Source: Kribbella catacumbae DSM 19601 (GTDB taxonomy: Bacteria; Actinomycetota; Actinomycetes; Propionibacteriales; Kribbellaceae). From it: 64,000 bases of DNA. The notes below the pieces were generated by a model. It was not told the DNA's origin. It saw only the letters and a list, made by a program, of their open reading frames with translations, and made no database searches. The DNA lies in contig NZ_AQUZ01000046.1 of the NCBI RefSeq assembly GCF_000372465.1, forward strand, positions 1 to 64,000, in the 5' to 3' direction. The position numbers and the translations under genes were made by a program. Shown piece by piece: positions 1-64,000 of the stretch; within the stretch, counting starts at the first letter, position 1; each line of letters opens with the position of its first letter.

Positions 1-61
1 GCCACGCTCACGCAGGCCGCGGCCGGCCGCAGAACCGGCACTACTTCCTGTCGGTCGGGAC
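1..61. repeat. Partial copy of a dispersed palindromic element
   Basis: Positions 1-61 align with positions 54731-54790. They share CACGCTCAC, a GGCCG..CCGCAG block, GGCACTA and TCCTGTCGGTCGGGAC, with a few substitutions and small indels. At the other site this stretch is the right half of a 100-nt inverted repeat, so the left arm here presumably lies before the window. It is non-coding. Positions 62-254 between it and the next gene show no gene or clear structure. Confidence 0.7.
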
Positions 62-254
62 ACAACGCGAACCCCAGACCCATTTCCCAACAGGCTCTGT
101 AACCGGCTAGTGGTCGGATCAGGCGCTATCGGGCGGACCCACTGCCGGTCCGGGCCGGCTGGCGCGCCGATCCGGCCAACGCTGCACCTGGTCGGACGTG
201 GATGCCGCCCGCAGGTCCTTGACGAACTGGCGCTCCGTCCACCTGGCTTTGCGT

Positions 255-1841
255 CTAGCGCTGGAGGTGGCGGAGGGCTGCTGTGGTGGGGATGCGGGTG
301 AGTGGGCCGAGCAGGGAGGCGTCGCGGAGGGCTGCGCGGGCGGCGAGGTAGCCGCAGGCTCCGTGGACGCCGGGGCCGGGGTGGATCGCGGAGCTGCCCA
401 GGTACAGGCCAGAGACGACTGTGCGCGGGCTGCCTAGGCCGATCGTTGGGCGGAAGATCAGCTGCTGGTGGAGCTGAGCGGTGCCGCCGCCGAGGGCACC
501 CAGGCCGAGCGAGGCGTTCGCGTGGACGAAGTCGCTCGGCCGCTGCAGGTCCCGGGCGATCACCAGGTCGAGGAAGCCGGGTGCGTGGCGTTCGATGGCG
601 CGGTCCATCCGGCCGGCCAGCTTCTCGGCCGACGCGTCATCGGCCACTCCGCGCGGTAGATGCGAGTAGGCCCAGACGGCCTCGGTACCGGCCGGCGAGC
701 GGGACGCGTCGGCCTTGGTGGTCTGGCCGATCAGCAGGAAAGGTGTCGTGGGCAACCGTCCGGTGTCGAGGTCGGCGCCGACGTGGACCAGCTCGTCCGC
801 AGTACCGCCGAGGTGGACGACTCCGGCTTCGCGGGCCTCGGCGGCGCGCCACGGGATCGGGCCGCTCAGCCGGTAGTTGAGTTTGACCGTCGGGTAGTCC
901 CATTCGAAGTTCTCGAGGTCGCGACGGAGGCCGGCCGGAATGCTTGCTGGCGGCAACAGTTCGCCGTACAGGGCCTGGGCGGAGACGTCCGCGATCACCG
1001 CGCGGCGTACGGCGATCGTCTCGCCACCTGCCGTCCGTACTGCGGTGACCTTGCCGGCCGAGACGTCGATGGCGGTGATCGGCGTACTGGGGATCAAGTC
1101 GGCGCCGGCGTGCTCGGCCCGGCGTACCAGGGCTGACGAGAGGGAGCCCGAACCGCCTTCTGCGACAGGGAAGCCGACGTCCTGGGCGAGCATCGCCAGG
1201 AGCCAGCCCATGGTCCCGCTGACACTGCCGCTCAGCGGGGCATCGGCGTGGAACGCGTTGCCTGCGAGGAGGGCGCGGCCGCGCGGTCCTTCGAAGAGCT
1301 CCTGGCCCATCCGGTGCACCGGCATCGCCATGAAGCGCGCGAATCTGGCCAACTCCCCCGCCGACCCGAGCTTGCGCGCGAGCCGGAGACCGGGAGCCAC
1401 CGGCGGCCAGGAGGTCAGCAACGACTGCAGGAAGGGCGCTCGGATCTTGACGTAGTCCTGGTAGAGCCGCAGCCAGGCGTCGCCGTCCTTCGGGTGATCG
1501 CGCCCGACCGACGCGGCGGTGTCGGCAGGATCCGGGTGGATCGCGGCCGCGTCCTGGTCGTCGGGATCGAGCAGGTGCGCCAGCGCGAGCGGCGCGTGTG
1601 CCCAGCGCAGGCCGAACCTCTCCAGCTCCAGAGCACGCAGTACCGGTGACGCGACGCCGAGTGGATAACTGGAGCTGAACCGATCACTGACCCAGCCGTC
1701 GACGGTCGTAGAGCGCACCGCACCGCCGAACTCGTCAGCAGCTTCGAGCACCAGCACGTCCCAGCCCGCGTCAGCCAGGGCGATCGCACTCACCAGCCCG
1801 TTCGGCCCGGATCCGATCACCACAGCATCAACCACCCGCAT
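255..1841 (-). CDS. FAD-dependent phytoene-dehydrogenase-like oxidoreductase
   Basis: The 528-residue protein opens with an ADP-binding Rossmann motif (VVIGSGPNGLVSAIALADAGW, GxGxxG form) followed by the acidic residue of VLVLEAADEFGGAVRS. This is the N-terminus of the phytoene dehydrogenase/amine-oxidase-like NAD(P)/FAD family. A C-terminal FAD contact is plausible in YLGSSAIHPGPGVHGACGYLAA (residues ~485-510). Length fits the family. The ATG at 1841 places the Rossmann motif at the very N-terminus. Members are often called desaturases, but the substrate cannot be read from sequence. It lies 28 nt after the CitE-like gene on the same strand and may be the last gene of the cluster or an independent unit. 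Confidence 0.85.
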   Translation of the reverse strand: MRVVDAVVIGSGPNGLVSAIALADAGWDVLVLEAADEFGGAVRSTTVDGWVSDRFSSSYPLGVASPVLRALELERFGLRWAHAPLALAHLLDPDDQDAAAIHPDPADTAASVGRDHPKDGDAWLRLYQDYVKIRAPFLQSLLTSWPPVAPGLRLARKLGSAGELARFARFMAMPVHRMGQELFEGPRGRALLAGNAFHADAPLSGSVSGTMGWLLAMLAQDVGFPVAEGGSGSLSSALVRRAEHAGADLIPSTPITAIDVSAGKVTAVRTAGGETIAVRRAVIADVSAQALYGELLPPASIPAGLRRDLENFEWDYPTVKLNYRLSGPIPWRAAEAREAGVVHLGGTADELVHVGADLDTGRLPTTPFLLIGQTTKADASRSPAGTEAVWAYSHLPRGVADDASAEKLAGRMDRAIERHAPGFLDLVIARDLQRPSDFVHANASLGLGALGGGTAQLHQQLIFRPTIGLGSPRTVVSGLYLGSSAIHPGPGVHGACGYLAARAALRDASLLGPLTRIPTTAALRHLQR

Positions 1842-1869
1842 GCGACCGACCTTAGCCGCTCTGCTCCTG

Positions 1870-2691
1870 TCAGAGGTCGATCTTGCTCATCAGGTCGATG
1901 ATTTCGCGGGCGCGGCCGAGCATGGCGGGGTCGACCATCCGGCCGTCGGGGAGCACGATAACGCCGCCCTCGGCGACGCCCGCCTTCTCTACCGCCGCGA
2001 TTAGGGCGGCAGCGTCTGCTACCTGGGTCGCGGACGGCGTGAAGCTCTCGACGATCGCCGGCAGTTGGCGGGGATGGATCGCGCTCCGGCCGACGAAGCC
2101 CAGTGCGCGGCCTTCAAGGCAGGTTCGCCGTAGCCCTTCCTCGTCGTTCACGAACGGATAGACCGACAGCATCGGCGCTCCGAGCCCGGCCGCCCGCGAG
2201 GCCGACACCAACCGGCCGCGAGCCCAGGCCAGCCCTTCCGGTCCGTCCACGCCCAACGAGCTCGACAGATCGGCCTCACCCAGCGCGACCGCGACCACTC
2301 GCGGATCAGCGGTTGCGATCTCGAACGCCCGCTCCAATCCCAGCGGAGATTCGATCAGCGCGGTGATCTTTGCCGAGGGCACCTGGTCGAGTACCCGCCG
2401 GACATCATCGGCGCTCTCCACCTTCGGCAACCGCACCCGCGCATCCGGTACTGCGGCCAGCGCCGCAAGGTCGTCCTCGATCCACGGCGTCCCCGGCGCG
2501 TTCACCCGGACCTCGACCGACGTCCTCCCGGTGAACGCCGCTATCCAGGCGATCGCCCAACCACGCGCGTCCGCCTTGTCGTCGACCGGTACTGCGTCCT
2601 CCAGGTCGAACACCACCAGATCGGGGCCAGAGGCAACAGCCTTCGCGAACCGATCCGGCCGGTTGGCCGGTACATAAAGAGCGGTGAGCAC
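1870..2691 (-). CDS. CitE-like HpcH/HpaI-family CoA-ester lyase
   Basis: The 273-residue protein is of CitE/malyl-CoA lyase type. It has the N-terminal YVPANRPDRF, the family signature VVFDLEDAVP, VRLPKVESADD, ALIESPLGLERA, and the C-terminal AIHPRQ that in the family helps bind metal and CoA ester. Such enzymes split or form 3-hydroxyacyl-CoA bonds (citryl-, malyl- or methylmalyl-CoA). GTG at 2691 is the base directly after the TAG of the CoA transferase gene (2692-2694), so the two are translationally coupled. A transferase feeding a lyase suggests activation of an organic acid as its CoA ester and then cleavage. The substrate is unknown. Confidence 0.85.
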   Translation of the reverse strand: MLTALYVPANRPDRFAKAVASGPDLVVFDLEDAVPVDDKADARGWAIAWIAAFTGRTSVEVRVNAPGTPWIEDDLAALAAVPDARVRLPKVESADDVRRVLDQVPSAKITALIESPLGLERAFEIATADPRVVAVALGEADLSSSLGVDGPEGLAWARGRLVSASRAAGLGAPMLSVYPFVNDEEGLRRTCLEGRALGFVGRSAIHPRQLPAIVESFTPSATQVADAAALIAAVEKAGVAEGGVIVLPDGRMVDPAMLGRAREIIDLMSKIDL

Positions 2692-3879
2692 CTAGACAAC
2701 TCCAGCTTCACGCAATGCGGCAAGTTGCTCGGGTGAAACGCCGATCTCGGCCAGCACCGCATCGGTGTCCGCACCGTGCGGGCGGCCCGGCCAGCGGATC
2801 GAGCCGGGCGACTCGGACAACCGGAACAGGACGTTCTGCATCTGCACCGGGCCACCGAGTTCCTCGTCGTCCACCTCGACGATCGTGTTCAGCGCGGCGT
2901 ACTGCGGATCGGTGACGATGCCGCGGATGTCATGGACCGGCCCGACCGCGGCTTCGGCCTTCTCGAAGGCGATCATCACCTCGTCCAGGGAGCGCTCTCC
3001 GATCCAGCCACCCACGGCATCGTCCAACTCGTCCGCATGCTCGGCGCGCTCCCGGCCGGTCCCGAACCACGGCTGCGCAACGAGATCGGGCCGGCCGACC
3101 AGCGTGACGACCCGCTCCGCGATGCTCTGCGAGCTAGTGGAGACGGCCACCCAGCGACCATCGGCGGTCCGGTAGACGTTGCGCGGAGCATTGTTCGACG
3201 AGCGGTTGCCGAGTCGCGGCTGCACGTACCCGGTCTGCTGGTACGCCGTGATCTGACCACCGAGCATCATCAGAATCGGTTCGATGATCGCCATGTCGAT
3301 CACCTGGCCGGCGCCTGACTGATCGCGCTCTCGCAGGGCCACCAGTACGGCGTACGCGGTCGCCAGCGCCGTGATGCCATCGGCGAGACCGAAGGGCGGC
3401 AGCGTCGGCGGTCCGTCGGGCTCCCCCGTGACCGCGGCGAAGCCACTCATTGCCTCGGCCAACGACCCGAAGCCGGGCCGGCTCGACCACGGTCCGACCT
3501 GACCGAAGGCGGTCACCCGCGCGATCACCAGGCGCGGGTTGGCCTCGAGCAGCACGTCCGGACCGAGTCCCCAACGCTCCAGGGTGCCCGGGCGGAAGTT
3601 CTCCACCAGGACGTCGTTCGCACGGACCAGGTCGAGGAACACGTCACGACCCTGGGACAGGTCGAGCGTCGCGAGCCGCTTGTTCCGGCCGAGCGTCTTG
3701 AACCAGAGCCCGACACCGTTCTTGCTCGTTCCATGTGTCCGAGCCGCGTCCGGGCGCGAGGGGTGCTCGATCTTCGTCACGTCCGCGCCGAAGTCGCCGA
3801 GGAACGTCGCCGCCAGCGGCCCCGCGAACAGCGTCGCCGCCTCCAGCACCTTCACACCTTCGAGTGGCGCCGGCCTCAT
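2692..3879 (-). CDS. CaiB/BaiF family (class III) CoA transferase
   Basis: The 395-residue protein begins MRPAPLEGVKVLEAATLFAGP and continues with FLGDFGADVTKIEHPS and DVLVENFRPGTLERWGLG, the hallmark of family III CoA transferases. The catalytic aspartate is probably the one in PPFGLADGITAL. The family moves CoA between acyl-CoA and a free carboxylate. The ATG at 3879 is chosen because the family N-terminus begins there and a GAGG/AGGA-type ribosome site lies just upstream. A longer open frame upstream lies inside the neighbouring gene and encodes nothing family-like. The gene follows the fusion gene by 28 nt and is coupled to the lyase downstream. Confidence 0.87.
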   Translation of the reverse strand: MRPAPLEGVKVLEAATLFAGPLAATFLGDFGADVTKIEHPSRPDAARTHGTSKNGVGLWFKTLGRNKRLATLDLSQGRDVFLDLVRANDVLVENFRPGTLERWGLGPDVLLEANPRLVIARVTAFGQVGPWSSRPGFGSLAEAMSGFAAVTGEPDGPPTLPPFGLADGITALATAYAVLVALRERDQSGAGQVIDMAIIEPILMMLGGQITAYQQTGYVQPRLGNRSSNNAPRNVYRTADGRWVAVSTSSQSIAERVVTLVGRPDLVAQPWFGTGRERAEHADELDDAVGGWIGERSLDEVMIAFEKAEAAVGPVHDIRGIVTDPQYAALNTIVEVDDEELGGPVQMQNVLFRLSESPGSIRWPGRPHGADTDAVLAEIGVSPEQLAALREAGVV

Positions 3880-3907
3880 CCCGTCCTGCCTCTCAGAAGT
3901 CCAGGTC

Positions 3908-5899
3908 TCATCCCGCGCACCGGAAGCCGATGGTCTCCGAGCGATCCAGCCCGCCACCGGTGAGCACCAGCTTGAAGCTGACCTCCGGCTCCTGCGGGCC
4001 ACCGTCGGCGTACCAGTCGGAGCCCTCGGCAACGAAGTACGAGCCGCCCTTGAGGATGCAGAACCGGCTGCGGCCGTCGCGGTGCTCGCTCTCGGTCAGG
4101 TTCCAGACCAAGGGTTCCAAGCGGCTGAAGCCATCCAGACCAGCGGCTACCTGCCACTCGTCCTCGGTCGGCAGCCGGCCACCGCGCCAGGCCGCGTAGG
4201 CCCGGGCGTCCGGCAGGTCGACATAGGTCACCGGCTGGTCCTCGGTGCCGGCCACGGGAGCGCCGTCGACCCAGTGCGCGAGGAACCTGTTCGCCACCTT
4301 CGGCCGGTACTTCGTCGCCTTCAGGAACTCCGCGTACTCCGCGTTGGTGACCTCGCGGACCGCGACAGAGATCCCAGAGAGCGCGATCTCGCGCTGCACC
4401 GTCTGGAGGTCGTGCAGCCGAGGAGGCAACGGCTTCCACTCCTCCACGTACGGCGCCTGGTCGTACAACCCGGTCTCGCGCCGCCGGTGCCGAACCGTCA
4501 GAGAGCGCTCCCCGGCCGGTACTTCGACCGTCCCGCCGATCGTCGCCGCACCAGAGACCTCCGGCACGGCAACTCGGACAGCGGGTGACATTGGGAACGC
4601 CGAGTCCTTCACGTGCGGGCGCGACATCGAGCCCAGTCGGCGCGCGGTCGCCCGGCAGGTCGGTCCGGCCGTGGCACCGACGCGGACCACGCCGGCCACC
4701 CCACGCCCGGGCACGACCAGGTGGACGCCGTCGTCGTCGGAGGTGATCGGCACGCCCGACGTCACGTCGTACCAGTCGCCGACCTGGTCCTCGGAGCGCA
4801 GTACGACGCCCTCGAAGTCCTCCTCGTCGCGGTTGATCAGGGTCCAGAAGGTGACGTCGGCCAGTTCGAACCGCGAGCCGAAGACACCATGCTCGCGAGC
4901 CTTGTCCGGGATCTCCGGTGTCAGCGGGATCCAGTCGCCGCCGATCAGGATCGGCGAGAACGCTCTCTGCGCCGCGACCATCCGGCGCAGCGTCGCGCGA
5001 TCCCGGGCGTTCCAGCCGACCCAGGCCGAGAACACCGACTCCCAGACCAGGATGCCGACGCCGTTCACCCAGGCCGACTGCAGTTCGTCGCTGTGATCGC
5101 GATTCCAGCGGCGGGTGTGATGCATCATGTGCCGGCGCTCGAACAGGTGCGCCCGCAGTACGCCGGGCGCCCGGGTGTCGGCGAACCACTGAGCCCAGGA
5201 CAGCGCATGGTCGCCGATCCTTGCCAGCGGCAACCGTGATTCGCCTTCCAGCGCGATCGCCGGGTTGGCCCGGCGCAGCGGCCGGGTGAAGCCCGGGTCG
5301 GCCTCCTTCAGAGTGTCGAGAAAGGCGCCATCGGCCCCGAAATCGGCAACCAGGGCAGCGAATTCGTCACCGTCGGGACGGACAGCGCGACGGGTGCCGA
5401 CGTCCCACGGGTTGTAGTCGAAGAAGACCTTGAGCCCGAGCCGGTGCAGATCGTCGACCAGTTGCCGAAGGCCCGGAACGTCGCGGTAGAAGTCGAACTG
5501 GTTGCGCGAGTCGATCCCGATCACCGGGTAGGCGTGCCACAGCACCACCGCGTCGTACCCGCCGAAGTCGTCGATCCCGTGCTGGACGAACTTCTCCGGG
5601 GTGAAGACGCCGGCGTCGACGTCGTACAGCTGGTCGTCCCAGAGCCAGACGAGCGCCACCGAGTACGCCGTCTGGGTCCACTCGCGCCCGGGCTCCTCGT
5701 AGTGCGAGCCACCGTCGTACGCCGTCCGGTCGTAGGCACCCATCAGCCACTCGGCCAGCTTGCCGCGCCAGCGGGGCAGGTCGGTCGGGTCCTCCGGGGC
5801 ACCGAGGATCTTGGCATCGTCGAGGAAGGCCAGCTCGGCCCGCAGGCCGAGATCGACCTTCGCGGGCTGATCGATCGGCCTGGGCTCGAGGGGGTTCAC
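3908..5899 (-). CDS. Glycoside-hydrolase-like barrel fused to an FGE/sulfatase-modifying-factor-like domain
   Basis: The predicted protein has 663 residues. The first ~400 look like a TIM-barrel sugar enzyme: [45 protein letters not shown], then [12 protein letters not shown] with an acidic residue where retaining galactosidase-like enzymes keep theirs, then a beta-rich segment. The last ~180 residues are FGE-sulfatase/SUMF1-like: [64 protein letters not shown] and the terminal ETIGFRCAG. Cysteines in this domain appear only in FCILKGG and FRCAG, so the FGE catalytic pair looks absent; the domain may bind rather than oxidise. GTG at 5899 overlaps the kinase stop (GTGA) and follows a CGGAGG site. 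There is no signal peptide, so it is probably cytosolic. Confidence 0.75.
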
Positions 5900-6780
5900 A
5901 GGTATACCTCCGCACAACGCGCGTCGATGACTTCCCCGTGAGGCACCGAGGGGATCGCCCCTGCGGTTTGAACGCTCAATGAAGCAGCAACGTTAGCGCG
6001 TCGGACCGCATTCGTCAGGTCGCGGGCTGTAGTTGACTGGGCAGCCAAGGTCGCGGCGAGGACTCCGCAGAAGGTGTCCCCCGCGGCCGTCGTGTCCACG
6101 ACCTCGACCGACACGCCCGGGACACGGATCTCCGCGGCATCCCGGGACAGGATCACCGCGCCCTCGGCCCCGAGCGTCACCACCGCGGCCGGCACCCGGT
6201 CGAGCAACGCCGAGTACTTCGGACCCGCCACCGCCTCGGCCTCCGTCTCGTTCACGACCAGCAGGTCGACCTGCGCGAGCAGTTCGTCGGGCAGTTCGGC
6301 AGCCGGTGCCGCGTTGAGGATGAAGTACACACTCGCCTCGGCCGCCGCCTGAACCGTGGCGAACGGGATCTCCAATTGGGAAAGGACGATTTTCGCCTTG
6401 CCCACGGCATCCAGCGCCTCCGCTGACAGCTTCAGCTCGGCGTTGGCCGACGGCGCGACGACGATCGCGTTCTCCCCGTCGGCGGCGACGGTGATGATCG
6501 CAGTACCGGTCGGGCTGTCGGAGGTCGAGACCAGCGAGAGGTCTACTCCGGAGTCGCCGAGGGCCGCGCGCAACAGGGCACCGCCGTCGTCCGCGCCGAG
6601 CGAGGCGACGAACGCCGTCGAGGCGCCGGCCCGTGCCGACGCGACCGCCTGATTGGCCCCCTTGCCGCCGGGGCCGCGGGTCAGGCCGCTCGCCAGCAGC
6701 GTCTCGCCGGGTCGTGGGATCCGCGGGACCGGTAGTACCAGATCCACGTTCGCGCTGCCCACGACTACGACCTCAGCCAC
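5896..6780 (-). CDS. Ribokinase-like PfkB-family carbohydrate kinase
   Basis: The 294-residue protein has the PfkB N-terminal signature ([23 protein letters not shown], then [15 protein letters not shown]) and the C-terminal [15 protein letters not shown] containing the catalytic aspartate and anion hole. It also has [11 protein letters not shown], typical of ribokinase. The role would be ATP-dependent phosphorylation of a free sugar, most likely ribose or a similar pentose. GTG at 6780 is chosen because the family begins there, a GAAGGGG site precedes it, and it overlaps the preceding stop by 8 nt. Longer upstream frame is inside the ADP-ribosylglycohydrolase gene. Its position right after two ADP-ribosylglycohydrolase genes supports a ribose-salvage role by inference. 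Confidence 0.88.
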
Positions 6781-8077
6781 GCCGAGCCCCTTCCGCCTTC
6801 TGTGCTGCCACCGTCCGTGCCGCCAACTCGTCGATCGCCACCTGGTCCATCCCGGGCAGGCTGGTCGCCAGCCGGTTGTCCAGCGGTCCGGCCCACTCTG
6901 CCGGAACGCCGAGCACCGCGCCAAGCACGGCACCGACCGTGGCGCCGGCCGAGTCGGTGTCCCAGCCGCCCATCACCGCACGGCCGATCCCGGTCGCGAA
7001 GTCCGGCGCCGTCAGTGCGTACGCGGTGAGCGCGCTGTTGTTCACCGAGTGCACCCAATGCAGCTGCCCGTACTGCGCGTGCAACGCGTCGAGAGCCTCG
7101 TCCAAACCGGTTCCCGCCAGAGCCAAACCGAACCGCACCGCCCTCGCCAGTTCACCGTCGGGGTTGATCGCCTGCAGCCCGGATTCTGCTACGCCGACGG
7201 GGTCGTCGAGCACCATCGCGGCGGCCGACATCGCGGCTACCCAGATCGCGCCGTCGACGCCCGCACCCGTGTGGCTGAGCCTGGCATCTGCCAATGCAAG
7301 CCGTGCGGCCGCGCTCCGATCTCCCGGATTCACCCAGCCGTACACGTCGGTCCGGATCTGTGCCCCGATCCACTCCCGGAACGGATTCCGCACCAGCGCC
7401 GCCCGCAACGGATCCACGCCGTCGAGCAGGTTCCGGTAGGCCACCCGCTCGGCCGTGAACACCCGTCCCGCCGGCAGATCGTTCAGCCAAGCCAACGCCA
7501 CGTCCTCGGTGGTCAGCCCGTCCCCATGCTGCTCCACCAGTTGCAACGCCAGAATCGCAAAGTTCAGATCATCGTCCTCAGGCATCCCGTCGATGACTTC
7601 CCTGAGGCTGGTGGGCTTGGACCGCCTGTTCCACGGCCACCGCCCCAGCACCTCCTCCGGCACCCCCACCGCCGTCACGTACTGCCTCAGCGGCCACTGC
7701 CCAGAGCTCTGAAGAATCTCCCGAATCCCCTCCCGCGGAATCTTCTCCACCGGCTTCCCGAGCAGGTTTCCCGCGGCCCGCCCCAGCCAGGCATTCAACA
7801 CCCGCCGCTCCGGCGCATTGCCCAGCAGCGGGAGTTCCGGGATCACCGGTGCGACCCACTCCACAGCCCGTCGGTCAAGCTCGTCCAGCAACTCCCGGGC
7901 CAGCGCACGCAGCTCGGCGCCGGCCGGTTTGTCCGAGGCGCCTGACGCCGGAGCGGTCGTCGTACCGCCTGCGGATTGCCAGCGGTCGGCGACGTCCGTG
8001 ACATCGACGCCCTCGGCGGTGGATTGGACCAATTGGTGCGGGAGCAGGTCCTCCGGTTGCACCCAGGTCATTCTCAT
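6773..8077 (-). CDS. ADP-ribosylglycohydrolase-family protein (long paralogue)
   Basis: The 434-residue protein carries the two metal-binding motifs of the ADP-ribosylglycohydrolase (DraG/ARH) superfamily: MPEDDDLNFAIL and, near the C-terminus, GGWDTDSAGATVGAVLGAVLG. The middle RAAGNLLGKPVEKI is the family G-x-x-x-G region. Residues 1-130 are an extra N-terminal part not found in the short paralogue. Members hydrolyse N- or O-glycosidic bonds of ADP-ribose conjugates, and some bacterial ones act on small ribosides. ATG at 8077 overlaps the TGA of the upstream paralogue by 4 nt (ATGA). The acidic metal ligands look intact, so it is likely active. The substrate is inferred only from the transport and kinase genes. 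Confidence 0.85.
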   Translation of the reverse strand: MRMTWVQPEDLLPHQLVQSTAEGVDVTDVADRWQSAGGTTTAPASGASDKPAGAELRALARELLDELDRRAVEWVAPVIPELPLLGNAPERRVLNAWLGRAAGNLLGKPVEKIPREGIREILQSSGQWPLRQYVTAVGVPEEVLGRWPWNRRSKPTSLREVIDGMPEDDDLNFAILALQLVEQHGDGLTTEDVALAWLNDLPAGRVFTAERVAYRNLLDGVDPLRAALVRNPFREWIGAQIRTDVYGWVNPGDRSAAARLALADARLSHTGAGVDGAIWVAAMSAAAMVLDDPVGVAESGLQAINPDGELARAVRFGLALAGTGLDEALDALHAQYGQLHWVHSVNNSALTAYALTAPDFATGIGRAVMGGWDTDSAGATVGAVLGAVLGVPAEWAGPLDNRLATSLPGMDQVAIDELAARTVAAQKAEGARRG

Positions 8078-9210
8078 CGAGTCAGTCTCTCCAACGTTTC
8101 ACTCCGGCGCTCGAGACGACGCGCGTCGGCTTCGTGCAACTCCACCGCGACCGACGCCATCACCCGCCCCGGTTCCTCCAGATCCGTCTTGCTCGCCTCC
8201 GCGATCACGGAGGCCCATTCCTCCGGTACGCCGCCCAGCCCGCTCAGCGCACCCGTGATCGCCCCCGCCATCGACGCGATCGAGTCCGCATCACGCCCAT
8301 AGTTGGTGCCACCCAGCACGGCTTCCCGAACATCCCCACCGGACACCAGGACGAAACCCAGCGCGACCGGCAATTCCTCGATCGCCTTCGTCCGGCTCGG
8401 CCGGCGCGCGTCCAGCGACTGATTCCGGTACTCCGGTCCGACCGTGTCGAACGGCTCGACCGCCTTCCGCAGTACCGGGATCGCCGACTCCCAATCGCTC
8501 AACCCGTCGGCCGCCGACGCCACCGCCTCGACCGCGGTGCGAGTACCGTCCTTCGCCAGCTCCAGCGCCGCCGCGACCGCCGACGAAGCCGTTGCCTCAG
8601 GCATCATCGCGGCCGCGACCGCCGCGGCGAACACCCCGGCGGCCTCCCGCCCGTAGCTCGACTGATGCGCGCCGGCCAGGTCGATCGCCTCGGCGTAGGC
8701 CCCGGCGGGATCACCGGCATTGGCGATCCCGACCGGCGCCACGTACATCGCCGCACCACAGTTCACGATGTTGCCGACACCCGCCTCACGCGGGTCGACA
8801 TGCCCGTAGTGCAACCGGGCGACCAGCCACTTCTCGGCCAGGAACACGCGCTGCAGCAGCAACGCCTCGGTCTCCAGCTCCGGGATCCAGCGCTTCTCGG
8901 TCAGCAGCTTGGGCACCAGCGACTCCGCGATCGCGTACGCGTCCAGGTGCTCGCGGCGTTCGTCGTACACCTCGACCAGCGCATGCGTCATCAATGTGTC
9001 GTCGGTGATGTGCCCGTCGCCCTTGTGGTACGGCGCGATCGGGCGCGCGTTGCGCCAGTCGTCGTACCACGGGCCGACGATGCCGGTCACCCAGCCGCCA
9101 TGCCGTTCCCGGATCGCCTCCGGGGTCCAGCCCTCGACGGCACCGCCGATCGCGTCACCGACCGCGGAGCCGACGAGCGCCCCTACCGACCTCTGCTCCA
9201 GTGCCGACAT
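8074..9210 (-). CDS. ADP-ribosylglycohydrolase-family protein (short paralogue)
   Basis: The 378-residue protein starts MSALEQRSVGALVGSAVGDAIGG, the classic ARH N-terminus, followed by DGHITDDTLMTHAL (metal ligands TDDT) and GGTNYGRDADSIASMAGAITGAL (second ligand set). Motifs are intact. Its ATG at 9210-9208 shares one base with the TGA of the binding-protein gene (9212-9210), so the two are translationally coupled. The upstream extension of the frame lies inside that gene and is ignored. Having two divergent ARH proteins side by side suggests sequential steps, or two substrates such as alpha and beta anomers. No secretion signal is present, so it acts on imported compounds. Confidence 0.88.
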   Translation of the reverse strand: MSALEQRSVGALVGSAVGDAIGGAVEGWTPEAIRERHGGWVTGIVGPWYDDWRNARPIAPYHKGDGHITDDTLMTHALVEVYDERREHLDAYAIAESLVPKLLTEKRWIPELETEALLLQRVFLAEKWLVARLHYGHVDPREAGVGNIVNCGAAMYVAPVGIANAGDPAGAYAEAIDLAGAHQSSYGREAAGVFAAAVAAAMMPEATASSAVAAALELAKDGTRTAVEAVASAADGLSDWESAIPVLRKAVEPFDTVGPEYRNQSLDARRPSRTKAIEELPVALGFVLVSGGDVREAVLGGTNYGRDADSIASMAGAITGALSGLGGVPEEWASVIAEASKTDLEEPGRVMASVAVELHEADARRLERRSETLERLTR

Positions 9211-10496
9211 CAGGAGTTGACCTGCCCCCAACCATCGTTCAGCTTCTTGCCCAGCGCGGCCAGGTCGATCTTGTTCGCCAGGAACTCCTGCAGCGCCGGG
9301 GTGGCGATCTGGTCCTTCCACTTCGGGTAGTTCTCCACGCTCTGGAACGGCGCCTTGGTCAGCTCTTCGCCGCTGGCCAGCGTCTGGGTCCAGCCGTTCT
9401 TGCCGCCGGTCTCCTTCGCGATCACGTCCCGGGCCGCCTTCGTGGTCGGGATCAGCCAGTCACCCTGACCGACCGCGGCCAGGTTGTCGGCCTTCATGAA
9501 GTAGTCGATGAACTGCGCGGCCTGCTTGATGTGCTTGCCCTCGGCCGGTACCGACAGCGTCTGCGGGTTCGCGGCCTGCTTCTCCGAGGTACCCTTCAGC
9601 GGCGGCAGCACCTCCCACTGGAAGCCCTTCGGCGCCTGCTCGACGATCTGCTGCGCGGCATAGTTGCCGCCGACAATCATCGCGTACTTGCCGCCGAAGA
9701 AGCCCGGCAGGACGTCGGAACCGCTCTGGGTCAGCGACGTCGGGTCGATCGACTTGTCGGTGTAGGCCATCGAGTGGATCCGCTTCGGCACCTCGAGCTC
9801 GGCATCGCCGATCTTCGCCTTGGCGTCCCGGCCGGTGCCCTCGAAGAAGGCGCCGTCGAAGTTCATCCCGAGGTTCAGCACGGTCGCGGTCGGGCTCTTC
9901 AGTCCCCAGCCGAGCCCGTACTTGCCACCGGCGGTGAGCTTCTTCGCGTTCGCCTGCAGGTCGTCCCAGCTGAGAGAGTCGCCCGTGGTCGCGACGCCGG
10001 CCTGCTTGAGCAGAGCGGTGTTGCCGAACACGACGTACGACTGGAGCAGGGTCGGCGCGGCGAACACCTTGCCGTCCTTGGAGACCGTCTCCCAGACGCC
10101 CGGCGAGACGGCGTCCTTCGTCTCCTGACTCAGGTACTGCGACAGGTCGGCGAGGTACCCCTGGTTCGCGAAGCCGGTGATGTCGGCGGACTCGTCCTGG
10201 ATCACGTCCGGCGCCGTACCACCCTGGAACTGGGTGACGAGCTGGTCGTGCACGGAGTCCCAGCTGCCCTGCACGTACTCGACCTGGATGTTCGGATTGG
10301 CCGCGTTCCAGTCCGCGACGATCTTCTTGGTCGCGGCGACGGTCGTCTTCTGGAAGGCGAGACTCTGGAACTTCAGCGTCACCTTCTCGGTCGACCCCGA
10401 ATCACCGGAGCCGGACTTGTCGTCGCCGCTGCCACAGGCCGCAAGTGTCACCAAGGCGCTTGCCGCCAGCAACGCAATGATCGGTTTCCTCAACAT
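9210..10496 (-). CDS. Extracellular sugar-type solute-binding lipoprotein (ABC importer)
   Basis: The 428-residue protein begins MLRKPIIALLAASALVTLAACGSGDD, a lipoprotein signal with lipobox LAAC, and then a Ser/Gly/Asp linker. The body is of the family 1 solute-binding type (MalE/UgpB-like): VTLKFQSLAFQKTTVAATKKIVADWNAANPNIQVEYVQGSWDS and GTAPDVIQDESADI. It would be anchored outside the membrane and deliver substrate to the two permeases encoded upstream. It is 21 nt from the permease gene, with a GAGGAGA site before the ATG. No ATPase gene lies in the cluster; actinobacteria commonly share one MsiK-type ATPase among such importers. Confidence 0.92.
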   Translation of the reverse strand: MLRKPIIALLAASALVTLAACGSGDDKSGSGDSGSTEKVTLKFQSLAFQKTTVAATKKIVADWNAANPNIQVEYVQGSWDSVHDQLVTQFQGGTAPDVIQDESADITGFANQGYLADLSQYLSQETKDAVSPGVWETVSKDGKVFAAPTLLQSYVVFGNTALLKQAGVATTGDSLSWDDLQANAKKLTAGGKYGLGWGLKSPTATVLNLGMNFDGAFFEGTGRDAKAKIGDAELEVPKRIHSMAYTDKSIDPTSLTQSGSDVLPGFFGGKYAMIVGGNYAAQQIVEQAPKGFQWEVLPPLKGTSEKQAANPQTLSVPAEGKHIKQAAQFIDYFMKADNLAAVGQGDWLIPTTKAARDVIAKETGGKNGWTQTLASGEELTKAPFQSVENYPKWKDQIATPALQEFLANKIDLAALGKKLNDGWGQVNS

Positions 10497-10517
10497 CTTC
10501 TCTCCTCAGGGGGATTT

Positions 10518-11351
10518 CTAACCTTTGACTGCGCCGGACAGCAGGCCGGAAGTCAGCCGGCGTTGCAGGAAGGCGAAGAACACCAGGCTTGGCACGGTGG
10601 CCAGGACGGACGCGGCCGCGAGTGGCCCGAACTGGACCTGACCCTCGGCACCGACGAAGCGGGCCAGGACCAGCGGCAGCGTCTTCAGTTCCGGGTCCTG
10701 CAACAGGACCAGGGCGAAGAAGAACTCGTTCCACGCCGAGATGAAGGTGAACATCGCGGTCGCGATCAGCCCCGGCCGCAGCAACGGCATCACGATCGAC
10801 ACGATGGTACGGAGCCGGCTCGCGCCGTCCACCGACGCGGCCTCCTCCAGCTCGCGCGGCACGGCGGCGACGTACCCCTGCAGCATCCACAGGGCGAACG
10901 GCATCGACCAGACCATGTAGACGATCACCACGCCCGGGATCGTGTTGGTCAGATGCAGAGGCCGCAGGATCATGAACAGCGGGATCACGATCAGGATCAC
11001 CGGGAACACCTGGCTGACCAGGATCCAGCCGTTCGTGAGCGGCCGGAGCCGGCTCCGGAAACGCGCCAGCGCGTAGGCCACCGGCAGCGAGACGACCAGC
11101 ACCAGCACCGTCGACGCCACGGAGATCTGCAGGCTGTTCCACATCGAGCGGACCAGGCCCTGCTCCTCCAGCGCATCGGTGAAGTTCGACAGGTTCGGGT
11201 GCTTGGGCAGGATCGACGGCGTGATGCTGGCGAACTCCTGCGGCGACTTCAGCGAGCTGGAGATCAGCCAGAGCAACGGGAAACCGAGGAAGATCAGATA
11301 GCAGATCACGGCCACGTACTGCGCTGCGCGGGCTGCGGGACGCGTTCTCAT
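10518..11351 (-). CDS. Sugar ABC transporter permease, MalG type
   Basis: The 277-residue protein is strongly hydrophobic with about six membrane segments (first at residues ~10-30, YVAVICYLIFLGFPLLWLISS). It contains the EAA loop EEAASVDGASRLRTIVSIVMPLLRPG, which contacts the ATPase, and ends RRLTSGLLSGAVKG, as MalG-type permeases do. The ATG at 11351 overlaps the previous permease stop by 4 nt. It is the second half of the heterodimeric channel of the importer. Confidence 0.93.
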   Translation of the reverse strand: MRTRPAARAAQYVAVICYLIFLGFPLLWLISSSLKSPQEFASITPSILPKHPNLSNFTDALEEQGLVRSMWNSLQISVASTVLVLVVSLPVAYALARFRSRLRPLTNGWILVSQVFPVILIVIPLFMILRPLHLTNTIPGVVIVYMVWSMPFALWMLQGYVAAVPRELEEAASVDGASRLRTIVSIVMPLLRPGLIATAMFTFISAWNEFFFALVLLQDPELKTLPLVLARFVGAEGQVQFGPLAAASVLATVPSLVFFAFLQRRLTSGLLSGAVKG

Positions 11352-12271
11352 GCTTCGCTCCTCAGCCGGTTCCTGAGATAGAACCCGAGGAACACGATGA
11401 TGATCACGACCATCACGTCACCCATCGCGGCCGCCATCCCGAAGTTCCCGTACCGGAACGCCTCGTTGTAGGCGAACAGCATCGGCAACATCGTCTTGCC
11501 GCCCGGGCCGCCCGCGGTGAGCACGTAGACCAGGCCGAACGAGTTGAAGTTCCAGATCATGTCCAGGCTGGTGATCGCGACGATCACCGTCTTGAGCTGC
11601 GGCAGGGTGATGTTCCAGAACTGCGACCAGGCGCTCGCTCCGTCGACCGCGGCAGCCTCGTACAGGGATCGGTCGATGCTCTGCAGACCGGCCAGCAAGG
11701 TGACGGTCGTCATCGGCATGCCGACCCAGATCCCGACCACGATCACCGCCGGCAGCGCAGTACTGAAGTCGCCGAGGAAGTTGATCGGGTGGTCGGTCAG
11801 GTGCAGGTTCTGCAGGATCTCGTTGACCGGGCCGTTGGTCGGGTGCAGCAGCAGCCGCCACATGATCGCGACGACGACCGGCGGCATCGCCCAAGGGATC
11901 AGCGCCAGCGTGCGCGCGACGCCGCGGAACCGGAGGTTGGTGTTCAGCAGCAGTGCGAGTCCGAGCGCTGCGACGAACTGCAGGATCGTCACCGCCAGCG
12001 TCCAGATCAGGCCGATCTTGAACGAGCTCCAGAACAGGTCGTTGTGCAGCAGCTTGCCGAAGTTGCCGAAGCCGATGAAGTTCGTGTCGACGTTGAGGCC
12101 CGCGCGAGCGTCGGTGAATCCGAGCGCGATCCCGCGAATGAGCGGGTAGACGCTCAGCAGGAGAACGGGCAGCAACGCGGGCAGGAACAGAAAGATCGCC
12201 TCTCTGTTCTGCTTCGGCCGGCCTCTCTTGGGCGCCTGCTTCGGAGCCACGGTCCTGGTCGCGGCGCTCAT
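11348..12271 (-). CDS. Sugar ABC transporter permease, MalF type
   Basis: The 307-residue membrane protein has a basic N-terminus (PKQAPKRGRPKQNREA), a first membrane segment FLFLPALLPVLLLSVYPLIRGIALGFTD, and the EAA loop EAAAVDGASAWSQFWNITLPQLK. This is the pattern of MalF/UgpA-type permeases. It starts with the ATG at 12271, overlapping the LacI stop by 4 nt, so regulator and transporter are co-transcribed. It pairs with the MalG-type permease downstream. Confidence 0.93.
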   Translation of the reverse strand: MSAATRTVAPKQAPKRGRPKQNREAIFLFLPALLPVLLLSVYPLIRGIALGFTDARAGLNVDTNFIGFGNFGKLLHNDLFWSSFKIGLIWTLAVTILQFVAALGLALLLNTNLRFRGVARTLALIPWAMPPVVVAIMWRLLLHPTNGPVNEILQNLHLTDHPINFLGDFSTALPAVIVVGIWVGMPMTTVTLLAGLQSIDRSLYEAAAVDGASAWSQFWNITLPQLKTVIVAITSLDMIWNFNSFGLVYVLTAGGPGGKTMLPMLFAYNEAFRYGNFGMAAAMGDVMVVIIIVFLGFYLRNRLRSEA

Positions 12272-13359
12272 GGCGTGGACTTCCGCACACTCAGCGTCGG
12301 CTGGACGACGATCCGCCGGGGCGTCCGGGTGTCGTCCTCGATCCTTGCCAGCAGCAACTCAGCTGCCCGGCGACCACGCTCGGCCGACCCGAGGTTGACA
12401 CTTGTCAACGGCGGGAACGACTGCTCGGCCAGCTCACTGTCGTCCATCCCGATCACCGCGACATCTCCCGGTACTGCGAGGTCGCGCGCGGCCAGCTCAT
12501 GCATGATGCCCACGGCAAGCAAATCGTTGGCCGCGATCACCGCATCGAGCTGCTCAGCGACGCCAGCCCGCCCGCTCGCCTCCCGGGCGACTCCCGTCGT
12601 CCCACTCGCCTCGCCGGTGACGCCCGTCTTCCCGCTCGGCTCGCCGGCGCTGTCGAGCCCCGCGAACAGTTCGACCCCCGCCTCGCGACCCGCCGCGAAG
12701 GTGAAGTCGACCGCCTCGACCTCGGCGACCGGGCTCAGGCCGTTCGCCTTCATCGCATCGGCGAATCCCTTCGCCCGCGCCGTACCGGGAACAGTGTCGA
12801 CCGGGCCGTTCACAAAGGCGATCCGCCGACGGCCCTTGGCCAGCAGGTGTTCGACCGCGAGCAGCATGCCCTTCGGCGAGTTGGCACGGATCGTGTCCAC
12901 ACCCGCACTGGCCGGCACGTTACCGGCGACAACCACCGGTACGTCGCACTCGCGAATCGACTTGATCAGGTCGTCATCGACGCGCAGCGGGCTGATCACC
13001 AGCCCGTCGGCGTACCCGCGAGCCATCCCCCGCACCAACGCGACCTCGTCGACGACATCGGGCCCGGTGGTGGTGACCACCAGCCGGTACCCCGCGGCGG
13101 AGACCACTTCCTCGACCGCGCGCATCATCGTCACGTAGACCGGGTTACCGACGTCGGCCACGGCCAGGGTCAGCTGGTAGGTCCGCCCGACCTTGAGCGA
13201 CCGGGCCCGGGAATCGGGCACATACCCGAGCTCCTGGACGGCGCGCTGCACCCGCTCGACCATCTCCTCGGTCGCGGCCAGCCCGTTCAGCACCCGCGAC
13301 ACCGAAGCCACCGAAACTCCGGCGGCCCGCGCCACTCCCGCGATCGTCGGCCGGCTCAC
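12268..13359 (-). CDS. LacI-family transcriptional regulator with an internal 30-bp repeat expansion
   Basis: The 363-residue regulator has an N-terminal helix-turn-helix and hinge (MSRPTIAGVARAAGVSVASVSRVLNG) followed by a periplasmic-binding-like effector domain (LTLAVADVGNPVYVTMMRAVEE, VAVIGMDDSELAEQ). GTG at 13359 follows an AGGAGG site at ideal spacing. An oddity sits at residues ~238-268. Three imperfect 10-residue units (GEPSGKTGVT, GEASGTTGVA, REASGRAGVA) are encoded by three 30-bp repeats at 12557-12646. They interrupt the effector domain just before DAVIAANDLLAVG. The protein is probably autoregulatory through the operators directly upstream and controls the importer and hydrolase genes it leads. 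Confidence 0.9.
   Translation of the reverse strand: MSRPTIAGVARAAGVSVASVSRVLNGLAATEEMVERVQRAVQELGYVPDSRARSLKVGRTYQLTLAVADVGNPVYVTMMRAVEEVVSAAGYRLVVTTTGPDVVDEVALVRGMARGYADGLVISPLRVDDDLIKSIRECDVPVVVAGNVPASAGVDTIRANSPKGMLLAVEHLLAKGRRRIAFVNGPVDTVPGTARAKGFADAMKANGLSPVAEVEAVDFTFAAGREAGVELFAGLDSAGEPSGKTGVTGEASGTTGVAREASGRAGVAEQLDAVIAANDLLAVGIMHELAARDLAVPGDVAVIGMDDSELAEQSFPPLTSVNLGSAERGRRAAELLLARIEDDTRTPRRIVVQPTLSVRKSTP
12557..12646. repeat. Three 30-bp tandem repeats inside the LacI-type gene
   Basis: Units 12557-12586, 12587-12616 and 12617-12646 share GYGACKCCxG..CCC.CTCG.CTC.CCGG. Each is exactly 30 bp, so the reading frame is kept and each unit adds ten residues rich in Gly, Ser, Thr and Ala to the regulator. 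Confidence 0.75.
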
Positions 13360-13368
13360 GCAGCCTCC

Positions 13369-13394
13369 TGTAATCGTTCTTGTAATCGTTTACA
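13369..13394. promoter_or_regulatory. Double LacI-type operator upstream of the regulator gene
   Basis: Positions 13381-13394 read TGTAATCGTTTACA, which fits the symmetric LacI/GalR-family pattern TGTAA-N-CG-N-TTACA. A second TGTAATCGTT begins at 13369, exactly 12 bp away, with only its left half conserved. Both lie just upstream of the regulator's ribosome site (within 35 nt of the start). Binding there would block the promoter of the whole importer-hydrolase operon. Confidence 0.75.
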
Positions 13395-13596
13395 GCCCAG
13401 ACTGTAAGACCCCTCACCAGCCCCCGTCAATACCGGACCACCCCGTCACATGGTCTGTACACCGAGCAACAACTCAGCCAGCGGACAGGCCCGGAATCGA
13501 GGCGATCGCCCTACCCCTCGCACCGCGTGAAGAATTGTTGCCACAGAGCGACCAAAACCCTTCACCCTCCGACCCCAGACCTGGCCCGGACCTGGC

Positions 13597-13700
13597 GAGC
13601 CCACCACTGGTGGGCTCGGACAGCAAGCGGCGACCTTGAACAGGAAATACCTTGTTCAAGGTCGCCTCTAGGGGTTCACGCCCACCAGTGGTGGGCTCGC
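13597..13700. terminator. Cluster of three palindromes between the lacI promoter and the channel gene
   Basis: The 337-nt gap 13395-13731 holds no gene but three strong hairpins. The first is 13597-13617 (GAGCCCACCA-C-TGGTGGGCTC). The second has arms 13629-13642 and 13653-13666 (GGCGACCTTGAACA paired with its complement, 10-nt loop). The third is 13680-13696 (GCCCACCA-G-TGGTGGGC). The outer two are the same palindrome with the central base changed. The set lies downstream of the minus-strand channel gene, so termination there is likely. Positions 13395-13596 show nothing else recognisable. Confidence 0.7.
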
Positions 13701-13731
13701 ACTCGGCCGGCGAGGGGCGGTGGGCCGGGGG

Positions 13732-14802
13732 TTACTCGTCCTGGTCGTCGGCGCCTGGGCGTTCGGCCCAGGGGGTTTCCTTGGCCGGGCGGACGACGAT
13801 GAGTTTGTCGCCGGCCGCAAGCACCGAGACCGACGAGTCGTAGTACCGGTGGACCTTGCCGTCGCGGACGACGGAGACCACCCGGTCGGGCACTGAGGAC
13901 GGGGCCTTGCCGACCTCGCGGCCGAGTACGGGGCGCTCAGCAACCTCGAGGCCTTCGCCGTAGGTCAGCAGGTCTTCCATCACCTCGCCCAGGTTCGGGC
14001 TGACGGCGGACAGGCCTAGCAGCCGGCCTACCGCTTCGGATGAGGTGACCACCGCGTCCGCGCCGCTCTGCCGCAGCAGCGGGACGTTGTCCTCCTCGCG
14101 GACCGCGACGACGATGTGGGCGTTCGGGTTGAGCTGGCGGACCGCGAGCGTGACGAGTACCGCCGAGTCGTCGCGGTCGGTGGTGACGATCACCTCGCGG
14201 GCGGTCATCACCTCCGCGCGGCGCAGTACGGTCCGGTTCGTCGCGTCGCCGTGGAAGGCGGCCATCTGATCGTTGCCCGCGTCACCGATCGCCTGCGCGC
14301 GCGGGTCGATCACGACGATGTCCTCGCGCTTGACCCCGTTGCTCAGCAGGGTTTGTACCGCCGCGCGGCCCTTGGTTCCGTAGCCGACGACAACCACATG
14401 GTCCTTCATGCGCTTCCTCCATCGCGTGTCGCGCATGACGCGGCGACCTTCGTTCGCCAGGACTTCCAGAGTCGTACCGACCAGCACCACCAGGAAGGAG
14501 ATCCGCAGCGGCGTGACGACGAAGGCGTTCACCAGCCGGGCCGTCGGCGTCACCGGAGTGATGTCGCCGTACCCGGTCGTGGTGAGCGTGACGGTCGCGT
14601 AATAGATGCTGTCGATCAATCCGACGTGACCGTCATAGGTGTCCTTGTAGCCGTCGCGATCGACGACCACGATCATCACCATCAACGTCAGCAGGCCCAG
14701 CGCGATCAGTAGCCGCCGGGACAACTCCACCACCGGCGAGCGAGTGCTCGCGGGCAGGTTGACGAGAAGGCCGTGCGGGTTACGACCGGGCAGGGATGGC
14801 AC
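13732..14802 (-). CDS. Two-helix potassium channel with cytoplasmic RCK (TrkA-N/TrkA-C) domains
   Basis: About 356 residues. Two membrane helices flank a pore loop with the K+ selectivity filter TLTTTGYGD. Then comes the Rossmann-type TrkA-N domain (DHVVVVGYGTKGRAAVQTLL, VVIDPRAQAI, AAFHGDATNRTVLRRA) and a TrkA-C-like end (DRVVSVVRDGKVHRYY, LAAGDKLIVVRPAKE). It is of the MthK/Kch type, conducting K+ under nucleotide or Ca2+ control. The start is uncertain: GTG 14802 and ATG 14841 are both in frame, and both overlap the end of the upstream ACT-GNAT gene; neither has a convincing ribosome site. The protein tail is acidic (DDQDE). Confidence 0.85.
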   Translation of the reverse strand: MPSLPGRNPHGLLVNLPASTRSPVVELSRRLLIALGLLTLMVMIVVVDRDGYKDTYDGHVGLIDSIYYATVTLTTTGYGDITPVTPTARLVNAFVVTPLRISFLVVLVGTTLEVLANEGRRVMRDTRWRKRMKDHVVVVGYGTKGRAAVQTLLSNGVKREDIVVIDPRAQAIGDAGNDQMAAFHGDATNRTVLRRAEVMTAREVIVTTDRDDSAVLVTLAVRQLNPNAHIVVAVREEDNVPLLRQSGADAVVTSSEAVGRLLGLSAVSPNLGEVMEDLLTYGEGLEVAERPVLGREVGKAPSSVPDRVVSVVRDGKVHRYYDSSVSVLAAGDKLIVVRPAKETPWAERPGADDQDE

Positions 14803-15766
14803 GCGTCTGACGATAGGGCACCGACGGCCGATCCACCGCATGCGACAGGCTCTGGTCGGACAGTGCGACCGTCACCATCAGGTGCCCGCTGTCCTGCACG
14901 ACCCTGGTCCGCATCCGCAGGCCCTCGACGGTCCGCAGCATCGCGACGTTCTCCGGCTGCACCATGCAGACCACACGATCGGCACCGAGCTCCCGAGCTT
15001 CCTGGATCACCCGACGCAGCAACTGCGTGCCCAGACCGTGCCGCTGCCAGCCGTCCTCGACCAGTACTGCGATCTCCATCGCAGAGCCACTCAACTCGTC
15101 CCAGGGAGCCGCAGTAGCCATCCCGACAACGGCCCCATCGGCTGCGGCGACGATGGAGACACCACCGGCAGGTGCGGACAGGTGACGCGCAGTACGAGCG
15201 GTGAGCTTCGGCATGGGGACGTGGTAGCGCCTCGTGCGGCTCTCATACGAGCACCGGTCATGCATGGCGACTACTGCGTCCGCATCCTCGACAGAGGCCT
15301 TGCGCAACTCCGGTACTGCGCTGCCAGGCCGAGGCGGCTCCTGGACCGGGCCGGCCTCCCGCTCGGCCAGCCGGCCGGCGATCTCGACCAGTACGTCGGC
15401 ACGCGCCCACTCGGCCGGCGTGTACTCGTCGAATCCCTGCAGACTCTCCAGCTCCTCGTCCACCGACAGCGGGTCGTCGATGAGCCGCAGTACCGCGCGC
15501 AGGTAGCGGGTCGGGGCGTCGTGGAGGACGTCGGCCTGACACGGGCGGACCGTAGTACGGGTGCAGCCGGCTTCGGCGACCAGGGCGGTGAGGCCCTCGG
15601 CGGTCCAGCCGATGCCGGTGGAGACCACGAGTTCGTCGACCGCTCCGGACTCGGCGGTGAAGACCTCCAGGCTCAGAATGTTGATCTCGTCCGCACCACA
15701 GCGTGCAGCGAGCTCGGCCAGCGCACCTGGCCGGTCGGCGAGTTCAGTCCTGATCTTCCAGAGCAT
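14780..15766 (-). CDS. ACT-domain/GNAT acetyltransferase fusion
   Basis: The 328-residue protein has an N-terminal ACT-like module (MLWKIRTELADRPGALAELAARCGADEINILSLEVF, residues 1-75). A GNAT acetyltransferase fold follows from residue ~155, with VEDGWQRHGLGTQLLRRVIQEARELGADRVVCMV supplying the acetyl-CoA loop (Q/RxxGxG/A form). ACT domains sense amino acids, so the fusion suggests amino-acid-regulated acetylation of a protein or small molecule, an architecture seen in actinobacterial lysine acetyltransferases. ATG 15766 follows GGGAGG at 8-nt spacing. It overlaps the channel gene downstream. Confidence 0.82.
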   Translation of the reverse strand: MLWKIRTELADRPGALAELAARCGADEINILSLEVFTAESGAVDELVVSTGIGWTAEGLTALVAEAGCTRTTVRPCQADVLHDAPTRYLRAVLRLIDDPLSVDEELESLQGFDEYTPAEWARADVLVEIAGRLAEREAGPVQEPPRPGSAVPELRKASVEDADAVVAMHDRCSYESRTRRYHVPMPKLTARTARHLSAPAGGVSIVAAADGAVVGMATAAPWDELSGSAMEIAVLVEDGWQRHGLGTQLLRRVIQEARELGADRVVCMVQPENVAMLRTVEGLRMRTRVVQDSGHLMVTVALSDQSLSHAVDRPSVPYRQTRAIPARS

Positions 15767-15849
15767 GGTGACGCCCTCCCCTCGTGGAAACGTCCTTCCA
15801 CTGTGCGTGGGAGGTGTTGCCGGTCGGGGTCCTCCGTGTTACACGGACG

Positions 15850-16248
15850 TCAAGCCTTGCGGCGCCGCCTCACGTTGGGGAGACGGTCGGTCAGCCTCGG
15901 CTTGCTCGCCGCGAGCGCGAGCGCGTTCTCCCGGCGATCCAGGTCGGCGTGCCGGAGCAGCTCGGGATAGGTCGCCTGCGGCACCGGCGGATAGGTCGTG
16001 ACGATCGCGTCGCCGCTGAAGACGAAGAACACGGCCTGCCCGTCCTTGATCACCTTGAGCAGTGACCCATCTCGCACGGTCAGCGCGTGCTCGATCGCCT
16101 TCTTCCGGGCATTCCGCTTCGCCAGCGCCGCCTGCAGGGCCTGCTGCGCCGGTTCCCGCCCATGCTTGACCGCCTCGAACGCCATCGGCCCGTACCGCAC
16201 GCCGTACTTGACCACGTTCTTGGCCAACCGCCCTCTTCCACCCGCCAT
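15850..16248 (-). CDS. Conserved hypothetical basic protein
   Basis: The 132-residue protein has a basic, glycine-rich start (MAGGRGRLAKNVVKYGVRYGP), a helical middle with many Ala, Lys and Arg (QQALQAALAKRNARKKAIEHAL), and a central beta-type stretch (DGSLLKVIKDGQAVFFVFSGDAIVTTYPP). It ends in RRRRKA. No membrane helix or signal is present. I do not recognise a named family. ATG 16248 is chosen because the open frame further upstream runs antisense through the divergent gene. It is divergent to the 16315 gene with 66 nt between them. Confidence 0.7.
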   Translation of the reverse strand: MAGGRGRLAKNVVKYGVRYGPMAFEAVKHGREPAQQALQAALAKRNARKKAIEHALTVRDGSLLKVIKDGQAVFFVFSGDAIVTTYPPVPQATYPELLRHADLDRRENALALAASKPRLTDRLPNVRRRRKA

Positions 16249-16314
16249 ACTTCGACTGTACTGACTCCGCCGGGTCGAAATGCGGAGTTGGGGCCGGTCA
16301 GGCACGATGGGCGG

Positions 16315-16920
16315 GTGACCGTTCCTACGCCGCGCCGGCCGATTCTGCCGGGTGCCAAGTTGTTCGAGTCGCTGCCTGGCGCGCACGACCCGGCCGCGGT
16401 GGCTGAGGTCGCGCACCGGACCGCGGAGCTGCTGGTCCGCGGCGCGCGCTCGACCGAGGACGCGGACGTGATCGCCCGGGTGGTGAAACTCGCCGACGAC
16501 TACGGTCTCGACGAGCTCGCCGACCTGTGGTCCGACGCGCCCGCGGACTCGCTGCCCGGCACGCTGTGGCGGCTCTATCTGCTGCGCTCGTGGGTGCACA
16601 GCAACTCCGAAGAGGTCTCCCGCGAGTACTCGAGCGGCCGCAAGTACGCCGAGGTGCACGCGGTGGTGGCCGGCGTCGCCGATCCGCCCGGCCCGACCGA
16701 GGTGCGGGACATGGTCGACGCCGTACTGCGTGGCGTCGCGACCGGTGATTTCGCGACCACCCTGGACCGCGCGGCGGCCTTTGCGCGGATCGTCGCGACC
16801 GGCCGGGCGCACCTGGCCGAGGACACCCACGACCAGGTCCGGTCGGCGTCCCGACTGGTCGAGATGGCCGACCAGTTACAGACCGCGGCGCGGACCGAAC
16901 GCGCCGGTCAACTCTGGTAG
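16315..16920 (+). CDS. Conserved hypothetical helical protein
   Basis: The 201-residue protein begins at GTG 16315 (VTVPTPRRPILPGAKLFESLPGAHDPAAVAEVAHRTAELLVRG). It is predicted to be almost entirely helical and acidic, with WRLYLLRSWVHSNSEEVSREYSSGRKYAEVHAVVAGV in the middle and a C-terminal helix ADQLQTAARTERAGQLW. No signal or membrane segment is present. It resembles conserved actinobacterial proteins of unknown role; I cannot assign a function. The long upstream open extension overlaps the divergent gene and is not used. Confidence 0.72.
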   Translation: MTVPTPRRPILPGAKLFESLPGAHDPAAVAEVAHRTAELLVRGARSTEDADVIARVVKLADDYGLDELADLWSDAPADSLPGTLWRLYLLRSWVHSNSEEVSREYSSGRKYAEVHAVVAGVADPPGPTEVRDMVDAVLRGVATGDFATTLDRAAAFARIVATGRAHLAEDTHDQVRSASRLVEMADQLQTAARTERAGQLW

Positions 16921-16997
16921 TTGGCTGTCAGTTCTGCTGCGGTCCTTGCGTCCTTGCAGACTTGGTGGTAACGGCAACCGAAGCGTGAGAAGTCAAC

Positions 16998-17027
16998 AGG
17001 ACAAGGGGTTTGGTCACCCGTTACACT
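16998..17027 (+). promoter_or_regulatory. Candidate promoter for the structured RNA
   Basis: A -35-like AGGACA (16998-17003) and a -10-like TACACT (17022-17027) are separated by 18 nt. The first strong stem of the predicted RNA starts at 17034, seven bases after the -10 element. The site lies between two convergent genes, where a promoter for an mRNA is not needed. Confidence 0.5.
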
Positions 17028-17033
17028 GTCAGA

Positions 17034-17130
17034 GGTGTCGGGCCGCGGTAGCCCCGGGTCCCAAATATAGCCGCTTCGAGCGGCCACGCGCCGTGAGGCG
17101 CTTCCCGGTCCGGCACCAACAATCCTCTTT
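17034..17130 (+). ncRNA. Candidate structured small RNA
   Basis: The RNA can fold into a three-way arrangement. An outer stem pairs GGTGTCGGGCCG (17034-17045) with CGGTCCGGCACC (17106-17117), twelve pairs including two G-U. Inside are GCCGCT-TCG-AGCGGC (17070-17084) and GCGCC-GTGA-GGCGC (17088-17101), the latter with a GNRA tetraloop. A pyrimidine-rich tract (ATCCTCTTTTGCTCCT) follows. The locus is in the 339-nt gap between convergent genes and has a plausible promoter. It does not match tmRNA, SRP RNA, 6S or RNase P motifs I know. The 3' end is uncertain. Confidence 0.5.
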
Positions 17131-17160
17131 TGCTCCTAGCGAGGGCTGACCCCGGCGGCC

Positions 17161-17252
17161 GCGGACCGCCACCACTACTGAACCCGACACCGATGCCTCG
17201 ACACGCCGAGGGAAGCGGTTGCTGGCGAGGTTTAGTAGTGGTGGCCGTCCGC
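17161..17252. repeat. Long inverted repeat (23-nt arms), probable bidirectional terminator
   Basis: Arm 17161-17183 and the reverse complement of arm 17230-17252 agree at 21 of 23 positions (core CGCCACCACTACT). The 46-nt loop contains a smaller hairpin, CCTCG..CGAGG. It lies directly before the end of the minus-strand protease gene (17260) and after the candidate RNA, so it may stop transcription from both sides. Confidence 0.65.
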
Positions 17253-17259
17253 CCGCTTC

Positions 17260-17943
17260 CTAGCGGATTCCGTAGAAACGCCGCAGCGTCTGCGTCACGG
17301 ACTTCCCGTTGGCGTCGGTCAGCTCGAGCTTCAGGCTCACGAAGTCACCGGCCGCCGTGTTGTCCACCGCCGCGACGACCTTCCGGCCATCGTTCTTCAC
17401 CGGTACGTCGACCCACGTCGCGCCATCGTCGTACGACGCCTGCACCCGGGCCGAGGTGAGCTTGCCGGGCCGGTACCACTCCCCCGCCGCGACCGTCACC
17501 GTGATCGGATAGTTCGCGACCCTGGGCGCGCGATCATTCGCGTCGACGGACAGGTCGTAGTCCGGGAAGAGCAGCGGCAGCGGCTTGCCCGCATCGGCCG
17601 ACGAGCTCTGCCAGCGCCAGCGAGTCTCGGCATCGGTCGGCGATTCCCAGACATACCCGTTCCGCTGCCAGTGGTGCAGCTTGTAGACGAGCTCGAGCTC
17701 ACTCGCCTCCGCCGGCACGTCCCAAAACCCTTGACCGAACCAGCCGTACTCGCCCAGCGAAACTCCGTCCGCGAGCAACTCGGTCGAACCCAGATCCAGG
17801 AACCCCTGCATCGAGAAGTGCCCGGCCTGCGTATCGGTCCAGCCCGGAAAGTTGCTCCACACGGTATTGCCCACCCTGCCCGCAGGGACCCTGGTCAGCC
17901 CGGTCGTCTGATCGCGCAGCATGCCCGGCCGCACCCCCGCCTT
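17260..17943 (-). pseudogene. C-terminal part of the S8 protease, separated by an in-frame TGA
   Basis: The reading frame continues in the same phase after the TGA at 17946-17944. KAGV leads into RPGMLRDQTTGLTRVPAGRVGN and about 220 further codons, ending LRRFYGIR. The content is beta-rich (VRVQASYDDGATWVDVPVKNDGRK) like the C-terminal domains of long secreted subtilases. No frameshift or other stop occurs in it, so the break is recent or is read through. A GTG at 17934 could nominally start a separate 224-residue protein, but it has no signal peptide and no visible ribosome site, so separate function is unlikely. Confidence 0.75.
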
Positions 17944-20613
17944 TCACCACGTCTCCGTGTGCCGGCTTCCCGGCCGGTACGCCGTCGCGGTCGACGTCAT
18001 CAAGGTCGCGAACGGCCACGACATGGAGTCGCTGTGTCCGACCATCTGGCTGACCTTCGTGCTCCTCTCCGCCGTGACGAGGTGCTCGACCCGGCCAGGC
18101 GCTGCGACCTGTCCGCGACTGCCTGTCGGGATCAGATTGAGGCTCCACGGCCGCCACACATCGACGTACTCCGAGTAGGTCGCGTTCTTTCCCGGCGTGT
18201 AGTAGGTGGCGTCGATCGAGGCGAGCTGACGGTCGCGCACCCGGTGAACAGTGCCACCCTTGACCTGCTTCGAGTGCGTGAACGCCAGGCTGTAGAGGTA
18301 CGGCGAGGGCGCTCCCTCGGGTGAGCCGAGTTGCCAGCCCTCGACCACCTCGTAGGTGCCGCGCTTGGCCTTCGATTTCGAGCCACCGAGGTAGACCGCC
18401 TTGACCGAGTTGCCGAAGGTTCGCGTGCTGGCCAGCACCCAGTCGTCGATCACCCGGCCGAAGGTGAGGCTGCCGCCACGGCGTACGGACGGGCGTTGGG
18501 TGGTCACCTTCGCCTCGGTTGCGCGGCGGGCGTCGTACGTGATGGTGGTGTTCTTGGTCAGCGTGATCTCGGGGTCGCCAAGGTAGGTATAGGACTCGAC
18601 TAGGCCGTCGGCGCTGGGTGTGGCGACGAGTGCCGACAGCGAGTAGGTGCCGGCCCGCAGGTGCAGAGTCGGGCTGATGCCGTCGAGGCCGGTGCCGTGG
18701 TTCGCGATGCTGTCCAGGTCGAAGACGTCCAGCGTGCTGATCGATGACGCTGGCTTGCCGTTGCGGTCGAGCACCTTGAAGGTGACGTCGACGTGCTGCG
18801 GTTCGAGGTAGAACCCAACAGGGGTGACGACCGTGCGGCCGTCGTTGCTGGTGGCAACCACTCGCGCGCTGACCGCGCCGTACAGGCCGTAGTCGAGCTT
18901 GGCGGCGGGATCGACGATCAGCGGAAGGTTCGCGGACTTGCCGGCCGGGATCGTCAGTGAGCTGGCGCCGAGTCTGGCCGCTGCCTTGGGCAACGGTTTG
19001 CCGTTGTTGCCGCGAACGTCGGCGGTGAATCGCAACGTCACCGGAGTCTTGCCGGAGTTCGTGTAGGTGAGTTGTTTGGTGGTCTGCTGCGATGGCTTGT
19101 GCGGCCAGGTGAAGGTGCCGAGGTCGACAGTGCCGGGACCGCTGACCTGCTGGCGGATCGCGTTGGCGATGTCGAGCTCGCCGGCGCCCTGGTCGTAGAT
19201 GCCGACCGTCGAGGCCGACCGCACCGTGCTCTGCAGCGCCGACTTCAACTGCTGACCGGTCCACGACGGATGCTGCTGCTTGAGAATCGCTGCCGCACCG
19301 GCGACGTGCGGCGTCGCCATCGACGTACCGCTCATGTCCGTGTACGCCGCATCGCCGCGCCCACCGGCCCTTGCCGCGGTGATGTCCACCCCCGGCGCAG
19401 CGATGTCCGGCTTGACGGTATGACTGCCCATCACTGGTCCGCGGCTGGAGAAGTCGGCAGTCGCCGAGGTCAGATCCGTCGCCGCCACCGTGAGTGCGGA
19501 TGCAGCGCAACCGGGGCTGGTAATCGTCTCGGCCGGTCCGTAAAGGTTGCCCGCAGCAACCACGATCAGTACGCCGGAACTCGCGCTGATCCGGTCGACG
19601 GCCGCTGCCATCGGGTCGGTGCAGTCGGCCGGCTCCGACGTACCGATACTCATGCTGATCACATCGGCGCCTTCAGCAACGGCCCATTCCATCCCGGCGA
19701 TGATCCACGACAGTTCGCCGCTCCCCGAGTCGTTCAGGACCTTGCCCGAGAGCAGTTGAGCGCCCGGCGCGACCCCCTTGTTCCGGCCGTCCGAGGCGAC
19801 GCCGCGACCCGCGACCGTCGACGACGTGTGCGTGCCGTGACCGTCGTGGTCCGCGGCATCGGGACTGTCGGTGAAGTTCTGTTGGGCCTTGACGGCACCG
19901 GCGAGGTCGGGATGCTCAGCGTCAACGCCGGTATCCAGTACTGCGACCGTGGCGCCCGAACCGTCGTACCCGGCCTGCCATGCCTGGGGCGCTCCGACGT
20001 ACGGGACGCTTTGGTCGAGGGTCTTGGTCACCTTCGCGTCCAGCCAGATCTTGTCGACCTCGGACTGCGCAGTGAGCGCTCTCCAGGTTTCCCGGGCGCG
20101 CTCCTTGCCGGTTCGCAACGCAGCGGCGCCGACGGAGGGGAGCGCTCTCGTCCTGGTCGAGCCGGCCGGGATCGCTTGCTGGGCCAGCGAACGGGTCGAG
20201 CGGTAGGTCGCGATGATCGGGATGCTCCGGGTGGACGCGTCGTCGTACCGCTGCCGGACCAGGGCGCTCACGTTGAACAGCGCCTTGTCGACCTTGCCGC
20301 GCTGGACGAGTTTCGCCGCGCTGTCCGGTACGACGTACAGGTCCTTGCCGACCGTGCGTGTTTCGTAGCCGGACTGGACCGGATCGATCGGGAGGAAGCG
20401 GACACTGCTCCGGCCCTGCCCGGCCGGAGTGAGCTGGACCTTGTCGCCGGTCAGCAACGTGATCGTCCTGGCGGCGTCGGCATCGGCTTGGACCGGCAGA
20501 GCCGGTGGGCCGGACTGGGCTTCGGGTTGTGGGATCGGCGCGGCCGTCGCCGGCACAAGGACTGCGGTCAGCAGCGCGGTCGCCGCCGCACCGACCAGGA
20601 ATCGGTGAACCAT
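17944..20613 (-). CDS. Secreted subtilisin-like (S8) serine peptidase, cut short by an in-frame TGA
   Basis: An 889-residue product begins MVHRFLVGAAATALLTAVLVPATAAP, a secretion signal, followed by a propeptide-like region. The catalytic triad is intact: Asp in VAVLDTGVDAEHPDLAG, His in DHDGHGTHTSSTVAG, Ser in GTSMATPHVAGAAAIL, with the oxyanion Asn region IVVAAGNLYGPA. Beta-rich accessory domains follow. The frame stops at TGA 17946-17944 after HTETW, yet homologous-looking sequence continues in phase to 17260, giving ~1118 codons in total. All catalytic parts precede the stop, so a truncated but possibly active enzyme may be made. ATG 20613 follows AAGGTGG. The gene is divergent to a LuxR-like regulator. 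Confidence 0.85.
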   Translation of the reverse strand: MVHRFLVGAAATALLTAVLVPATAAPIPQPEAQSGPPALPVQADADAARTITLLTGDKVQLTPAGQGRSSVRFLPIDPVQSGYETRTVGKDLYVVPDSAAKLVQRGKVDKALFNVSALVRQRYDDASTRSIPIIATYRSTRSLAQQAIPAGSTRTRALPSVGAAALRTGKERARETWRALTAQSEVDKIWLDAKVTKTLDQSVPYVGAPQAWQAGYDGSGATVAVLDTGVDAEHPDLAGAVKAQQNFTDSPDAADHDGHGTHTSSTVAGRGVASDGRNKGVAPGAQLLSGKVLNDSGSGELSWIIAGMEWAVAEGADVISMSIGTSEPADCTDPMAAAVDRISASSGVLIVVAAGNLYGPAETITSPGCAASALTVAATDLTSATADFSSRGPVMGSHTVKPDIAAPGVDITAARAGGRGDAAYTDMSGTSMATPHVAGAAAILKQQHPSWTGQQLKSALQSTVRSASTVGIYDQGAGELDIANAIRQQVSGPGTVDLGTFTWPHKPSQQTTKQLTYTNSGKTPVTLRFTADVRGNNGKPLPKAAARLGASSLTIPAGKSANLPLIVDPAAKLDYGLYGAVSARVVATSNDGRTVVTPVGFYLEPQHVDVTFKVLDRNGKPASSISTLDVFDLDSIANHGTGLDGISPTLHLRAGTYSLSALVATPSADGLVESYTYLGDPEITLTKNTTITYDARRATEAKVTTQRPSVRRGGSLTFGRVIDDWVLASTRTFGNSVKAVYLGGSKSKAKRGTYEVVEGWQLGSPEGAPSPYLYSLAFTHSKQVKGGTVHRVRDRQLASIDATYYTPGKNATYSEYVDVWRPWSLNLIPTGSRGQVAAPGRVEHLVTAERSTKVSQMVGHSDSMSWPFATLMTSTATAYRPGSRHTETW

Positions 20614-20758
20614 CGGACCACCTTCGAAGAGTTAGGACGGACTGCGCCGTAGTTCATCGCAAATCCGCCAGCCAAAGGGCCTGCGGTGCTGGCAAGATTG
20701 CGACAATTCCGGAATCTGCCAGGTGCAGACCGCCCGCGACCGTCGTCAAGGAGGCATC

Positions 20759-21736
20759 GTGCTCGACGTGCTCGGACTGGACGACGCCGAAGAACTGGCC
20801 TACCGCGCCCTCGTCGAGGTGCCGTCGTACGACGCCGGCAGCCTCGCCGAGCGCCTCGGCTGCCACCCCATCGAGGCAGCCCGCTCGCTGGCCGCGCTGG
20901 AGACGCTGGGCCTGGCTGCCCGCTCCAGCGGCGGCACCGACCGGTACGTCGCGTCGCCGCCCTCGGTGGCCCTTGCTGCATTGGCAGTGCAGCGCGAGGA
21001 GGAGCTCCGGCGTGCCCAGCGGGAGATCGAGTCGCTGACCGAGGTCTACCGGGGCACTGACACCGACAGGTCCGTGAGCGACGTGGTGGACGTGGTCCGC
21101 GGCGCCAAGGCGGTTGGTCAGCGCTTCGCCCAGCTGCAGATGGCTGCACGCGAAGAAGTGCTCGGCTTCGTCAAGGCGGAGATCGCGGTCGTCCCGCCCG
21201 AGGAGAACACCGAGGAAGACGCTGCAGTCACCCGCGGCGTCCGGTACCGGGTAGTGATCGAGCGCAGCTCGTTCGAACGGCCGGGCTTCTTCGCTGCAGC
21301 TTCTGACTCCCTGCAAGCTGGCGAAGAGGTCCGGGTCGTCCAGGAGCTGCCGATCCGTCTACTGATCGTGGATCGCCGCATAGCGCTGGTCCCGCTGCTG
21401 TCGGGGTCGGATCGCAGTATCGGCGCCCTGATAGTCCACCGCAGCGGCATGCTGGACGCACTGATCGCACTGTTCGACAGGGTGTGGCGTGACGGCCTAC
21501 CGCTGGTCCTTGGAACCGACGGCGTCGTCGAAGGTCGCACCGGCGACAGCTTGCCGGAGCTGGACGCCCGCATCCTCGGCCTACTGCTGGCAGGGCTCAC
21601 GGACCAGGCAGTAGCGAACCAGCTCGGCTTGTCGATGCGCACGGTCCAACGCCGCGTCCGTGCCCTGATGGACCTCGTCTCAGCCGACACCCGCCTGCAG
21701 CTGGGCTTCCACGCGGCTAGGCGCGGCTGGATCTAG
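20759..21736 (+). CDS. LuxR/TrmB-type helix-turn-helix regulator
   Basis: The 325-residue protein begins at GTG 20759 behind an AAGGAGG site. The N-terminal VLGLDDAEELAYRALVEVPSYDAGSLAERLGCHPIEAARSLAALETLGLA is a TrmB-like winged helix. The middle may be a sensor region related to phospholipase-D-like TrmB domains. The C-terminus is a LuxR-type DNA-binding helix-turn-helix (LDARILGLLLAGLTDQAVANQLGLSMRTVQRRVRALMDLV). Proteins of this design often sit beside secreted subtilases in actinomycetes. It is divergent from the protease with a 145-nt shared promoter region, so it probably regulates it. Confidence 0.82.
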   Translation: MLDVLGLDDAEELAYRALVEVPSYDAGSLAERLGCHPIEAARSLAALETLGLAARSSGGTDRYVASPPSVALAALAVQREEELRRAQREIESLTEVYRGTDTDRSVSDVVDVVRGAKAVGQRFAQLQMAAREEVLGFVKAEIAVVPPEENTEEDAAVTRGVRYRVVIERSSFERPGFFAAASDSLQAGEEVRVVQELPIRLLIVDRRIALVPLLSGSDRSIGALIVHRSGMLDALIALFDRVWRDGLPLVLGTDGVVEGRTGDSLPELDARILGLLLAGLTDQAVANQLGLSMRTVQRRVRALMDLVSADTRLQLGFHAARRGWI

Positions 21737-21758
21737 TGCCGGATCTCGGGGTCCGGTC

Positions 21759-21771
21759 GGGGGCATCCCCC
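21759..21771 (+). terminator. Short GC hairpin after the regulator gene
   Basis: GGGGG-CAT-CCCCC at 21759-21771 lies 23 nt after the stop of the LuxR-like gene and before the ABC ATPase gene. No T tract follows, so this is a modest call. Confidence 0.4.
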
Positions 21772-21865
21772 TGTCGCTGCCGGCTGTCCTAGGAGCAGAC
21801 TCGGAGCACTATCGACGGCTTCTGGGGGAGGAGGCCGCTGATCAGCCAGGGAGGGCGATCGGCAC

Positions 21866-22603
21866 ATGGATGGACAGACGACTGTCGTACGGGCGGACGA
21901 GTTGCACCGCACGTACGGCGAGGGGGATACCGCGGTCAACGCGTTGCGTGGCGTCGGGGTGGACATCACGGCCGGGCAGCTGACCGCGGTGATGGGGCCG
22001 TCCGGTTCGGGCAAGTCGACCTTGATGCACATCCTGGCCGGGTTGGACAAGCCGACCACGGGAACGGTCCAGGTCGGCGGCACCGAGATCACCACCCTCG
22101 GCGACGACGACCTGACCAAGCTGCGCCGCAAGCACATCGGGTTCATCTTCCAGTTCTTCAACCTGCTGCCGATGCTGACCGCTCGCGACAACATCGTGCT
22201 GCCGTTGACGATCGCCGGCCAGAAACCAGATCCGGCGTACTTCGACGAGCTGGTCGCGCGGGTCGGACTGACCGACCGGCTCACCCATCGCCCGGCCGAG
22301 CTGTCCGGTGGCCAGCAGCAGCGGGTCGCGATCGCTCGCGCGCTGGTGTCCCGGCCGACGGTGATCTTCGCCGACGAGCCGACCGGCAACCTCGACTCCC
22401 GGACCAGCAACGAGATCCTGCAGCTGATGCGCGGTTCGGTCGACGAGTACGGCCAGACGACGGTGATGGTGACCCACGACGCCAAGGCGGCCGCGATGGC
22501 CGACCGGGTGCTCTACCTGGCCGACGGCGTGATCGTGAAGGAGACCGGGCGGACCGACCAGCACGAGATCCTGCAGATCATCGACTCGCTGGACCTGCAG
22601 TGA
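21866..22603 (+). CDS. ABC transporter ATP-binding protein, MacB/LolD type
   Basis: The 245-residue ATPase has all motifs: Walker A GPSGSGKST, Q-loop FIFQFFNLLPMLTARDN, signature LSGGQQQRVAIARAL, Walker B VIFADEPTGNLDS and the H-loop VTHDAKAAA. The pattern is that of ATPases serving FtsX-type permeases. ATG 21866 follows a GGGAGGG site. The permease gene starts 53 nt downstream on the same strand. It would energise mechanotransmission or export of a lipid, peptide or drug across the membrane. Confidence 0.95.
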   Translation: MDGQTTVVRADELHRTYGEGDTAVNALRGVGVDITAGQLTAVMGPSGSGKSTLMHILAGLDKPTTGTVQVGGTEITTLGDDDLTKLRRKHIGFIFQFFNLLPMLTARDNIVLPLTIAGQKPDPAYFDELVARVGLTDRLTHRPAELSGGQQQRVAIARALVSRPTVIFADEPTGNLDSRTSNEILQLMRGSVDEYGQTTVMVTHDAKAAAMADRVLYLADGVIVKETGRTDQHEILQIIDSLDLQ

Positions 22604-22610
22604 GCAGCAA

Positions 22611-22664
22611 CGCAGTACGGGTGCTGTCGATCGGCGACGCAGTACGGGGGTTGTCGTGATCGGC
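22611..22664 (+). repeat. Two-copy 27-bp repeat at the ATPase-permease junction
   Basis: The 11-mer CGCAGTACGGG occurs at 22611-22621 and 22638-22648. The surrounding 27-bp units are partly alike, and the second overlaps the GTG start of the permease (22656). The same word is frequent elsewhere in the window. Confidence 0.5.
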
Positions 22665-25436
22665 TTCGCGTTGCGCGGCCTGCTGGCCCGGAAGCTGCGC
22701 ACCGCGCTGACCGCGATCGGCGTCGTCCTCGGGGTGGCGCTGGTGTCGGGAACGTATGTGCTGACCGACTCGATCTCGACCGCGTTCGACTCGATCTTCT
22801 CCGAGAACTACAAGAACACCGACGCGGCGATCACCGGCAAGACCGCTTTCGACGTACCGGCTGACGGGACTGTCCCGGCGCCGTCGTTCGACGAGTCGCT
22901 GCTGGCCACGGTCGCCAAGCTGCCCGAAGTCGGCGTGGCCGGCGGTGCGGTCGCGGGCGAGGCGCAACTGATCGGCAAGGACGGCAAGGCGATCGTCTTC
23001 GGCGGTGCGCCGAACCTTGGCTTCAGCATCGATCGGGACCGGCCGGAGTTCAACTCGCTCGCGCTGGTGAAGGGCGACTGGCCGGGACCCGACCAGGTCG
23101 TGATCGACACCCAGACCGCCTCGAAGAAGGGGTTCTCGACCGGCGACACGATCGGCGTCCAGGCCCGCGGCCAGGTCCAGCCGATGCGGATCTCCGGGCT
23201 GGTCGAGTTCGGTGCGGTCTCCTCGATCGGCGGCGCGACGCTGGCCGGCTTCCAGTTGCCGACCGCGCAGCGGCTGTTCGACAAGCCGGGCAAGCTCGAC
23301 CAGATCCTGCTGAAGGCCAAGAGCGGTACTTCTCCGCAGCAGCTCATCGACGCCGTCCAGAAGACTCTGCCCGAAGGCACACAGGTCCGGTCCGCCGACG
23401 ACCAGGCGGCCGAGGACGCGGCTGGGACGAGCGACTTCCTGACCTTCTTCCGGACCTTCCTGCTGGTGTTCGGCGGGATCGCGCTGTTCGTCGGATCGTT
23501 CGTGATCGCGAACTCCCTGTCGATCACGATCGCGCAGCGGACCCGCGAGTTCGCCACCCTGCGCACACTCGGCGCTTCGCGGCGCCAAGTCATGAACTCG
23601 GTGGTGCTCGAAGCACTCGCGACGGGGGTGGTGGCAGCGGTCGCCGGGCTGTTCCTTGGTCTGGGGATCGCGACCGGGTTGTTCAAGATCTTCGACGCGG
23701 CTGGGCTGACGCTGCCCAACAACGGACTGGTGTTCCGCCCTCGGACCGTCGTCGTCGCGCTGACTGTCGGCATCCTGGTGACGTTGCTGGCCAGCCTGCG
23801 CCCGGCTTGGCGAGCCACTCGCGTACCGCCGATCGCTGCCGTCCGCGAAGGGGCGAAGCTGCCGCCTGGACGCTTCCAGCGCTATCGCGCGCTCGGTGCC
23901 GCGCTGCTCACCCTTGCAGGGATCGCGCTTGTAGTCGTCGGGTTGTTCGTCGATGGGTTGAGCACTGGCAGCTTGCTGGCGGCGTTGGCGATCGGCGTAC
24001 TGCTGATCTTCGTCGGGATCGCGCTGTTCGCGGCACGGTTGGTCCGTCCGCTCGCGGCTGCGTCCGATCCGGTCGCGCGTGGGTCTGTGCTGGTCCTGAG
24101 CATCTTGGCCTGGCCGCTGTTCTCGTTGCCGTACTGGCTGCTGCGCCGCGGCTTCTGGGGACCGGGGGCCACCGGCAAACGGATCGGCGGGTTCGTGCTT
24201 GGCGCAGTACTGAATCCGGTGCTGCTCGTGGTCGTCACAGCCATGGCCGTACGCCGAAAGGCGAGTTCGTGGCAGCCCGAATGGCCTGCGGAGCTCCCCG
24301 GCGTACTGACTGATCGGCCCGCGGCTGGAATCGGTGGGCAGAACAGCAAGCGCGATCCGCACCGGACAGCATCGACCGCTGCCGCGCTGATGATCGGTTT
24401 GGCCCTCGTCACGCTGGTGGCGACGCTCGGCGCGGGCATCATCAAGCCGTTCGAGGATGCCGTCGACCGGATCTTCAGCGGCGACTACGCGGTCGCGGCC
24501 CAGAACAACTTCAGCCCGCTCCCGCCGACGGTCGCCGCCGCGGTCGCGACCGTGCCCGGGGTCCAGGCGGTGTCCAGTGTGCGTACCGGGCAAGGCCAGG
24601 CGTTCGACGAGTCGATCCCGATCACCGCGATCGACAGCCAGGCACCGACCGTGCTCAGCTTCGACTGGAAGAGCGGATCCCAGGCGACCCTCGGCGAGCT
24701 GGGCGCGAACGGGGCGATCCTCGACGAGGAGTACGCCGAGAAGCACAACCTGCAGCTCGGCTCGCAGTTCGCGATGACAACGGTCGCGGGCCGTACGCTC
24801 CAGCTGACCGTGCGCGGCATCTTCACACCGCCGGCGGGTGGTTCTCCGTTCGGCAACGTGACGATCTCGACCGCGACCTTCGACGCGAGCAGCCCGCAGC
24901 CACTGAACCTCATGACCTTCCTGACAATGGACGGTGGCGTGACAGCCGCGAACACCGCGGCTCTCGAGTCGGCGCTGTCCGCCTTCCCGAACGCCAAGGC
25001 GCAGACGCGCGAGCAGTTCAAGACCGCGCAGTCGGACGGCATCAAGAGTCTGCTGAACGTGCTCTACGTGCTGCTCGCGCTGTCGGTGCTGGTCAGCCTG
25101 TTCGGCATCGTCAACACGCTCGTACTGACCGTCTTCGAGCGAACCCGCGAGCTCGGCATGCTGCGCGCGATCGGGCTGACCCGGCGGCAGGTGAAACGGA
25201 TGATCCGGCACGAGAGCGTGATCACCGCGCTGATCGGGGCGGTGATCGGGATCCTGCTCGGCCTCGGCCTGGCGTCACTGCTCGCGGCCCGCCTGGACGA
25301 GGTCAGCTTCGCCGTACCGACCGGGCAGCTGGTCATCTTCGCCATCGTCTCGGTCGTCGTCGGCATCTTCGCCGCCATCTGGCCGGCCCGCCGCGCCGCC
25401 CGGCTGAACCCCTTGGAGGCGCTGCAATACGAGTAG
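22656..25436 (+). CDS. ABC transporter permease with two FtsX domains
   Basis: The 926-residue membrane protein begins at GTG 22656 with the typical MIGFALRGLLARKLRTALTAIGVVLGVALVSGTY helix. An extracellular MacB-PCD-like domain follows. A first FtsX domain has QRTREFATLRTLGASRRQVMNSVVLEAL, then internal helices, a second extracellular domain, and a second FtsX domain has ERTRELGMLRAIGLTRRQVKRMIRHESV, ending ARRAARLNPLEALQYE. This is the actinobacterial long FtsX-like permease that works with the ATPase directly upstream. The likely cargo is a lipid, antimicrobial or cell-wall component; the sequence does not say which. Confidence 0.93.
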   Translation: MIGFALRGLLARKLRTALTAIGVVLGVALVSGTYVLTDSISTAFDSIFSENYKNTDAAITGKTAFDVPADGTVPAPSFDESLLATVAKLPEVGVAGGAVAGEAQLIGKDGKAIVFGGAPNLGFSIDRDRPEFNSLALVKGDWPGPDQVVIDTQTASKKGFSTGDTIGVQARGQVQPMRISGLVEFGAVSSIGGATLAGFQLPTAQRLFDKPGKLDQILLKAKSGTSPQQLIDAVQKTLPEGTQVRSADDQAAEDAAGTSDFLTFFRTFLLVFGGIALFVGSFVIANSLSITIAQRTREFATLRTLGASRRQVMNSVVLEALATGVVAAVAGLFLGLGIATGLFKIFDAAGLTLPNNGLVFRPRTVVVALTVGILVTLLASLRPAWRATRVPPIAAVREGAKLPPGRFQRYRALGAALLTLAGIALVVVGLFVDGLSTGSLLAALAIGVLLIFVGIALFAARLVRPLAAASDPVARGSVLVLSILAWPLFSLPYWLLRRGFWGPGATGKRIGGFVLGAVLNPVLLVVVTAMAVRRKASSWQPEWPAELPGVLTDRPAAGIGGQNSKRDPHRTASTAAALMIGLALVTLVATLGAGIIKPFEDAVDRIFSGDYAVAAQNNFSPLPPTVAAAVATVPGVQAVSSVRTGQGQAFDESIPITAIDSQAPTVLSFDWKSGSQATLGELGANGAILDEEYAEKHNLQLGSQFAMTTVAGRTLQLTVRGIFTPPAGGSPFGNVTISTATFDASSPQPLNLMTFLTMDGGVTAANTAALESALSAFPNAKAQTREQFKTAQSDGIKSLLNVLYVLLALSVLVSLFGIVNTLVLTVFERTRELGMLRAIGLTRRQVKRMIRHESVITALIGAVIGILLGLGLASLLAARLDEVSFAVPTGQLVIFAIVSVVVGIFAAIWPARRAARLNPLEALQYE

Positions 25437-25585
25437 CGCTGAGTAGTTTTCGCCACCGTAGGTAAGGACATGACGGCGAGGGGTCACCATTCGGCCTCTT
25501 ATCGGCTACCTTCACGAGGGCCGGGGTATCCCTGAGCGGGACATCATCGGCACCGCCCTTGGCCCCTACGTGTTAGGAACCCCTC

Positions 25586-27373
25586 ATGCGCCGCCTCCCC
25601 CGCGCGCTGCTTCCGCTTGCCCTCGCTGCCGGTCTGCTCGGCCAGACGCTCGTCGCCATCCCCGCCGGTGCCGGGCGGGGCCGCGAGTTCGACGTCCAGG
25701 CCCACCGTGGCGGTCTCGGGCTGACCGTGGAGAGCACGATCGCCTCCTTCTCGCACGGCCTCGAGATCGGCGTCAGCACGCTCGAGCTCGACGTCCAGAT
25801 CACCGAGGACGGCTACGCGGTCGTCACCCACGATCGCAAGGTGTCCGGCAGCAAATGCAAGGACACCGCGCCCTACACGCCCGGCGACCCGGAGTACCCG
25901 TACGTCGGGAAGTTCATCAAGACGCTGAGCCTGAAGCAGGTCAAGCAACTCGACTGTGGCTCGCTGACCCAGCCCGCGCATCCCGGCCAGACGCCCGATC
26001 CGGGCGCCCGGATGCCCGAGCTGCGGGACGTCTTCGACCTGGTCCACCGGTTCAAGGCGAACAAGGTCAAGCTGAACATCGAGACCAAGGTCGAGGCGGG
26101 CGCGCCGAGCGAGACCGCGCCGCGCGAGCAGTTCGTCCAGGTGGTCGCCGAGGAGATCCGCAAGGCCCGGATCAGCCGTCAGGTGACGATCCAGAGCTTC
26201 GACTGGGGCGCACTGATGCGGATGCGCGAGGTGGCTCCCGAGCTGCCGATCGTCGCGCTGACGAACCACGACTTCCTGCAGACCGGCCAGCCCGGCAAGT
26301 CGCCGTGGCTGGGTGGGATCGACATCGACGACTTCGGCGGCGATCTGGTGAAGGCGGTCAAGTCCTTCAACGCCAACGCCGTCTCGCCGGTGCACGGGTT
26401 CCCGCAGGACGGAAAGGTGAGCGATCCGGCGTACAGGCCCTATGTCACCGCCGATATGGTCCGCTCGGCTCATCGGGTCGGGATCAAGGTCGTGCCGTGG
26501 ACGGTCAACGACCAGGCCACCATGCAGTCGCTGGTCGACAAGGGCGTCGACGGCATCATCTCGGACTACCCGGATCGGGTGCGGACGGTCGCCCGCGAGA
26601 ACGGGTTCCGGCTGCCGATCGCGTACGACGCACCGGCGATACGCGCGCTTCCGGCAGCGCACGCTCACAACGACTACGAGCACCGGCGGCCGCTGCAGGA
26701 CGCGCTCGACCGTGGCTTCAACAGTGTCGAGGCGGACGTCTGGCTGGTCGACGGTGAGCTACGCGTCGCGCACGACCTGAAGGACGCAGTACCGGGTCGC
26801 AACCTCGAGAGCCTCTACCTGAAGCCGCTTGAGCAACAGGTCCGGGAGAATCACGGCCAGGTCTATCGGCGTGGCCGCGACTTCCAGTTGCTGATCGACA
26901 TCAAGAGCGATGGGCCGACCACCTACGCGGCGATCGACAAGGCGCTGCGGAAGTACCGCGGCATCAGCACGATCTTCGCCGACGGACGCGCCTACCGCGG
27001 AGCAGTCACCTCGGTGATCAGCGGCAACCGTCCACTCGACGTACTGAAGGCACAGAAGGTCCGGTACGCCGGGTACGACGGCCGGCTCACCGACCTGACC
27101 TCCAAGATGCCGGCCTCGCTGATGCCGCTGGTGAGCGACAACTGGACGAAGAACTTCACCTGGACCGGCGTCGGCCCGTTCCCGGCGAACGAGCGAGCCA
27201 AGCTGCACGAGATCGTCACCACCGCCCACCACGCCGGCTACCGCGTCCGCTTCTGGGCAACCCCGGACACCCCGGGCGCCGCCCGAGAGGCCGTCTGGTC
27301 CGAACTCACCGCAGCCGGCGTCGACCACCTCAACACCGACGACCTCCACGGCCTGGAGGACTTCCTGCGCTAG
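25586..27373 (+). CDS. Secreted glycerophosphodiester phosphodiesterase with two GDPD-like domains
   Basis: The 595-residue protein has a signal peptide (MRRLPRALLPLALAAGLLGQTLVAIPAGAG). The first GDPD barrel (residues ~33-345) has VQAHRGGLGLTVESTIASF, TLELDVQITEDGYAVVTHD, LNIETKVEAGAP and WTVNDQATMQSLVDKGVDGIISDYPDRV. A second, more divergent barrel (from ~353) has AHAHNDYEHRRPLQDALDRGFNSVEADVWLVDGELRVAHDL, like eukaryotic AIM6-type or PI-PLC-like proteins. Each barrel retains the paired acidic residues and histidine for metal-assisted cleavage. It would release glycerol-3-phosphate from extracellular phosphodiesters such as teichoic-acid or lipid fragments. Confidence 0.88.
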   Translation: MRRLPRALLPLALAAGLLGQTLVAIPAGAGRGREFDVQAHRGGLGLTVESTIASFSHGLEIGVSTLELDVQITEDGYAVVTHDRKVSGSKCKDTAPYTPGDPEYPYVGKFIKTLSLKQVKQLDCGSLTQPAHPGQTPDPGARMPELRDVFDLVHRFKANKVKLNIETKVEAGAPSETAPREQFVQVVAEEIRKARISRQVTIQSFDWGALMRMREVAPELPIVALTNHDFLQTGQPGKSPWLGGIDIDDFGGDLVKAVKSFNANAVSPVHGFPQDGKVSDPAYRPYVTADMVRSAHRVGIKVVPWTVNDQATMQSLVDKGVDGIISDYPDRVRTVARENGFRLPIAYDAPAIRALPAAHAHNDYEHRRPLQDALDRGFNSVEADVWLVDGELRVAHDLKDAVPGRNLESLYLKPLEQQVRENHGQVYRRGRDFQLLIDIKSDGPTTYAAIDKALRKYRGISTIFADGRAYRGAVTSVISGNRPLDVLKAQKVRYAGYDGRLTDLTSKMPASLMPLVSDNWTKNFTWTGVGPFPANERAKLHEIVTTAHHAGYRVRFWATPDTPGAAREAVWSELTAAGVDHLNTDDLHGLEDFLR

Positions 27374-27384
27374 CCGCAACCACC

Positions 27385-27468
27385 TGATCATTCGCCCCCT
27401 TTTGCCCCTCCAGCAGACCCTTCGGCGCTCTGCTCAGGTGACGAGGGTCAAAAGGGGGCGAATGATCA
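27385..27468. terminator. Bidirectional terminator-like inverted repeat
   Basis: TGATCATTCGCCCCCTTTTG (27385-27404) is the exact reverse complement of 27449-27468. Pairing extends inward by five more matches after one mismatch. It lies between the convergent GDPD gene (ends 27373) and the carboxylate-amine ligase gene (ends 27649), so it can serve both. Confidence 0.75.
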
Positions 27469-27640
27469 ACTAGTAGCGTGTCGCGTCAAAAGCTTGGGTG
27501 ATTGCGGCGTCCAGGTGCGTGCATCGCGGTGGCGGAGGAGCGGCATCGATGCTTTCCATCGTTGCCGTTTCTCCGCTGCCGCGAGGTGCGTGCCTGGGCG
27601 CCGCAAGCGCCAAGATTTTGGCGCGACACGCTACTAGTTG
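27467..27640. repeat. 174-nt near-perfect palindrome
   Basis: Reading inward from 27467 and, as complement, from 27640, both sides start CAACTAGTAGCGTGTCGCG and continue with CAAAA..CTTGG, TTGCGGCG.CCAGG, TCGCGG and CGGC, down to a loop at about 27550. There are roughly fifteen differences and a 2-nt gap over ~87 positions. It contains no plausible gene. It sits immediately beside the 27385-27468 terminator and 8 nt from the next stop codon. It could be a terminator, a bacterial interspersed element or a MITE-like remnant. Confidence 0.8.
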
Positions 27641-27648
27641 GGTGGCCG

Positions 27649-28704
27649 TCAGTCGGCGACGGCGGTCAGGGCGACGATGTCTTGGCCGGCTGCGAAGGCC
27701 TTGCGTTGCTTGACGGCTCCGTTGCCATCCCGGAGTACTCGCTGGATGGTTTCGGCGACCATGTCCGCTTCTTCCAGCTGTTCGAGTGCCTGGAAGACGT
27801 GCCTTTGCAGCAAGCCGAGGAGCTCGGCCATTGGTAGTGGCCGGGCTCTCAGGACATCCAGGCCATTACCGGTGATGCCATCACGGGCCGCCAGCCAGTA
27901 CGCCGCTCGTAGTACGGCCGGCTCGAGCTTCGGGCCGAGGCCGCCGTCGGCCAAACCCGTCATCACCAGCGCGCGGATGAGGGTCGCCAGCAGCACTGTC
28001 TCGTCGACGGTCAGCGGAATGTCGCTGACCCGTACCTCAACCGTCGGCAGGTGGCTGGACGGCCGGACATCCCAATAGACCATCCGCTCGTCCATGATGG
28101 CGCCGGTCGCGATGTGCATGGCGACCAGGGCGTCATAGTGCTCAGCGGACTCGAAGTACGGGGGTGGGCCCGAGCACGGCCACCGCGACCACATGATCGA
28201 TCGCCAACTGGAGAAGCCGGTGTCCGAGCCAAGGTAGATGGGACTGTTGGCCGTCAGCGCCAGCAAGACCGGCAGCCACGGCCGCACGTGGTTACTGACC
28301 CGAACAGCGGCTTCCTTGTTCGGTACGCCGATGTGCACGTGGCAACCGCAAACGGCCTGCTCGCGCGCCAGCAAGCCGTAGCGGGTCGCTATCTCCTCGT
28401 ACCGCGGCTTGTGGGTCACCAACTGAGCCGCCACCCCACCGGGAGGCGCCGCGATCGCCAGCAACCGCGCACCCTCCTCCGCTGCTGCTTCTGCGAGCTT
28501 TGACCGCGCCCAGCACAGCTGGATCCGCAGCTCCTCAGCCGTCTGGCAGACAGGCGTGTTGATCTCCACCTGGGCCCGGGTCAGTTCCAGCTCGACGTCT
28601 ATACCGTGCGTCCCTGCGGCGACGGCCTTGCTGCGTGGCAAAGGGTTGCCGCCGGCCGAGACCAGTAGCAACTCCTCCTCGACGCCCATGGACGGGTGGC
28701 TCAA
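27649..28704 (-). CDS. Carboxylate-amine ligase of the YbdK/GCS2 type
   Basis: The 351-residue protein has the glutamate-cysteine ligase GCS2 signature near the start (SMGVEEELLLV) and CGCHVHIGVPNKEAAVRVSNHVRPWLP in the middle, the YbdK ATP-dependent carboxylate-amine ligase pattern, followed by EVRVSDIPLTVDETVLLATLIRALV. The enzyme would join an amino acid to an amine or cysteine with ATP, though the physiological substrate is unsure. A strong AGGAGG lies 8 nt before TTG 28704, so that start is preferred over ATG 28689. It is divergent from the HipA-like gene with 77 nt between them. Confidence 0.85.
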   Translation of the reverse strand: MSHPSMGVEEELLLVSAGGNPLPRSKAVAAGTHGIDVELELTRAQVEINTPVCQTAEELRIQLCWARSKLAEAAAEEGARLLAIAAPPGGVAAQLVTHKPRYEEIATRYGLLAREQAVCGCHVHIGVPNKEAAVRVSNHVRPWLPVLLALTANSPIYLGSDTGFSSWRSIMWSRWPCSGPPPYFESAEHYDALVAMHIATGAIMDERMVYWDVRPSSHLPTVEVRVSDIPLTVDETVLLATLIRALVMTGLADGGLGPKLEPAVLRAAYWLAARDGITGNGLDVLRARPLPMAELLGLLQRHVFQALEQLEEADMVAETIQRVLRDGNGAVKQRKAFAAGQDIVALTAVAD

Positions 28705-28781
28705 GGGTTTCTCCTCCTTCTCGCTGCCATCGAGGTACCCGGCGCCATCGGGGTGGAAACCGTGGCACTAGGCTTCGGAGC

Positions 28782-29519
28782 GTGAGTCTGCCGATCGTCA
28801 CAGCAACCAGGTATGTGCTGCCATTGCGTGAAGGTGGTTCGCTGCCCGGTGTTGTCGAAGGCAACGATCTTGGCACCTACGTGCTCAAGTTCCATGGCGC
28901 CGGGCAGGGTCCGAAGGCGCTGGTCGCCGAGGTCATCGTCGGCGAGCTCTTCCGCCGGCTGGGCCTGCGGGTGCCGGAGCTGAAGCTCATGGAGCTCGAT
29001 CCGATGATCGGCAAGTCCGAGCCCGACGAGGAGATCCAGGACCTGCTCCTGCGCAGCGCCGGCCTCAATCTCGCGGTCGACTTCCTGCCCGGCTCCTTCG
29101 GGTACGACGGCTCCAGCGGCAAACCCGACGACGCCACCCTGGCCAAGATCCTCTGGCTCGACGCGTACGTCGCCAACGTGGACCGCTCCTGGCGCAACAC
29201 CAACCTGCTCGTCTGGCACAAGCAACTCTGGCTGATCGACCATGGAGCAGCGTTGTACTTCCACCACTCCTGGATGGCGGCCGAGAAGTTCACCGGCCTG
29301 GCCTACGACGCGCAGGATCACGTGTTCCGGGACGCTGCGCCCGCAGTACCGGCTGCTGATGCCGAGTTGGCGGCAGCGATCACGCCGGACCTGCTGACCG
29401 AAGTGATCGCGTTGGTGCCGGACGAGTGGATCACCGAGGGAGACCGCGAGCGGTACCTCGGCCATCTGACGGCCAGACTCGCCGACCGGTCCGCGTGGCT
29501 GCCGGGTGGTGCGCGGTGA
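28782..29519 (+). CDS. HipA-like kinase-domain protein
   Basis: The 245-residue protein starts at GTG 28782. It has the HipA-like kinase core: YVLKFHGAGQGPKALVAEVIVGELFRRLGLRVPELKLMEL at the nucleotide-binding lobe, LDAYVANVDRSWRNTNLLVW (catalytic loop with Asp and Asn), and LWLIDHGAALYFHH (the DFG-like metal-binding position). It is shorter than true HipA (~440 residues) and no HipB-like partner is present. HipA kinases phosphorylate proteins such as GltX. This short form pairs instead with the DUF3037 gene that it overlaps by 4 nt. Confidence 0.82.
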   Translation: MSLPIVTATRYVLPLREGGSLPGVVEGNDLGTYVLKFHGAGQGPKALVAEVIVGELFRRLGLRVPELKLMELDPMIGKSEPDEEIQDLLLRSAGLNLAVDFLPGSFGYDGSSGKPDDATLAKILWLDAYVANVDRSWRNTNLLVWHKQLWLIDHGAALYFHHSWMAAEKFTGLAYDAQDHVFRDAAPAVPAADAELAAAITPDLLTEVIALVPDEWITEGDRERYLGHLTARLADRSAWLPGGAR

Positions 29520-29896
29520 ATCTGGTGCCCTTCGACTACGTCATCCTGCGCGCGGCACCACGCATCCACCGCGGCGAGTTCGTCAACGTCGGCGCGGTGC
29601 TCTACTGCCGTTCGCTTGACTTCCTCGGCGCCTCCTGGGACGTCGACCCGCTCCGGCTGCGAGCACTCGACCCAGCGGTCGACGTGGACGTCGTGTGCGC
29701 GTCCCTGGAGCACCTCCGCGCGATCTGCGCGGGCGACCCGGAGGGTGGCCCGGCAGCCGCCACCCGGATCGGCGAACGCTTCCGCTGGCTCGCGGCACCA
29801 CGCAGTACGGTCGTCCACCCGGGCCCGATCCACAGTGGGCTCACCAACGACCCCGCCGCGGACCTGGACCGGTTGGTCGACGCCTTCGTGCGTTAG
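29516..29896 (+). CDS. DUF3037-type small protein, partner of the HipA-like kinase
   Basis: The 126-residue protein from GTG 29516 reads [42 protein letters not shown], characteristic of the DUF3037 family. It ends [14 protein letters not shown] overlaps the kinase stop in a GTGA junction, so the two are coupled. Its function is unknown; it may be an antitoxin, cofactor or substrate of the kinase. Its last four bases overlap the convergent phosphoglucomutase stop. Confidence 0.8.
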
Positions 29897-31515
29897 GCCA
29901 GCGCCGCCGACACCACGTCGCGGGCCTCGGCGAAGACATCGGCGAGGTGGTCCTCACCCTTGAACGACTCGCCGTAGATCTTGTACAGGTCCTCGGTCCC
30001 GGACGGCCGCGCGGCAAACCAGGCCGACTCCGTGGTGACCTTGAGCCCACCGATCGCCGCGCCGTTGCCGGGCGCGCTCGTCAGCCGGTCGAGGATCGGC
30101 TCGCCGGCCAACTCGGTCGCGGTCACGGCGTCGGCCGACAGCGCGGCCAGCTTGGCCTTCTCCTCGCGACTGGCCGGCGCGTCCACCCGGCTGTACGCCG
30201 ATGCGCCGAACTTCGCCACCAACTTGGCGTGCGCCTGCGACGGCGTCTCGCCGGTCACCGCCGTGATCTCGCTGGCCAGCAGCGCGAGCAGGATGCCGTC
30301 CTTGTCCGTCGTCCAGACCGTGCCGTCGAAGCGCAGGAAGCTCGCGCCCGCGGACTCCTCGCCGCCGAAGCCGACCGACCCGTCGATCAGGCCGGGCACG
30401 AACCACTTGAACCCGACCGGTACCTCCCAGAGCCGGCGGCCGAGGTCGCCGACCACGCGGTCGATCAGCGACGACGACACCAGCGTCTTGCCGACTGCGA
30501 CCTCAGGACCCCATTGCCGGTTCGCGAACAGGTAGGAGATCGCCGCGGCCAGGTAGTGGTTCGGGTTCATCAGGCCCGCGTCGGGCGTGACGATGCCGTG
30601 CCGGTCGGAGTCCGCGTCGTTGCCCGTCGCGACGTCGTAGCGGTCCTTCTGGGCGACCAGCGAGGCCATCGCGTACGGCGACGAGCAGTCCATCCGGATC
30701 TTGCCGTCGTGGTCGAGCGTCATGAACGACCAGGCCGGGTCGACCCGCGGGTTCACCACGGTCAGGTCGAGGCGGTGCCGCTCGGCGATCGCGGCCCAGT
30801 AGTCCACGCTCGCGCCGCCCAGAGGGTCGGCGCCGATCCGGACTCCGGCGGTCCGGATCGCGTCGAGGTTGAGCACGGAGGGCAGATCGTCGACATAGTG
30901 CCCGAGGAAGTCGTACTCCCCCACTTGGGCCCGCGCCGCCTCGAACGGCGTACGGCGGACTTCGCGGTTGCCACCGGCGATCAGCTCGTTCGCGCGGGCG
31001 GCGATCCAGCCGGTCGCGTCGGAGTCCGCCGGACCACCGTGTGGCGGGTTGTACTTGATGCCGCCGTCACGCGGCGGGTTGTGGCTCGGCGTGATGACGA
31101 TGCCGTCGGCACCCGCACCCGCCCCGCGGTTGAGCCGCAGGATCGCATGCGACACGGCAGGGGTCGGCGTCAGCCGGTCCGCGCTGTCCACCAGGGTCTG
31201 CACGTTGTTGCCGGCCAGTACTTCGAGCACAGTCCGCCAGGCGGGCTCCGAGAGGCCGTGGCTGTCGCGCCCGACCAGGAGCGGCCCGGTCGTCCCCTCC
31301 CCCGCGCGGTACTCGCAGACCGCCTGCGTGATGGCCAGGATGTGCGCCTCGTTGAAGGCACCGTCGAGGGACGAACCGCGATGGCCCGACGTACCGAAGA
31401 CGACCTTCTGGGCGGGGTTCTCGACGTCCGGCGTGATCCCCTCGTACGCCGCGAGCAGCGCGTCGACGTCGACGAGATCCTCGGGCTGAGCGGGCTGACC
31501 TGCGCGTGGGTGCAT
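29893..31515 (-). CDS. pgm: Alpha-D-glucose phosphate-specific phosphoglucomutase
   Basis: The 540-residue enzyme interconverts glucose-1-phosphate and glucose-6-phosphate. It begins [21 protein letters not shown], close to E. coli Pgm. It has the phosphoserine loop [21 protein letters not shown], the Mg site [12 protein letters not shown], the sugar loop [14 protein letters not shown] and the phosphate-binding [16 protein letters not shown]. Length matches the family (~545). ATG 31515 is preferred; eleven more codons upstream are open but not conserved in type. Confidence 0.95.
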
Positions 31516-31578
31516 GTGCACATGCAACAAGCCTTCGGCGCCGATCACAACTCCACCCGTGGCGCGTCTCGCCCGCCG

Positions 31579-33084
31579 TTAGCTCGCGTAGGGGGTGAGG
31601 AGTTGATCTACTGGCGCGTAGTCATCGGTGAGCAAGGGGGCATCGCCGATGAACTTCCGGATGGCCGCCGGGTCGTCGAGATAGCCGTCGTCGTCGCCGT
31701 ACCGCTTGCGGATCGCCGTACCGGGCAGTGGCTGGTCGGCCGCCACCAGGATGAAGTTGCCGCCGGTCCGTCCGGCCAGCTCGGACGGCTCCGCGATCAC
31801 GCCGACGTACGGGAATTCCGCCGCGACCGTGCGGATTTCGGCCTTGAGGAACGACTGCGGGCCGAAGTCGATGATGTTCGCGATGTAGAGCCCGTTCGGC
31901 TTGAGTACTCGCCGGATGTCCGCGACGATCTCGCGGGTGGTCAGATGCCACGGGACCGCGACGCCGCCGAACGCATCCATCACGATCAGGTCCCGGCTGT
32001 CCGCCTGCTCGGACCGGATGCCGAGCCGCCCGTCGCGGATCTGCAGATCGAGGTCCGGACCTGGCCTGGCACCGAGCTCGGCTTTGTCGAGCTCGATCAC
32101 GCCGGAGTCGATCTCGTAGACCTTGTTCTCGGTCCCCGGCCTGGTCGCCGTCAGGTAGTGCGGCATCGTGAGGCCGCCACCGCCGATGTGCAGCACCTCC
32201 AGAGGGGACTTGTCCGGCCATCTGGTCTCGATCGCGGTCGCGAAGTTCTTCGCGTAGTCGTATTCGAGGTAGGTCGGGTCGTCGAGGTCGACGTAGGAGT
32301 GGCGGAGCTGGTCGAGGTAGAGCACGCGACCGCTCGCCCGCTCTGGGTCTCTCTCGATCCGCGCGCAGTGGTACGCCGTCTCGACCTCACAGGGCCGCGG
32401 CGCGACCACGGTGAGGCCGGTGCCGATCAGCGCCAGGGCCAAGGGCCGGGCCGCTGCCTTCAGGCCGCGGAAGAAAATCGTCAGGACGGCCCCCGCGGCG
32501 ACCAGCAGGCCGCCGAGGCACAAGACGATCGTGCTGGTCGGGATCTTGGCCACGAACACGAAGCCGGTCAGGACCGTACCCGCGATCGCGCCGACCGTCG
32601 CGAAGGCGGACAACCGGCCGACCACCGTCCCGGTCTTGGCCAGCGTCGACAACCTGAGCTTGGTCACCATCGGCGTCACCGCGGCCAGCAGCGAAGCAGG
32701 CAGGAACAGAGCCACGGCGAGCGCCAGGAAGACCGCATCGGCGCCGCCCCCGCGAACTGCCTCGCCCGTCCACCGCACCACCGGCAGAATCAGCAACACC
32801 AACGCACCGGCCAGCACAACCATCGGCCCGAGCGTCCGCGTAGGCGGCATCGCGTCAGCAAGCCGCCCACCCATCGCGGCCCCCGTGGCAATCGCCGCCA
32901 AGGCCACACCGATCACCGCGGTGTTGGTCTCCAACGTCAGCCCCAGATATGGCGCGACCAGTCGCAACGCGACCAGCTCCAGCACCATCACAGCCGCGGA
33001 ACTCCCGAACGCCAGGGCGATCGCGACCTTGTCGTTAACCACTCTGCCTGGCGCTTCCCGGGCAACGTCCTCCACAGCATTCAC
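31579..33084 (-). CDS. Membrane-anchored spermidine-synthase-like protein
   Basis: The 501-residue protein has several N-terminal membrane helices (residues ~20-240: IALAFGSSAAVMVLELVALRLVAPYLG, VFLALAVALFLPASLLAAVTP, IAGTVLTGFVFVAKI). A soluble Rossmann methyltransferase-like domain follows, with VLHIGGGGLTMPHYLTATRPGTENKVYEID and RDLIVMDAFGG. This is the fused MFS/spermidine-synthase architecture common in actinobacteria. Polyamine synthase activity is not certain for such proteins. It is followed at 64 nt by pgm on the same strand. Confidence 0.85.
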   Translation of the reverse strand: MNAVEDVAREAPGRVVNDKVAIALAFGSSAAVMVLELVALRLVAPYLGLTLETNTAVIGVALAAIATGAAMGGRLADAMPPTRTLGPMVVLAGALVLLILPVVRWTGEAVRGGGADAVFLALAVALFLPASLLAAVTPMVTKLRLSTLAKTGTVVGRLSAFATVGAIAGTVLTGFVFVAKIPTSTIVLCLGGLLVAAGAVLTIFFRGLKAAARPLALALIGTGLTVVAPRPCEVETAYHCARIERDPERASGRVLYLDQLRHSYVDLDDPTYLEYDYAKNFATAIETRWPDKSPLEVLHIGGGGLTMPHYLTATRPGTENKVYEIDSGVIELDKAELGARPGPDLDLQIRDGRLGIRSEQADSRDLIVMDAFGGVAVPWHLTTREIVADIRRVLKPNGLYIANIIDFGPQSFLKAEIRTVAAEFPYVGVIAEPSELAGRTGGNFILVAADQPLPGTAIRKRYGDDDGYLDDPAAIRKFIGDAPLLTDDYAPVDQLLTPYAS

Positions 33085-33107
33085 CGCGCCACCTTACCGA
33101 TGGCCAC

Positions 33108-35879
33108 TCAGGGCGCTGCCGCCGCGTAGACGAGGTCGCCGGTACGGGAGAAGTCGACGCGTACGCCGTTGAGCAGCACCTCGGTCGCGTTCGGAGCGGC
33201 GATGCCGATCGCCTTCGCCGGATCGGTCGAGGCAGTCAGCGCCCGGCCGTCGATGCGCACGGTGGAACCGGCATACGTGACCGCGACATCGTTGACCGCG
33301 ACCGGCGAGCTGAGCACAACCTTTCCGGCTCGCTTGACCGACGAACCGTCGTACATGACGAAGGACTGGACGGCTCCGCTCGGGTCGCCCTGGACGTAGA
33401 GCATCTTCCCGTTGAAGTTGTACGACCCGAACGCGCGCGCGGCCTTCGAAGCCCATGACTTGTAGTAGGTGCCACGGCCGCCATCGCCGTACCGGATGTC
33501 GAGTGCCGTCGCCAGATCCGGCGTCAGTGTGCCGACCGCCAGGCGGTTGATCCGTACTGCGCCATCGGCCGCCGCCGGCGCCGGCAACAGCAACGTGTCG
33601 AATGTGGTCTTTCCCTTGCCCTGCTTGACGTACGAGGCGTATTTCGCGTCACTCACGTGATAGAACGCCGGCGAGTAGTACCCCTTGCGGACCGAGGGGG
33701 TGAGTTTCTCGGGATCCGCCGGGACCACGGTCAGGTTCGCGCCGGAGGCGAACTTGGTGACCGTCGCCTTGGACGTGGCGGTCTGTACGGGATTCGCGTC
33801 CGGCAGGAAATGCCAGTTCTGCTCGTAGCGGTGCGAAGCGGTGTCGCGCGGCTTGAGCTGATCGGACACCAGCGACACACCCGAGCGCAGCGTCAGCACG
33901 GACCTCGCGTGCCAGGCGTTGGCCGACGCGTCGGTGTTCCCGCTGATCAGGTCGAACGCCGGGTTGCTGACGAAATGGGTGATCTCCCCGGCGGCCTTGG
34001 AATTCTGCGCCAGGTTGTCGACCTCGACGGTGTTGTGGGCCTCGGTGGTCTTCCGCAACCAGTCCGATCGTGGATCGGAACTGTAGGAGTACGCGCCCGG
34101 GTCGACCAGCAACTCGCGGCCGTGTTTGTAGGTGACAAGTGACAACTCGTCAGGATGACTGTGGGGACCGCGATCGATGTTGTACCGCAGGTAGGAGTCG
34201 GCCGCCGACCAGCCGGAGCGGGAGACCGCCACCCGGGTGTCCGGATACCGCGCCGCGACGTGGGCCGGCTTCGTTCCGGCCTTCCCCGACGTGCCGACGT
34301 AGATCAGCTCCTGGTCGCCGAGCAACTCGCCGAGGCGGCGCAGGACCGAGCGCTGGTCATCGCTGCCACTGTCGCCGTAGTTCGCGGTGTAGCCGTTCGG
34401 GAGCGTCTGGTCCATCAGGAAATGGCCGAGCTTACGAAGCTTCTCGGTGGCGGTGAAGGCGATCCCGTGCTTCTTCATGAACTCCACGAGATCGACGTAC
34501 TGCGAGACGTACCCGCGCGCGTAGCCGCTGGTCGCCTCGCGGTACCCGCCGTCGGCGTAGGTCGAGTCGTTCAGCTGATCCGCGAGGAAGGCGACCGAAT
34601 TACCCCGCCAGCCTGCAGCCGCTGTGAACTCCGGCAGGTAGACCGCGGCGTGCAGCAGCGAGATCTTCTGGGTCTGCATCCAGTTCGGGCTGTCGTGAAC
34701 GTTGCCCTGCAGGTGGACGCCCGATCGATACATCGTCTTCAGGATCTGGACGTTCTCCTCCGCGTTCAGCGAGGGGCTCGTGCGCAGGATCTCGTACGCC
34801 GCCGTCCAGTTGTCCAGCCGCCGCGCGGTGTCCAGGCTGCGCGGGTACGACCCCGCGCCGTACTCGGTGCCGTAACCGTCGGCGTCGGCGATGAAGTCGG
34901 TCATCGTGCCGATCAAGGCGTCGGCGTACTTCTCGTCGGCGGTCTTCTGGTACGCCCTGGCCAGCGGACCGGCGAAGAAGAAGCGCGCCTGCTGGTACCA
35001 GTACTCCTTGTCGGCGCCGGCCGGCAGCAGCCAGTCGAAGCCGCCGGGGTCGCCCTGCCAGGAGTACGTGTTCTGCACGGTGTTGTTCCAGGTGCGGGTG
35101 CTCTCCACGAACGCCTCGGAGTTGCTGAACACCATGACGTCCTTGGCAGCGTCCGCACGCCCGGTCAGCGTCAGTGTCGCGCTGCGCACACCGGAGACGC
35201 CGGTCAGGTCGAACTGCAGGTAGGCCTTCCGGGTCTCGGCCGTGAACGGACCGCTGCCTTGGTCACGGACCTGGACAGTGTCCTTCGCGCCGTACGCCGT
35301 ACCGGCGTCCGTGCCGGCCTTGATGTAGGTGTCGGCCGTGGGATTGAGCGTCCGCACCGATCCGTCATTGAGCGTCAGTCGCAACGCCGGCTTGCCCGAA
35401 GCCTTCTCGCGGCTGTTGATGGCGACAGTGACCGGATTCTTGATCCGGGCCATCAGCAGGAAGCCGGCAGTTCGGCCCGCAGCGGCGGTCGCGGCGGCGG
35501 TGACATCGGCGCTGACCGCCGCCTCCTGGGTTCCGAATCGCACCGTGGTCCGGTAGGCCTCGCCGGAGCCCAGCGTCCAGATGTGGTCGGGCGTCAACTC
35601 GAGAACGCCGGGCCAGTCGGTGTTCGAGAACTTGCCGGCATCGTTGGCCGGACGGGCGCGGTAGTAGGCGAGGAGCTCACGCTTGGCCGCGGCGTAGTCA
35701 CCTTTCTGTACGGCGGCCTGGACCCCGCTCAAACCGGCGACGCCGTAGTCGAGGAGCCGGAAGAACTCCGCGTCGGACAGATTCTCGGCGGTTGAGGCGT
35801 CCCGGGCACCCAGTGTCCCGCCGAGCACCAACAACGCGGTGGCGGCAGCGACAACAGTCGCCCGCAAACTGGTACGCAT
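33108..35879 (-). CDS. Secreted heparinase II/III-type polysaccharide lyase with a DNRLRE-like insert
   Basis: The 923-residue protein has a signal peptide (MRTSLRATVVAAATALLVLGGTLGARDAS). Around residues 175-275 is a beta-sandwich insert of DNRLRE/CBM96 type (NPTADTYIKAGTDAGTAYGAKDTVQVRD, KAYLQFDLTGVSGVRSATLTLTG). A helical (alpha/alpha)-toroid follows (GNVHDSPNWMQTQKISLLHAAVYLPEF). The heparinase II/III C-terminal half has YNIDRGPHSHPDELSLVTYKHGRELLVDPGAYSYSSDPRSDWLRKTTEAHNTVEVDN, containing the His/Tyr set of the family. It would cleave uronic-acid polymers outside the cell. ATG 35879 is preceded by GGGGAGA. Confidence 0.85.
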   Translation of the reverse strand: MRTSLRATVVAAATALLVLGGTLGARDASTAENLSDAEFFRLLDYGVAGLSGVQAAVQKGDYAAAKRELLAYYRARPANDAGKFSNTDWPGVLELTPDHIWTLGSGEAYRTTVRFGTQEAAVSADVTAAATAAAGRTAGFLLMARIKNPVTVAINSREKASGKPALRLTLNDGSVRTLNPTADTYIKAGTDAGTAYGAKDTVQVRDQGSGPFTAETRKAYLQFDLTGVSGVRSATLTLTGRADAAKDVMVFSNSEAFVESTRTWNNTVQNTYSWQGDPGGFDWLLPAGADKEYWYQQARFFFAGPLARAYQKTADEKYADALIGTMTDFIADADGYGTEYGAGSYPRSLDTARRLDNWTAAYEILRTSPSLNAEENVQILKTMYRSGVHLQGNVHDSPNWMQTQKISLLHAAVYLPEFTAAAGWRGNSVAFLADQLNDSTYADGGYREATSGYARGYVSQYVDLVEFMKKHGIAFTATEKLRKLGHFLMDQTLPNGYTANYGDSGSDDQRSVLRRLGELLGDQELIYVGTSGKAGTKPAHVAARYPDTRVAVSRSGWSAADSYLRYNIDRGPHSHPDELSLVTYKHGRELLVDPGAYSYSSDPRSDWLRKTTEAHNTVEVDNLAQNSKAAGEITHFVSNPAFDLISGNTDASANAWHARSVLTLRSGVSLVSDQLKPRDTASHRYEQNWHFLPDANPVQTATSKATVTKFASGANLTVVPADPEKLTPSVRKGYYSPAFYHVSDAKYASYVKQGKGKTTFDTLLLPAPAAADGAVRINRLAVGTLTPDLATALDIRYGDGGRGTYYKSWASKAARAFGSYNFNGKMLYVQGDPSGAVQSFVMYDGSSVKRAGKVVLSSPVAVNDVAVTYAGSTVRIDGRALTASTDPAKAIGIAAPNATEVLLNGVRVDFSRTGDLVYAAAAP

Positions 35880-36062
35880 ACGCCGATCTCCCCAAGCCGT
35901 CTCCATGAACGACCCCGAGCGTAGGTGTCCGCCTGGTCCGGCCGCGCGGACCGGAAAGCCTCCAGAAAGCCAACAGAAAGCAGCGCCCTCCTGGTGGCGC
36001 CTGTCGATCCTGGGGCTGGTCGTTCGTCATCCCCGAAAGACCGTTCTCAGGAGGAAAGAGCG

Positions 36063-36746
36063 ATGAACGCGACCAGAAGCGCCGACCTGTACGCCGGGAC
36101 GCGGGTGCGGCTGACTGATGCGGCAATGGGGTTCAGTCCCGAGACCTTGGCTGGCCGGGTGCCGGCCTGCCCGGAGTGGACCGTGCACAACCTCATCTGC
36201 CACCTGGCCGGAGTCGCCACCGACTTCGTCGCAGGCAATCTCGCCGAGGCGCCGAGCCCGCCCTGGACCGCAGTACAGGTGGATGCTCGCCGGTCAGTGC
36301 CGATCGATGCGGTGCTGGACGAGTGGGCGACGACCGGGCCGGCCCTGGAGAAGCTGATCCTGAGCGGAGGCGCTGCGCATCCGCTGGTCGGCAACCCGTA
36401 CGTCGACTCCGGCACGCACGAGGCCGATCTGCATGGTGCGATCGGGATCGAGCGGCCACCTGAGGAGCTCTGGCTGGCGACGCTGGAGTGGGTCTTCCTC
36501 GATCCGGGTCCTACGGACGGGGCGCCCGGCACGCTCTCGATCGTGACGCCGGACGAGACCTATCAGCTGGGCACTGGGGAGCCTGTGGCCGAGGTTCACA
36601 CCGACACGTATGAGTTGTTCCGGGCAACCTTCGGACGTCGTTCGGCAGGCCAGATCCAGTCGTGGCAGTGGACCACGCCTGGAGCCGAGGCATGGTCGGC
36701 TGAGCTGCCCCGCCTGCCGCAGACCGAAGTCGACCTGATCGACTGA
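36063..36746 (+). CDS. Mycothiol-dependent maleylpyruvate-isomerase-like protein (DinB/MDMPI fold)
   Basis: The 227-residue protein has the TIGR03083/MDMPI N-terminal helix bundle. RVPACPEWTVHNLICHLAGVATDFVAGN includes the metal-binding histidine region, and NPYVDSGTHEADLHGAIG a further His. The C-terminal part is SCP2-like. ATG 36063 follows AGGAGGAAAG. Family members use mycothiol as cofactor, consistent with an actinobacterial host; the exact reaction is unknown. Confidence 0.82.
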   Translation: MNATRSADLYAGTRVRLTDAAMGFSPETLAGRVPACPEWTVHNLICHLAGVATDFVAGNLAEAPSPPWTAVQVDARRSVPIDAVLDEWATTGPALEKLILSGGAAHPLVGNPYVDSGTHEADLHGAIGIERPPEELWLATLEWVFLDPGPTDGAPGTLSIVTPDETYQLGTGEPVAEVHTDTYELFRATFGRRSAGQIQSWQWTTPGAEAWSAELPRLPQTEVDLID

Positions 36747-36799
36747 ATTGCCTTGTGGATAAAGGCTGATCGGGGGTCCGGGGCTCGTACTTTCTAGGC

Positions 36800-37726
36800 A
36801 TGAGCAAACGAATCGTCACCTTCTGCGCTGACCAGATCAACTCCTCCGGGCCACTGACCCCCGACGACCTCGCGCCACGCGTGCTGGCCGCCGGCCTGAC
36901 CAGATCCACCAACCCAGCGGCCGCCGTCCGTACTGCGCTGCGCCAGTCACCGGTGATGGTGCAACTGCCGGACGGGCGGTTCGACAGCGCCCGACGGATG
37001 CTGGACGGCGCTGCCCTCACCCATCGGGTCCGCTATCCCACCAAGAGCCGGCAGGTTCTCTACGCCGGGCCGGAGTTGGCAATGCTCGATCAGCTACTCC
37101 TGCACGAAGGTTCCTTGGCACTGTCGGCAGGTGGCGCGGTCACGTCGTCGTTCGGCGAGTTCGGCGGCTGGTGTGGTCCACCCGACTGGCTTCCCGACGT
37201 CCGCGCCGACACCCTGCTCGCGTTCCGCCTCCGGAACGGGCGCGTCGCGGTCGAGCCGGTGCTCGACGAACCGTCGCCCGCAAGTCCCGCCACCGAGCGG
37301 CTCCGGGTGGTGCTGCGACGCTATCTGAGGTCCGAGGACGGGCTGAGTCAGTGGCAGAGTCACCACACCTTGGGCGCGGTCATGCTCCGTGCGCTGGCCG
37401 AGATCCCAGATCTCCTGATCGATCCGCTGCCACCGCTCGACGAGGTCCTCCAACTGGGCAATGACCGCTGGGGGCGCGAGCTCTCCATCGAGTCGGTCGA
37501 CGGTCCCCGCGGCGGGCAACAGGTGGTGCTCGACAACCTGCCTGAGGCCTTGGTGTCCGCGCTGCGCCGCGACGCGCGCAACCTCGGCGTCAGTCTCGGC
37601 GAACTGACCATCCTGCTGCTGTCCGCGGCGACCTACCGAACCGCGATGCCGTGCCGCCACGACACGGAATCGGCCTGGCTGTCAGCTCCCGGCGCTGCCG
37701 GATTCTTCGAGCCGAGCTACCAATGA
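36800..37726 (+). CDS. Hypothetical protein with HB1/winged-helix-like N-terminus
   Basis: The 308-residue protein begins MSKRIVTFCADQINSSGPLTPDDLAPRVLAAGLTRSTNPAAAVRTALRQSPVMVQLPDGRFDSAR, which resembles an HTH HARE/RpoE-delta-like winged helix in layout. The rest has no recognised domain; it has GGWCGPPDWLPDVRADTLLAFRLRNGRVAVEPV and a helical end. No signal or membrane helix. Its 3' end overlaps the convergent MmcQ/YjbR gene by 45 nt. Confidence 0.7.
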   Translation: MSKRIVTFCADQINSSGPLTPDDLAPRVLAAGLTRSTNPAAAVRTALRQSPVMVQLPDGRFDSARRMLDGAALTHRVRYPTKSRQVLYAGPELAMLDQLLLHEGSLALSAGGAVTSSFGEFGGWCGPPDWLPDVRADTLLAFRLRNGRVAVEPVLDEPSPASPATERLRVVLRRYLRSEDGLSQWQSHHTLGAVMLRALAEIPDLLIDPLPPLDEVLQLGNDRWGRELSIESVDGPRGGQQVVLDNLPEALVSALRRDARNLGVSLGELTILLLSAATYRTAMPCRHDTESAWLSAPGAAGFFEPSYQ

Positions 37727-38056
37727 CTTGGGAGCGATCTGGCGATAAGCGTCCTCGACGAGCTCGGCGATCTGCGGCCAGTCGACAGCGGGAACGTCCA
37801 GGTAGACACCGAGCCAGCCGCGGTGCCCGACGTACGGCGGGCGGAAGAAGTGCTCCGGGTCGCTGGCGATCAGTGATTCTTGGCTGCCTTCGGGCGCTGC
37901 GCACCAGAAGCCTGTCCGGTCGTCATGGTGCTGATCGGCGTACATCACGAACGTCTTCTTGTCCCGCACGAACCAGGTCGGCTCACCGTGACTCAACCGT
38001 TCGGTGGTCTCCGGCATGGCCAGACACAGGCTTCTCAAGCGTTCCAATGCATCCAT
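37682..38056 (-). CDS. MmcQ/YjbR family protein
   Basis: The 124-residue protein has the CyaY-like MmcQ/YjbR fold: MDALERLRSLCLAMPETTERLSHGEPTWFVRDKKTFVMYAD and HRGWLGVYLDVPAVDWPQIAELVEDAYRQIAPKSL. The family has been called DNA-binding, but its role is unsettled. ATG 38056 has an AGGAG site at proper spacing. A GTG at 38080 overlapping the response-regulator stop is a possible longer start. It is the last gene of the two-component operon. Confidence 0.82.
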   Translation of the reverse strand: MDALERLRSLCLAMPETTERLSHGEPTWFVRDKKTFVMYADQHHDDRTGFWCAAPEGSQESLIASDPEHFFRPPYVGHRGWLGVYLDVPAVDWPQIAELVEDAYRQIAPKSLVARLEESGSAGS

Positions 38057-38076
38057 CCCTGACTCCTGTTCTCCAT

Positions 38077-38730
38077 TCACCGGCGTGGGCCGGGGGCGAC
38101 CACGCCGGCTTCATAGGCGTAGACGACGGCCTGCGCCCGATCCCGCAGGTTCAGCTTGGTGAGGATCCGGCTGACGTGAGTCTTCACGGTCTGCTCGGCC
38201 AGCACCAGGCTTGCCGCGATCTCCCGATTGGACTGTCCGCGGGCCACCAGCCGGAGTACGTCGGTCTCGCGCGGGGTGAGCTCGGCGGCAGTGGCCGGCA
38301 GGACTGGTCGCACCCGAGCGAAATCCTCGACCAGCCGCCGAGTGATCGATGGGGCCAGGAGCGCGTCCCCGGCCGCAACCACCCGTACTGCGGCAGCGAG
38401 CTCATCCGGGGAGGAGTGCTTGAGCAAGAACCCGCTGGCCCCGGCTCGCAACGCGTCGTAGACGTACTCGTCGAGATCGAAGGTGGTGAGCATGATGACG
38501 CGCGGCGGCTCCCCCGGAGCGGCGCCGGCGAGAATCCGCCGCGTGGCTTCGAGCCCGTCCATCACCGGCATCCGCACATCCATCAGGATCACCTCAGGCC
38601 GAAGCTGCTCGGCCAGCTCGACGGCCTCCGCTCCATCGGCCGCCTCGCCAACCACCGTCAGATCCGGCTGGGCGCCGAGCAAGGCGGCGAAGCCGGCGCG
38701 GACGACGGCCTGATCATCCACGACCAGCAC
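38077..38730 (-). CDS. NarL/LuxR-family response regulator
   Basis: The 217-residue protein has a receiver domain (VLVVDDQAVVRAGFAALL, phospho-acceptor in EVILMDVRMPVMDGLEATR, Lys in GASGFLLKHSSPDEL) and a LuxR-type helix-turn-helix (ELTPRETDVLRLVARGQSNREIAASLVLAEQTVKTHVSRILTKLNLRDR). GTG 38730 lies 8 nt after the histidine kinase stop and gives the usual N-terminus; no ATG fits in frame. It is the cognate partner of the kinase encoded just upstream. Confidence 0.92.
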   Translation of the reverse strand: MLVVDDQAVVRAGFAALLGAQPDLTVVGEAADGAEAVELAEQLRPEVILMDVRMPVMDGLEATRRILAGAAPGEPPRVIMLTTFDLDEYVYDALRAGASGFLLKHSSPDELAAAVRVVAAGDALLAPSITRRLVEDFARVRPVLPATAAELTPRETDVLRLVARGQSNREIAASLVLAEQTVKTHVSRILTKLNLRDRAQAVVYAYEAGVVAPGPRR

Positions 38731-38737
38731 GGAACCG

Positions 38738-39916
38738 TCATGCCATCCCCTCACCTTCCAGCGGTAGTGCGGCCTCCACGACATACCCGCCGTCTGCGGT
38801 GGGCCCAGCGTCGAATCGACCGTCCAGCAAGCCGACCCGCTCACGCATGCCGACCAGCCCATGCCCACTTCCCGGCGCTGTCGCTGCCTGCTCCCCCGCA
38901 GACCCGTTCACGACCCTAACCATCAACTCGCCACCGACCCGTCGAACCTGTACGTCCACAACCGTTCCTCGCGCATGCCGCACCGCGTTGCTGACCGCCT
39001 CTTGCACCACCCGGTACGCCGTCAGCTCGACGGCAGGATCCAGTCCGGTGAGAGGCTCGACGTCCAGCCGCACGTCGGCACCGGCCCGCCGAGTTCCCGC
39101 CACTAGCTCCGCCAGATCTCCGAGCGCCGGCTGCGGTCCGAGTTGGGCGCTCGGCCCGTCGCCCGGATCCTCCCGAAGCAACCGCAGTACCCGCCTCATC
39201 TCCGTCAGCGAAGACCGAGCATCCTCAGCGATTCCGGCGAACTCCTCACGAGCATCATCTGGCAGCCCGGTCAACCGATGCGGCGCGCTGTCCGCTCGCA
39301 CCACGACCACCGACAAGTGGTGCGCAACGACATCGTGCAGCTCCCGTGCAATCCGTGCCCGCTCCTGCAACCGAGCGCGCTGTGTCCGCTCGGCAGCGCT
39401 GATGCCCTCCTGCTCGACAAGTTGCTGCCGAGCCTCGGTCCGCGACCTCAGCAGGTCGGCCACAACCACGGCCACTGCGGAGAACACCGCCATGGTCAAC
39501 AGACCCGGCCACGACCCGCGCTCCGGCGCCACGGTCATGCCGGCCACGCCAACCAGTTGGGTGGCCAGCCACCACCCGGCCAACTCTCGACGGGAGGCGC
39601 CCCGAGCGCCGACGATCGCCAGGACCACCGAATGCCCGAAGACTCCAGTCACTGGCCACGGCCACGGCTCACCGGGTGAGACCGGCACACAAACCGCCGC
39701 AGTCACAGCCGAGGTGGCCAACGAAACCGGCAAGGCCCCGGCTGGCCTCAACCAGACCAGCGCCAGGCCCAGAGCACGTGCCGCGCCCAACGCAAGCGCA
39801 GCGCCGAGCGGCAACCGATAGTGCTGCCCGAGATCGGCCGTGGTCAGCACGAGCAGCGCGACGACCCCGGCAGTCGCGCCGGCTCCAGCCCGTCCAGCCG
39901 GCCACTTCGAGCTCAC
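38738..39916 (-). CDS. Membrane histidine kinase (HisKA_3 type)
   Basis: The 392-residue kinase has about five N-terminal membrane helices (residues ~15-150). The dimerisation/phosphoacceptor box is ERARIARELHDVVAHHLSVVVVRAD, with the His in ELHDVVAHH. The ATP-binding part has AVELTAYRVVQEAVSNAVRHA and GSGHGLVGMRERVGLLDGRFDAG. This is the NarX/DesK-like class paired with NarL-type regulators. GTG 39916 is preferred, with AAGG upstream; open frame before it overlaps the neighbouring gene. It is co-directional with the small membrane protein (26 nt away) and the regulator. Confidence 0.9.
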   Translation of the reverse strand: MSSKWPAGRAGAGATAGVVALLVLTTADLGQHYRLPLGAALALGAARALGLALVWLRPAGALPVSLATSAVTAAVCVPVSPGEPWPWPVTGVFGHSVVLAIVGARGASRRELAGWWLATQLVGVAGMTVAPERGSWPGLLTMAVFSAVAVVVADLLRSRTEARQQLVEQEGISAAERTQRARLQERARIARELHDVVAHHLSVVVVRADSAPHRLTGLPDDAREEFAGIAEDARSSLTEMRRVLRLLREDPGDGPSAQLGPQPALGDLAELVAGTRRAGADVRLDVEPLTGLDPAVELTAYRVVQEAVSNAVRHARGTVVDVQVRRVGGELMVRVVNGSAGEQAATAPGSGHGLVGMRERVGLLDGRFDAGPTADGGYVVEAALPLEGEGMA

Positions 39917-39942
39917 TTCATCGACCTTAGTGATAGACCGGC

Positions 39943-40575
39943 TCAGATCTGCTGAGCCCACGAGGAGAAGAGGAGGGCACCACCGACCGCGAGCAGGATG
40001 GTTGCCGGGAGCACCAATCGCGACGTCGCGGAACCGTACAGACGACGGATCACGGCGGCTTGCAGGAATCCGACTCCACGCACGGCGAACGGCAGCCCCA
40101 CGATGATCGGCACCGCGATCGCCGCGTGGACCGCCCAGGCGCCGGCCTTGGTCGGACCGCCCCAGGTCCCCGGTCCGAATGGCCCGTCCTCGACGAACCC
40201 GTAGAACGGCCCCCGCACGATCGCGATCACCAGCAACATCACCAGGAACAAGCTCAGCAGTCCCAACGCCAGACTCAGCAATCCCGTCAGCGTCCCGGCA
40301 ACCACCCCAGGCCGGCGCAACCTGATCGGATCCGCCGACCCCTGAAACCGCGCAAGCCGCCGCCACACCCGATGAACGGCATCCCCCTGGCCAACCAGGG
40401 ACCTCACCATCACCCACAAACCCACAGGCGCCAGCGCAACGCCGTACCCGATCGACCGAACCAACCGAGCCGCAAACGGTCGGCGGAGTTGCATGGGGTG
40501 GTGGGTTGTCAAGGGGTGGTGACCGGATAGCGGTCCGTCTGTGGTTGATGGGTGGGGTCGAGCGGTGTCCGTCAT
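39943..40575 (-). CDS. Small multi-pass membrane protein leading a two-component operon
   Basis: The 210-residue protein has four or five predicted membrane segments (SIGYGVALAPVGLWVMV; LTGLLSLALGLLSLFLVMLLVIAIV; AWAVHAAIAVPIIVGLPFAV; LVLPATILLAVGGALLFSSW). The polar loop FYGFVEDGPFGPGTWGGPTKAG lies between helices. ATG 40575 follows GAGGAGTC. By position it may sense the signal for the kinase encoded 26 nt downstream, as separate sensor proteins do; this is inference. Confidence 0.75.
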   Translation of the reverse strand: MTDTARPHPSTTDGPLSGHHPLTTHHPMQLRRPFAARLVRSIGYGVALAPVGLWVMVRSLVGQGDAVHRVWRRLARFQGSADPIRLRRPGVVAGTLTGLLSLALGLLSLFLVMLLVIAIVRGPFYGFVEDGPFGPGTWGGPTKAGAWAVHAAIAVPIIVGLPFAVRGVGFLQAAVIRRLYGSATSRLVLPATILLAVGGALLFSSWAQQI

Positions 40576-40785
40576 GGTTGACTCCTCAGTCTCATTACCT
40601 GAGATCGAGCCTAGAAATCAGCGCGCCCGGAGACATCCCGCCAGGGAGCCAAACCGCACCCCCTACCCCCGTACGGGTCACCTGTGACCCAGGTCACAGT
40701 GACCACGATCCGTATCTCAGCGTTACACGGTCAGTGCCGGTGGGTGCGAGCGGCAGTGCCGCGCCCGACAGGAGGTTCGGACAAA

Positions 40786-41355
40786 ATGCGCATTCAGAAC
40801 CTGGCGGTGACCGCCACGCTGATCCCGGTCCTGATGCTCGCGGGCTGCGGTGACGACAAGTCCGCTGACGTGGCCGCGTCCTCGCCTGGCGCTCACAAGG
40901 CAGCCAAGCCCGGCCTGACCGACGCGATCGCCAACGGCTCCGAACCAGGGGCCGACGTCCCGGTATCGGACGACCCGGTGATCAACGCGTACTACAACTA
41001 CCGCATCGCCTTCGATGTGATGATGCGCAGCGGCGGCCGCTCGACAGAGCAACTCGCCCCGGTGATGACACCGGCCATGTTCACGGCGATCAGCCAGCAA
41101 GCGAAGTACTACCGCGCCAAGCGCCTGCACAACACCGGCGCCACCAAGGTGATCTGGGCCAAACGCGTCCTGCTCTCGAAGGGCGTGATCGTCCGCGCCT
41201 GCTACGACACCACTCAGGCCCTCACGGTCGACAGCTCAGGCAGGAGCGTCCTCCCCGCCCGTACTCCGACCCGCTGGCTGGACCAGATGCGCGTCGAACT
41301 GGTCCAAGGCCGCTGGGTCGTCGACGGCGGCAGCACCACCCCCCAATCCTGCTGA
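40786..41355 (+). CDS. Putative lipoprotein
   Basis: The 189-residue protein starts at ATG 40786 behind GGAGG. The signal MRIQNLAVTATLIPVLMLAGCGDDKS has lipobox LAGC. The mature part contains VINAYYNYRIAFDVMMRSGGRSTEQLAPVMTPAMF and VELVQGRWVVDGGST, resembling NTF2-like or Mce-associated lipoproteins of actinobacteria. No enzymatic motif is seen. It is divergent from the two-component operon. Confidence 0.8.
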   Translation: MRIQNLAVTATLIPVLMLAGCGDDKSADVAASSPGAHKAAKPGLTDAIANGSEPGADVPVSDDPVINAYYNYRIAFDVMMRSGGRSTEQLAPVMTPAMFTAISQQAKYYRAKRLHNTGATKVIWAKRVLLSKGVIVRACYDTTQALTVDSSGRSVLPARTPTRWLDQMRVELVQGRWVVDGGSTTPQSC

Positions 41356-41439
41356 CCGAACCACCACCCCGCAGTACCCCACAGACGACTCCGTCCCGCT
41401 GCCCGTCCCAGGGCACACCTCGCGGTCCGGAGCCAACTC

Positions 41440-41476
41440 ACAGCGCGGAGAGCAGCCACCCTGCCCTCCGCGCTGT
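41440..41476. terminator. Terminator between convergent lipoprotein and nuclease genes
   Basis: ACAGCGCGGAG (41440-41450) pairs exactly with CTCCGCGCTGT (41466-41476) across a 15-nt loop. It lies between a plus-strand gene ending at 41355 and a minus-strand gene ending at 41524, so it can stop both. Confidence 0.7.
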
Positions 41477-41523
41477 CTGTTCCACCTACCAGAACCCCGC
41501 ACCAATGCTGCCGGGGCTATGGG

Positions 41524-42027
41524 TTAGGCGTGGCGGGTTGATTGTTTTAGGAGGGATTCGACGGCTTCGTAGAGGGCGGCGTCGTCTGCCGGGCCTGACC
41601 AGACGATGACTCGTGCCTTGTCGCCGAGTTTGGTGGCGACTAATTCCTGGGCGGGAGTCGGGTCTCCTTGGTTCAGCAGTACCACGAGCCGGCGGCCGTC
41701 GCGTTGCAGGCGGTCGAGTAGTGGGGGCAAGGTCGAGCCACGGAACAAGCCCGGGTCGCTCTTCACCTTCGTTTCCACCATCACGCCGCGGCCGCGGACG
41801 ACCAGCAGGAAGTCGGCGCGATCACGAGTGAACTCCCGATCGTGATAGATCCGCGCCTTCGGCCAGAGTCGCTCGAGTGCGGCATCCACCTCGGCGTCGT
41901 ACCGGGCGGCCAGCCGGCTGACCTTGGAACTGGTCACGCGTGGCCGGAACTCCGCCGGCGCGCGCAGACCTCGACGCCGGCGCCCTAGCAGGGGCCGGAG
42001 CCATCGATACAACCTCGTGTCGATCAT
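41524..42027 (-). CDS. PD-(D/E)XK-like nuclease domain protein
   Basis: The 167-residue protein has a basic N-terminus (LLGRRRRGLRAPAEF). Then comes a restriction-endonuclease-like core: YDAEVDAALERL (early acidic helix), DREFTRDRADFLLVVRGRGVMVETKVKSD, where the Asp of RADF and the Glu/Lys of VETKVK fit the D..ExK catalytic pattern, and LVVLLNQGD and ARVIVWSG strands. ATG 42027 is used. The family may act in DNA repair or defence; target unknown. No methylase or partner gene is adjacent. Confidence 0.65.
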   Translation of the reverse strand: MIDTRLYRWLRPLLGRRRRGLRAPAEFRPRVTSSKVSRLAARYDAEVDAALERLWPKARIYHDREFTRDRADFLLVVRGRGVMVETKVKSDPGLFRGSTLPPLLDRLQRDGRRLVVLLNQGDPTPAQELVATKLGDKARVIVWSGPADDAALYEAVESLLKQSTRHA

Positions 42028-42172
42028 CGGCGGACCCCCTGGACCTGGCCAACACTGGAAAGAAGTCTCTCAGTGCGGAATAGCACGAACCAGATCCGGA
42101 TGGAGTCCGCCGACGATTGTGACACCATTGCGACGAACCGGCCTCTGACTGCAACACCGGCACCACGCCGCC

Positions 42173-42300
42173 GTGCACAGGAACGAGCCGAGTGGCCGCC
42201 GCGCACCGCGATACGCGGAACGACTGAGCGGCGCCGCGCACTGCAGTACGGGAACGACTGAGCGCCCGCCGTGCAGTACGGGAACGACTGAGCGCCCGCC
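42173..42300. repeat. Four-unit ~30-bp tandem repeat
   Basis: Units lie at 42173-42200, 42201-42235, 42236-42270 and 42271-42300. The last two are identical over 29 bases, including GCAGTACGGGAACGACTGAG; the first two are degenerate. A partial fifth unit follows at 42301. It fills most of the 297-nt gap 42028-42324 between the nuclease promoter and the end of the YceI gene. No gene is seen there. Confidence 0.8.
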
Positions 42301-42324
42301 ATGCCACCGCAGGACGGGGAGGGA

Positions 42325-42876
42325 TCAGGGGTTCTTGATTGCGGAGACCTCGATCTCCAGGGTGACCTTTTCGCTGACCAGGACGCCGCCGCCCTCGATG
42401 GCCGCGTTCCAGCTGACGCCGAAGTCCTTGCGGTTCAAGACCACCGCGCCCTCGAAGCCCAGCCGCTCGTTGCCGAACGGGTCGACCGCGCGGCCGGTGT
42501 ACTCGAAGTCGACGTCCACCGACTTCGTCACGCCGCGGATCGTCAGGTCACCCGTCACCGTGAAGTGGTCGTCGCCGGCCGGTGCGACCGAGGTGGAGAC
42601 GAAGGTGATCTCCGGGTGGTTGTCCATGTCGAGGAAGTCGTTGCTGCGCAGGTGGTCGTCGCGCTGCTTGTTGCGGGAGTCGATGCTCTTGGCCTGGATG
42701 GTCACCTGAGCCGTCGAGTTCTCCGGCTTCGCGCCGTCGACGTGGACCGAGCCCGCGAACTCGTCGAACCCGCCGCGCACCTTCGCGACCATCGCGTGCC
42801 GGGCGACGAACCCCATCCGGCTGTGCGAGGCGTCGATCGTGTAGTCACCGGTGAGTTCGGAGTAGTCAGTGGACAT
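42325..42876 (-). CDS. YceI-family lipocalin-like protein
   Basis: The 183-residue protein begins MSTDYSELTGDYTIDASHSRMGFVARHAMVAKVRGGFDEFAGSVHVDG, the YceI pattern, followed by HLRSNDFLDMDNHPEITFVSTS and VTGDLTIRGVTKSVDVDFEYTGRAVDPFGNERLGFEGA. The fold is a lipocalin-like barrel that binds polyisoprenoid-type lipids in known homologues. No signal peptide is present, so it is cytoplasmic. An AGAGGAATAGTTTAAGTTTG stretch upstream on the plus strand may be its promoter or operator region. Confidence 0.92.
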   Translation of the reverse strand: MSTDYSELTGDYTIDASHSRMGFVARHAMVAKVRGGFDEFAGSVHVDGAKPENSTAQVTIQAKSIDSRNKQRDDHLRSNDFLDMDNHPEITFVSTSVAPAGDDHFTVTGDLTIRGVTKSVDVDFEYTGRAVDPFGNERLGFEGAVVLNRKDFGVSWNAAIEGGGVLVSEKVTLEIEVSAIKNP

Positions 42877-43017
42877 ACAGCCTGCCTCCAGAGGAATAGT
42901 TTAAGTTTGCATCGTCAACCCTGGCAGGCTCAGGTTGATTCGTCCACCCCCAGCGACCGGTCTATACCGGATAATCAGGGGTGCGGCCGCAGACCCAGCG
43001 GCTGACGAGGAGGTCCC

Positions 43018-43417
43018 GTGAGTTCGTCCCGGTGGAAAGTCCACTTCCGTTCGGCACCCAGCGAGGTCTACCGAGCCATCAGTACCCCGCTGGGCCGGTC
43101 CCGCCTCTGGGCCGAATCGGCCAAAGAGACCAACGGGGTGATCCATTTCGTCCTGCCCGACGGCAAGACCGACGACGCCCCGATCGAGCAAGCCGTCCAG
43201 GACCAGCTGTACGCCGTCCGCCTGCTCGGCCATCGCGTCGCCTTCACTCTGACGCCCGACGAGAAGAACGGTACCGACCTCACCCTCACCCTCGAAGGCG
43301 GTAGCAGCGCCGCTTGGGTCTCGCTCCTGCTCCGCCTCAAGGGCCCACGTCGACTTCGGCGCCGATCTTCGCAACCACGACCCGGACCGCACCGCTGGGT
43401 ACGTCGACGGTTGCTAG
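43018..43417 (+). pseudogene. SRPBCC-family gene with a one-base frameshift
   Basis: From GTG 43018 (GAGGAGG upstream) the frame gives SSSRWKVHFRSAPSEVYRAISTPLGRSRLWAESA, then LTLEGGSSAAWVSLLLRLK. After CTCAAG at 43336-43341 it turns into an Arg-rich sequence unlike the family. Dropping one G of the GGG at 43341-43343 restores AHVDFGADLRNHDPDRTAGYVDGC and a stop at 43415-43417; this is the typical SRPBCC C-terminus in actinobacteria (VDFGVDLRNHDP). So a +1 insertion has broken the last ~25 codons. A sequencing error is possible. Without repair the product is a 146-residue protein ending at 43458. Confidence 0.72.
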
Positions 43418-43501
43418 AGGCAACTGGTTATTCGGGTTGCGGGCGCCGGCCGGCCTGAGGTTGGCTGGACGGGACCACGAAAGTAGACCCGGAGGACCAT
43501 C

Positions 43502-43990
43502 GTGCAACCGCTGACCGCGGACGAGATCAGACGCTCATTCGTGAACTCGTCCAAGAGTCTGGTGAAGGCGATGACGCTGCCGCGCGACTTCACCGAACTG
43601 CCGTGGGACAGCCTGGACTACCTCGGCTGGCGCGACCCGAAGGCACCGGCCCGCGGCTACCTCGTCGTACCGCGTGAGGTCGGCGTCACGGGGATCGCCG
43701 TCAACACGGCGGCAACGGGCAAACCGCGCCGGGGTACTGGGCTGTGCGACCTCTGCCATACGGCGCACCAGATCACCGAGGTCTCTCTGTTCGTCGCCCG
43801 CCGAGCGGGTTCAGCAGGCAAGGCGGGCAACACCGTGGGCACCTACATCTGCGCCGATCTCGCGTGCTCGCTGTACCTCCGCGGCCTCCGCGACCCCGAG
43901 GTGCCTCAAGGCGGAACCGTCGGCCCGGAGATCCGGACCGAACAGCTCGCCGAACGCCTGGACAGCTTCGTCACCCGCGTCCTGACCTGA
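43502..43990 (+). CDS. FBP-domain (FusB-like) zinc-finger protein
   Basis: The 162-residue protein begins at GTG 43502 (MQPLTADEIRRSFVNSSKSLVKAMTLPRDFTELPWDSLDYLGWRDPKAPARGYLV). It ends with a treble-clef-like zinc site, CDLCHTAHQITEVSLFVARR...TYICADLACSLYLRG, holding two Cys pairs. This matches FBP/FusB-type proteins, which bind elongation factor G and can rescue it from fusidic acid. Whether this one does so is inference. Its stop overlaps a strong terminator. Confidence 0.75.
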   Translation: MQPLTADEIRRSFVNSSKSLVKAMTLPRDFTELPWDSLDYLGWRDPKAPARGYLVVPREVGVTGIAVNTAATGKPRRGTGLCDLCHTAHQITEVSLFVARRAGSAGKAGNTVGTYICADLACSLYLRGLRDPEVPQGGTVGPEIRTEQLAERLDSFVTRVLT

Positions 43991-44012
43991 CGACGTCAGG
44001 CGTCAGGTCAGG
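43981..44012 (+). terminator. Intrinsic terminator after the FBP gene
   Basis: CCTGACCTGACG (43981-43992) pairs exactly with CGTCAGGTCAGG (44001-44012) around an 8-nt loop, followed by CGTCCTTTG. The stop codon of the FBP gene lies within the left arm. Confidence 0.8.
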
Positions 44013-44211
44013 CGTCCTTTGTGGCGTGCTGTAGCAGGCCGTCTCCGGCCCGTGACACCACCATCGAGCCGGCTCTTGTCAGCGGCCTGTCACGAGGGCT
44101 GCCCTGTCGCCGACCCAGAATCCGGACCGGCGCGCAGACTGCTGAAGGCGATTTCAGGGCACTAGGCTTAGTGGCAGCTGGTCAGGCAGGTCGTCACAGG
44201 GAGAGGGCGCG

Positions 44212-44475
44212 ATGTCGGAGTTCAGAATCACCCATGAGATTCACGAGGTTCACCCGGACATCCGCGAGAAGCTCACCGCCACCACGATCGAGGCGATCAA
44301 CGAGTCGAGCGCCCGGTCGGCCGAGGACGCGGCGCTCGTTCTGCGCCACAAGCTCGGCGAGATCGGCGTGAACATGAGCGAAGAAGCCTGCCTGTCCGCC
44401 ATCGAACGCCTCCGCTCAGGCAAAACCCTCCGCTTCGAAATCGAACGCGAAGACGACGAGCCCACTGAGGCCTAG
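44212..44475 (+). CDS. Small conserved acidic protein of unknown function
   Basis: The 87-residue protein starts at ATG 44212 with GGGAGAGGGCG before it. Its sequence, MSEFRITHEIHEVHPDIREKLTATTIEAINESS, is amphipathic helix-rich, and it ends in an acidic tail (EREDDEPTEA). No family is recognised. Coding is supported by a good ribosome site and codon position GC. Confidence 0.65.
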   Translation: MSEFRITHEIHEVHPDIREKLTATTIEAINESSARSAEDAALVLRHKLGEIGVNMSEEACLSAIERLRSGKTLRFEIEREDDEPTEA

Positions 44476-44550
44476 CCGCACAACCCACCGCGGGTCACCA
44501 GCAAGACTGGAGACGAAGCGCGAAGGTCACCACCGCGGCACGTCTGGGAG

Positions 44551-45069
44551 CTAGGCCCGGAGTTCGGCGGCGGTTAGCAGGGAGAGCAGCTGGAGGTTGT
44601 TGGCGGCTAGGGCTTCTGGGCCGCCTTGGTTGCGGTCGATGACGCAGAGGGCGTGCGAGATCTCCGCGCCGAGAGTACGCAACTCCTTCGTGGACAGGAC
44701 GATCTGCCCGCCACTGGTGACGACGTCCTCGACGACCAGCACCCGGCGCCCGGCGACCTCGGCGCCCTCCGCCAGCCGGCAGGTCCCGTACGACTTGGCT
44801 TCCTTGCGGACAAAGGCGCACGGCAACCCCGTACGCCGGCCAAGCGCCGTCACCACCGGAATGCCGCCCATCTCCAGCCCAGCAAGCACCTCGGTCCCAG
44901 CAGGCACCAACGGAACCATCGCCTCGGCGATCGCGTCCAGCAGGACCGGATCAGCCTCGAACCGATATTTGTCAAAGTATTCCGTCGTCGTGATCCCCGA
45001 CCGCAACCTGAACTCGCCGGTCAGATGCGACACCTGATGAATCCGCCGGCCCAGCTCCGCTTTGTCCAC
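44551..45069 (-). CDS. pyrE: Orotate phosphoribosyltransferase
   Basis: The 172-residue enzyme starts at GTG 45069. It has the PRPP-binding signature VLVVEDVVTSGGQIV and KEAKSYGTCRLAEGAEVAGRR. It makes orotidine-5'-phosphate from orotate and PRPP in pyrimidine synthesis. The N-terminus (FRLRSGITTTEYFDKYRFEADP) is that of the short PyrE class. It lies 22 nt after the exonuclease gene on the same strand. Confidence 0.93.
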   Translation of the reverse strand: MDKAELGRRIHQVSHLTGEFRLRSGITTTEYFDKYRFEADPVLLDAIAEAMVPLVPAGTEVLAGLEMGGIPVVTALGRRTGLPCAFVRKEAKSYGTCRLAEGAEVAGRRVLVVEDVVTSGGQIVLSTKELRTLGAEISHALCVIDRNQGGPEALAANNLQLLSLLTAAELRA

Positions 45070-45091
45070 GCCCGCACCCTACCCAGCCAAC

Positions 45092-46321
45092 TCACCCGGC
45101 CTTCCGCTGATCCGGCTGCACGAGCCGGACGAAGTCCTCCACAGCGATGATCGGTACGCCGAACTCCCGCGCCGCCCGCGCCTTCACCGAGAGGCTGTCC
45201 ACATCGGCCGCGACCACGAACGTGGTGTCCGGCCGAACCGCCTCCTGCGGCACGAACCCTGCCGACACCGCGCGATCCCACCACACCTCCCGCGGCTCCA
45301 CCATGTCCCCGGTGAACACCAAACTGCTCCCCACCGGAAACCCCTGCGCCCCAGGCCGAGCCGGTACGACATACCGCCCGCCGCTCGCTCGGAGCAAGGC
45401 ATCGTCGACATCCGCGACCCGCTGCCCGAGCATCACCGCGACCCGATCGAGGTCGTCGCGTTCGTCCGGGCTGACCGGCCCCTCGCTCCACAACGCGTCG
45501 GCGAGATCGGTGACGTAAACCTGGTGCAACTCGTCCACCTGCGATCGAGTCAGGCCGAGATCCGTCGCCACGTGGACGAGCTGATCCGCCCCGGCCTGGT
45601 TGATCTCCCGATCGGCCAGGATCATGTCGAGGACGGCGAGATACGAGTCGGCCTGCGGCGGCTCCGGCACCCGCGGCAACTGGTCGACCAGCCGGCTCAT
45701 CCAGCCATGCCGGCCGCCCGCATGCACGGGCCGCACAGTCGCCATGCCATCAGTACCTGGCAAGGCCGGCCACCGCAGGCGCCGTACCTCCTCATAAGCC
45801 CACTGCCACGGAGGAGGCGATGGAAAGGCCTGCCGATAGTGGCTGAAGAGCTGCGCCGTCGCTCGCGTATCGGCCAGCGCCGAATGCCAGCCCTCGAGCG
45901 AGATCCGGGCCGCCGAGCAACAAGCTCCCAGCGTCCGCTTGGCACCGGGATGGAGGTAGCCGGCCAGCGCCATCGTGCACATGGACCGCTCGGTGATCAA
46001 CGGCACCGTGAATCCCAGCCGGGCGAACTCAGCCCGCAGGAACCCCAGGTCGAACTCGACGTTGTGCCCGACCACCATCCGCCCCGCCAGCAACTCCCCC
46101 AGCCGGCCCGCGACATCCGCGAACTCCGGCGCCGCCAGCACGTCGGCGGTCAGAATCCCGTGGATGTGTTGCGGCCCGAGATCGCGCTGCGGATTCAGCA
46201 GCGTGACCCACTCCTGCTCGAATCGCCCCTGAGCATCGAGCAGGACGACGGCGACCTCGATCACCCGATGGCGATGACCGGGCCACAGACCGGTGGTCTC
46301 GGTGTCGATGACGGCATACAT
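45092..46321 (-). CDS. DnaQ-like 3'-5' exonuclease with C-terminal BRCT domain
   Basis: The 409-residue protein has the DEDDh exonuclease motifs: ExoI VIDTETTGLW, ExoII GHNVEFDLGFL, ExoIII HSALADTRATAQL (residues 4-165). A helical middle holds DMILADREINQAGADQLVHVATDLGLTRSQVDELHQ. A BRCT domain (~325-400) starts GSSLVFTGDMVEPREVWWDRAVSAGFVPQEAV. This is an actinobacterial repair or proofreading-type protein, probably acting on DNA ends. Confidence 0.88.
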   Translation of the reverse strand: MYAVIDTETTGLWPGHRHRVIEVAVVLLDAQGRFEQEWVTLLNPQRDLGPQHIHGILTADVLAAPEFADVAGRLGELLAGRMVVGHNVEFDLGFLRAEFARLGFTVPLITERSMCTMALAGYLHPGAKRTLGACCSAARISLEGWHSALADTRATAQLFSHYRQAFPSPPPWQWAYEEVRRLRWPALPGTDGMATVRPVHAGGRHGWMSRLVDQLPRVPEPPQADSYLAVLDMILADREINQAGADQLVHVATDLGLTRSQVDELHQVYVTDLADALWSEGPVSPDERDDLDRVAVMLGQRVADVDDALLRASGGRYVVPARPGAQGFPVGSSLVFTGDMVEPREVWWDRAVSAGFVPQEAVRPDTTFVVAADVDSLSVKARAAREFGVPIIAVEDFVRLVQPDQRKAG

Positions 46322-46496
46322 CCCCGGGCGCCTCCTTCAGCTCGAATCCGGTTACTACAAGCCAATCACGTGCCACCGACAGTTTCAGGATCGGCCGAGA
46401 TCAGATGTAACGAGCCACCTGATCTTGTCGATAGGCCGTATGGAAGCGCGGGGGGAAGCCGGAAGGCGCCGCGGCCAGGCAAACCGCGGGGGGACC

Positions 46497-47159
46497 ATGC
46501 AGCTCAGTATCGACACCAGCCTGTCCACGAGGCTGTTGCGGATCGTCGCGGATCCGCAGGCCCTCGACGATCTGCGCACCTACTTCCAGGACGGTCCGCC
46601 GAACACGGGCTACGCCGGCCGCTGGTTCGAGCAGATCGGCTCGGCCGAAGACCAGGACCACAACCGCAACCGACTCACCGCGGACGACATCGTCGCGCTG
46701 TCCTCACTCAGCATCCGGCTGCCCATCACGGTCTCCGCGCGTCTGCTCGGCCCGGACGCCGACGAGATCAGCGGTCTGCTGACCGAGATCCCCGCCGATG
46801 CCGATCTGTGGACCGTGCCGAGATCCGAGCTGAGCCCGAAGTCGGCGGCGTACCGGCTGTTCACCAAGTTCCGGGCGATGGCCTGGAACGGCGGTGAGCA
46901 CGGCACCGCGGGAGTCACCGCGAGCAAGTTGCTGGCGCGCAAACGGCCCCGGCTGATCCCGATCTACGACCAGCAGGTCAGCCAGCTGGTCGATCTGGGC
47001 AAGGGCGCAAGCTGGTGGATCTCGTTGCAGGAGGCACTGACCCTCGAGGTCCGCAGCCATCTCGATCGCGCCCACGAAGCCGCCGAGCTCGGCCCGATGA
47101 TCACCCCACTGCGCACCCTCGACGTCATCCTCTGGATGCGCGCCCGCCACGCCGCCTAG
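46497..47159 (+). CDS. DUF6308-like hypothetical protein
   Basis: The 220-residue protein from ATG 46497 (GGGGGGA before it) reads LRTYFQDGPPNTGYAGRWFEQIGSAEDQDHNRNRLTADDIVALSSLSIRLP and later GGEHGTAGVTASKLLARKRPRLIPIYDQQVSQLV, a pattern of DUF6308-type actinobacterial proteins. It has no membrane segment or catalytic motif I recognise. Confidence 0.75.
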   Translation: MQLSIDTSLSTRLLRIVADPQALDDLRTYFQDGPPNTGYAGRWFEQIGSAEDQDHNRNRLTADDIVALSSLSIRLPITVSARLLGPDADEISGLLTEIPADADLWTVPRSELSPKSAAYRLFTKFRAMAWNGGEHGTAGVTASKLLARKRPRLIPIYDQQVSQLVDLGKGASWWISLQEALTLEVRSHLDRAHEAAELGPMITPLRTLDVILWMRARHAA

Positions 47160-47209
47160 CGCTCACCCGCGAAGCAGCCCGTACGACCGCAGCGTCGGCG
47201 CAGCCCGTA

Positions 47210-47845
47210 CTACGCCGGCGGGATGTCCACTGCGATCTCCTCGCCCAGCGTCGCGCCGTCGATGAGGTCCAGGTCGTCACCACTCCAGAAGCGCCCCGGG
47301 TCGTACCAGTTCGGTCGCCGGCCAGCCGGGAGCAGCCCCATGTCCTCGTACGTCACGGCGACCACCTCCGCGCAGTACGCGCTCTCCAGCTTCAAGTCCC
47401 GTTCGCCCCGGCGGAACTGCGGGATCCGGCCGCGCAACCAGCGTGACGCCAGCCGCGCCGTCGACGGGAACGGCGTACCGTCCAGGCGCGCCACAGTACG
47501 CAGTACGGCGTCCTCTGTCTCCCGAGTCACCGGGTACTCGAGCTGCCGCAGCCACGCCCGCTGCCCGTACCGTCGCGACCAGGTGAGCACCGCATCGCGC
47601 AGATCATGCAGCTGTACTCCGCGCTGGTGGTTGCCGGTCCACACGTCAGGCAGAGAGCGGCCGAGTTCCGCGTGCCACATCAGCGGCGGCAGGTCCTCGA
47701 GCACGATCGCCATCCCGACGTGGTTGATCGGGCTGTTGGTGGTCAGCTGGATCGCGCGATCGGCGGCGCTCCCACCGCGAAACAGCCAAATGTCACCCGT
47801 TCGTGTCAGTTCCGTAGCGTCATCCAGTGAAATCCGTGTCTCCAC
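47210..47845 (-). CDS. YiiX/YebB-like NlpC/P60-fold cysteine hydrolase
   Basis: The 211-residue protein starts at GTG 47845. The permuted papain-like layout has an N-terminal His in NSPINHVGMAIV after GDIWLFRGGSAADRAIQL, and a later Cys in SAYCAEVVAVTYEDMGLL. It therefore resembles YiiX/YebB amidases or thioesterase-like LRAT relatives. No signal peptide. Substrate unknown. Confidence 0.7.
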   Translation of the reverse strand: METRISLDDATELTRTGDIWLFRGGSAADRAIQLTTNSPINHVGMAIVLEDLPPLMWHAELGRSLPDVWTGNHQRGVQLHDLRDAVLTWSRRYGQRAWLRQLEYPVTRETEDAVLRTVARLDGTPFPSTARLASRWLRGRIPQFRRGERDLKLESAYCAEVVAVTYEDMGLLPAGRRPNWYDPGRFWSGDDLDLIDGATLGEEIAVDIPPA

Positions 47846-47862
47846 GTCGCTAGATTAGTGAC

Positions 47863-48018
47863 ATGAAGGCATGGAAGGTCATAGGACTGGCTGGGATCGT
47901 CGGAGTCGCCGCCACGGGCGTCGTCATCGCACGGGGCGAGCGCAAGCGCCGTGCCTACACCCCGGAAGAGGTTCGCGACCGGATCAAGACCCGCGTCAAG
48001 GAAGCAGCCAACGCCTAA
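47863..48018 (+). CDS. Small single-pass membrane protein
   Basis: This 51-residue frame runs from ATG 47863 to TAA 48016. It reads KAWKVIGLAGIVGVAATGVVIARGE, one membrane helix, then a basic and charged tail (RKRRAYTPEEVRDRIKTRVKEAANA). The design matches small actinobacterial membrane proteins of unknown role. It is divergent from the hydrolase gene, and its stop overlaps the convergent phosphoesterase stop by 4 nt. Confidence 0.65.
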   Translation: MKAWKVIGLAGIVGVAATGVVIARGERKRRAYTPEEVRDRIKTRVKEAANA

Positions 48019-48506
48019 AGGTTGTGCAGGGCAACTTTTGTCAGGCGGCCTGACTCGATCACGGCCGTCTGGTAGGTGCAGTGCGGCTGACGTCGGCGAT
48101 CGGTGGGTGATCCCGGGTTGAGTAGTCGCAACCCGCGCGGCGATGTGGTGTCCCAGGGAATATGGCTGTGCCCGAAGACGAGCAGGTCGACGTCCGGATA
48201 GGCGCGTTCACAGCGCTCCTCGCGGCCTTTCGCCGTACCAGTCTCGTGGACGACCGCGACGGACAAGCCATCCAGCGTGACCCGTGCGACTTCGGGCAAC
48301 CTTGCCCTGAGCAACGGTCCGTCGTTGTTGCCCCAGCAGCCGATCAACCGGTTCGCGCGTTCGGTCAGCTCGTCGAGCAGCTCGACACTCACCCAGTCGC
48401 CGGCGTGGATCACCACATCTGCCTCGTCGACCGCCGCCCAGACAACAGCGGGCAACTTCTTCGCGCGGGCCGGCAGATGGGTGTCCGAGATCAGCAGCAA
48501 CCGCAT
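48015..48506 (-). CDS. YfcE-type metallophosphoesterase
   Basis: The 163-residue protein has the calcineurin-like metal motifs in order: LLISDTHLP, VIHAGDWVS, GNNDGPL, VVHETG and VFGHSHIPW. Length fits the MJ0936/YfcE group. It is probably a phosphodiesterase; substrate unknown. It lies directly after the cupin gene on the same strand. Confidence 0.9.
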   Translation of the reverse strand: MRLLLISDTHLPARAKKLPAVVWAAVDEADVVIHAGDWVSVELLDELTERANRLIGCWGNNDGPLLRARLPEVARVTLDGLSVAVVHETGTAKGREERCERAYPDVDLLVFGHSHIPWDTTSPRGLRLLNPGSPTDRRRQPHCTYQTAVIESGRLTKVALHNL

Positions 48507-48511
48507 GCCCG

Positions 48512-48868
48512 TTACTCTCCCACGACCTGCCGATCAGGCGTAGAGAACGCGATCACGAAGATCGCCTCGTCGGCGCCGACATTGCGGGCGTTGTGTACCA
48601 CGCCCGACGGGATGCTCACCGTGTCTCCGGGGCCCATCGCGAAGACCCGGTCGTCCAGCGAGTGCTCGATGCTGCCCTGCAGGACGTGCAGCACCTCGTC
48701 GCAGTTGGGGTGATGGTGGCGCGGATTCTGTTGCCCCGGGCGGATGTAGCAGCGCCCGATGGTCATCGTCGAGGAGTTGCCGAGCGCCCCGGACACCATC
48801 CACTCAAGCCGCCCCCACTCCTGCTCGTCGACGACCACCTCGTCGGCTTCGATCAGTTCAGGGTGCAT
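48512..48868 (-). CDS. Cupin-domain protein
   Basis: The 118-residue single-domain cupin has the metal-binding motifs GQQNPRHHHPNCDEVLHVLQGSIEH and GDTVSIPSGVVHNARN. ATG 48868 overlaps the end of the Gfo/Idh/MocA gene by 11 nt, so the genes are coupled. It may be a sugar-acid isomerase or dioxygenase-like accessory to that dehydrogenase. Confidence 0.85.
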   Translation of the reverse strand: MHPELIEADEVVVDEQEWGRLEWMVSGALGNSSTMTIGRCYIRPGQQNPRHHHPNCDEVLHVLQGSIEHSLDDRVFAMGPGDTVSIPSGVVHNARNVGADEAIFVIAFSTPDRQVVGE

Positions 48869-49931
48869 CGACGACCACTCCACTCGGTGTCTTCCGGTAC
48901 AGCTCGTACAACTCCACGATTCGCCGTACGTCGGCCAGCGTGCCCTTCGTCAGCGGCTCGTCCCGCAGCACGCTCTCGCAGAAGTGCAGCACCTCGGGCA
49001 CGTAGCCGAGCAGGAACAGGTTCTTGTTCGAGAGCTGCCCGAGCGAGAACTCCGGCTCCCAATGCAACGGCGCCATTGCGTCGTCGACCACGAAGGAACC
49101 GGTGCGGCCGTACGGAATGGTTGCCCCAGCGCGGTAATAGGTCAGCCGGGTACCGTTGTCGACGACAACGTTCGCGTCCTCGCCGACCACCTCGACCCGT
49201 TCGAGCGGGCTCGTCGCGGCCGATCCCGCGGTGAGATGCAACGTGCCGATCGCGCCCGACTCGAAGCGCAGGCTCGACACGCTCGCGCCGGTCCGCGGCT
49301 CCCACTCGTAACTCAGTCGATCGACGCGCCCCATCAGGTGCCCGAGGATCGCGGCCGGGTGGAAGAGGTGATCGAGGAACCCGATCATCCGCCAGTCGTC
49401 GCCCCGCTCGTCCGGCGGCGGCATCGCCTGCGGGTACCGGACCGAGATCGAGCTCGCCCGGCCGAACTCCGGCGTCTCGATGATCGCCTTCACCTTCTCG
49501 ATCGCCGGCGTGAAGATCTTCTTCAGCCCGGTCATCAGCTGCCGGCCGGTCCGCGCCGACACCTCGGCGAGCCGGTCGACCTGGGCGAGACTGGTCGCGG
49601 TCGGCTTCTCCATCCAGACATGCGCCCCGGCCCGCATGCACTCCTCGGCCAGTTGCGTCGCCTGGACCTGACCGTCCTCGGTGTACGAGGTCACGATGAA
49701 GACCGCGTCGGGCCGCTCCCGGGCCAGCATCTCGTGATGATCCCCGTACGCCGCCGCCGCCCCGAAGGTCCGCGCGTACTGCCGGGCGCGCTCGATCCGT
49801 ACGTCGCAAACCGCCAGCAACTCGACCGGCGCGTACTGGAACGCCGGATACACGTTGCGGTAGGAATGCTCGCCCGCGCCGATGAACGCGCACCGCAACC
49901 GTTCGGAGTACTCGAACTGGTAACTGATCAC
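48858..49931 (-). CDS. Gfo/Idh/MocA-family oxidoreductase
   Basis: The 357-residue NAD(P)-dependent dehydrogenase has the Rossmann start RLRCAFIGAGEHSYRNVYPAFQYAPVELLAVCDV and the family motif AGAHVWMEKPTATSLAQVDRLAEVS with the catalytic EKP lysine. It oxidises a sugar or inositol-like substrate. The start is uncertain. GTG 49931 could be leaderless, since a TTGTCG/CAATCT promoter-like pair with 17-nt spacing lies 7 nt upstream. TTG 49967 is in frame and has a GAGGTGG site. Confidence 0.85.
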   Translation of the reverse strand: MISYQFEYSERLRCAFIGAGEHSYRNVYPAFQYAPVELLAVCDVRIERARQYARTFGAAAAYGDHHEMLARERPDAVFIVTSYTEDGQVQATQLAEECMRAGAHVWMEKPTATSLAQVDRLAEVSARTGRQLMTGLKKIFTPAIEKVKAIIETPEFGRASSISVRYPQAMPPPDERGDDWRMIGFLDHLFHPAAILGHLMGRVDRLSYEWEPRTGASVSSLRFESGAIGTLHLTAGSAATSPLERVEVVGEDANVVVDNGTRLTYYRAGATIPYGRTGSFVVDDAMAPLHWEPEFSLGQLSNKNLFLLGYVPEVLHFCESVLRDEPLTKGTLADVRRIVELYELYRKTPSGVVVDAP

Positions 49932-50043
49932 CCGCGCTAGATTGGCCCGATCCAGCAGCGACGACAAGGGCCACCTCGGCCGAATTGGACTTGCTTTGAC
50001 GTACTCCGCAGATTTGAAGTACTCCGCGGCTCAGATCGCCCGC

Positions 50044-50617
50044 ATGCTCGTCGGCATTGGCTCCCGCTCCGGCCCGTTGTACCGGCGGCTCAGTCAGGGC
50101 CTGGCCGAGTTGATCGATCGCGGCGAGCTCCCGCCACTCGCGCAACTGCCACCCGAACGCGCTCTCGCCGAGGCGTTGACGCTCAGCCGCACGACCGTCG
50201 TAGCGGCGTACCGGGTGCTGGGCGACGACGGGCGGGTCGAGCGGCGTCGCGGCAGCGGTACGACGGTGAGCGCGACCCGGCGGCCGCTCGTGTCGAGTGG
50301 TGAGCTGGCGGGCGAGCAGGCGTCGGCTCAATTCCTCGACGGGCCGCTGGCCACCATCGACTTCGCCCATCCTCGATGGTGATCGCCGGGTGCGCCTGCC
50401 GCAGGGCAACGCGACCCACTTCAGCCAGGTCGCTCTCCGGTACGGCGTCGCGCTGCTGCCGGGGGCCGTCTTCGGCGGCAGCGACCAGTACACGCGCCTC
50501 CCTTACGCCGCGCCGACCGAGACGCTGACAGAAGGTGTCGAGCGGCTCGGCCGGGCATGGCAGGCATACGTCGAACGCGGCGTCAGCGATGCCGCCGTTA
50601 CTTCGGCAGCGACTTGA
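50044..50617 (+). pseudogene. MocR/PdxR-type regulator gene with the aminotransferase core deleted
   Basis: From 50044 the frame encodes a GntR winged helix (PLYRRLSQGLAELIDRGELPPLAQLPPERALAEALTLSRTTVVAAYRVLGDDGRVERRRGSGTTVS) and ends at a stop at 50382. In another frame from about 50380 to 50617 the C-terminus of the aminotransferase domain survives (RVRLPQGNATHFSQVALRYGVALLPGAVFGGSDQYTRLPYAAPTETLTEGVERLGRAW). The ~250 residues between, including the PLP lysine, are missing. So the gene is an internal-deletion remnant. It is divergent from the Gfo/Idh/MocA gene it may once have controlled. Confidence 0.75.
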
Positions 50618-51587
50618 TCAGCTCCTGTTCGCGAGCGAGACTCAAGCCTGCTTTGCGATCACGGTCGAGGCCGAGCTCACGTTCCCAGGCCAAAGTGTCG
50701 ACCATGAGCTCCTCACGATGCCGATGCTTCAGCCCCGCTTCGAACGCCGCGGCGCCGCTCCGCGAGGACCAGCCCTCGTAGCCGCGCTCAGTCATCCACA
50801 TCGCGATCGACTCGGGCCCCATGTACTGCTCGACCTTCTGCTCCTCCAGCCATTCCTGCGGCGCGAGCACCACCGGCCCGGTGTGTCCGCCCACCCTGCG
50901 CGCCAGGTCGATCCACTCGCCGAACGGAATCACAGGCCCTACCGCGTCGAAGGTCCCGGTCGTGCCCTTCTCAGCACAGTCCAGCAACCAAGACGCGAGA
51001 TCCCGTACGTCGACCACCGACGTCGCGAGATCGGGCGTGTCCGGCACCAGCAACGGCTCCTTGGGCGCTCGCGCCGCACGAGCCACCCAGGCGCCACCAC
51101 GATCGCTCTTGTCCCCCGGCCCGCCGATCAGCCCGGCCCTCGCGATCACCAGCCGATCCCCGACCGCCGCCACCGACGCCAGCTCACAGGCGACCTTGGC
51201 CTCGCCGTACAGCTCCCGGTCCACGACCTCCTGGTCAGTTGCCTCTCGCAACTGCGCGGACTCGTCGGCACCCGGTACGTCGTACTTCTCGTACGCGTTG
51301 CCGGATGACACATAGGTCCAGTGTTTCGCCTTCGCACCAAAGGCCTCCAGCGCACCCCGGACGAAACCGGGTTGCCATGACACTTCGAAAACCGCGTCCC
51401 ACTCCTGCGCCGGAACTGCGTCGTACGCGTCCGCCAGGCTCCGGTCGATGGCGAGAAGCCTGGCGCCTTCGGCAACGCCGCCGCTCTCACCGCGCGCTAG
51501 ACAGGTCACCGCATGTCCACGGGCCAACGCGTGAGTTGCGAGCTCGCGCCCGACGAACGCCGTACCGCCAAGAATCAGAATGTCCAC
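50598..51587 (-). CDS. NAD-dependent epimerase/dehydratase-family protein
   Basis: The 329-residue extended short-chain dehydrogenase-like protein has the nucleotide motif LILGGTAFVGRELATHAL and YVSSGNAYE in place of the usual Ser-Tyr region, then DLYGEAK-like ELYGEAKVACEL with Tyr and Lys. GTG 51587 is preferred over an in-frame TTG at 51599. Its end overlaps the MocR remnant. It resembles actinobacterial reductases acting on nucleotide sugars or flavonoid-type substrates. Confidence 0.82.
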   Translation of the reverse strand: MDILILGGTAFVGRELATHALARGHAVTCLARGESGGVAEGARLLAIDRSLADAYDAVPAQEWDAVFEVSWQPGFVRGALEAFGAKAKHWTYVSSGNAYEKYDVPGADESAQLREATDQEVVDRELYGEAKVACELASVAAVGDRLVIARAGLIGGPGDKSDRGGAWVARAARAPKEPLLVPDTPDLATSVVDVRDLASWLLDCAEKGTTGTFDAVGPVIPFGEWIDLARRVGGHTGPVVLAPQEWLEEQKVEQYMGPESIAMWMTERGYEGWSSRSGAAAFEAGLKHRHREELMVDTLAWERELGLDRDRKAGLSLAREQELIKSLPK

Positions 51588-51762
51588 GGCGCCAGCCAAT
51601 CAGGCCGCGTGGACAAAGCCCAGCCGCTCTGCCGAGGGCAGACAACCACGCTTCGTGGCCTGCCGTCCGCACCGCGTCACAGCTGTGTTTCACCTCTTGC
51701 GGCCTCCGGGTCGCCAAGCGCACTGTCAGGTTTAGGACGTTCAAGCAACCAAGGGGGAAGAC

Positions 51763-52071
51763 ATGGCTGGTTTCGTTCAGATCATCGAGTACCGGACGTC
51801 GAAGCCGGACGAAGTACGGGCGCTCACCGAGCAGTACAGCAAGGACCGCGAGGCCGACGAGGATCCCGGGCCGACCAGGGCGATGTCCTGCGCCGACCGG
51901 GACGAGCCGGGCCGCTACTTCACCATCGTCGAGTTCGGCTCCTACGAGGAAGCGAAGGCGAACTCCGACCGCGCGGACACCTCCGAGTTCGCCGCCAAGA
52001 TGATGGAGCTGTGCGACGGTCCCACGAAGTTCTACAACCTGGACCTCGAGGAGACCATGGAGATGGGCTGA
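51763..52071 (+). CDS. Small dimeric alpha/beta-barrel-like protein
   Basis: The 102-residue protein begins at ATG 51763 (GGGGGAA before). It reads MAGFVQIIEYRTSKPDEVRALTEQYSKDREADEDPGP and YFTIVEFGSYEEAKANSDRADTSEFAAKMMEL, resembling antibiotic-biosynthesis-monooxygenase (ABM)-like folds. It is acidic. No catalytic residue can be assigned. Confidence 0.7.
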   Translation: MAGFVQIIEYRTSKPDEVRALTEQYSKDREADEDPGPTRAMSCADRDEPGRYFTIVEFGSYEEAKANSDRADTSEFAAKMMELCDGPTKFYNLDLEETMEMG

Positions 52072-52123
52072 GGGGTATGAGCGGGCCGGCGCCGGAGGGA
52101 GTTCGGCGCCGGCCCGTTCCGGG

Positions 52124-52486
52124 TCAGACCGGGTCCGCGGCGCCGGATCCGGTCGTGGTCTGCCGGCCGGACGCGAACTCGTCCGGCGGGGGTTCGGGGG
52201 CCGAGTGCAGCTCCGGCCACGGCTGAGGTGGCAGATCGGCGCGGCGCGGCAACTCCGGGTCCGGGCCCGGATCGGGGTCGAGCCACTCGATCTCGGTGGC
52301 GCCCTGGTGACCGTGGATCGCGATCACCGACTCGATGCCGTCCCAGACCGTGGTGGTCGGATAGTCGCCGTACCAGCGGAGCGCGACGGCTTCGTCGGTG
52401 AACTGGACGCCTTCGGCGACGGGGCCGGTACCACTCACCCCGGAGACGTCTTGATGGCGAATCAGCCGGAAGCGACGGGCAGTCAT
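52124..52486 (-). CDS. Hypothetical protein with Pro-rich tail
   Basis: The 120-residue protein starts at ATG 52486, overlapping the upstream stop (ATGA). It reads TARRFRLIRHQDVSGVSGTGPVAEGVQFTDEAVALRWYGDYPTTTVWDGIESVIAIHGHQGATEIEWLD, which is typical of small actinobacterial proteins. It ends in a Pro/Asp-rich tail. Function unknown. It is coupled with the 74-residue protein. Confidence 0.7.
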   Translation of the reverse strand: MTARRFRLIRHQDVSGVSGTGPVAEGVQFTDEAVALRWYGDYPTTTVWDGIESVIAIHGHQGATEIEWLDPDPGPDPELPRRADLPPQPWPELHSAPEPPPDEFASGRQTTTGSGAADPV

Positions 52487-52707
52487 TTCGGTGCTACCTC
52501 CCACAACCTCTCCCCCGGCAGCGACCGGCCGCCGGGGTCCAAAGCGGGGATCGGTTCACTCGTCACGCGCAAGCCGGCGAACCGGCGCGACATGGCGGCT
52601 GCATAGCGGTCGGCCACATCGGCCTCCGCCCGGTAGTCCGCGACGACGTGGTCCCCGAACCACACTCGTACGCGGCGACGTTGCGGTCCAGCGGGGTCAT
52701 CGGACAT
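52483..52707 (-). CDS. Small hypothetical protein
   Basis: The 74-residue protein from ATG 52707 reads MSDDPAGPQRRRVRVWFGDHVVADYRAEADVADRYAAAMSRRFAGLRV. It is basic in the middle. Its stop overlaps the next start. No family recognised. Positions 52708-52943 upstream hold the divergent promoter region for the sigma-factor gene. Confidence 0.65.
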   Translation of the reverse strand: MSDDPAGPQRRRVRVWFGDHVVADYRAEADVADRYAAAMSRRFAGLRVTSEPIPALDPGGRSLPGERLWEVAPK

Positions 52708-52943
52708 CAGTGCACCCGCCGCCCGCTAGTGCCACTCGGTGTTCCCATCAGCGACTTCGAAACTCTGCGGTTCACGTCGATCACTTCCACTTCCCTGTGG
52801 GGATGGGTTCACTCGTAGCGACGTGCCCGTGACGGCTTCATGACGCGAATTCCGGAGAACTTTTTTCAGCTTTGCCCTCGGCCGGTGGCAGGCTCCGGGG
52901 AATGGGGCGGGAACCGGATCAGGCTGAGCGGGCAGAAGCAGGT

Positions 52944-53576
52944 ATGCACCGACTCCGACTCGCCACCGCCGAGGCCTCCCCGATCGAGCCGTATGTCGCC
53001 GATGTTGTCCAGATCCAGCCGACCACCGACCCGATCCAGATCGGCGAGACGGCGGAGGATTTCGCCCGGCTGTTCGACCGGCACGCCGTCACCATCCACC
53101 GCTACGGCGCCCGTCGGCTCGGGCGTACCGAGGCCGACGATCTGCTCAGCCAGACCTTCCTGATCGCCTTCGAACGAAGACACCGCTACGTCGGTACGCC
53201 GGCCGGCGCGCTGCCCTGGCTCTACGGCATCGCCACCAACCTGATCCACCGCCGACGCCGCGACGAGGTCCGCCAGTACCGCGCGTACGCCCGCTCCGAA
53301 CCGGCCGGCTTCGACCAGCTCAGCGACCCGCTCGCCACCGAGGTCGCGGCGCGAGTCGATGCCGCCTCGGTGTCACGGGTTCTGACCGGCGTACTGGCCG
53401 GCCTGCGCCAGGTGGAGCGCGACGTACTGCTCCTCTACGCGTGGGAGGACCTCAGCTACGCCGAGATCGCCGAAGCCCTGAACCTCCCCCTCGGGACCGT
53501 CCGATCCCGCCTCCACCGAGCCCGTCGAGCCCTCCGCTCGGCCCTCGGCCCCGAATTCGAGGAGAACCTGTCATGA
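52944..53576 (+). CDS. ECF-type RNA polymerase sigma factor
   Basis: The 210-residue protein has a sigma-2 region (FARLFDRHAVTIHRYGARRLGRTEADDLLSQTFLIAFERRHRY) with PWLYGIATNLIHRRRRDEVR, and a sigma-4 region (LRQVERDVLLLYAWEDLSYAEIAEALNLPLGTVRSRLHRARRALR). ATG 52944 is preferred; ATG 52902 and an earlier frame are possible. Its stop overlaps the start of the membrane-protein gene (ATGA), so the two are coupled. Confidence 0.9.
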   Translation: MHRLRLATAEASPIEPYVADVVQIQPTTDPIQIGETAEDFARLFDRHAVTIHRYGARRLGRTEADDLLSQTFLIAFERRHRYVGTPAGALPWLYGIATNLIHRRRRDEVRQYRAYARSEPAGFDQLSDPLATEVAARVDAASVSRVLTGVLAGLRQVERDVLLLYAWEDLSYAEIAEALNLPLGTVRSRLHRARRALRSALGPEFEENLS

Positions 53577-54673
53577 ACGAACTAGACCTGCTCAAGCAGG
53601 TACGCAACGACGTACCAGACCCTGATCCTGTCGTCCTGGCCCGAGCGCGCCAACGCCTGCTGTCCCCTCCCCCGGTACGCCGTACCACGCGACCGCGCGT
53701 ACTCGTCGCCGCCGCCCTCACCCTGCCCCTGGCCGGCGGCTTCCTGGCCGTCGACGTGATCAGCCCCGACAAGAGCCCTCTGCCCGGCACGGTCGCCGAC
53801 GCCAGCACCTTCCTCGCCGACGCCGCCGCGCAGGCCGCGGCCCATCCAGAGGCACCGATCCCGCCGGGACAGTACCGCCAGGTCACAACTCTGCAGACCT
53901 ACATCTACGAGTTCGGCCCCGACCACAAGTTCAGGGCAACGACGCTAATGCAGGTCGACGAATGGCTCCCGGCCGACGCCACCCGCCAGCATCTGGAAAG
54001 GGTCCTGTCACCGGTCAGGGTGGACTTCGCGACTCCCGAGGCCAAGGCGGCCGCCCGCACGTTGGCGCCCCAGCTGTTCCAGCGCCCGAAGCCAAGCATC
54101 TACCGCGTCACCTGCAAGGGCGCCGTCATCGATCAGAGGACTCAACCGCAAGTTCTCAAGGCGCCGTGCACGCCCGATTGGCATCACCCGACAGCTGAGT
54201 TTCTCGCCAAGCAGCCACGGGATCCGGACGCCCTGCTCGCCAAGCTGCGCAATGAGCCCCTGGTCAAGGGTCCGATGACGCGTCTTCAGGACACCCGCGA
54301 GAAGAACACGCCTCCGGACCAGAAGGCTTTCAACCGCATCAGCGGTGCGCTGGCCTCGGGAATTCTGCCGGCCGACCTGCGAGCAGCCCTCTACCAAGCC
54401 GCCCGGAAAATCCCCGGAATCCAGCTTCTGGATGACGTAGTGACCCTGGACGGCAGGCACGGCCGCGCGATCGGCTTCGTCTACAACGGCTACCGCCAGG
54501 ACATCATCATCTCCCCCTCGAACGGCCAGAGCCTCGGCTCACGCCTGGTCGTAGCCGACACCGCCCCACTCAACGGCGAATCAAACGTCTCCGGCCACCT
54601 ACGCCCCGGCGACATCTACAACGCCACCTCCATCACCACCCAAATCACCGCCACCCACCCACCCACGAAGTAA
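53573..54673 (+). CDS. CU044_5270-type membrane protein, partner of the ECF sigma factor
   Basis: The 366-residue protein has a cytoplasmic N-terminus (MNELDLLKQVRNDVPDPDPVVLARARQRLL), one membrane helix (VLVAAALTLPLAGGFLAVDVI, ~residues 44-64) and a long extracellular part (EAPIPPGQYRQVTTLQTYIYEFGP, VDEWLPADATR). The layout is that of CU044_5270 family proteins that follow ECF sigma genes. It may act as an anti-sigma or sensing partner. Confidence 0.85.
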   Translation: MNELDLLKQVRNDVPDPDPVVLARARQRLLSPPPVRRTTRPRVLVAAALTLPLAGGFLAVDVISPDKSPLPGTVADASTFLADAAAQAAAHPEAPIPPGQYRQVTTLQTYIYEFGPDHKFRATTLMQVDEWLPADATRQHLERVLSPVRVDFATPEAKAAARTLAPQLFQRPKPSIYRVTCKGAVIDQRTQPQVLKAPCTPDWHHPTAEFLAKQPRDPDALLAKLRNEPLVKGPMTRLQDTREKNTPPDQKAFNRISGALASGILPADLRAALYQAARKIPGIQLLDDVVTLDGRHGRAIGFVYNGYRQDIIISPSNGQSLGSRLVVADTAPLNGESNVSGHLRPGDIYNATSITTQITATHPPTK

Positions 54674-54690
54674 CCCGCCCCAGATTCGCT

Positions 54691-54790
54691 GTCCCGACCG
54701 ACAGGACATAGTCGGCAATCCGGCCAGCCAGCACGCTCACAGACGCGCCGGCCGACCGCAGTACAGGCACTATGTCCTGTCGGTCGGGAC
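54691..54790. repeat. 100-nt palindromic element with perfect 21-nt arms
   Basis: The arms 54691-54711 and 54770-54790 are exact reverse complements (outer sequence GTCCCGACCGACAGGACATA then G). The 58-nt centre is GC-rich. A variant of the right half lies at 1-61 of the window. The right arm also contains the last codons and the stop of the immunity-like gene (end 54770). Confidence 0.85.
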
Positions 54791-55264
54791 GCTCCTCACC
54801 CACGAGCGCCACTTGTCCTGATCAGGTGCGTCAACGGTCGGTGGCTCTGGCCAGTACTGCGTACCGCCTCCGGGAAGGTGAGCGCCGACGAGTCGGTCCA
54901 AGTCATGCACCAGGAGCATTGGTACGTCCGGTCGTGCCTCGACCAGTTTCTCGAAGACGAGCCTCGCCTGCTGCTCCTGGACACCCTCGATCCGGGCGCC
55001 GTAGCGGACGGCAATCTCCAGTGGGTACGCATCAAAGGCCTGCACATCGTCAGGCTCCGGGGCGACCGCCGCATAGCCGTTGGGGCGAACCACGAACCCC
55101 AGCCATCCATCAGCATCAATGGCTCGGCCACGGACGTAGAACTCCTCGCCTTCCGGAGGTTCGTCAGGCACACTCTCGAGCCCGAACAAAGGCACCAGCC
55201 AATCGTCGAGCACCTGCTGAACCGGCAAGTCCGTACCGAGAAAGATGCTCTCGACAGTCGACAT
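54770..55264 (-). CDS. Putative immunity protein for the adjacent toxin
   Basis: The 164-residue acidic protein begins MSTVESIFLGTDLPVQQVLDDWLVPLFGLESVPDEPPEGEEFYVRGRAIDADGWLGFVVRPNGY. It has no signal or membrane helix. Its ATG shares one base with the toxin stop at 55264, the usual toxin-immunity arrangement. The last residues (SVPTDRT) and the stop are encoded by the right arm of the 100-nt palindrome. I do not recognise a named immunity family; the role is inferred from position, size and acidity. Confidence 0.65.
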   Translation of the reverse strand: MSTVESIFLGTDLPVQQVLDDWLVPLFGLESVPDEPPEGEEFYVRGRAIDADGWLGFVVRPNGYAAVAPEPDDVQAFDAYPLEIAVRYGARIEGVQEQQARLVFEKLVEARPDVPMLLVHDLDRLVGAHLPGGGTQYWPEPPTVDAPDQDKWRSWVRSVPTDRT

Positions 55265-56568
55265 CAGTTCTCCTTCACGTAGGTGACCAACCGCCCGTCA
55301 CCGAGGATGACGTGTACTACGTCCGCCACAGTCTTGCCGGGCTGACCGCATGCTCTGCGGAAGGCGCGCAGGGCGTCACCTTCGGTCAGTCCGACTTGCC
55401 GACCATCGATGACAACCTCACCCGCCGGCAACACCTGCTCGCTGGCGTCGTTGATGTTTCGCTTGATCGCATTGGCGGTCCCGCTCGTGGGGGTCTTGAA
55501 CTCAACGATCTTGCCTCGATCGGCGCGATGCTTGCGCACCATCGAATCAGGGTTCTTCTTGTGCTGCACAGTGGGGTCTTCAAGACGACCAGCGACTCGC
55601 CAGCCCTCGGCTGCCAGTCGATTGGCCGTATCCCACTCAGTGGCCAGGAACTTGTTCCGAGGATCGTGGACGCCTGGAGCGAAGTCGTCGCCGAGTGCTC
55701 GGGGGTGGAAGGCGGGATCGAAGTCCGGGCCATCGTCGAGGGGGACGTCGATCTCCGGTGCTTCGACTTGGCCTGGGGACTGGTTGTCGCCATCCGAGGC
55801 CGAGAGCTCAGGCAGGTGTACGTCGATGATTGGTGGGGCCGGCTCCGGGGGTGGTTCGTCGGGGTAGGTGAAGGTGGCTGTTGCGTGGTCTGGGGTGACG
55901 GTGATGGTGGCGGCGGTCCAGGTTTGTTTGCCGTGTTCTTCCATTGATTTCAGGAGTTCGCGAGCCGCCGCGTCTAGTTCGACCTTGATTTCGTAGTCGC
56001 GTTCTTCCGGGGGTTCCTGGTCGGCTACCTCGACCTCGCCGGACTCCGCGACGAGGATCTCTACCTCGAGCTCCTCCGGTTGCTCGCGTTGCTCTTCGTC
56101 TTTCTCCTGCTTCTTGCGGAACTTCTCGAAGGCCTTGCGGGCGACCGTGATCAACGGCGGTTCTTTGCCCTCGGCATCTTCCAGAGGTTTGAAGGGCAAC
56201 GAAGTACGGGTGACACGGCCGAGCAGATCCCGCTCGGCGACATCGCCTGCTCCCCCGGTCGATCGGTTGCGATCAGCTGACTGCGAGTCCGGCCGGTCAC
56301 TCGAGCGCGATGCGCCCACCAAACGCTCCGCCCACGCCTTCGCCTTGGGCGGCGCCATCGACAGATAGTGCGCGGCCTCTTCGCAAGCGCGCGCCGCCGC
56401 GTCCAACTGCTGAGCCGCGACCGTCGCCCGGCCCTGCGACGCCACGATGGCCAGGGCCGCGTTCTCGCGACACCGCTCGGCCGTGCGTTGCAGGTGGGCG
56501 ACGACCTGCGGTACTTCGTTCAGACACTCGACCAGGCCGCGCGCCACCCGCTGCAGGTCGGAGGGCAT
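55264..56568 (-). CDS. Modular toxin: helical export-type N-terminus and CdiA-C-like nuclease domain
   Basis: The 434-residue protein starts at ATG 56568. Residues 1-85 are helical without a cleavable signal (MPSDLQRVARGLVECLNEVPQVVAHLQRTAERC), similar in size to WXG100-like leaders. A long charged, Pro/Glu-rich linker follows (~90-300). Residues 305-434 match the CdiA C-terminal tRNase type: NKFLATEWDTANRLAAEGWRV, NPDSMV, KIVEFKTPTSGTANAIKRNINDA and VVHVILGDGRLVTYV. Asp341, Glu356 and Lys358 fit a PD-(D/E)XK site. It would cut tRNA or DNA of a competitor cell. It is 4 nt after the small helical gene. Confidence 0.72.
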   Translation of the reverse strand: MPSDLQRVARGLVECLNEVPQVVAHLQRTAERCRENAALAIVASQGRATVAAQQLDAAARACEEAAHYLSMAPPKAKAWAERLVGASRSSDRPDSQSADRNRSTGGAGDVAERDLLGRVTRTSLPFKPLEDAEGKEPPLITVARKAFEKFRKKQEKDEEQREQPEELEVEILVAESGEVEVADQEPPEERDYEIKVELDAAARELLKSMEEHGKQTWTAATITVTPDHATATFTYPDEPPPEPAPPIIDVHLPELSASDGDNQSPGQVEAPEIDVPLDDGPDFDPAFHPRALGDDFAPGVHDPRNKFLATEWDTANRLAAEGWRVAGRLEDPTVQHKKNPDSMVRKHRADRGKIVEFKTPTSGTANAIKRNINDASEQVLPAGEVVIDGRQVGLTEGDALRAFRRACGQPGKTVADVVHVILGDGRLVTYVKEN

Positions 56569-56572
56569 GAGG

Positions 56573-56833
56573 CTAGATCTGGTCGGCGTAGCTCTTGCAG
56601 CCGGCCGAGGCGATCTCCAGGGCCTCGGCTGCTTGTTCGACCGCCTTGCCCGCGGCATCGAGGATCTCGGAGATGTCGCGGTCCACTCCGGTCGCCGTAC
56701 CGGCGATCAGACTCTCCACCTGGGCGCTGTGCTGGGTGAAGCGGAGCTTGAACCCGGCCAAGCCGCCAGCTGCCTGCTTGGCCTCGGCGGAGACCTGGTG
56801 CAGCTGTTCCTTGAGCCGCTGTACGTCGGACAC
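56573..56833 (-). CDS. WXG100-sized helical protein
   Basis: The 86-residue all-helical protein (MSDVQRLKEQLHQVSAEAKQAAGGLAGFKLRFTQHSAQVESLI-AGTATGVDRDISEILDAAGKAVEQAAEALEIASAG) forms a helix-turn-helix hairpin like WXG100/ESAT-6 proteins, with GTATGVDR at the turn instead of WxG. It lies between the membrane protein and the toxin. It may be a co-secreted chaperone of the toxin. Confidence 0.65.
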   Translation of the reverse strand: MSDVQRLKEQLHQVSAEAKQAAGGLAGFKLRFTQHSAQVESLIAGTATGVDRDISEILDAAGKAVEQAAEALEIASAGCKSYADQI

Positions 56834-56849
56834 TGACTGCCTCTTCTTC

Positions 56850-57530
56850 CTAGGGGTTGCGCTTCTTCGGCAGCACGATCGCCGTACCGGACACTGCTGC
56901 CGGTACGAGGATCGCCAGCCACCACGGCAGTCCTGCTGCCATCAGGACGACGACCAGGGCTGCCCCGCCCCAGCCCCACCATCGGGCGCCGGGCAGCCGC
57001 GGCAGACCCAGCACCCGCGACGCGGCCAGCAGGGTGACCGCCGCGATCGCGGCTGCCTCCAAGCCGGCCAGGAGGGATCCCCTCGCTGCCAGCACCAGGA
57101 CGAAGCCGACCAGCACCTCGACGGCGCTGATCGTACGGCGCTTGCGGCGCTCCTGCTCCGCCCGGGCCGCCTTGCGTACGTCTTCCAGTTTGTCGACGGT
57201 CTCCGCGAGCTGTTTGGTGAGCTTCGCGGCGGCCGCTTCCATGTCAGTCATACCGCGCATCTCCGGCAACGGGATGGAGGCGCGCTTCCCGTCCGACGGC
57301 AGCCCTGCGCGTTGCAGACTCTCCGCAGCCTTCTCCGCAAGCGTGTTCAGCCGGATCTCCAGCTTGCGCCCGCGCTCGGCCATCGCGTCCGCCTCTGCCA
57401 TCGCAGTGGCCTCCGCCTTCGACCTGTTGGCTGTCAGCCTGTCCTGCGTCTGCTGCGCGTCCGCCCGTGCCCCGGCGACCTGCCGGAGCGCCCGCGCGTA
57501 CTCCGACCACTGCTGCTGCTCGGTCTTCAT
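56850..57530 (-). CDS. Coiled-coil protein with C-terminal membrane helices
   Basis: The 226-residue protein has a long charged coiled-coil (~1-135: QVAGARADAQQTQDRLTANRSKAEATAMAEADAMAERGRKLEIRLNTLAEKAAESLQ). Then come four predicted membrane helices (ISAVEVLVGFVLVLAARGSLLA; GLEAAAIAAVTLLAASRVLGL; WWGWGGAALVVVLMAAGL; LAILVPAAVSGTAIVLP). ATG 57530 overlaps the ATPase stop by 4 nt. No known family is recognised. It is a candidate membrane channel or anchor for the soluble ATPase. Confidence 0.72.
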   Translation of the reverse strand: MKTEQQQWSEYARALRQVAGARADAQQTQDRLTANRSKAEATAMAEADAMAERGRKLEIRLNTLAEKAAESLQRAGLPSDGKRASIPLPEMRGMTDMEAAAAKLTKQLAETVDKLEDVRKAARAEQERRKRRTISAVEVLVGFVLVLAARGSLLAGLEAAAIAAVTLLAASRVLGLPRLPGARWWGWGGAALVVVLMAAGLPWWLAILVPAAVSGTAIVLPKKRNP

Positions 57531-60292
57531 CGGCGTACCAGCTCCAGATAGCGGTCGACCTCGTCAGCGCGCAGCGGGGCAAACGGTACGACGACCTGCG
57601 CCTCCGGATGCAGCCCGTCCCACAGCAGCGCCCGATGCGGCTCCGAAGCCCACCGCACCAACGGCCCAGCCACAGCCCGTACGCCGTCCTGCGGGTGCCG
57701 TAGGAAGACGTGTGTCGCCACATTGGCTCGCCCATAGCCGAGCTGCTCCGTGCAGACGTGCAGCCGGTTCCACCAGCCAAAGGTGACCAGCCCCTGCGCC
57801 GGCCCGTCCCGCACGATGTCCTGCAGCGCATTGGCAGGGCTCTCGAAGAACCCCTCGGCATGCGTCTGCATCTTCGGTACGCCGTGAAACCCGAACCCCA
57901 GCAAGTACGTCGTACCGCCCACGTGCCCGTCACGCAGCACATCCCGCAGCGAGAACAGCCGCGGTACGACGTCGGCGTGTTTGTCCACCGTCTCGACCTC
58001 ACAACCGAGCTGCCGCAAGGTCTGCACCAACGCATTCTTGCCCTCAGCAACAGCTGGTGCGGAGTCGGTGCCATCCAGGAAGATGAAGCGAGGCGGTACT
58101 ACGGCTGCGGCAGCCGCCGACACCGCGAGCCCCGTCAACACCCCCAGTGCATCCGCCGGCCCGTCCCCCAGCACCAGTACTCCGGCGCCAGGCTCCGGCC
58201 GCACCTCCACCGACACCGGCTCCTCCGTCACCGCGATCGGCAACCCCGTCCACGGCCGTCCGAGCTCAGGCTGGACGGCGGCGGCGCTATCGGCCAGCCG
58301 CGCCGGCTCGGCTAGGTGGAAGACGCGTGGCGGGTGCGTAGTACCGGATCTCACCCACAGCTCACGACGCAGGTCGTCCAGCACCTTTTTGTCGGCGAAG
58401 CTGACCAACACGTGCTGGTTGTCGTCGGGCGATCCGAAGTTCGCGTTCAGCACCGCCTCGCCGCGGAACTGCAGCTCGGCCGCGGCCGTGTTGCCCGTCC
58501 GCAGGATCGCCTGCGCATCGGCCGGCGTCGTCTTCAGCGCGATGCGATAAGGCACCTGCCCGAAGATCGAGTCGCGCCGCGTCGACAACCGCTTCACGCC
58601 TTCGATCGTCTGCGTCGCGAGCACCACGTGCACGCCGTACGCCCGGCCCAGCCGCACCAGTCGCTCCAGCAACCGGGCCGCCTCGTCGGCAAGCTCGTCA
58701 TCGTCCTCCAGCAACACCTGGAACTCGTCCAGTACCGCGAGGATGCGCGGCGGGCGATCAGGACCGGCCGGAAGCTCGGCGATGTCCGCGACATTCCCGT
58801 GCGACTTGAAGATCTCGCTCCGTCGCGCGAGCTCGTCGGACAGATGCCGCAGTACCGCGAGCCCGAACGCCCTGTCGCTGTGCACCCCGAGGACCCGCAC
58901 ATGCGGCAGCCAGTGCTCGCGCTCCGCGGCCGGCCCCAGGGCCGAGAACTCGACGCCATGCTTGAAGTCGAGCAGATACATCTCCAGATCCGCCGGGTCG
59001 TAGCGCGCGGCGAGACCGTGGATCAGCACGAGCAACAGGTTCGACTTGCCTTGGCCGACAGCGCCACCGACGAGCACGTGCGGAAGCGCCGGGTTGCCGC
59101 TGCGCAATCGGACCAGCGCGGGCGTGCGGTCGTCGTACCCGATGACGGTGCTGAGCTCGTCGCTGACCGGTTGCCACCAGGTCGATCGATCCGGCAGCGT
59201 CCGGTTGAACTCGATCGTCGGCAGTACTGCGATCTCCGCGAGCTCGGCGACCACATCACAGATGCCCGCGGCAACATTCGCGTCGAAGGCCGGATCCAGC
59301 TTGGCCGGCACGTTCGGCAGTTGCGCCAGCTCGACCTTTTCTCCTGCGATGGCAACGGGTGTGAGCAGATCGAGCAGTTGCCGGGCGTCGACCTCGTGCT
59401 CGGCGGTGCTGGTCGGGTCGTGGTGGACCAGGAAACAGATCCCGCGATCCGCGCCTGTCGCCGCCAGCCGGACCAGGTCGCGTTGGGCCAGCTGGTCGAT
59501 GCCGGCGGGGTAGTCGAACAGCACGATCAGCCGGTACGGATCGGTGACCCGCCCGGTCTCGCGGACGAGGTCCTCGAAGTGCTTGTGCCCCAGCTGCGCT
59601 TGCCTGCTGGCACGCAACGAGGAGACGTCGACCAGCCCGGACAGCACCGTGTGCAACTGGTCCGCCGTGTGCGTTGCCCTCGGCACCAATTGCGGGTACT
59701 TCGTGGTCAGGTGGCCGAGCAGTCCCATCATCCCGGTCAGTCGCGGATCGAACGCGTCGATCCGCAACCGGAACGGCTCGGCCGCCGCGATCAGGCGCAG
59801 CGCAACGCTCTGCAGCAGCCGGCGGGCCGACTCGTTGCGATCGGCGGTCACCCGCCAGCCGCTTGTGCGCAATAGGGGCGCTACTACCGGAGTACCGGCA
59901 TCTAGCTCGCCGACTCGGACGTACGACGGGGTGCCGGCGCCCACGAGTTGGCGCGAGCGCCAGCGGGCGTCGTTGGGGGGAATGGATGCCAGGCCAGGCG
60001 CCAACCGGTCGGCCAGCAGGCGCGCGGTGGGCTCCGCTGCGGACAGTGCCTCAGTGGTGGCTGCCTCGACCAGGCCTCGCGATTCCCGCCGGGCAGTGAC
60101 CGTCTCGGCCTGTAGCTGACGATGCAACCGAACGGCGCGTTGATGCTCGCCGCGAGTGTGCTGGCGCGCATTCTCGAGCAACTGCCCGAGCGCGAACTGG
60201 AGGCCGCGGATCCGTGCTTCCAGGATCTCCGGAACCACTGCAATCTCTGGGGGCGGTGTGGGCGCTGTTTTCCCGTCAGGCTGCTCCGTCAC
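57527..60292 (-). CDS. FtsK/SpoIIIE-type (EccC-like) ATPase without membrane helices
   Basis: With GTG 60292 (GGAAGG at 9-nt spacing) the protein has 921 residues. Residues ~20-95 form a coiled coil. A first P-loop-like module (~115-345) lacks Walker A but keeps a strand like RLIVLFDYP. The central module has an intact Walker A GGAVGQGKSN (409-418), Walker B RILAVLDEFQ (Asp522, Glu523) and VVLATQTIEG. A third module has a degenerate GVLVLGDGPADAL and FIFLDGTDS. Three tandem domains are typical of EccC in type VII secretion, but EccC has N-terminal membrane helices and these are absent. It leads a five-gene operon ending in a toxin and immunity-like pair. Confidence 0.82.
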   Translation of the reverse strand: MTEQPDGKTAPTPPPEIAVVPEILEARIRGLQFALGQLLENARQHTRGEHQRAVRLHRQLQAETVTARRESRGLVEAATTEALSAAEPTARLLADRLAPGLASIPPNDARWRSRQLVGAGTPSYVRVGELDAGTPVVAPLLRTSGWRVTADRNESARRLLQSVALRLIAAAEPFRLRIDAFDPRLTGMMGLLGHLTTKYPQLVPRATHTADQLHTVLSGLVDVSSLRASRQAQLGHKHFEDLVRETGRVTDPYRLIVLFDYPAGIDQLAQRDLVRLAATGADRGICFLVHHDPTSTAEHEVDARQLLDLLTPVAIAGEKVELAQLPNVPAKLDPAFDANVAAGICDVVAELAEIAVLPTIEFNRTLPDRSTWWQPVSDELSTVIGYDDRTPALVRLRSGNPALPHVLVGGAVGQGKSNLLLVLIHGLAARYDPADLEMYLLDFKHGVEFSALGPAAEREHWLPHVRVLGVHSDRAFGLAVLRHLSDELARRSEIFKSHGNVADIAELPAGPDRPPRILAVLDEFQVLLEDDDELADEAARLLERLVRLGRAYGVHVVLATQTIEGVKRLSTRRDSIFGQVPYRIALKTTPADAQAILRTGNTAAAELQFRGEAVLNANFGSPDDNQHVLVSFADKKVLDDLRRELWVRSGTTHPPRVFHLAEPARLADSAAAVQPELGRPWTGLPIAVTEEPVSVEVRPEPGAGVLVLGDGPADALGVLTGLAVSAAAAAVVPPRFIFLDGTDSAPAVAEGKNALVQTLRQLGCEVETVDKHADVVPRLFSLRDVLRDGHVGGTTYLLGFGFHGVPKMQTHAEGFFESPANALQDIVRDGPAQGLVTFGWWNRLHVCTEQLGYGRANVATHVFLRHPQDGVRAVAGPLVRWASEPHRALLWDGLHPEAQVVVPFAPLRADEVDRYLELVRR

Positions 60293-60407
60293 GAGCACCG
60301 TCCTTCCACCTTTGCCCCGCGACCAACCAAATGCCTTTGCCAACCATGTCACACCAACAGTCCCGTGCGTCACTCCAGGCACCAGAAGTCTCACCAACCG
60401 ATCGTGG

Positions 60408-60806
60408 TTATCCGGGGGCGACGATCTCGAGCTCGTAGCCGTCCTGGTTATGCAGGAAAGCGGCGTAATGCTCGGGGCCCCCGGCGTACGGGTGGCGGTC
60501 GGCGAACATCAGGGTCCAGCCGTGGGCGGCCGCGTCGGCGACGATCGCGTCGACCTCGGCCCGGCTGGCGGCGTTCAGGGCCAGATGGTTCATCCCGGGG
60601 CGGAGCCGGTCGTGGACGGTGCCGGACAGCGCGGGGCTCTGCTCGACGACGATATAGGTGCTGTCGACACCGGACTTCCAGCTGAAGCCGCCGGGCCAGC
60701 CGTCACCGTCCTTCCACCCCAGCCGGCGGAGTACCCAGCCCCAGTCGTTCAGCGCGCGGGAGAGCTCGGGAACCCAGATCTCGATGTGGTGCACAGCGGC
60801 GGCCAT
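60408..60806 (-). CDS. Glyoxalase/VOC-family protein
   Basis: The 132-residue VOC-fold protein has the metal-type His in MAAAVHHIEIWVPELSRALNDWGWVLRRLGW, RPGMNHLALNAASRAEVDAIVADAA and a C-terminal GYELEIVAPG. It is a metal-dependent lyase or dioxygenase-like protein; the substrate is not apparent. It lies 2 kb before no obvious partner and just after the small membrane gene on the same strand. Confidence 0.85.
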   Translation of the reverse strand: MAAAVHHIEIWVPELSRALNDWGWVLRRLGWKDGDGWPGGFSWKSGVDSTYIVVEQSPALSGTVHDRLRPGMNHLALNAASRAEVDAIVADAAAHGWTLMFADRHPYAGGPEHYAAFLHNQDGYELEIVAPG

Positions 60807-60813
60807 CGGAGCA

Positions 60814-61011
60814 TTATCTTCGGTCTTCGAAACGACTCGACACCGCCACCGAGACCAGCCCGGACAGCACCAGCCAGACCAGCGCCGCGACCAGCCAAGG
60901 CCACCACTCCCGCCCGGAGGCGGCGTCGGCCACGGCTTTGCCGAACAGCCCGCCGGAGGGCGCGAAGACCAGTACCAGCAGTGCGCGGGCGACGCTGCTC
61001 TCCTTGATCAT
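60814..61011 (-). CDS. Small two-helix membrane protein
   Basis: The 65-residue protein from ATG 61011 reads MIKESSVARALLVLVFAPSGGLFGKAVADAASGREWWPWLVAALVWLVLSGLVSVAVSSRF: two hydrophobic segments. GTG 61041 would add ten residues; neither start has a good ribosome site. Function unknown. It precedes the VOC gene by 7 nt and may be co-transcribed. Confidence 0.55.
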   Translation of the reverse strand: MIKESSVARALLVLVFAPSGGLFGKAVADAASGREWWPWLVAALVWLVLSGLVSVAVSSRFEDRR

Positions 61012-61189
61012 TCCTTCATTGTCCGAGCCGACCGCGCTCACCGCAGCGCTACGGCGTTTCTACGGACGCCTCCGGCCTCAACCACCGCTGCTTTTCCACA
61101 GCTTGGCTGGGGGTTCGCCTTTTTGTCGGCAGGGTGGTCTAGCGTCTGGGGAGACAGTCAGCCTGGCCCGGATTCAGGAGGGGAGCACG

Positions 61190-64000
61190 GTGAGCGCAAC
61201 CCGGATCGAGACCACGGCGTACGGCGCGGCCGCGCTGGCCAAGCTCGGCGAGGTCGTCGCCTCGCTCAAGGGCAACGACCCGATGAAGCCAGTCACCCTG
61301 CTGCTCCCCAACAACCTGGCAGGCGTCACCGCACGCCGTTTTCTGGCCCGATCGACCATCGGCGCGCTCTACCTGGCGACGTTGCCACGTCTGGCCGAGC
61401 AGCTCGCCGCCGGCGCCCTCGCGCCCAGACGACCAGCCACCCGCCCGATCGTCGCAGCGACCTGGCGTACTGCGCTGTCAAAGGCACCCGGCGTCTTCGA
61501 AGCCGTCGCCGATCACCCGGCAACCATCCAAGCGCTTGCCGCGGCCCACCGTGAGCTGCGCGACCTGTCAGCAACCGCTCTCGACAAGGTGGCGACCGCC
61601 TCAACACTCGGCCCCGATCTTGTCCGCCTGCATCGGCACATCACCGACGAACTGCTGCCGGACTGGTACGACGAGACCGAGTTGCTGCATGCCGCGTCAA
61701 CGCGCTGCGAGCCCGGCGTGGTGGCCGAGCTAGGCGCGCTAGTGCACTACCTCCCCCAGGAGCTGACCCAGGCCGAGGCAGGATTCGTCTCAGCGCTCGG
61801 CGATGCCGCCGCCGACCTGACAGTGATCGTCGGATTGACCGACGTACGCCGCGCCGATCGGGCCGTCCGGCGCTCGCTGGAACGAATCGGGATCGACCTG
61901 CCGACCTCGATCTCCAAGAACTACCCCGTCGCGACCGAGGTGCTCAACGCCTCCGATGCGGACGACGAGATTCGCTGCGTCGTCAGGGATGTAGTCGCGT
62001 CCTTGAACCAAACGCCCGCTCATCGCATCGCAGTCCTGTACTCCGCCGCGACGCCGTACGCACGCCTCCTGCACGAGCACCTGGCCGCCGCCAAGATCGA
62101 GGTCAACGGACCCGGCACGCGACCAGTCCACGAACGCGCGATCGCCCGCACACTGCTGGAAGTGCTCGCGCTCGTCGATCACGACCTACCGCGGGCCGAC
62201 CTGTTCCGCGCACTGGCCAACGCGCCGACGCGTGACTTCGCCGGCGAGCGGATTCCCGTGCCGCAATGGGAGCGGCTGTCGCGGGTCGCCGGCGTGGTTC
62301 GCGGTGACGACTGGGATGAGCGGCTCAGGCGCTATGTGGAGTCAGAACGGCGTACGGCCGAGCAGGAGCAGGCCTCGGAGGACCCAATCGCCGGGGTGAT
62401 CCGGCGAGCGCAGTACAACGCAGACAACGGGCAAAGGCTGCACGAGTTTGCGATCGAGCTCCGGCGGCGGCTCTTCGGCGCTGCTGAGCTGGGGACCTGG
62501 TCAGGGCTGGCCACGGCGGTGCTTGAGCTTTTCCAGGCGCTGCTCGGCGATCCGTCAAACCTGCCGGTCGAGGAGCAATACGCAGCCGTCGCGGTCGAGG
62601 GATCGTTGCGCGGCCTGTCCACGCTCGACGAGCTCGGGACCCCGGCCAGCTTGTCCGTACTGCGGGACGTGCTCGATCTGGAGTTGCAGCAGTCGCTGCC
62701 CCGCGTCGGGACGTTCGGCACCGGCGTACTGGTGGCGCCTTTGTCGGCGAGCGTCGGGCTGTCGGTGGATGTCGTGTTCGTGGTCGGGTTGTCGGAGGAT
62801 CTGTATCCCGGCAGGGTGCATGAGGATGCGCTGCTCCCCCACCGAGTGCGTGAGGCGGCGGCGCCCGAGCTCGCGTCCTTCCGCGATCGGCTGGACGAAA
62901 AGCAACGGCATCTGCTGGTGGCCTTCTCATCTGGTTCGTCCCGTGTGGTGGCGTCGTTCCCTCGTGGCAACCTGCGCCGATCGAGCCGGCGTTTGCCGAC
63001 CCGTTGGTTGCTCGGGACGTTGCGTTCGCTGACCGGCGACCACGCACTCGCCGCAACCGAATGGGACCAGGCCTCGTACGGCGACCTGCTGCTCACCTCG
63101 GCGTCGTACGCCGGATCGTTGACCACGACAACGTTGCCCGCGACCGAACAGGACTGGCGAGTGCGCGCGTTGACCGCCGGGCTGACGCTGGCCGATGACG
63201 TCGTCGACCGGGCTCGCCTGTTGCTGCGCTCGCGTGCCAGTGACGCCTTCACACGCTTCGACGGCAACCTGTCCGGCGTACCGGGGTTGCCGGACTACGC
63301 GCTGGAGGACCGGATCGCGTCGCCGACGTCGCTGGAGTCGTATGCGACCTGCCCTCATGCGTACTTCGTCGAGCGGCTGCTGCAGGTGGAGCCGTTAGAG
63401 GCGCCCGAGGATCTGCTGGTGATTTCGCCTTTGCAGGTGGGCAACCTGATCCACAACAGCTTGGACGCGTTCGTGAGCCGGTTGAGCGGCTCGCTGCCGG
63501 GGTTCGGCGAGCCTTGGACCGACGAGCAGCGGTCGCTGTTGCTGGCGATCGGCGCTGACTTGGCCGACCGGTTCGAGGCCGAAGGGCTGACTGGGCATCC
63601 GCGGTTGTGGCAGCGGGAGCGATTGCGGATCCTCGGCGATTTGCTGGTGCTGCTGGCCGATGATGAGCGATGGCGTGCCGCGCATGACGCGTCAGTGGTG
63701 GCGAGCGAGCTGCGGTTCGGGTTCGATGGTGAGCCGCCGGTGGAGATTCCGGTGCCGTCAGGTCGAGTGTTGCTGCGCGGCTCGGCCGACAAGGTTGACC
63801 TGGGCAAGGATGGGACGATCTACGTCACCGATGTGAAGACCGGCGGCTTCTCGCGGTACGAGGCGATCGAGTCCGACCCGGTGGCCGCGGGGACGAAGCT
63901 GCAACTCCCGGTTTACGCGTACGCCGCACGCGCCCGGCTGGGCGAGCCGTCAACGCCGGTCGAAGCGTCGTACTGGTTCGTCCGAAAGGGCGGCCGTCGC
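61190..64000 (+). CDS. AddB/RecB-like PD-(D/E)XK exonuclease (partial, runs off the window)
   Basis: The frame is open from GTG 61190 (GAGGGGAGCAC before it) to the window end, 937 codons. The N-terminus (VTLLLPNNLAGVTARRFLARS) sits where UvrD-like helicases hold Walker A, but lacks GxGKT, as in AddB. Later come VVFVVGLSEDLYPGRVHEDALLP (helicase-like strand), and a RecB-type nuclease part: SYATCPHAYFVERLLQVEP, SPLQVGNLIHNSLDAFV, and the catalytic DKVDLGKDGTIYVTDVKTGGFSRYEA. It probably works with a downstream UvrD-type helicase in double-strand-break end resection. Confidence 0.85.
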   Translation, partial: MSATRIETTAYGAAALAKLGEVVASLKGNDPMKPVTLLLPNNLAGVTARRFLARSTIGALYLATLPRLAEQLAAGALAPRRPATRPIVAATWRTALSKAPGVFEAVADHPATIQALAAAHRELRDLSATALDKVATASTLGPDLVRLHRHITDELLPDWYDETELLHAASTRCEPGVVAELGALVHYLPQELTQAEAGFVSALGDAAADLTVIVGLTDVRRADRAVRRSLERIGIDLPTSISKNYPVATEVLNASDADDEIRCVVRDVVASLNQTPAHRIAVLYSAATPYARLLHEHLAAAKIEVNGPGTRPVHERAIARTLLEVLALVDHDLPRADLFRALANAPTRDFAGERIPVPQWERLSRVAGVVRGDDWDERLRRYVESERRTAEQEQASEDPIAGVIRRAQYNADNGQRLHEFAIELRRRLFGAAELGTWSGLATAVLELFQALLGDPSNLPVEEQYAAVAVEGSLRGLSTLDELGTPASLSVLRDVLDLELQQSLPRVGTFGTGVLVAPLSASVGLSVDVVFVVGLSEDLYPGRVHEDALLPHRVREAAAPELASFRDRLDEKQRHLLVAFSSGSSRVVASFPRGNLRRSSRRLPTRWLLGTLRSLTGDHALAATEWDQASYGDLLLTSASYAGSLTTTTLPATEQDWRVRALTAGLTLADDVVDRARLLLRSRASDAFTRFDGNLSGVPGLPDYALEDRIASPTSLESYATCPHAYFVERLLQVEPLEAPEDLLVISPLQVGNLIHNSLDAFVSRLSGSLPGFGEPWTDEQRSLLLAIGADLADRFEAEGLTGHPRLWQRERLRILGDLLVLLADDERWRAAHDASVVASELRFGFDGEPPVEIPVPSGRVLLRGSADKVDLGKDGTIYVTDVKTGGFSRYEAIESDPVAAGTKLQLPVYAYAARARLGEPSTPVEASYWFVRKGGRR

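Follow-up and report, generated by a model that had tools for sequence, protein, structure and literature searches.

A standalone, structured RNA lies between two convergent genes in the window, the 64,000-nt stretch of the Kribbella catacumbae genome that we analysed, and it belongs to a family found throughout the class Actinomycetes. Small RNAs are a known kind of element, and the family itself is absent from Rfam 15; what is new is that it is class-wide, that its structure is proven by covariation, and that a SigR consensus stands upstream of many of its copies. Judged from comparison of the sequences, the RNA is standalone and structured, spans the class, has no conserved reading frame, and is preceded by SigR-type promoters in many lineages. 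We lean, with some reservation, towards reading it as a standalone noncoding sRNA gene that is linked to stress and acts in trans by antisense pairing through AGCCCCGGGYYYCA.

The two flanking genes were confirmed as a 201-aa open reading frame on the plus strand (16315-16917 plus stop; gene 16315-16920), which encodes an uncharacterised helical protein, and a subtilase gene on the minus strand (17260-20613). The subtilase gene contains an in-frame TGA at 17944-17946, and the equivalent stretch of a relative, L048, reads through (HTETWYQAGLRPG). Both boxes of the promoter-like pair described in the first-pass annotation are present on the plus strand, AGGACA at 16998-17003 and TACACT at 17022-17027, separated by an 18-nt spacer. 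This promoter, which is housekeeping-like and not of the SigR type, lies just 5' of the RNA fold and is conserved at the genus level across the type-1 copies of Kribbella, the type to which the window copy belongs. The usual transcription start point is 6-9 nt past a -10-type box. If this distance applies to TACACT, transcription begins with the first nucleotide of the outer stem, which would be the 5' end of the RNA.

On the downstream side, the window has no gene on the same strand after the RNA, which is the ground for rejecting a 5' leader, and the element is bounded by a promoter of its own and, among relatives, by a terminator. In two Kribbella loci (L006 and L007), a hairpin rich in G+C and then a run of T, that is, an intrinsic terminator, come directly 3' of the RNA, and a Streptomyces locus (L084) has in the same place a strong hairpin whose T run is short. 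Downstream hairpins of at least 9 pairs were found at 101 of 147 copies, compared with 63 in shuffled sequence, a moderate enrichment that we regard as supportive and not decisive. The pyrimidine-rich tail that had been noted is indeed present in the window, but it is not conserved in the relatives. At the position of the relatives' terminator, the window carries an imperfect palindromic repeat of ~105 nt (17151-17256; folding z -5.7), which has 12 further matches in its own genome at 85-90% and weaker matches in a few other Kribbella genomes; this repeat may end the window transcript. In character it resembles a MITE- or REP-like repeat.

The RNA core matched by the covariance models spans 17033-17119 on the plus strand (111.4 bits with model R2 and 97.3 bits with model R3) and is about 84 nt long, while the whole transcript is probably 120-140 nt. 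It is closed by an outer stem of 12 pairs, whose 5' strand (17034-17045) pairs with a 3' strand at 17106-17117. Inside the stem, the near-invariant sequence CCCCGGG (17052-17058), within AGCCCCGGGUCCCA, is unpaired and is our proposed interaction site. It is followed by hairpin 1 (17070-17084, GCCGCUUCGAGCGGC), which has a UNCGA-type loop and was recovered both by folding and in the covariance alignment, and by hairpin 2 (17088-17101, GCGCC-GUGA-GGCGC), so that the twelve-pair stem with two internal hairpins, one of them capped by a GNRA loop, was reproduced as first drawn. Folding energy alone is weak evidence for this structure, as expected for G+C-rich DNA: the whole 133 nt is moderately unusual (z -1.7, with 10 of 200 shuffles equally good) and the 96-nt core is more so (z -3.3, with 1 of 200). 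A peptide-coding gene was ruled out, since the reading frame is not conserved among 149 copies, of which only 15 hold a complete ORF of at least 15 codons within the RNA body.

The proof of the outer stem comes from covariation. In 25 near relatives, 97.9% of the cells pair, and there are 19 compensatory cells compared with 4.8 in shuffles. In an alignment of 84 copies, the compensatory cells number 252 compared with 64.6 in shuffles, each of the 12 pairs of the outer stem has changed in a compensatory way, and sliding the partner column by 1-3 positions destroys the signal. Loss of the paired bases in relatives, which would have spoken against the structure, was looked for, and the opposite was found. 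Because the 84-copy alignment had been fitted to the covariance model, we added an alignment-free test on 149 distinct copies, in which the mean energy was -32.1 kcal/mol for a copy's own arms, -23.5 kcal/mol for arms swapped between copies, and -21.0 kcal/mol for shuffled arms. An RNAalifold consensus of a mixed alignment, which paired CCGG with CCGG, was discarded; MAFFT had misaligned two subtypes, and the structure obtained from the 25 near relatives and a covariance-model alignment took its place. Among the 84 copies, the outer stem varies freely, whereas the two hairpins and CCCCGGG are nearly constant, with an exchange of C-G for U-A seen in hairpin 1. In the collected copies, hairpin 2 has no loop other than GAGA, GUGA or GCGA, and CCCCGGG is present in all of them except one, although these figures lean upward because the pattern used to collect the copies already demanded near forms of the hairpin and segment motifs. 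Since the hairpins and the segment hardly vary while the outer stem does, the pattern of substitution indicates that the outer stem is architecture and that the hairpins and the segment are recognised by something.

In a BLASTN search with a 331-nt query, every one of the 36 other Kribbella genomes covered had the element, as did members of two more families in the order, and sequence conservation was largely confined to the promoter and the fold; a contig of Kribbella sp. ALI-6-A carries the element. A degenerate hairpin pattern, run over named genomes, extended the range, the matches listed including Streptomyces, Kitasatospora, Nocardia, Gordonia, Rhodococcus, mycobacteria, Geodermatophilus, Cellulomonas, Isoptericola, Georgenia, Microbacterium, Phycicoccus, Nocardioides, Aeromicrobium, Micropruina and others. 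The covariance model R3, built from 84 copies, then gave matches in 232 of 395 genomes and 74 of 138 genera of the class. With stricter filters, a sample of the phylum gave matches in 22 of 26 class members, and all 270 genomes of other classes lacked one, an absence that under those filters does not amount to proof. Genomes that carry the RNA have one to three copies. Two local oddities were seen: in another family of the order (L035:1389-1659), two copies stand in tandem ~180 nt apart, each with a promoter of the GGAAT/GGAAC type, and in Kribbella genome G028 (L033:1325-1369) a fragment has both hairpins but no outer stem, either as a degenerate copy or as a hairpin pair in separate use. The RNA pattern had no match in IMG/VR, and a phage or mobile origin was set aside.

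The Rfam 15 covariance models returned nothing for the window or for relatives from several families, either at the gathering threshold or at relaxed ones, which agrees with the initial impression that no familiar RNA family fits. Together with the covariation, this supports the suggestion of a new structured RNA that is not a leader; the RNA is, moreover, class-wide and not confined to one genome. Two known actinobacterial RNAs were compared with the family. Ms1, a 6S-like RNA (scr3559 in S. coelicolor), is likewise class-wide, structured and noncoding; in S. coelicolor, however, it is about 230 nt long and maps to SCO3558-SCO3559 (PMC9130861), whereas the present family has a core of ~84 nt, a location at SCO2951-SCO2952 and a different fold, namely a three-way arrangement with two internal hairpins in place of the long Ms1/6S rod with its central bubble, which measures about 230 nt or more. 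The 6C RNA shares with the family an actinobacterial sRNA character, C-rich unpaired sequence and two stem-loops, but each of the two loops of 6C contains six or more C residues (PMC8388888), whereas here the loops read UNCGA and GNGA, and the sequence rich in C lies outside the hairpins. In the literature searched, which covered the field in part, we found no description of the spread of this RNA, of its fold or of a link to SigR.

The Streptomyces copies are flanked by a HelD-family gene and by one for a malic enzyme, which in S. coelicolor are SCO2952 and SCO2951, respectively (PMC8655204, PMC7494193). PMC8388888, citing Vockenhuber et al. 2011, lists scr2952 as an expressed S. coelicolor sRNA of unknown function, whose conservation extends to more than half of the Streptomyces examined, and states that it is in Rfam. 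Like the family member, scr2952 is small and belongs to the SCO2952 region, the comparison here being one of location and not of sequence or strand. The S. coelicolor member is therefore probably scr2952, an identity given by location only, as that source places scr2952 in Rfam, yet the Streptomyces locus had no match among the Rfam 15 models. If this is so, transcription of one member of the family is likely already known, and the family itself is not. The literature searched contained no description of the structure of scr2952, its regulator or its occurrence beyond Streptomyces.

To look at the control of the family, we compared the upstream sequences of all 149 copies. The motif GGAA[T/C]-N17-19-GTT was found just upstream of 71 of them, compared with 0.56 expected from shuffles. 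Its carriers include most copies from Streptomyces, Nocardia and mycobacteria, and it also occurs at the Gordonia, Rhodococcus, Geodermatophilus, Georgenia and Microbacterium copies. The motif corresponds to the SigR consensus promoter, GGAAT-N18-19-GTT (PMC9205884), and the match suggests that SigR drives these promoters. No sRNA member of the SigR/SigH regulon came up in the literature searched, which covered the subject in part. Unlike those copies, the window copy lacks the motif, as do all 28 type-1 copies of Kribbella when GGAAT-N18/19-GTT is sought. Kribbella has two copies, however: besides type 1, with AGGACA-N18-TACACT, there is a second type that carries the SigR-type motif in five of five cases and is followed by a terminator-like hairpin; in the genome of the window it lies at G000:C43:861-944. 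This second copy is upstream of the 16S rRNA gene wherever 16S is within reach of the locus. An rRNA leader was rejected, as the L032 paralogue, located ~650 nt before the 16S gene, comes with a promoter of its own and a terminator-like hairpin, and the paralogue in the window's genome also has both.

On this basis, the family is probably a widespread stress-response RNA, although about half of the copies, including that of the window, have no SigR-type motif, which counts against this explanation. In the lineages that bear the motif, SigR (SigH in mycobacteria), released under thiol-oxidative stress, would switch on the RNA; in Kribbella, the window copy would be constitutive and its paralogue induced by stress. 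The outer stem would close a rigid scaffold, and the two hairpins would either be bound by a protein or be packed on each other through docking of the GNRA loop. The exposed, C-rich AGCCCCGGGYYYCA would then act in trans, pairing with G-rich parts of target mRNAs at the ribosome-binding or early coding region, and lower their translation or stability. Antisense pairing is the commonest mode of trans-acting sRNAs, and we rank it first for this reason and because the segment stays single-stranded in the fold and almost never varies. When the window's own genome was scanned for stretches complementary to it, there were 7 matches, one of which is the gene itself, compared with 21 for a reversed-pattern control. 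Mimicry of the CCCGGGCC stretch of 16S rRNA was considered and dropped, as a 6-nt palindrome is too short to be meaningful.

The constancy of the hairpins fits protein binding as well as antisense action. A serious rival is therefore that the RNA is a scaffold or decoy, in which the hairpins and CCCCGGG bind a specific protein and alter its activity with no pairing to mRNA; this could be RNA polymerase, a factor of the ribosome or some RNA-binding protein, for which the ~200-aa protein encoded beside the RNA is a candidate. We consider this possible, given that the hairpin stems barely change beside a freely changing outer stem, that their loops are fixed as UNCGA and GNGA, and that complementary targets did not stand out in the genome. 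It also draws on the ~200-aa protein whose gene adjoins the RNA in the window. The window-type subtype almost always has this gene next to it. In Propionibacteriales and Micrococcales, the gene lies beside the RNA at 72 copies, and the protein, present as a single copy in 115 of the 395 class genomes, is accompanied by the RNA in 113 of those 115 (the exceptions are G454 and G748), compared with 232 of 395 genomes overall. However, Streptomyces and mycobacteria have the RNA without the protein, which therefore cannot be a universal partner, and its predicted structure, which is all-helical (pLDDT 83), resembles no known RNA-binding protein. The model gave no fold match, and the sequence has no relative in Pfam, NCBIfam or the PDB sequences.

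The same neighbourhood bears on the idea that the element acts in cis, either as part of the upstream gene, namely its 3' UTR or terminator, or as the leader of the downstream one. The RNA follows the ~200-aa protein gene directly and on the same strand at 64 of the 72 copies with that neighbour, but a conserved promoter of its own separates the two. The neighbours in Streptomyces, mycobacteria and Kribbella are entirely different (at the mycobacterial locus L090, a WhiB-type gene adjoins the RNA), the Kribbella paralogue stands alone, and nothing on the same strand follows the RNA in the window; we therefore find a cis-acting role improbable. That the conserved feature is a DNA-level inverted repeat, either a protein-binding site or a mobile element, and not an RNA is less credible still, for although both hairpins are perfect inverted repeats that have changed little, the outer-stem strands, ~60 nt apart, co-vary with G-U and U-G pairs included, which is the mark of RNA, the orientation behind the promoter is fixed, and genomes carry so few copies.

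Returning to the antisense sRNA as our preferred reading, class-wide actinobacterial sRNAs are few, Ms1 and 6C being the examples that we met, and the present family, whose fold is proven and whose regulator is predicted, spans Streptomyces, mycobacteria, Nocardia and Micrococcales. Its covariance model can be used to annotate many genomes. The family could also explain an old orphan transcript, scr2952, and the linked ~200-aa protein family offers a concrete candidate partner. Tentatively, this class-wide sRNA with a fold outside Rfam may be the conserved RNA branch of the SigR/SigH response to thiol-oxidative stress, joined in Propionibacteriales and Micrococcales by the ~200-aa protein as a dedicated partner in a new RNA-protein pair and divided in Kribbella between a constitutive and a stress-induced paralogue.
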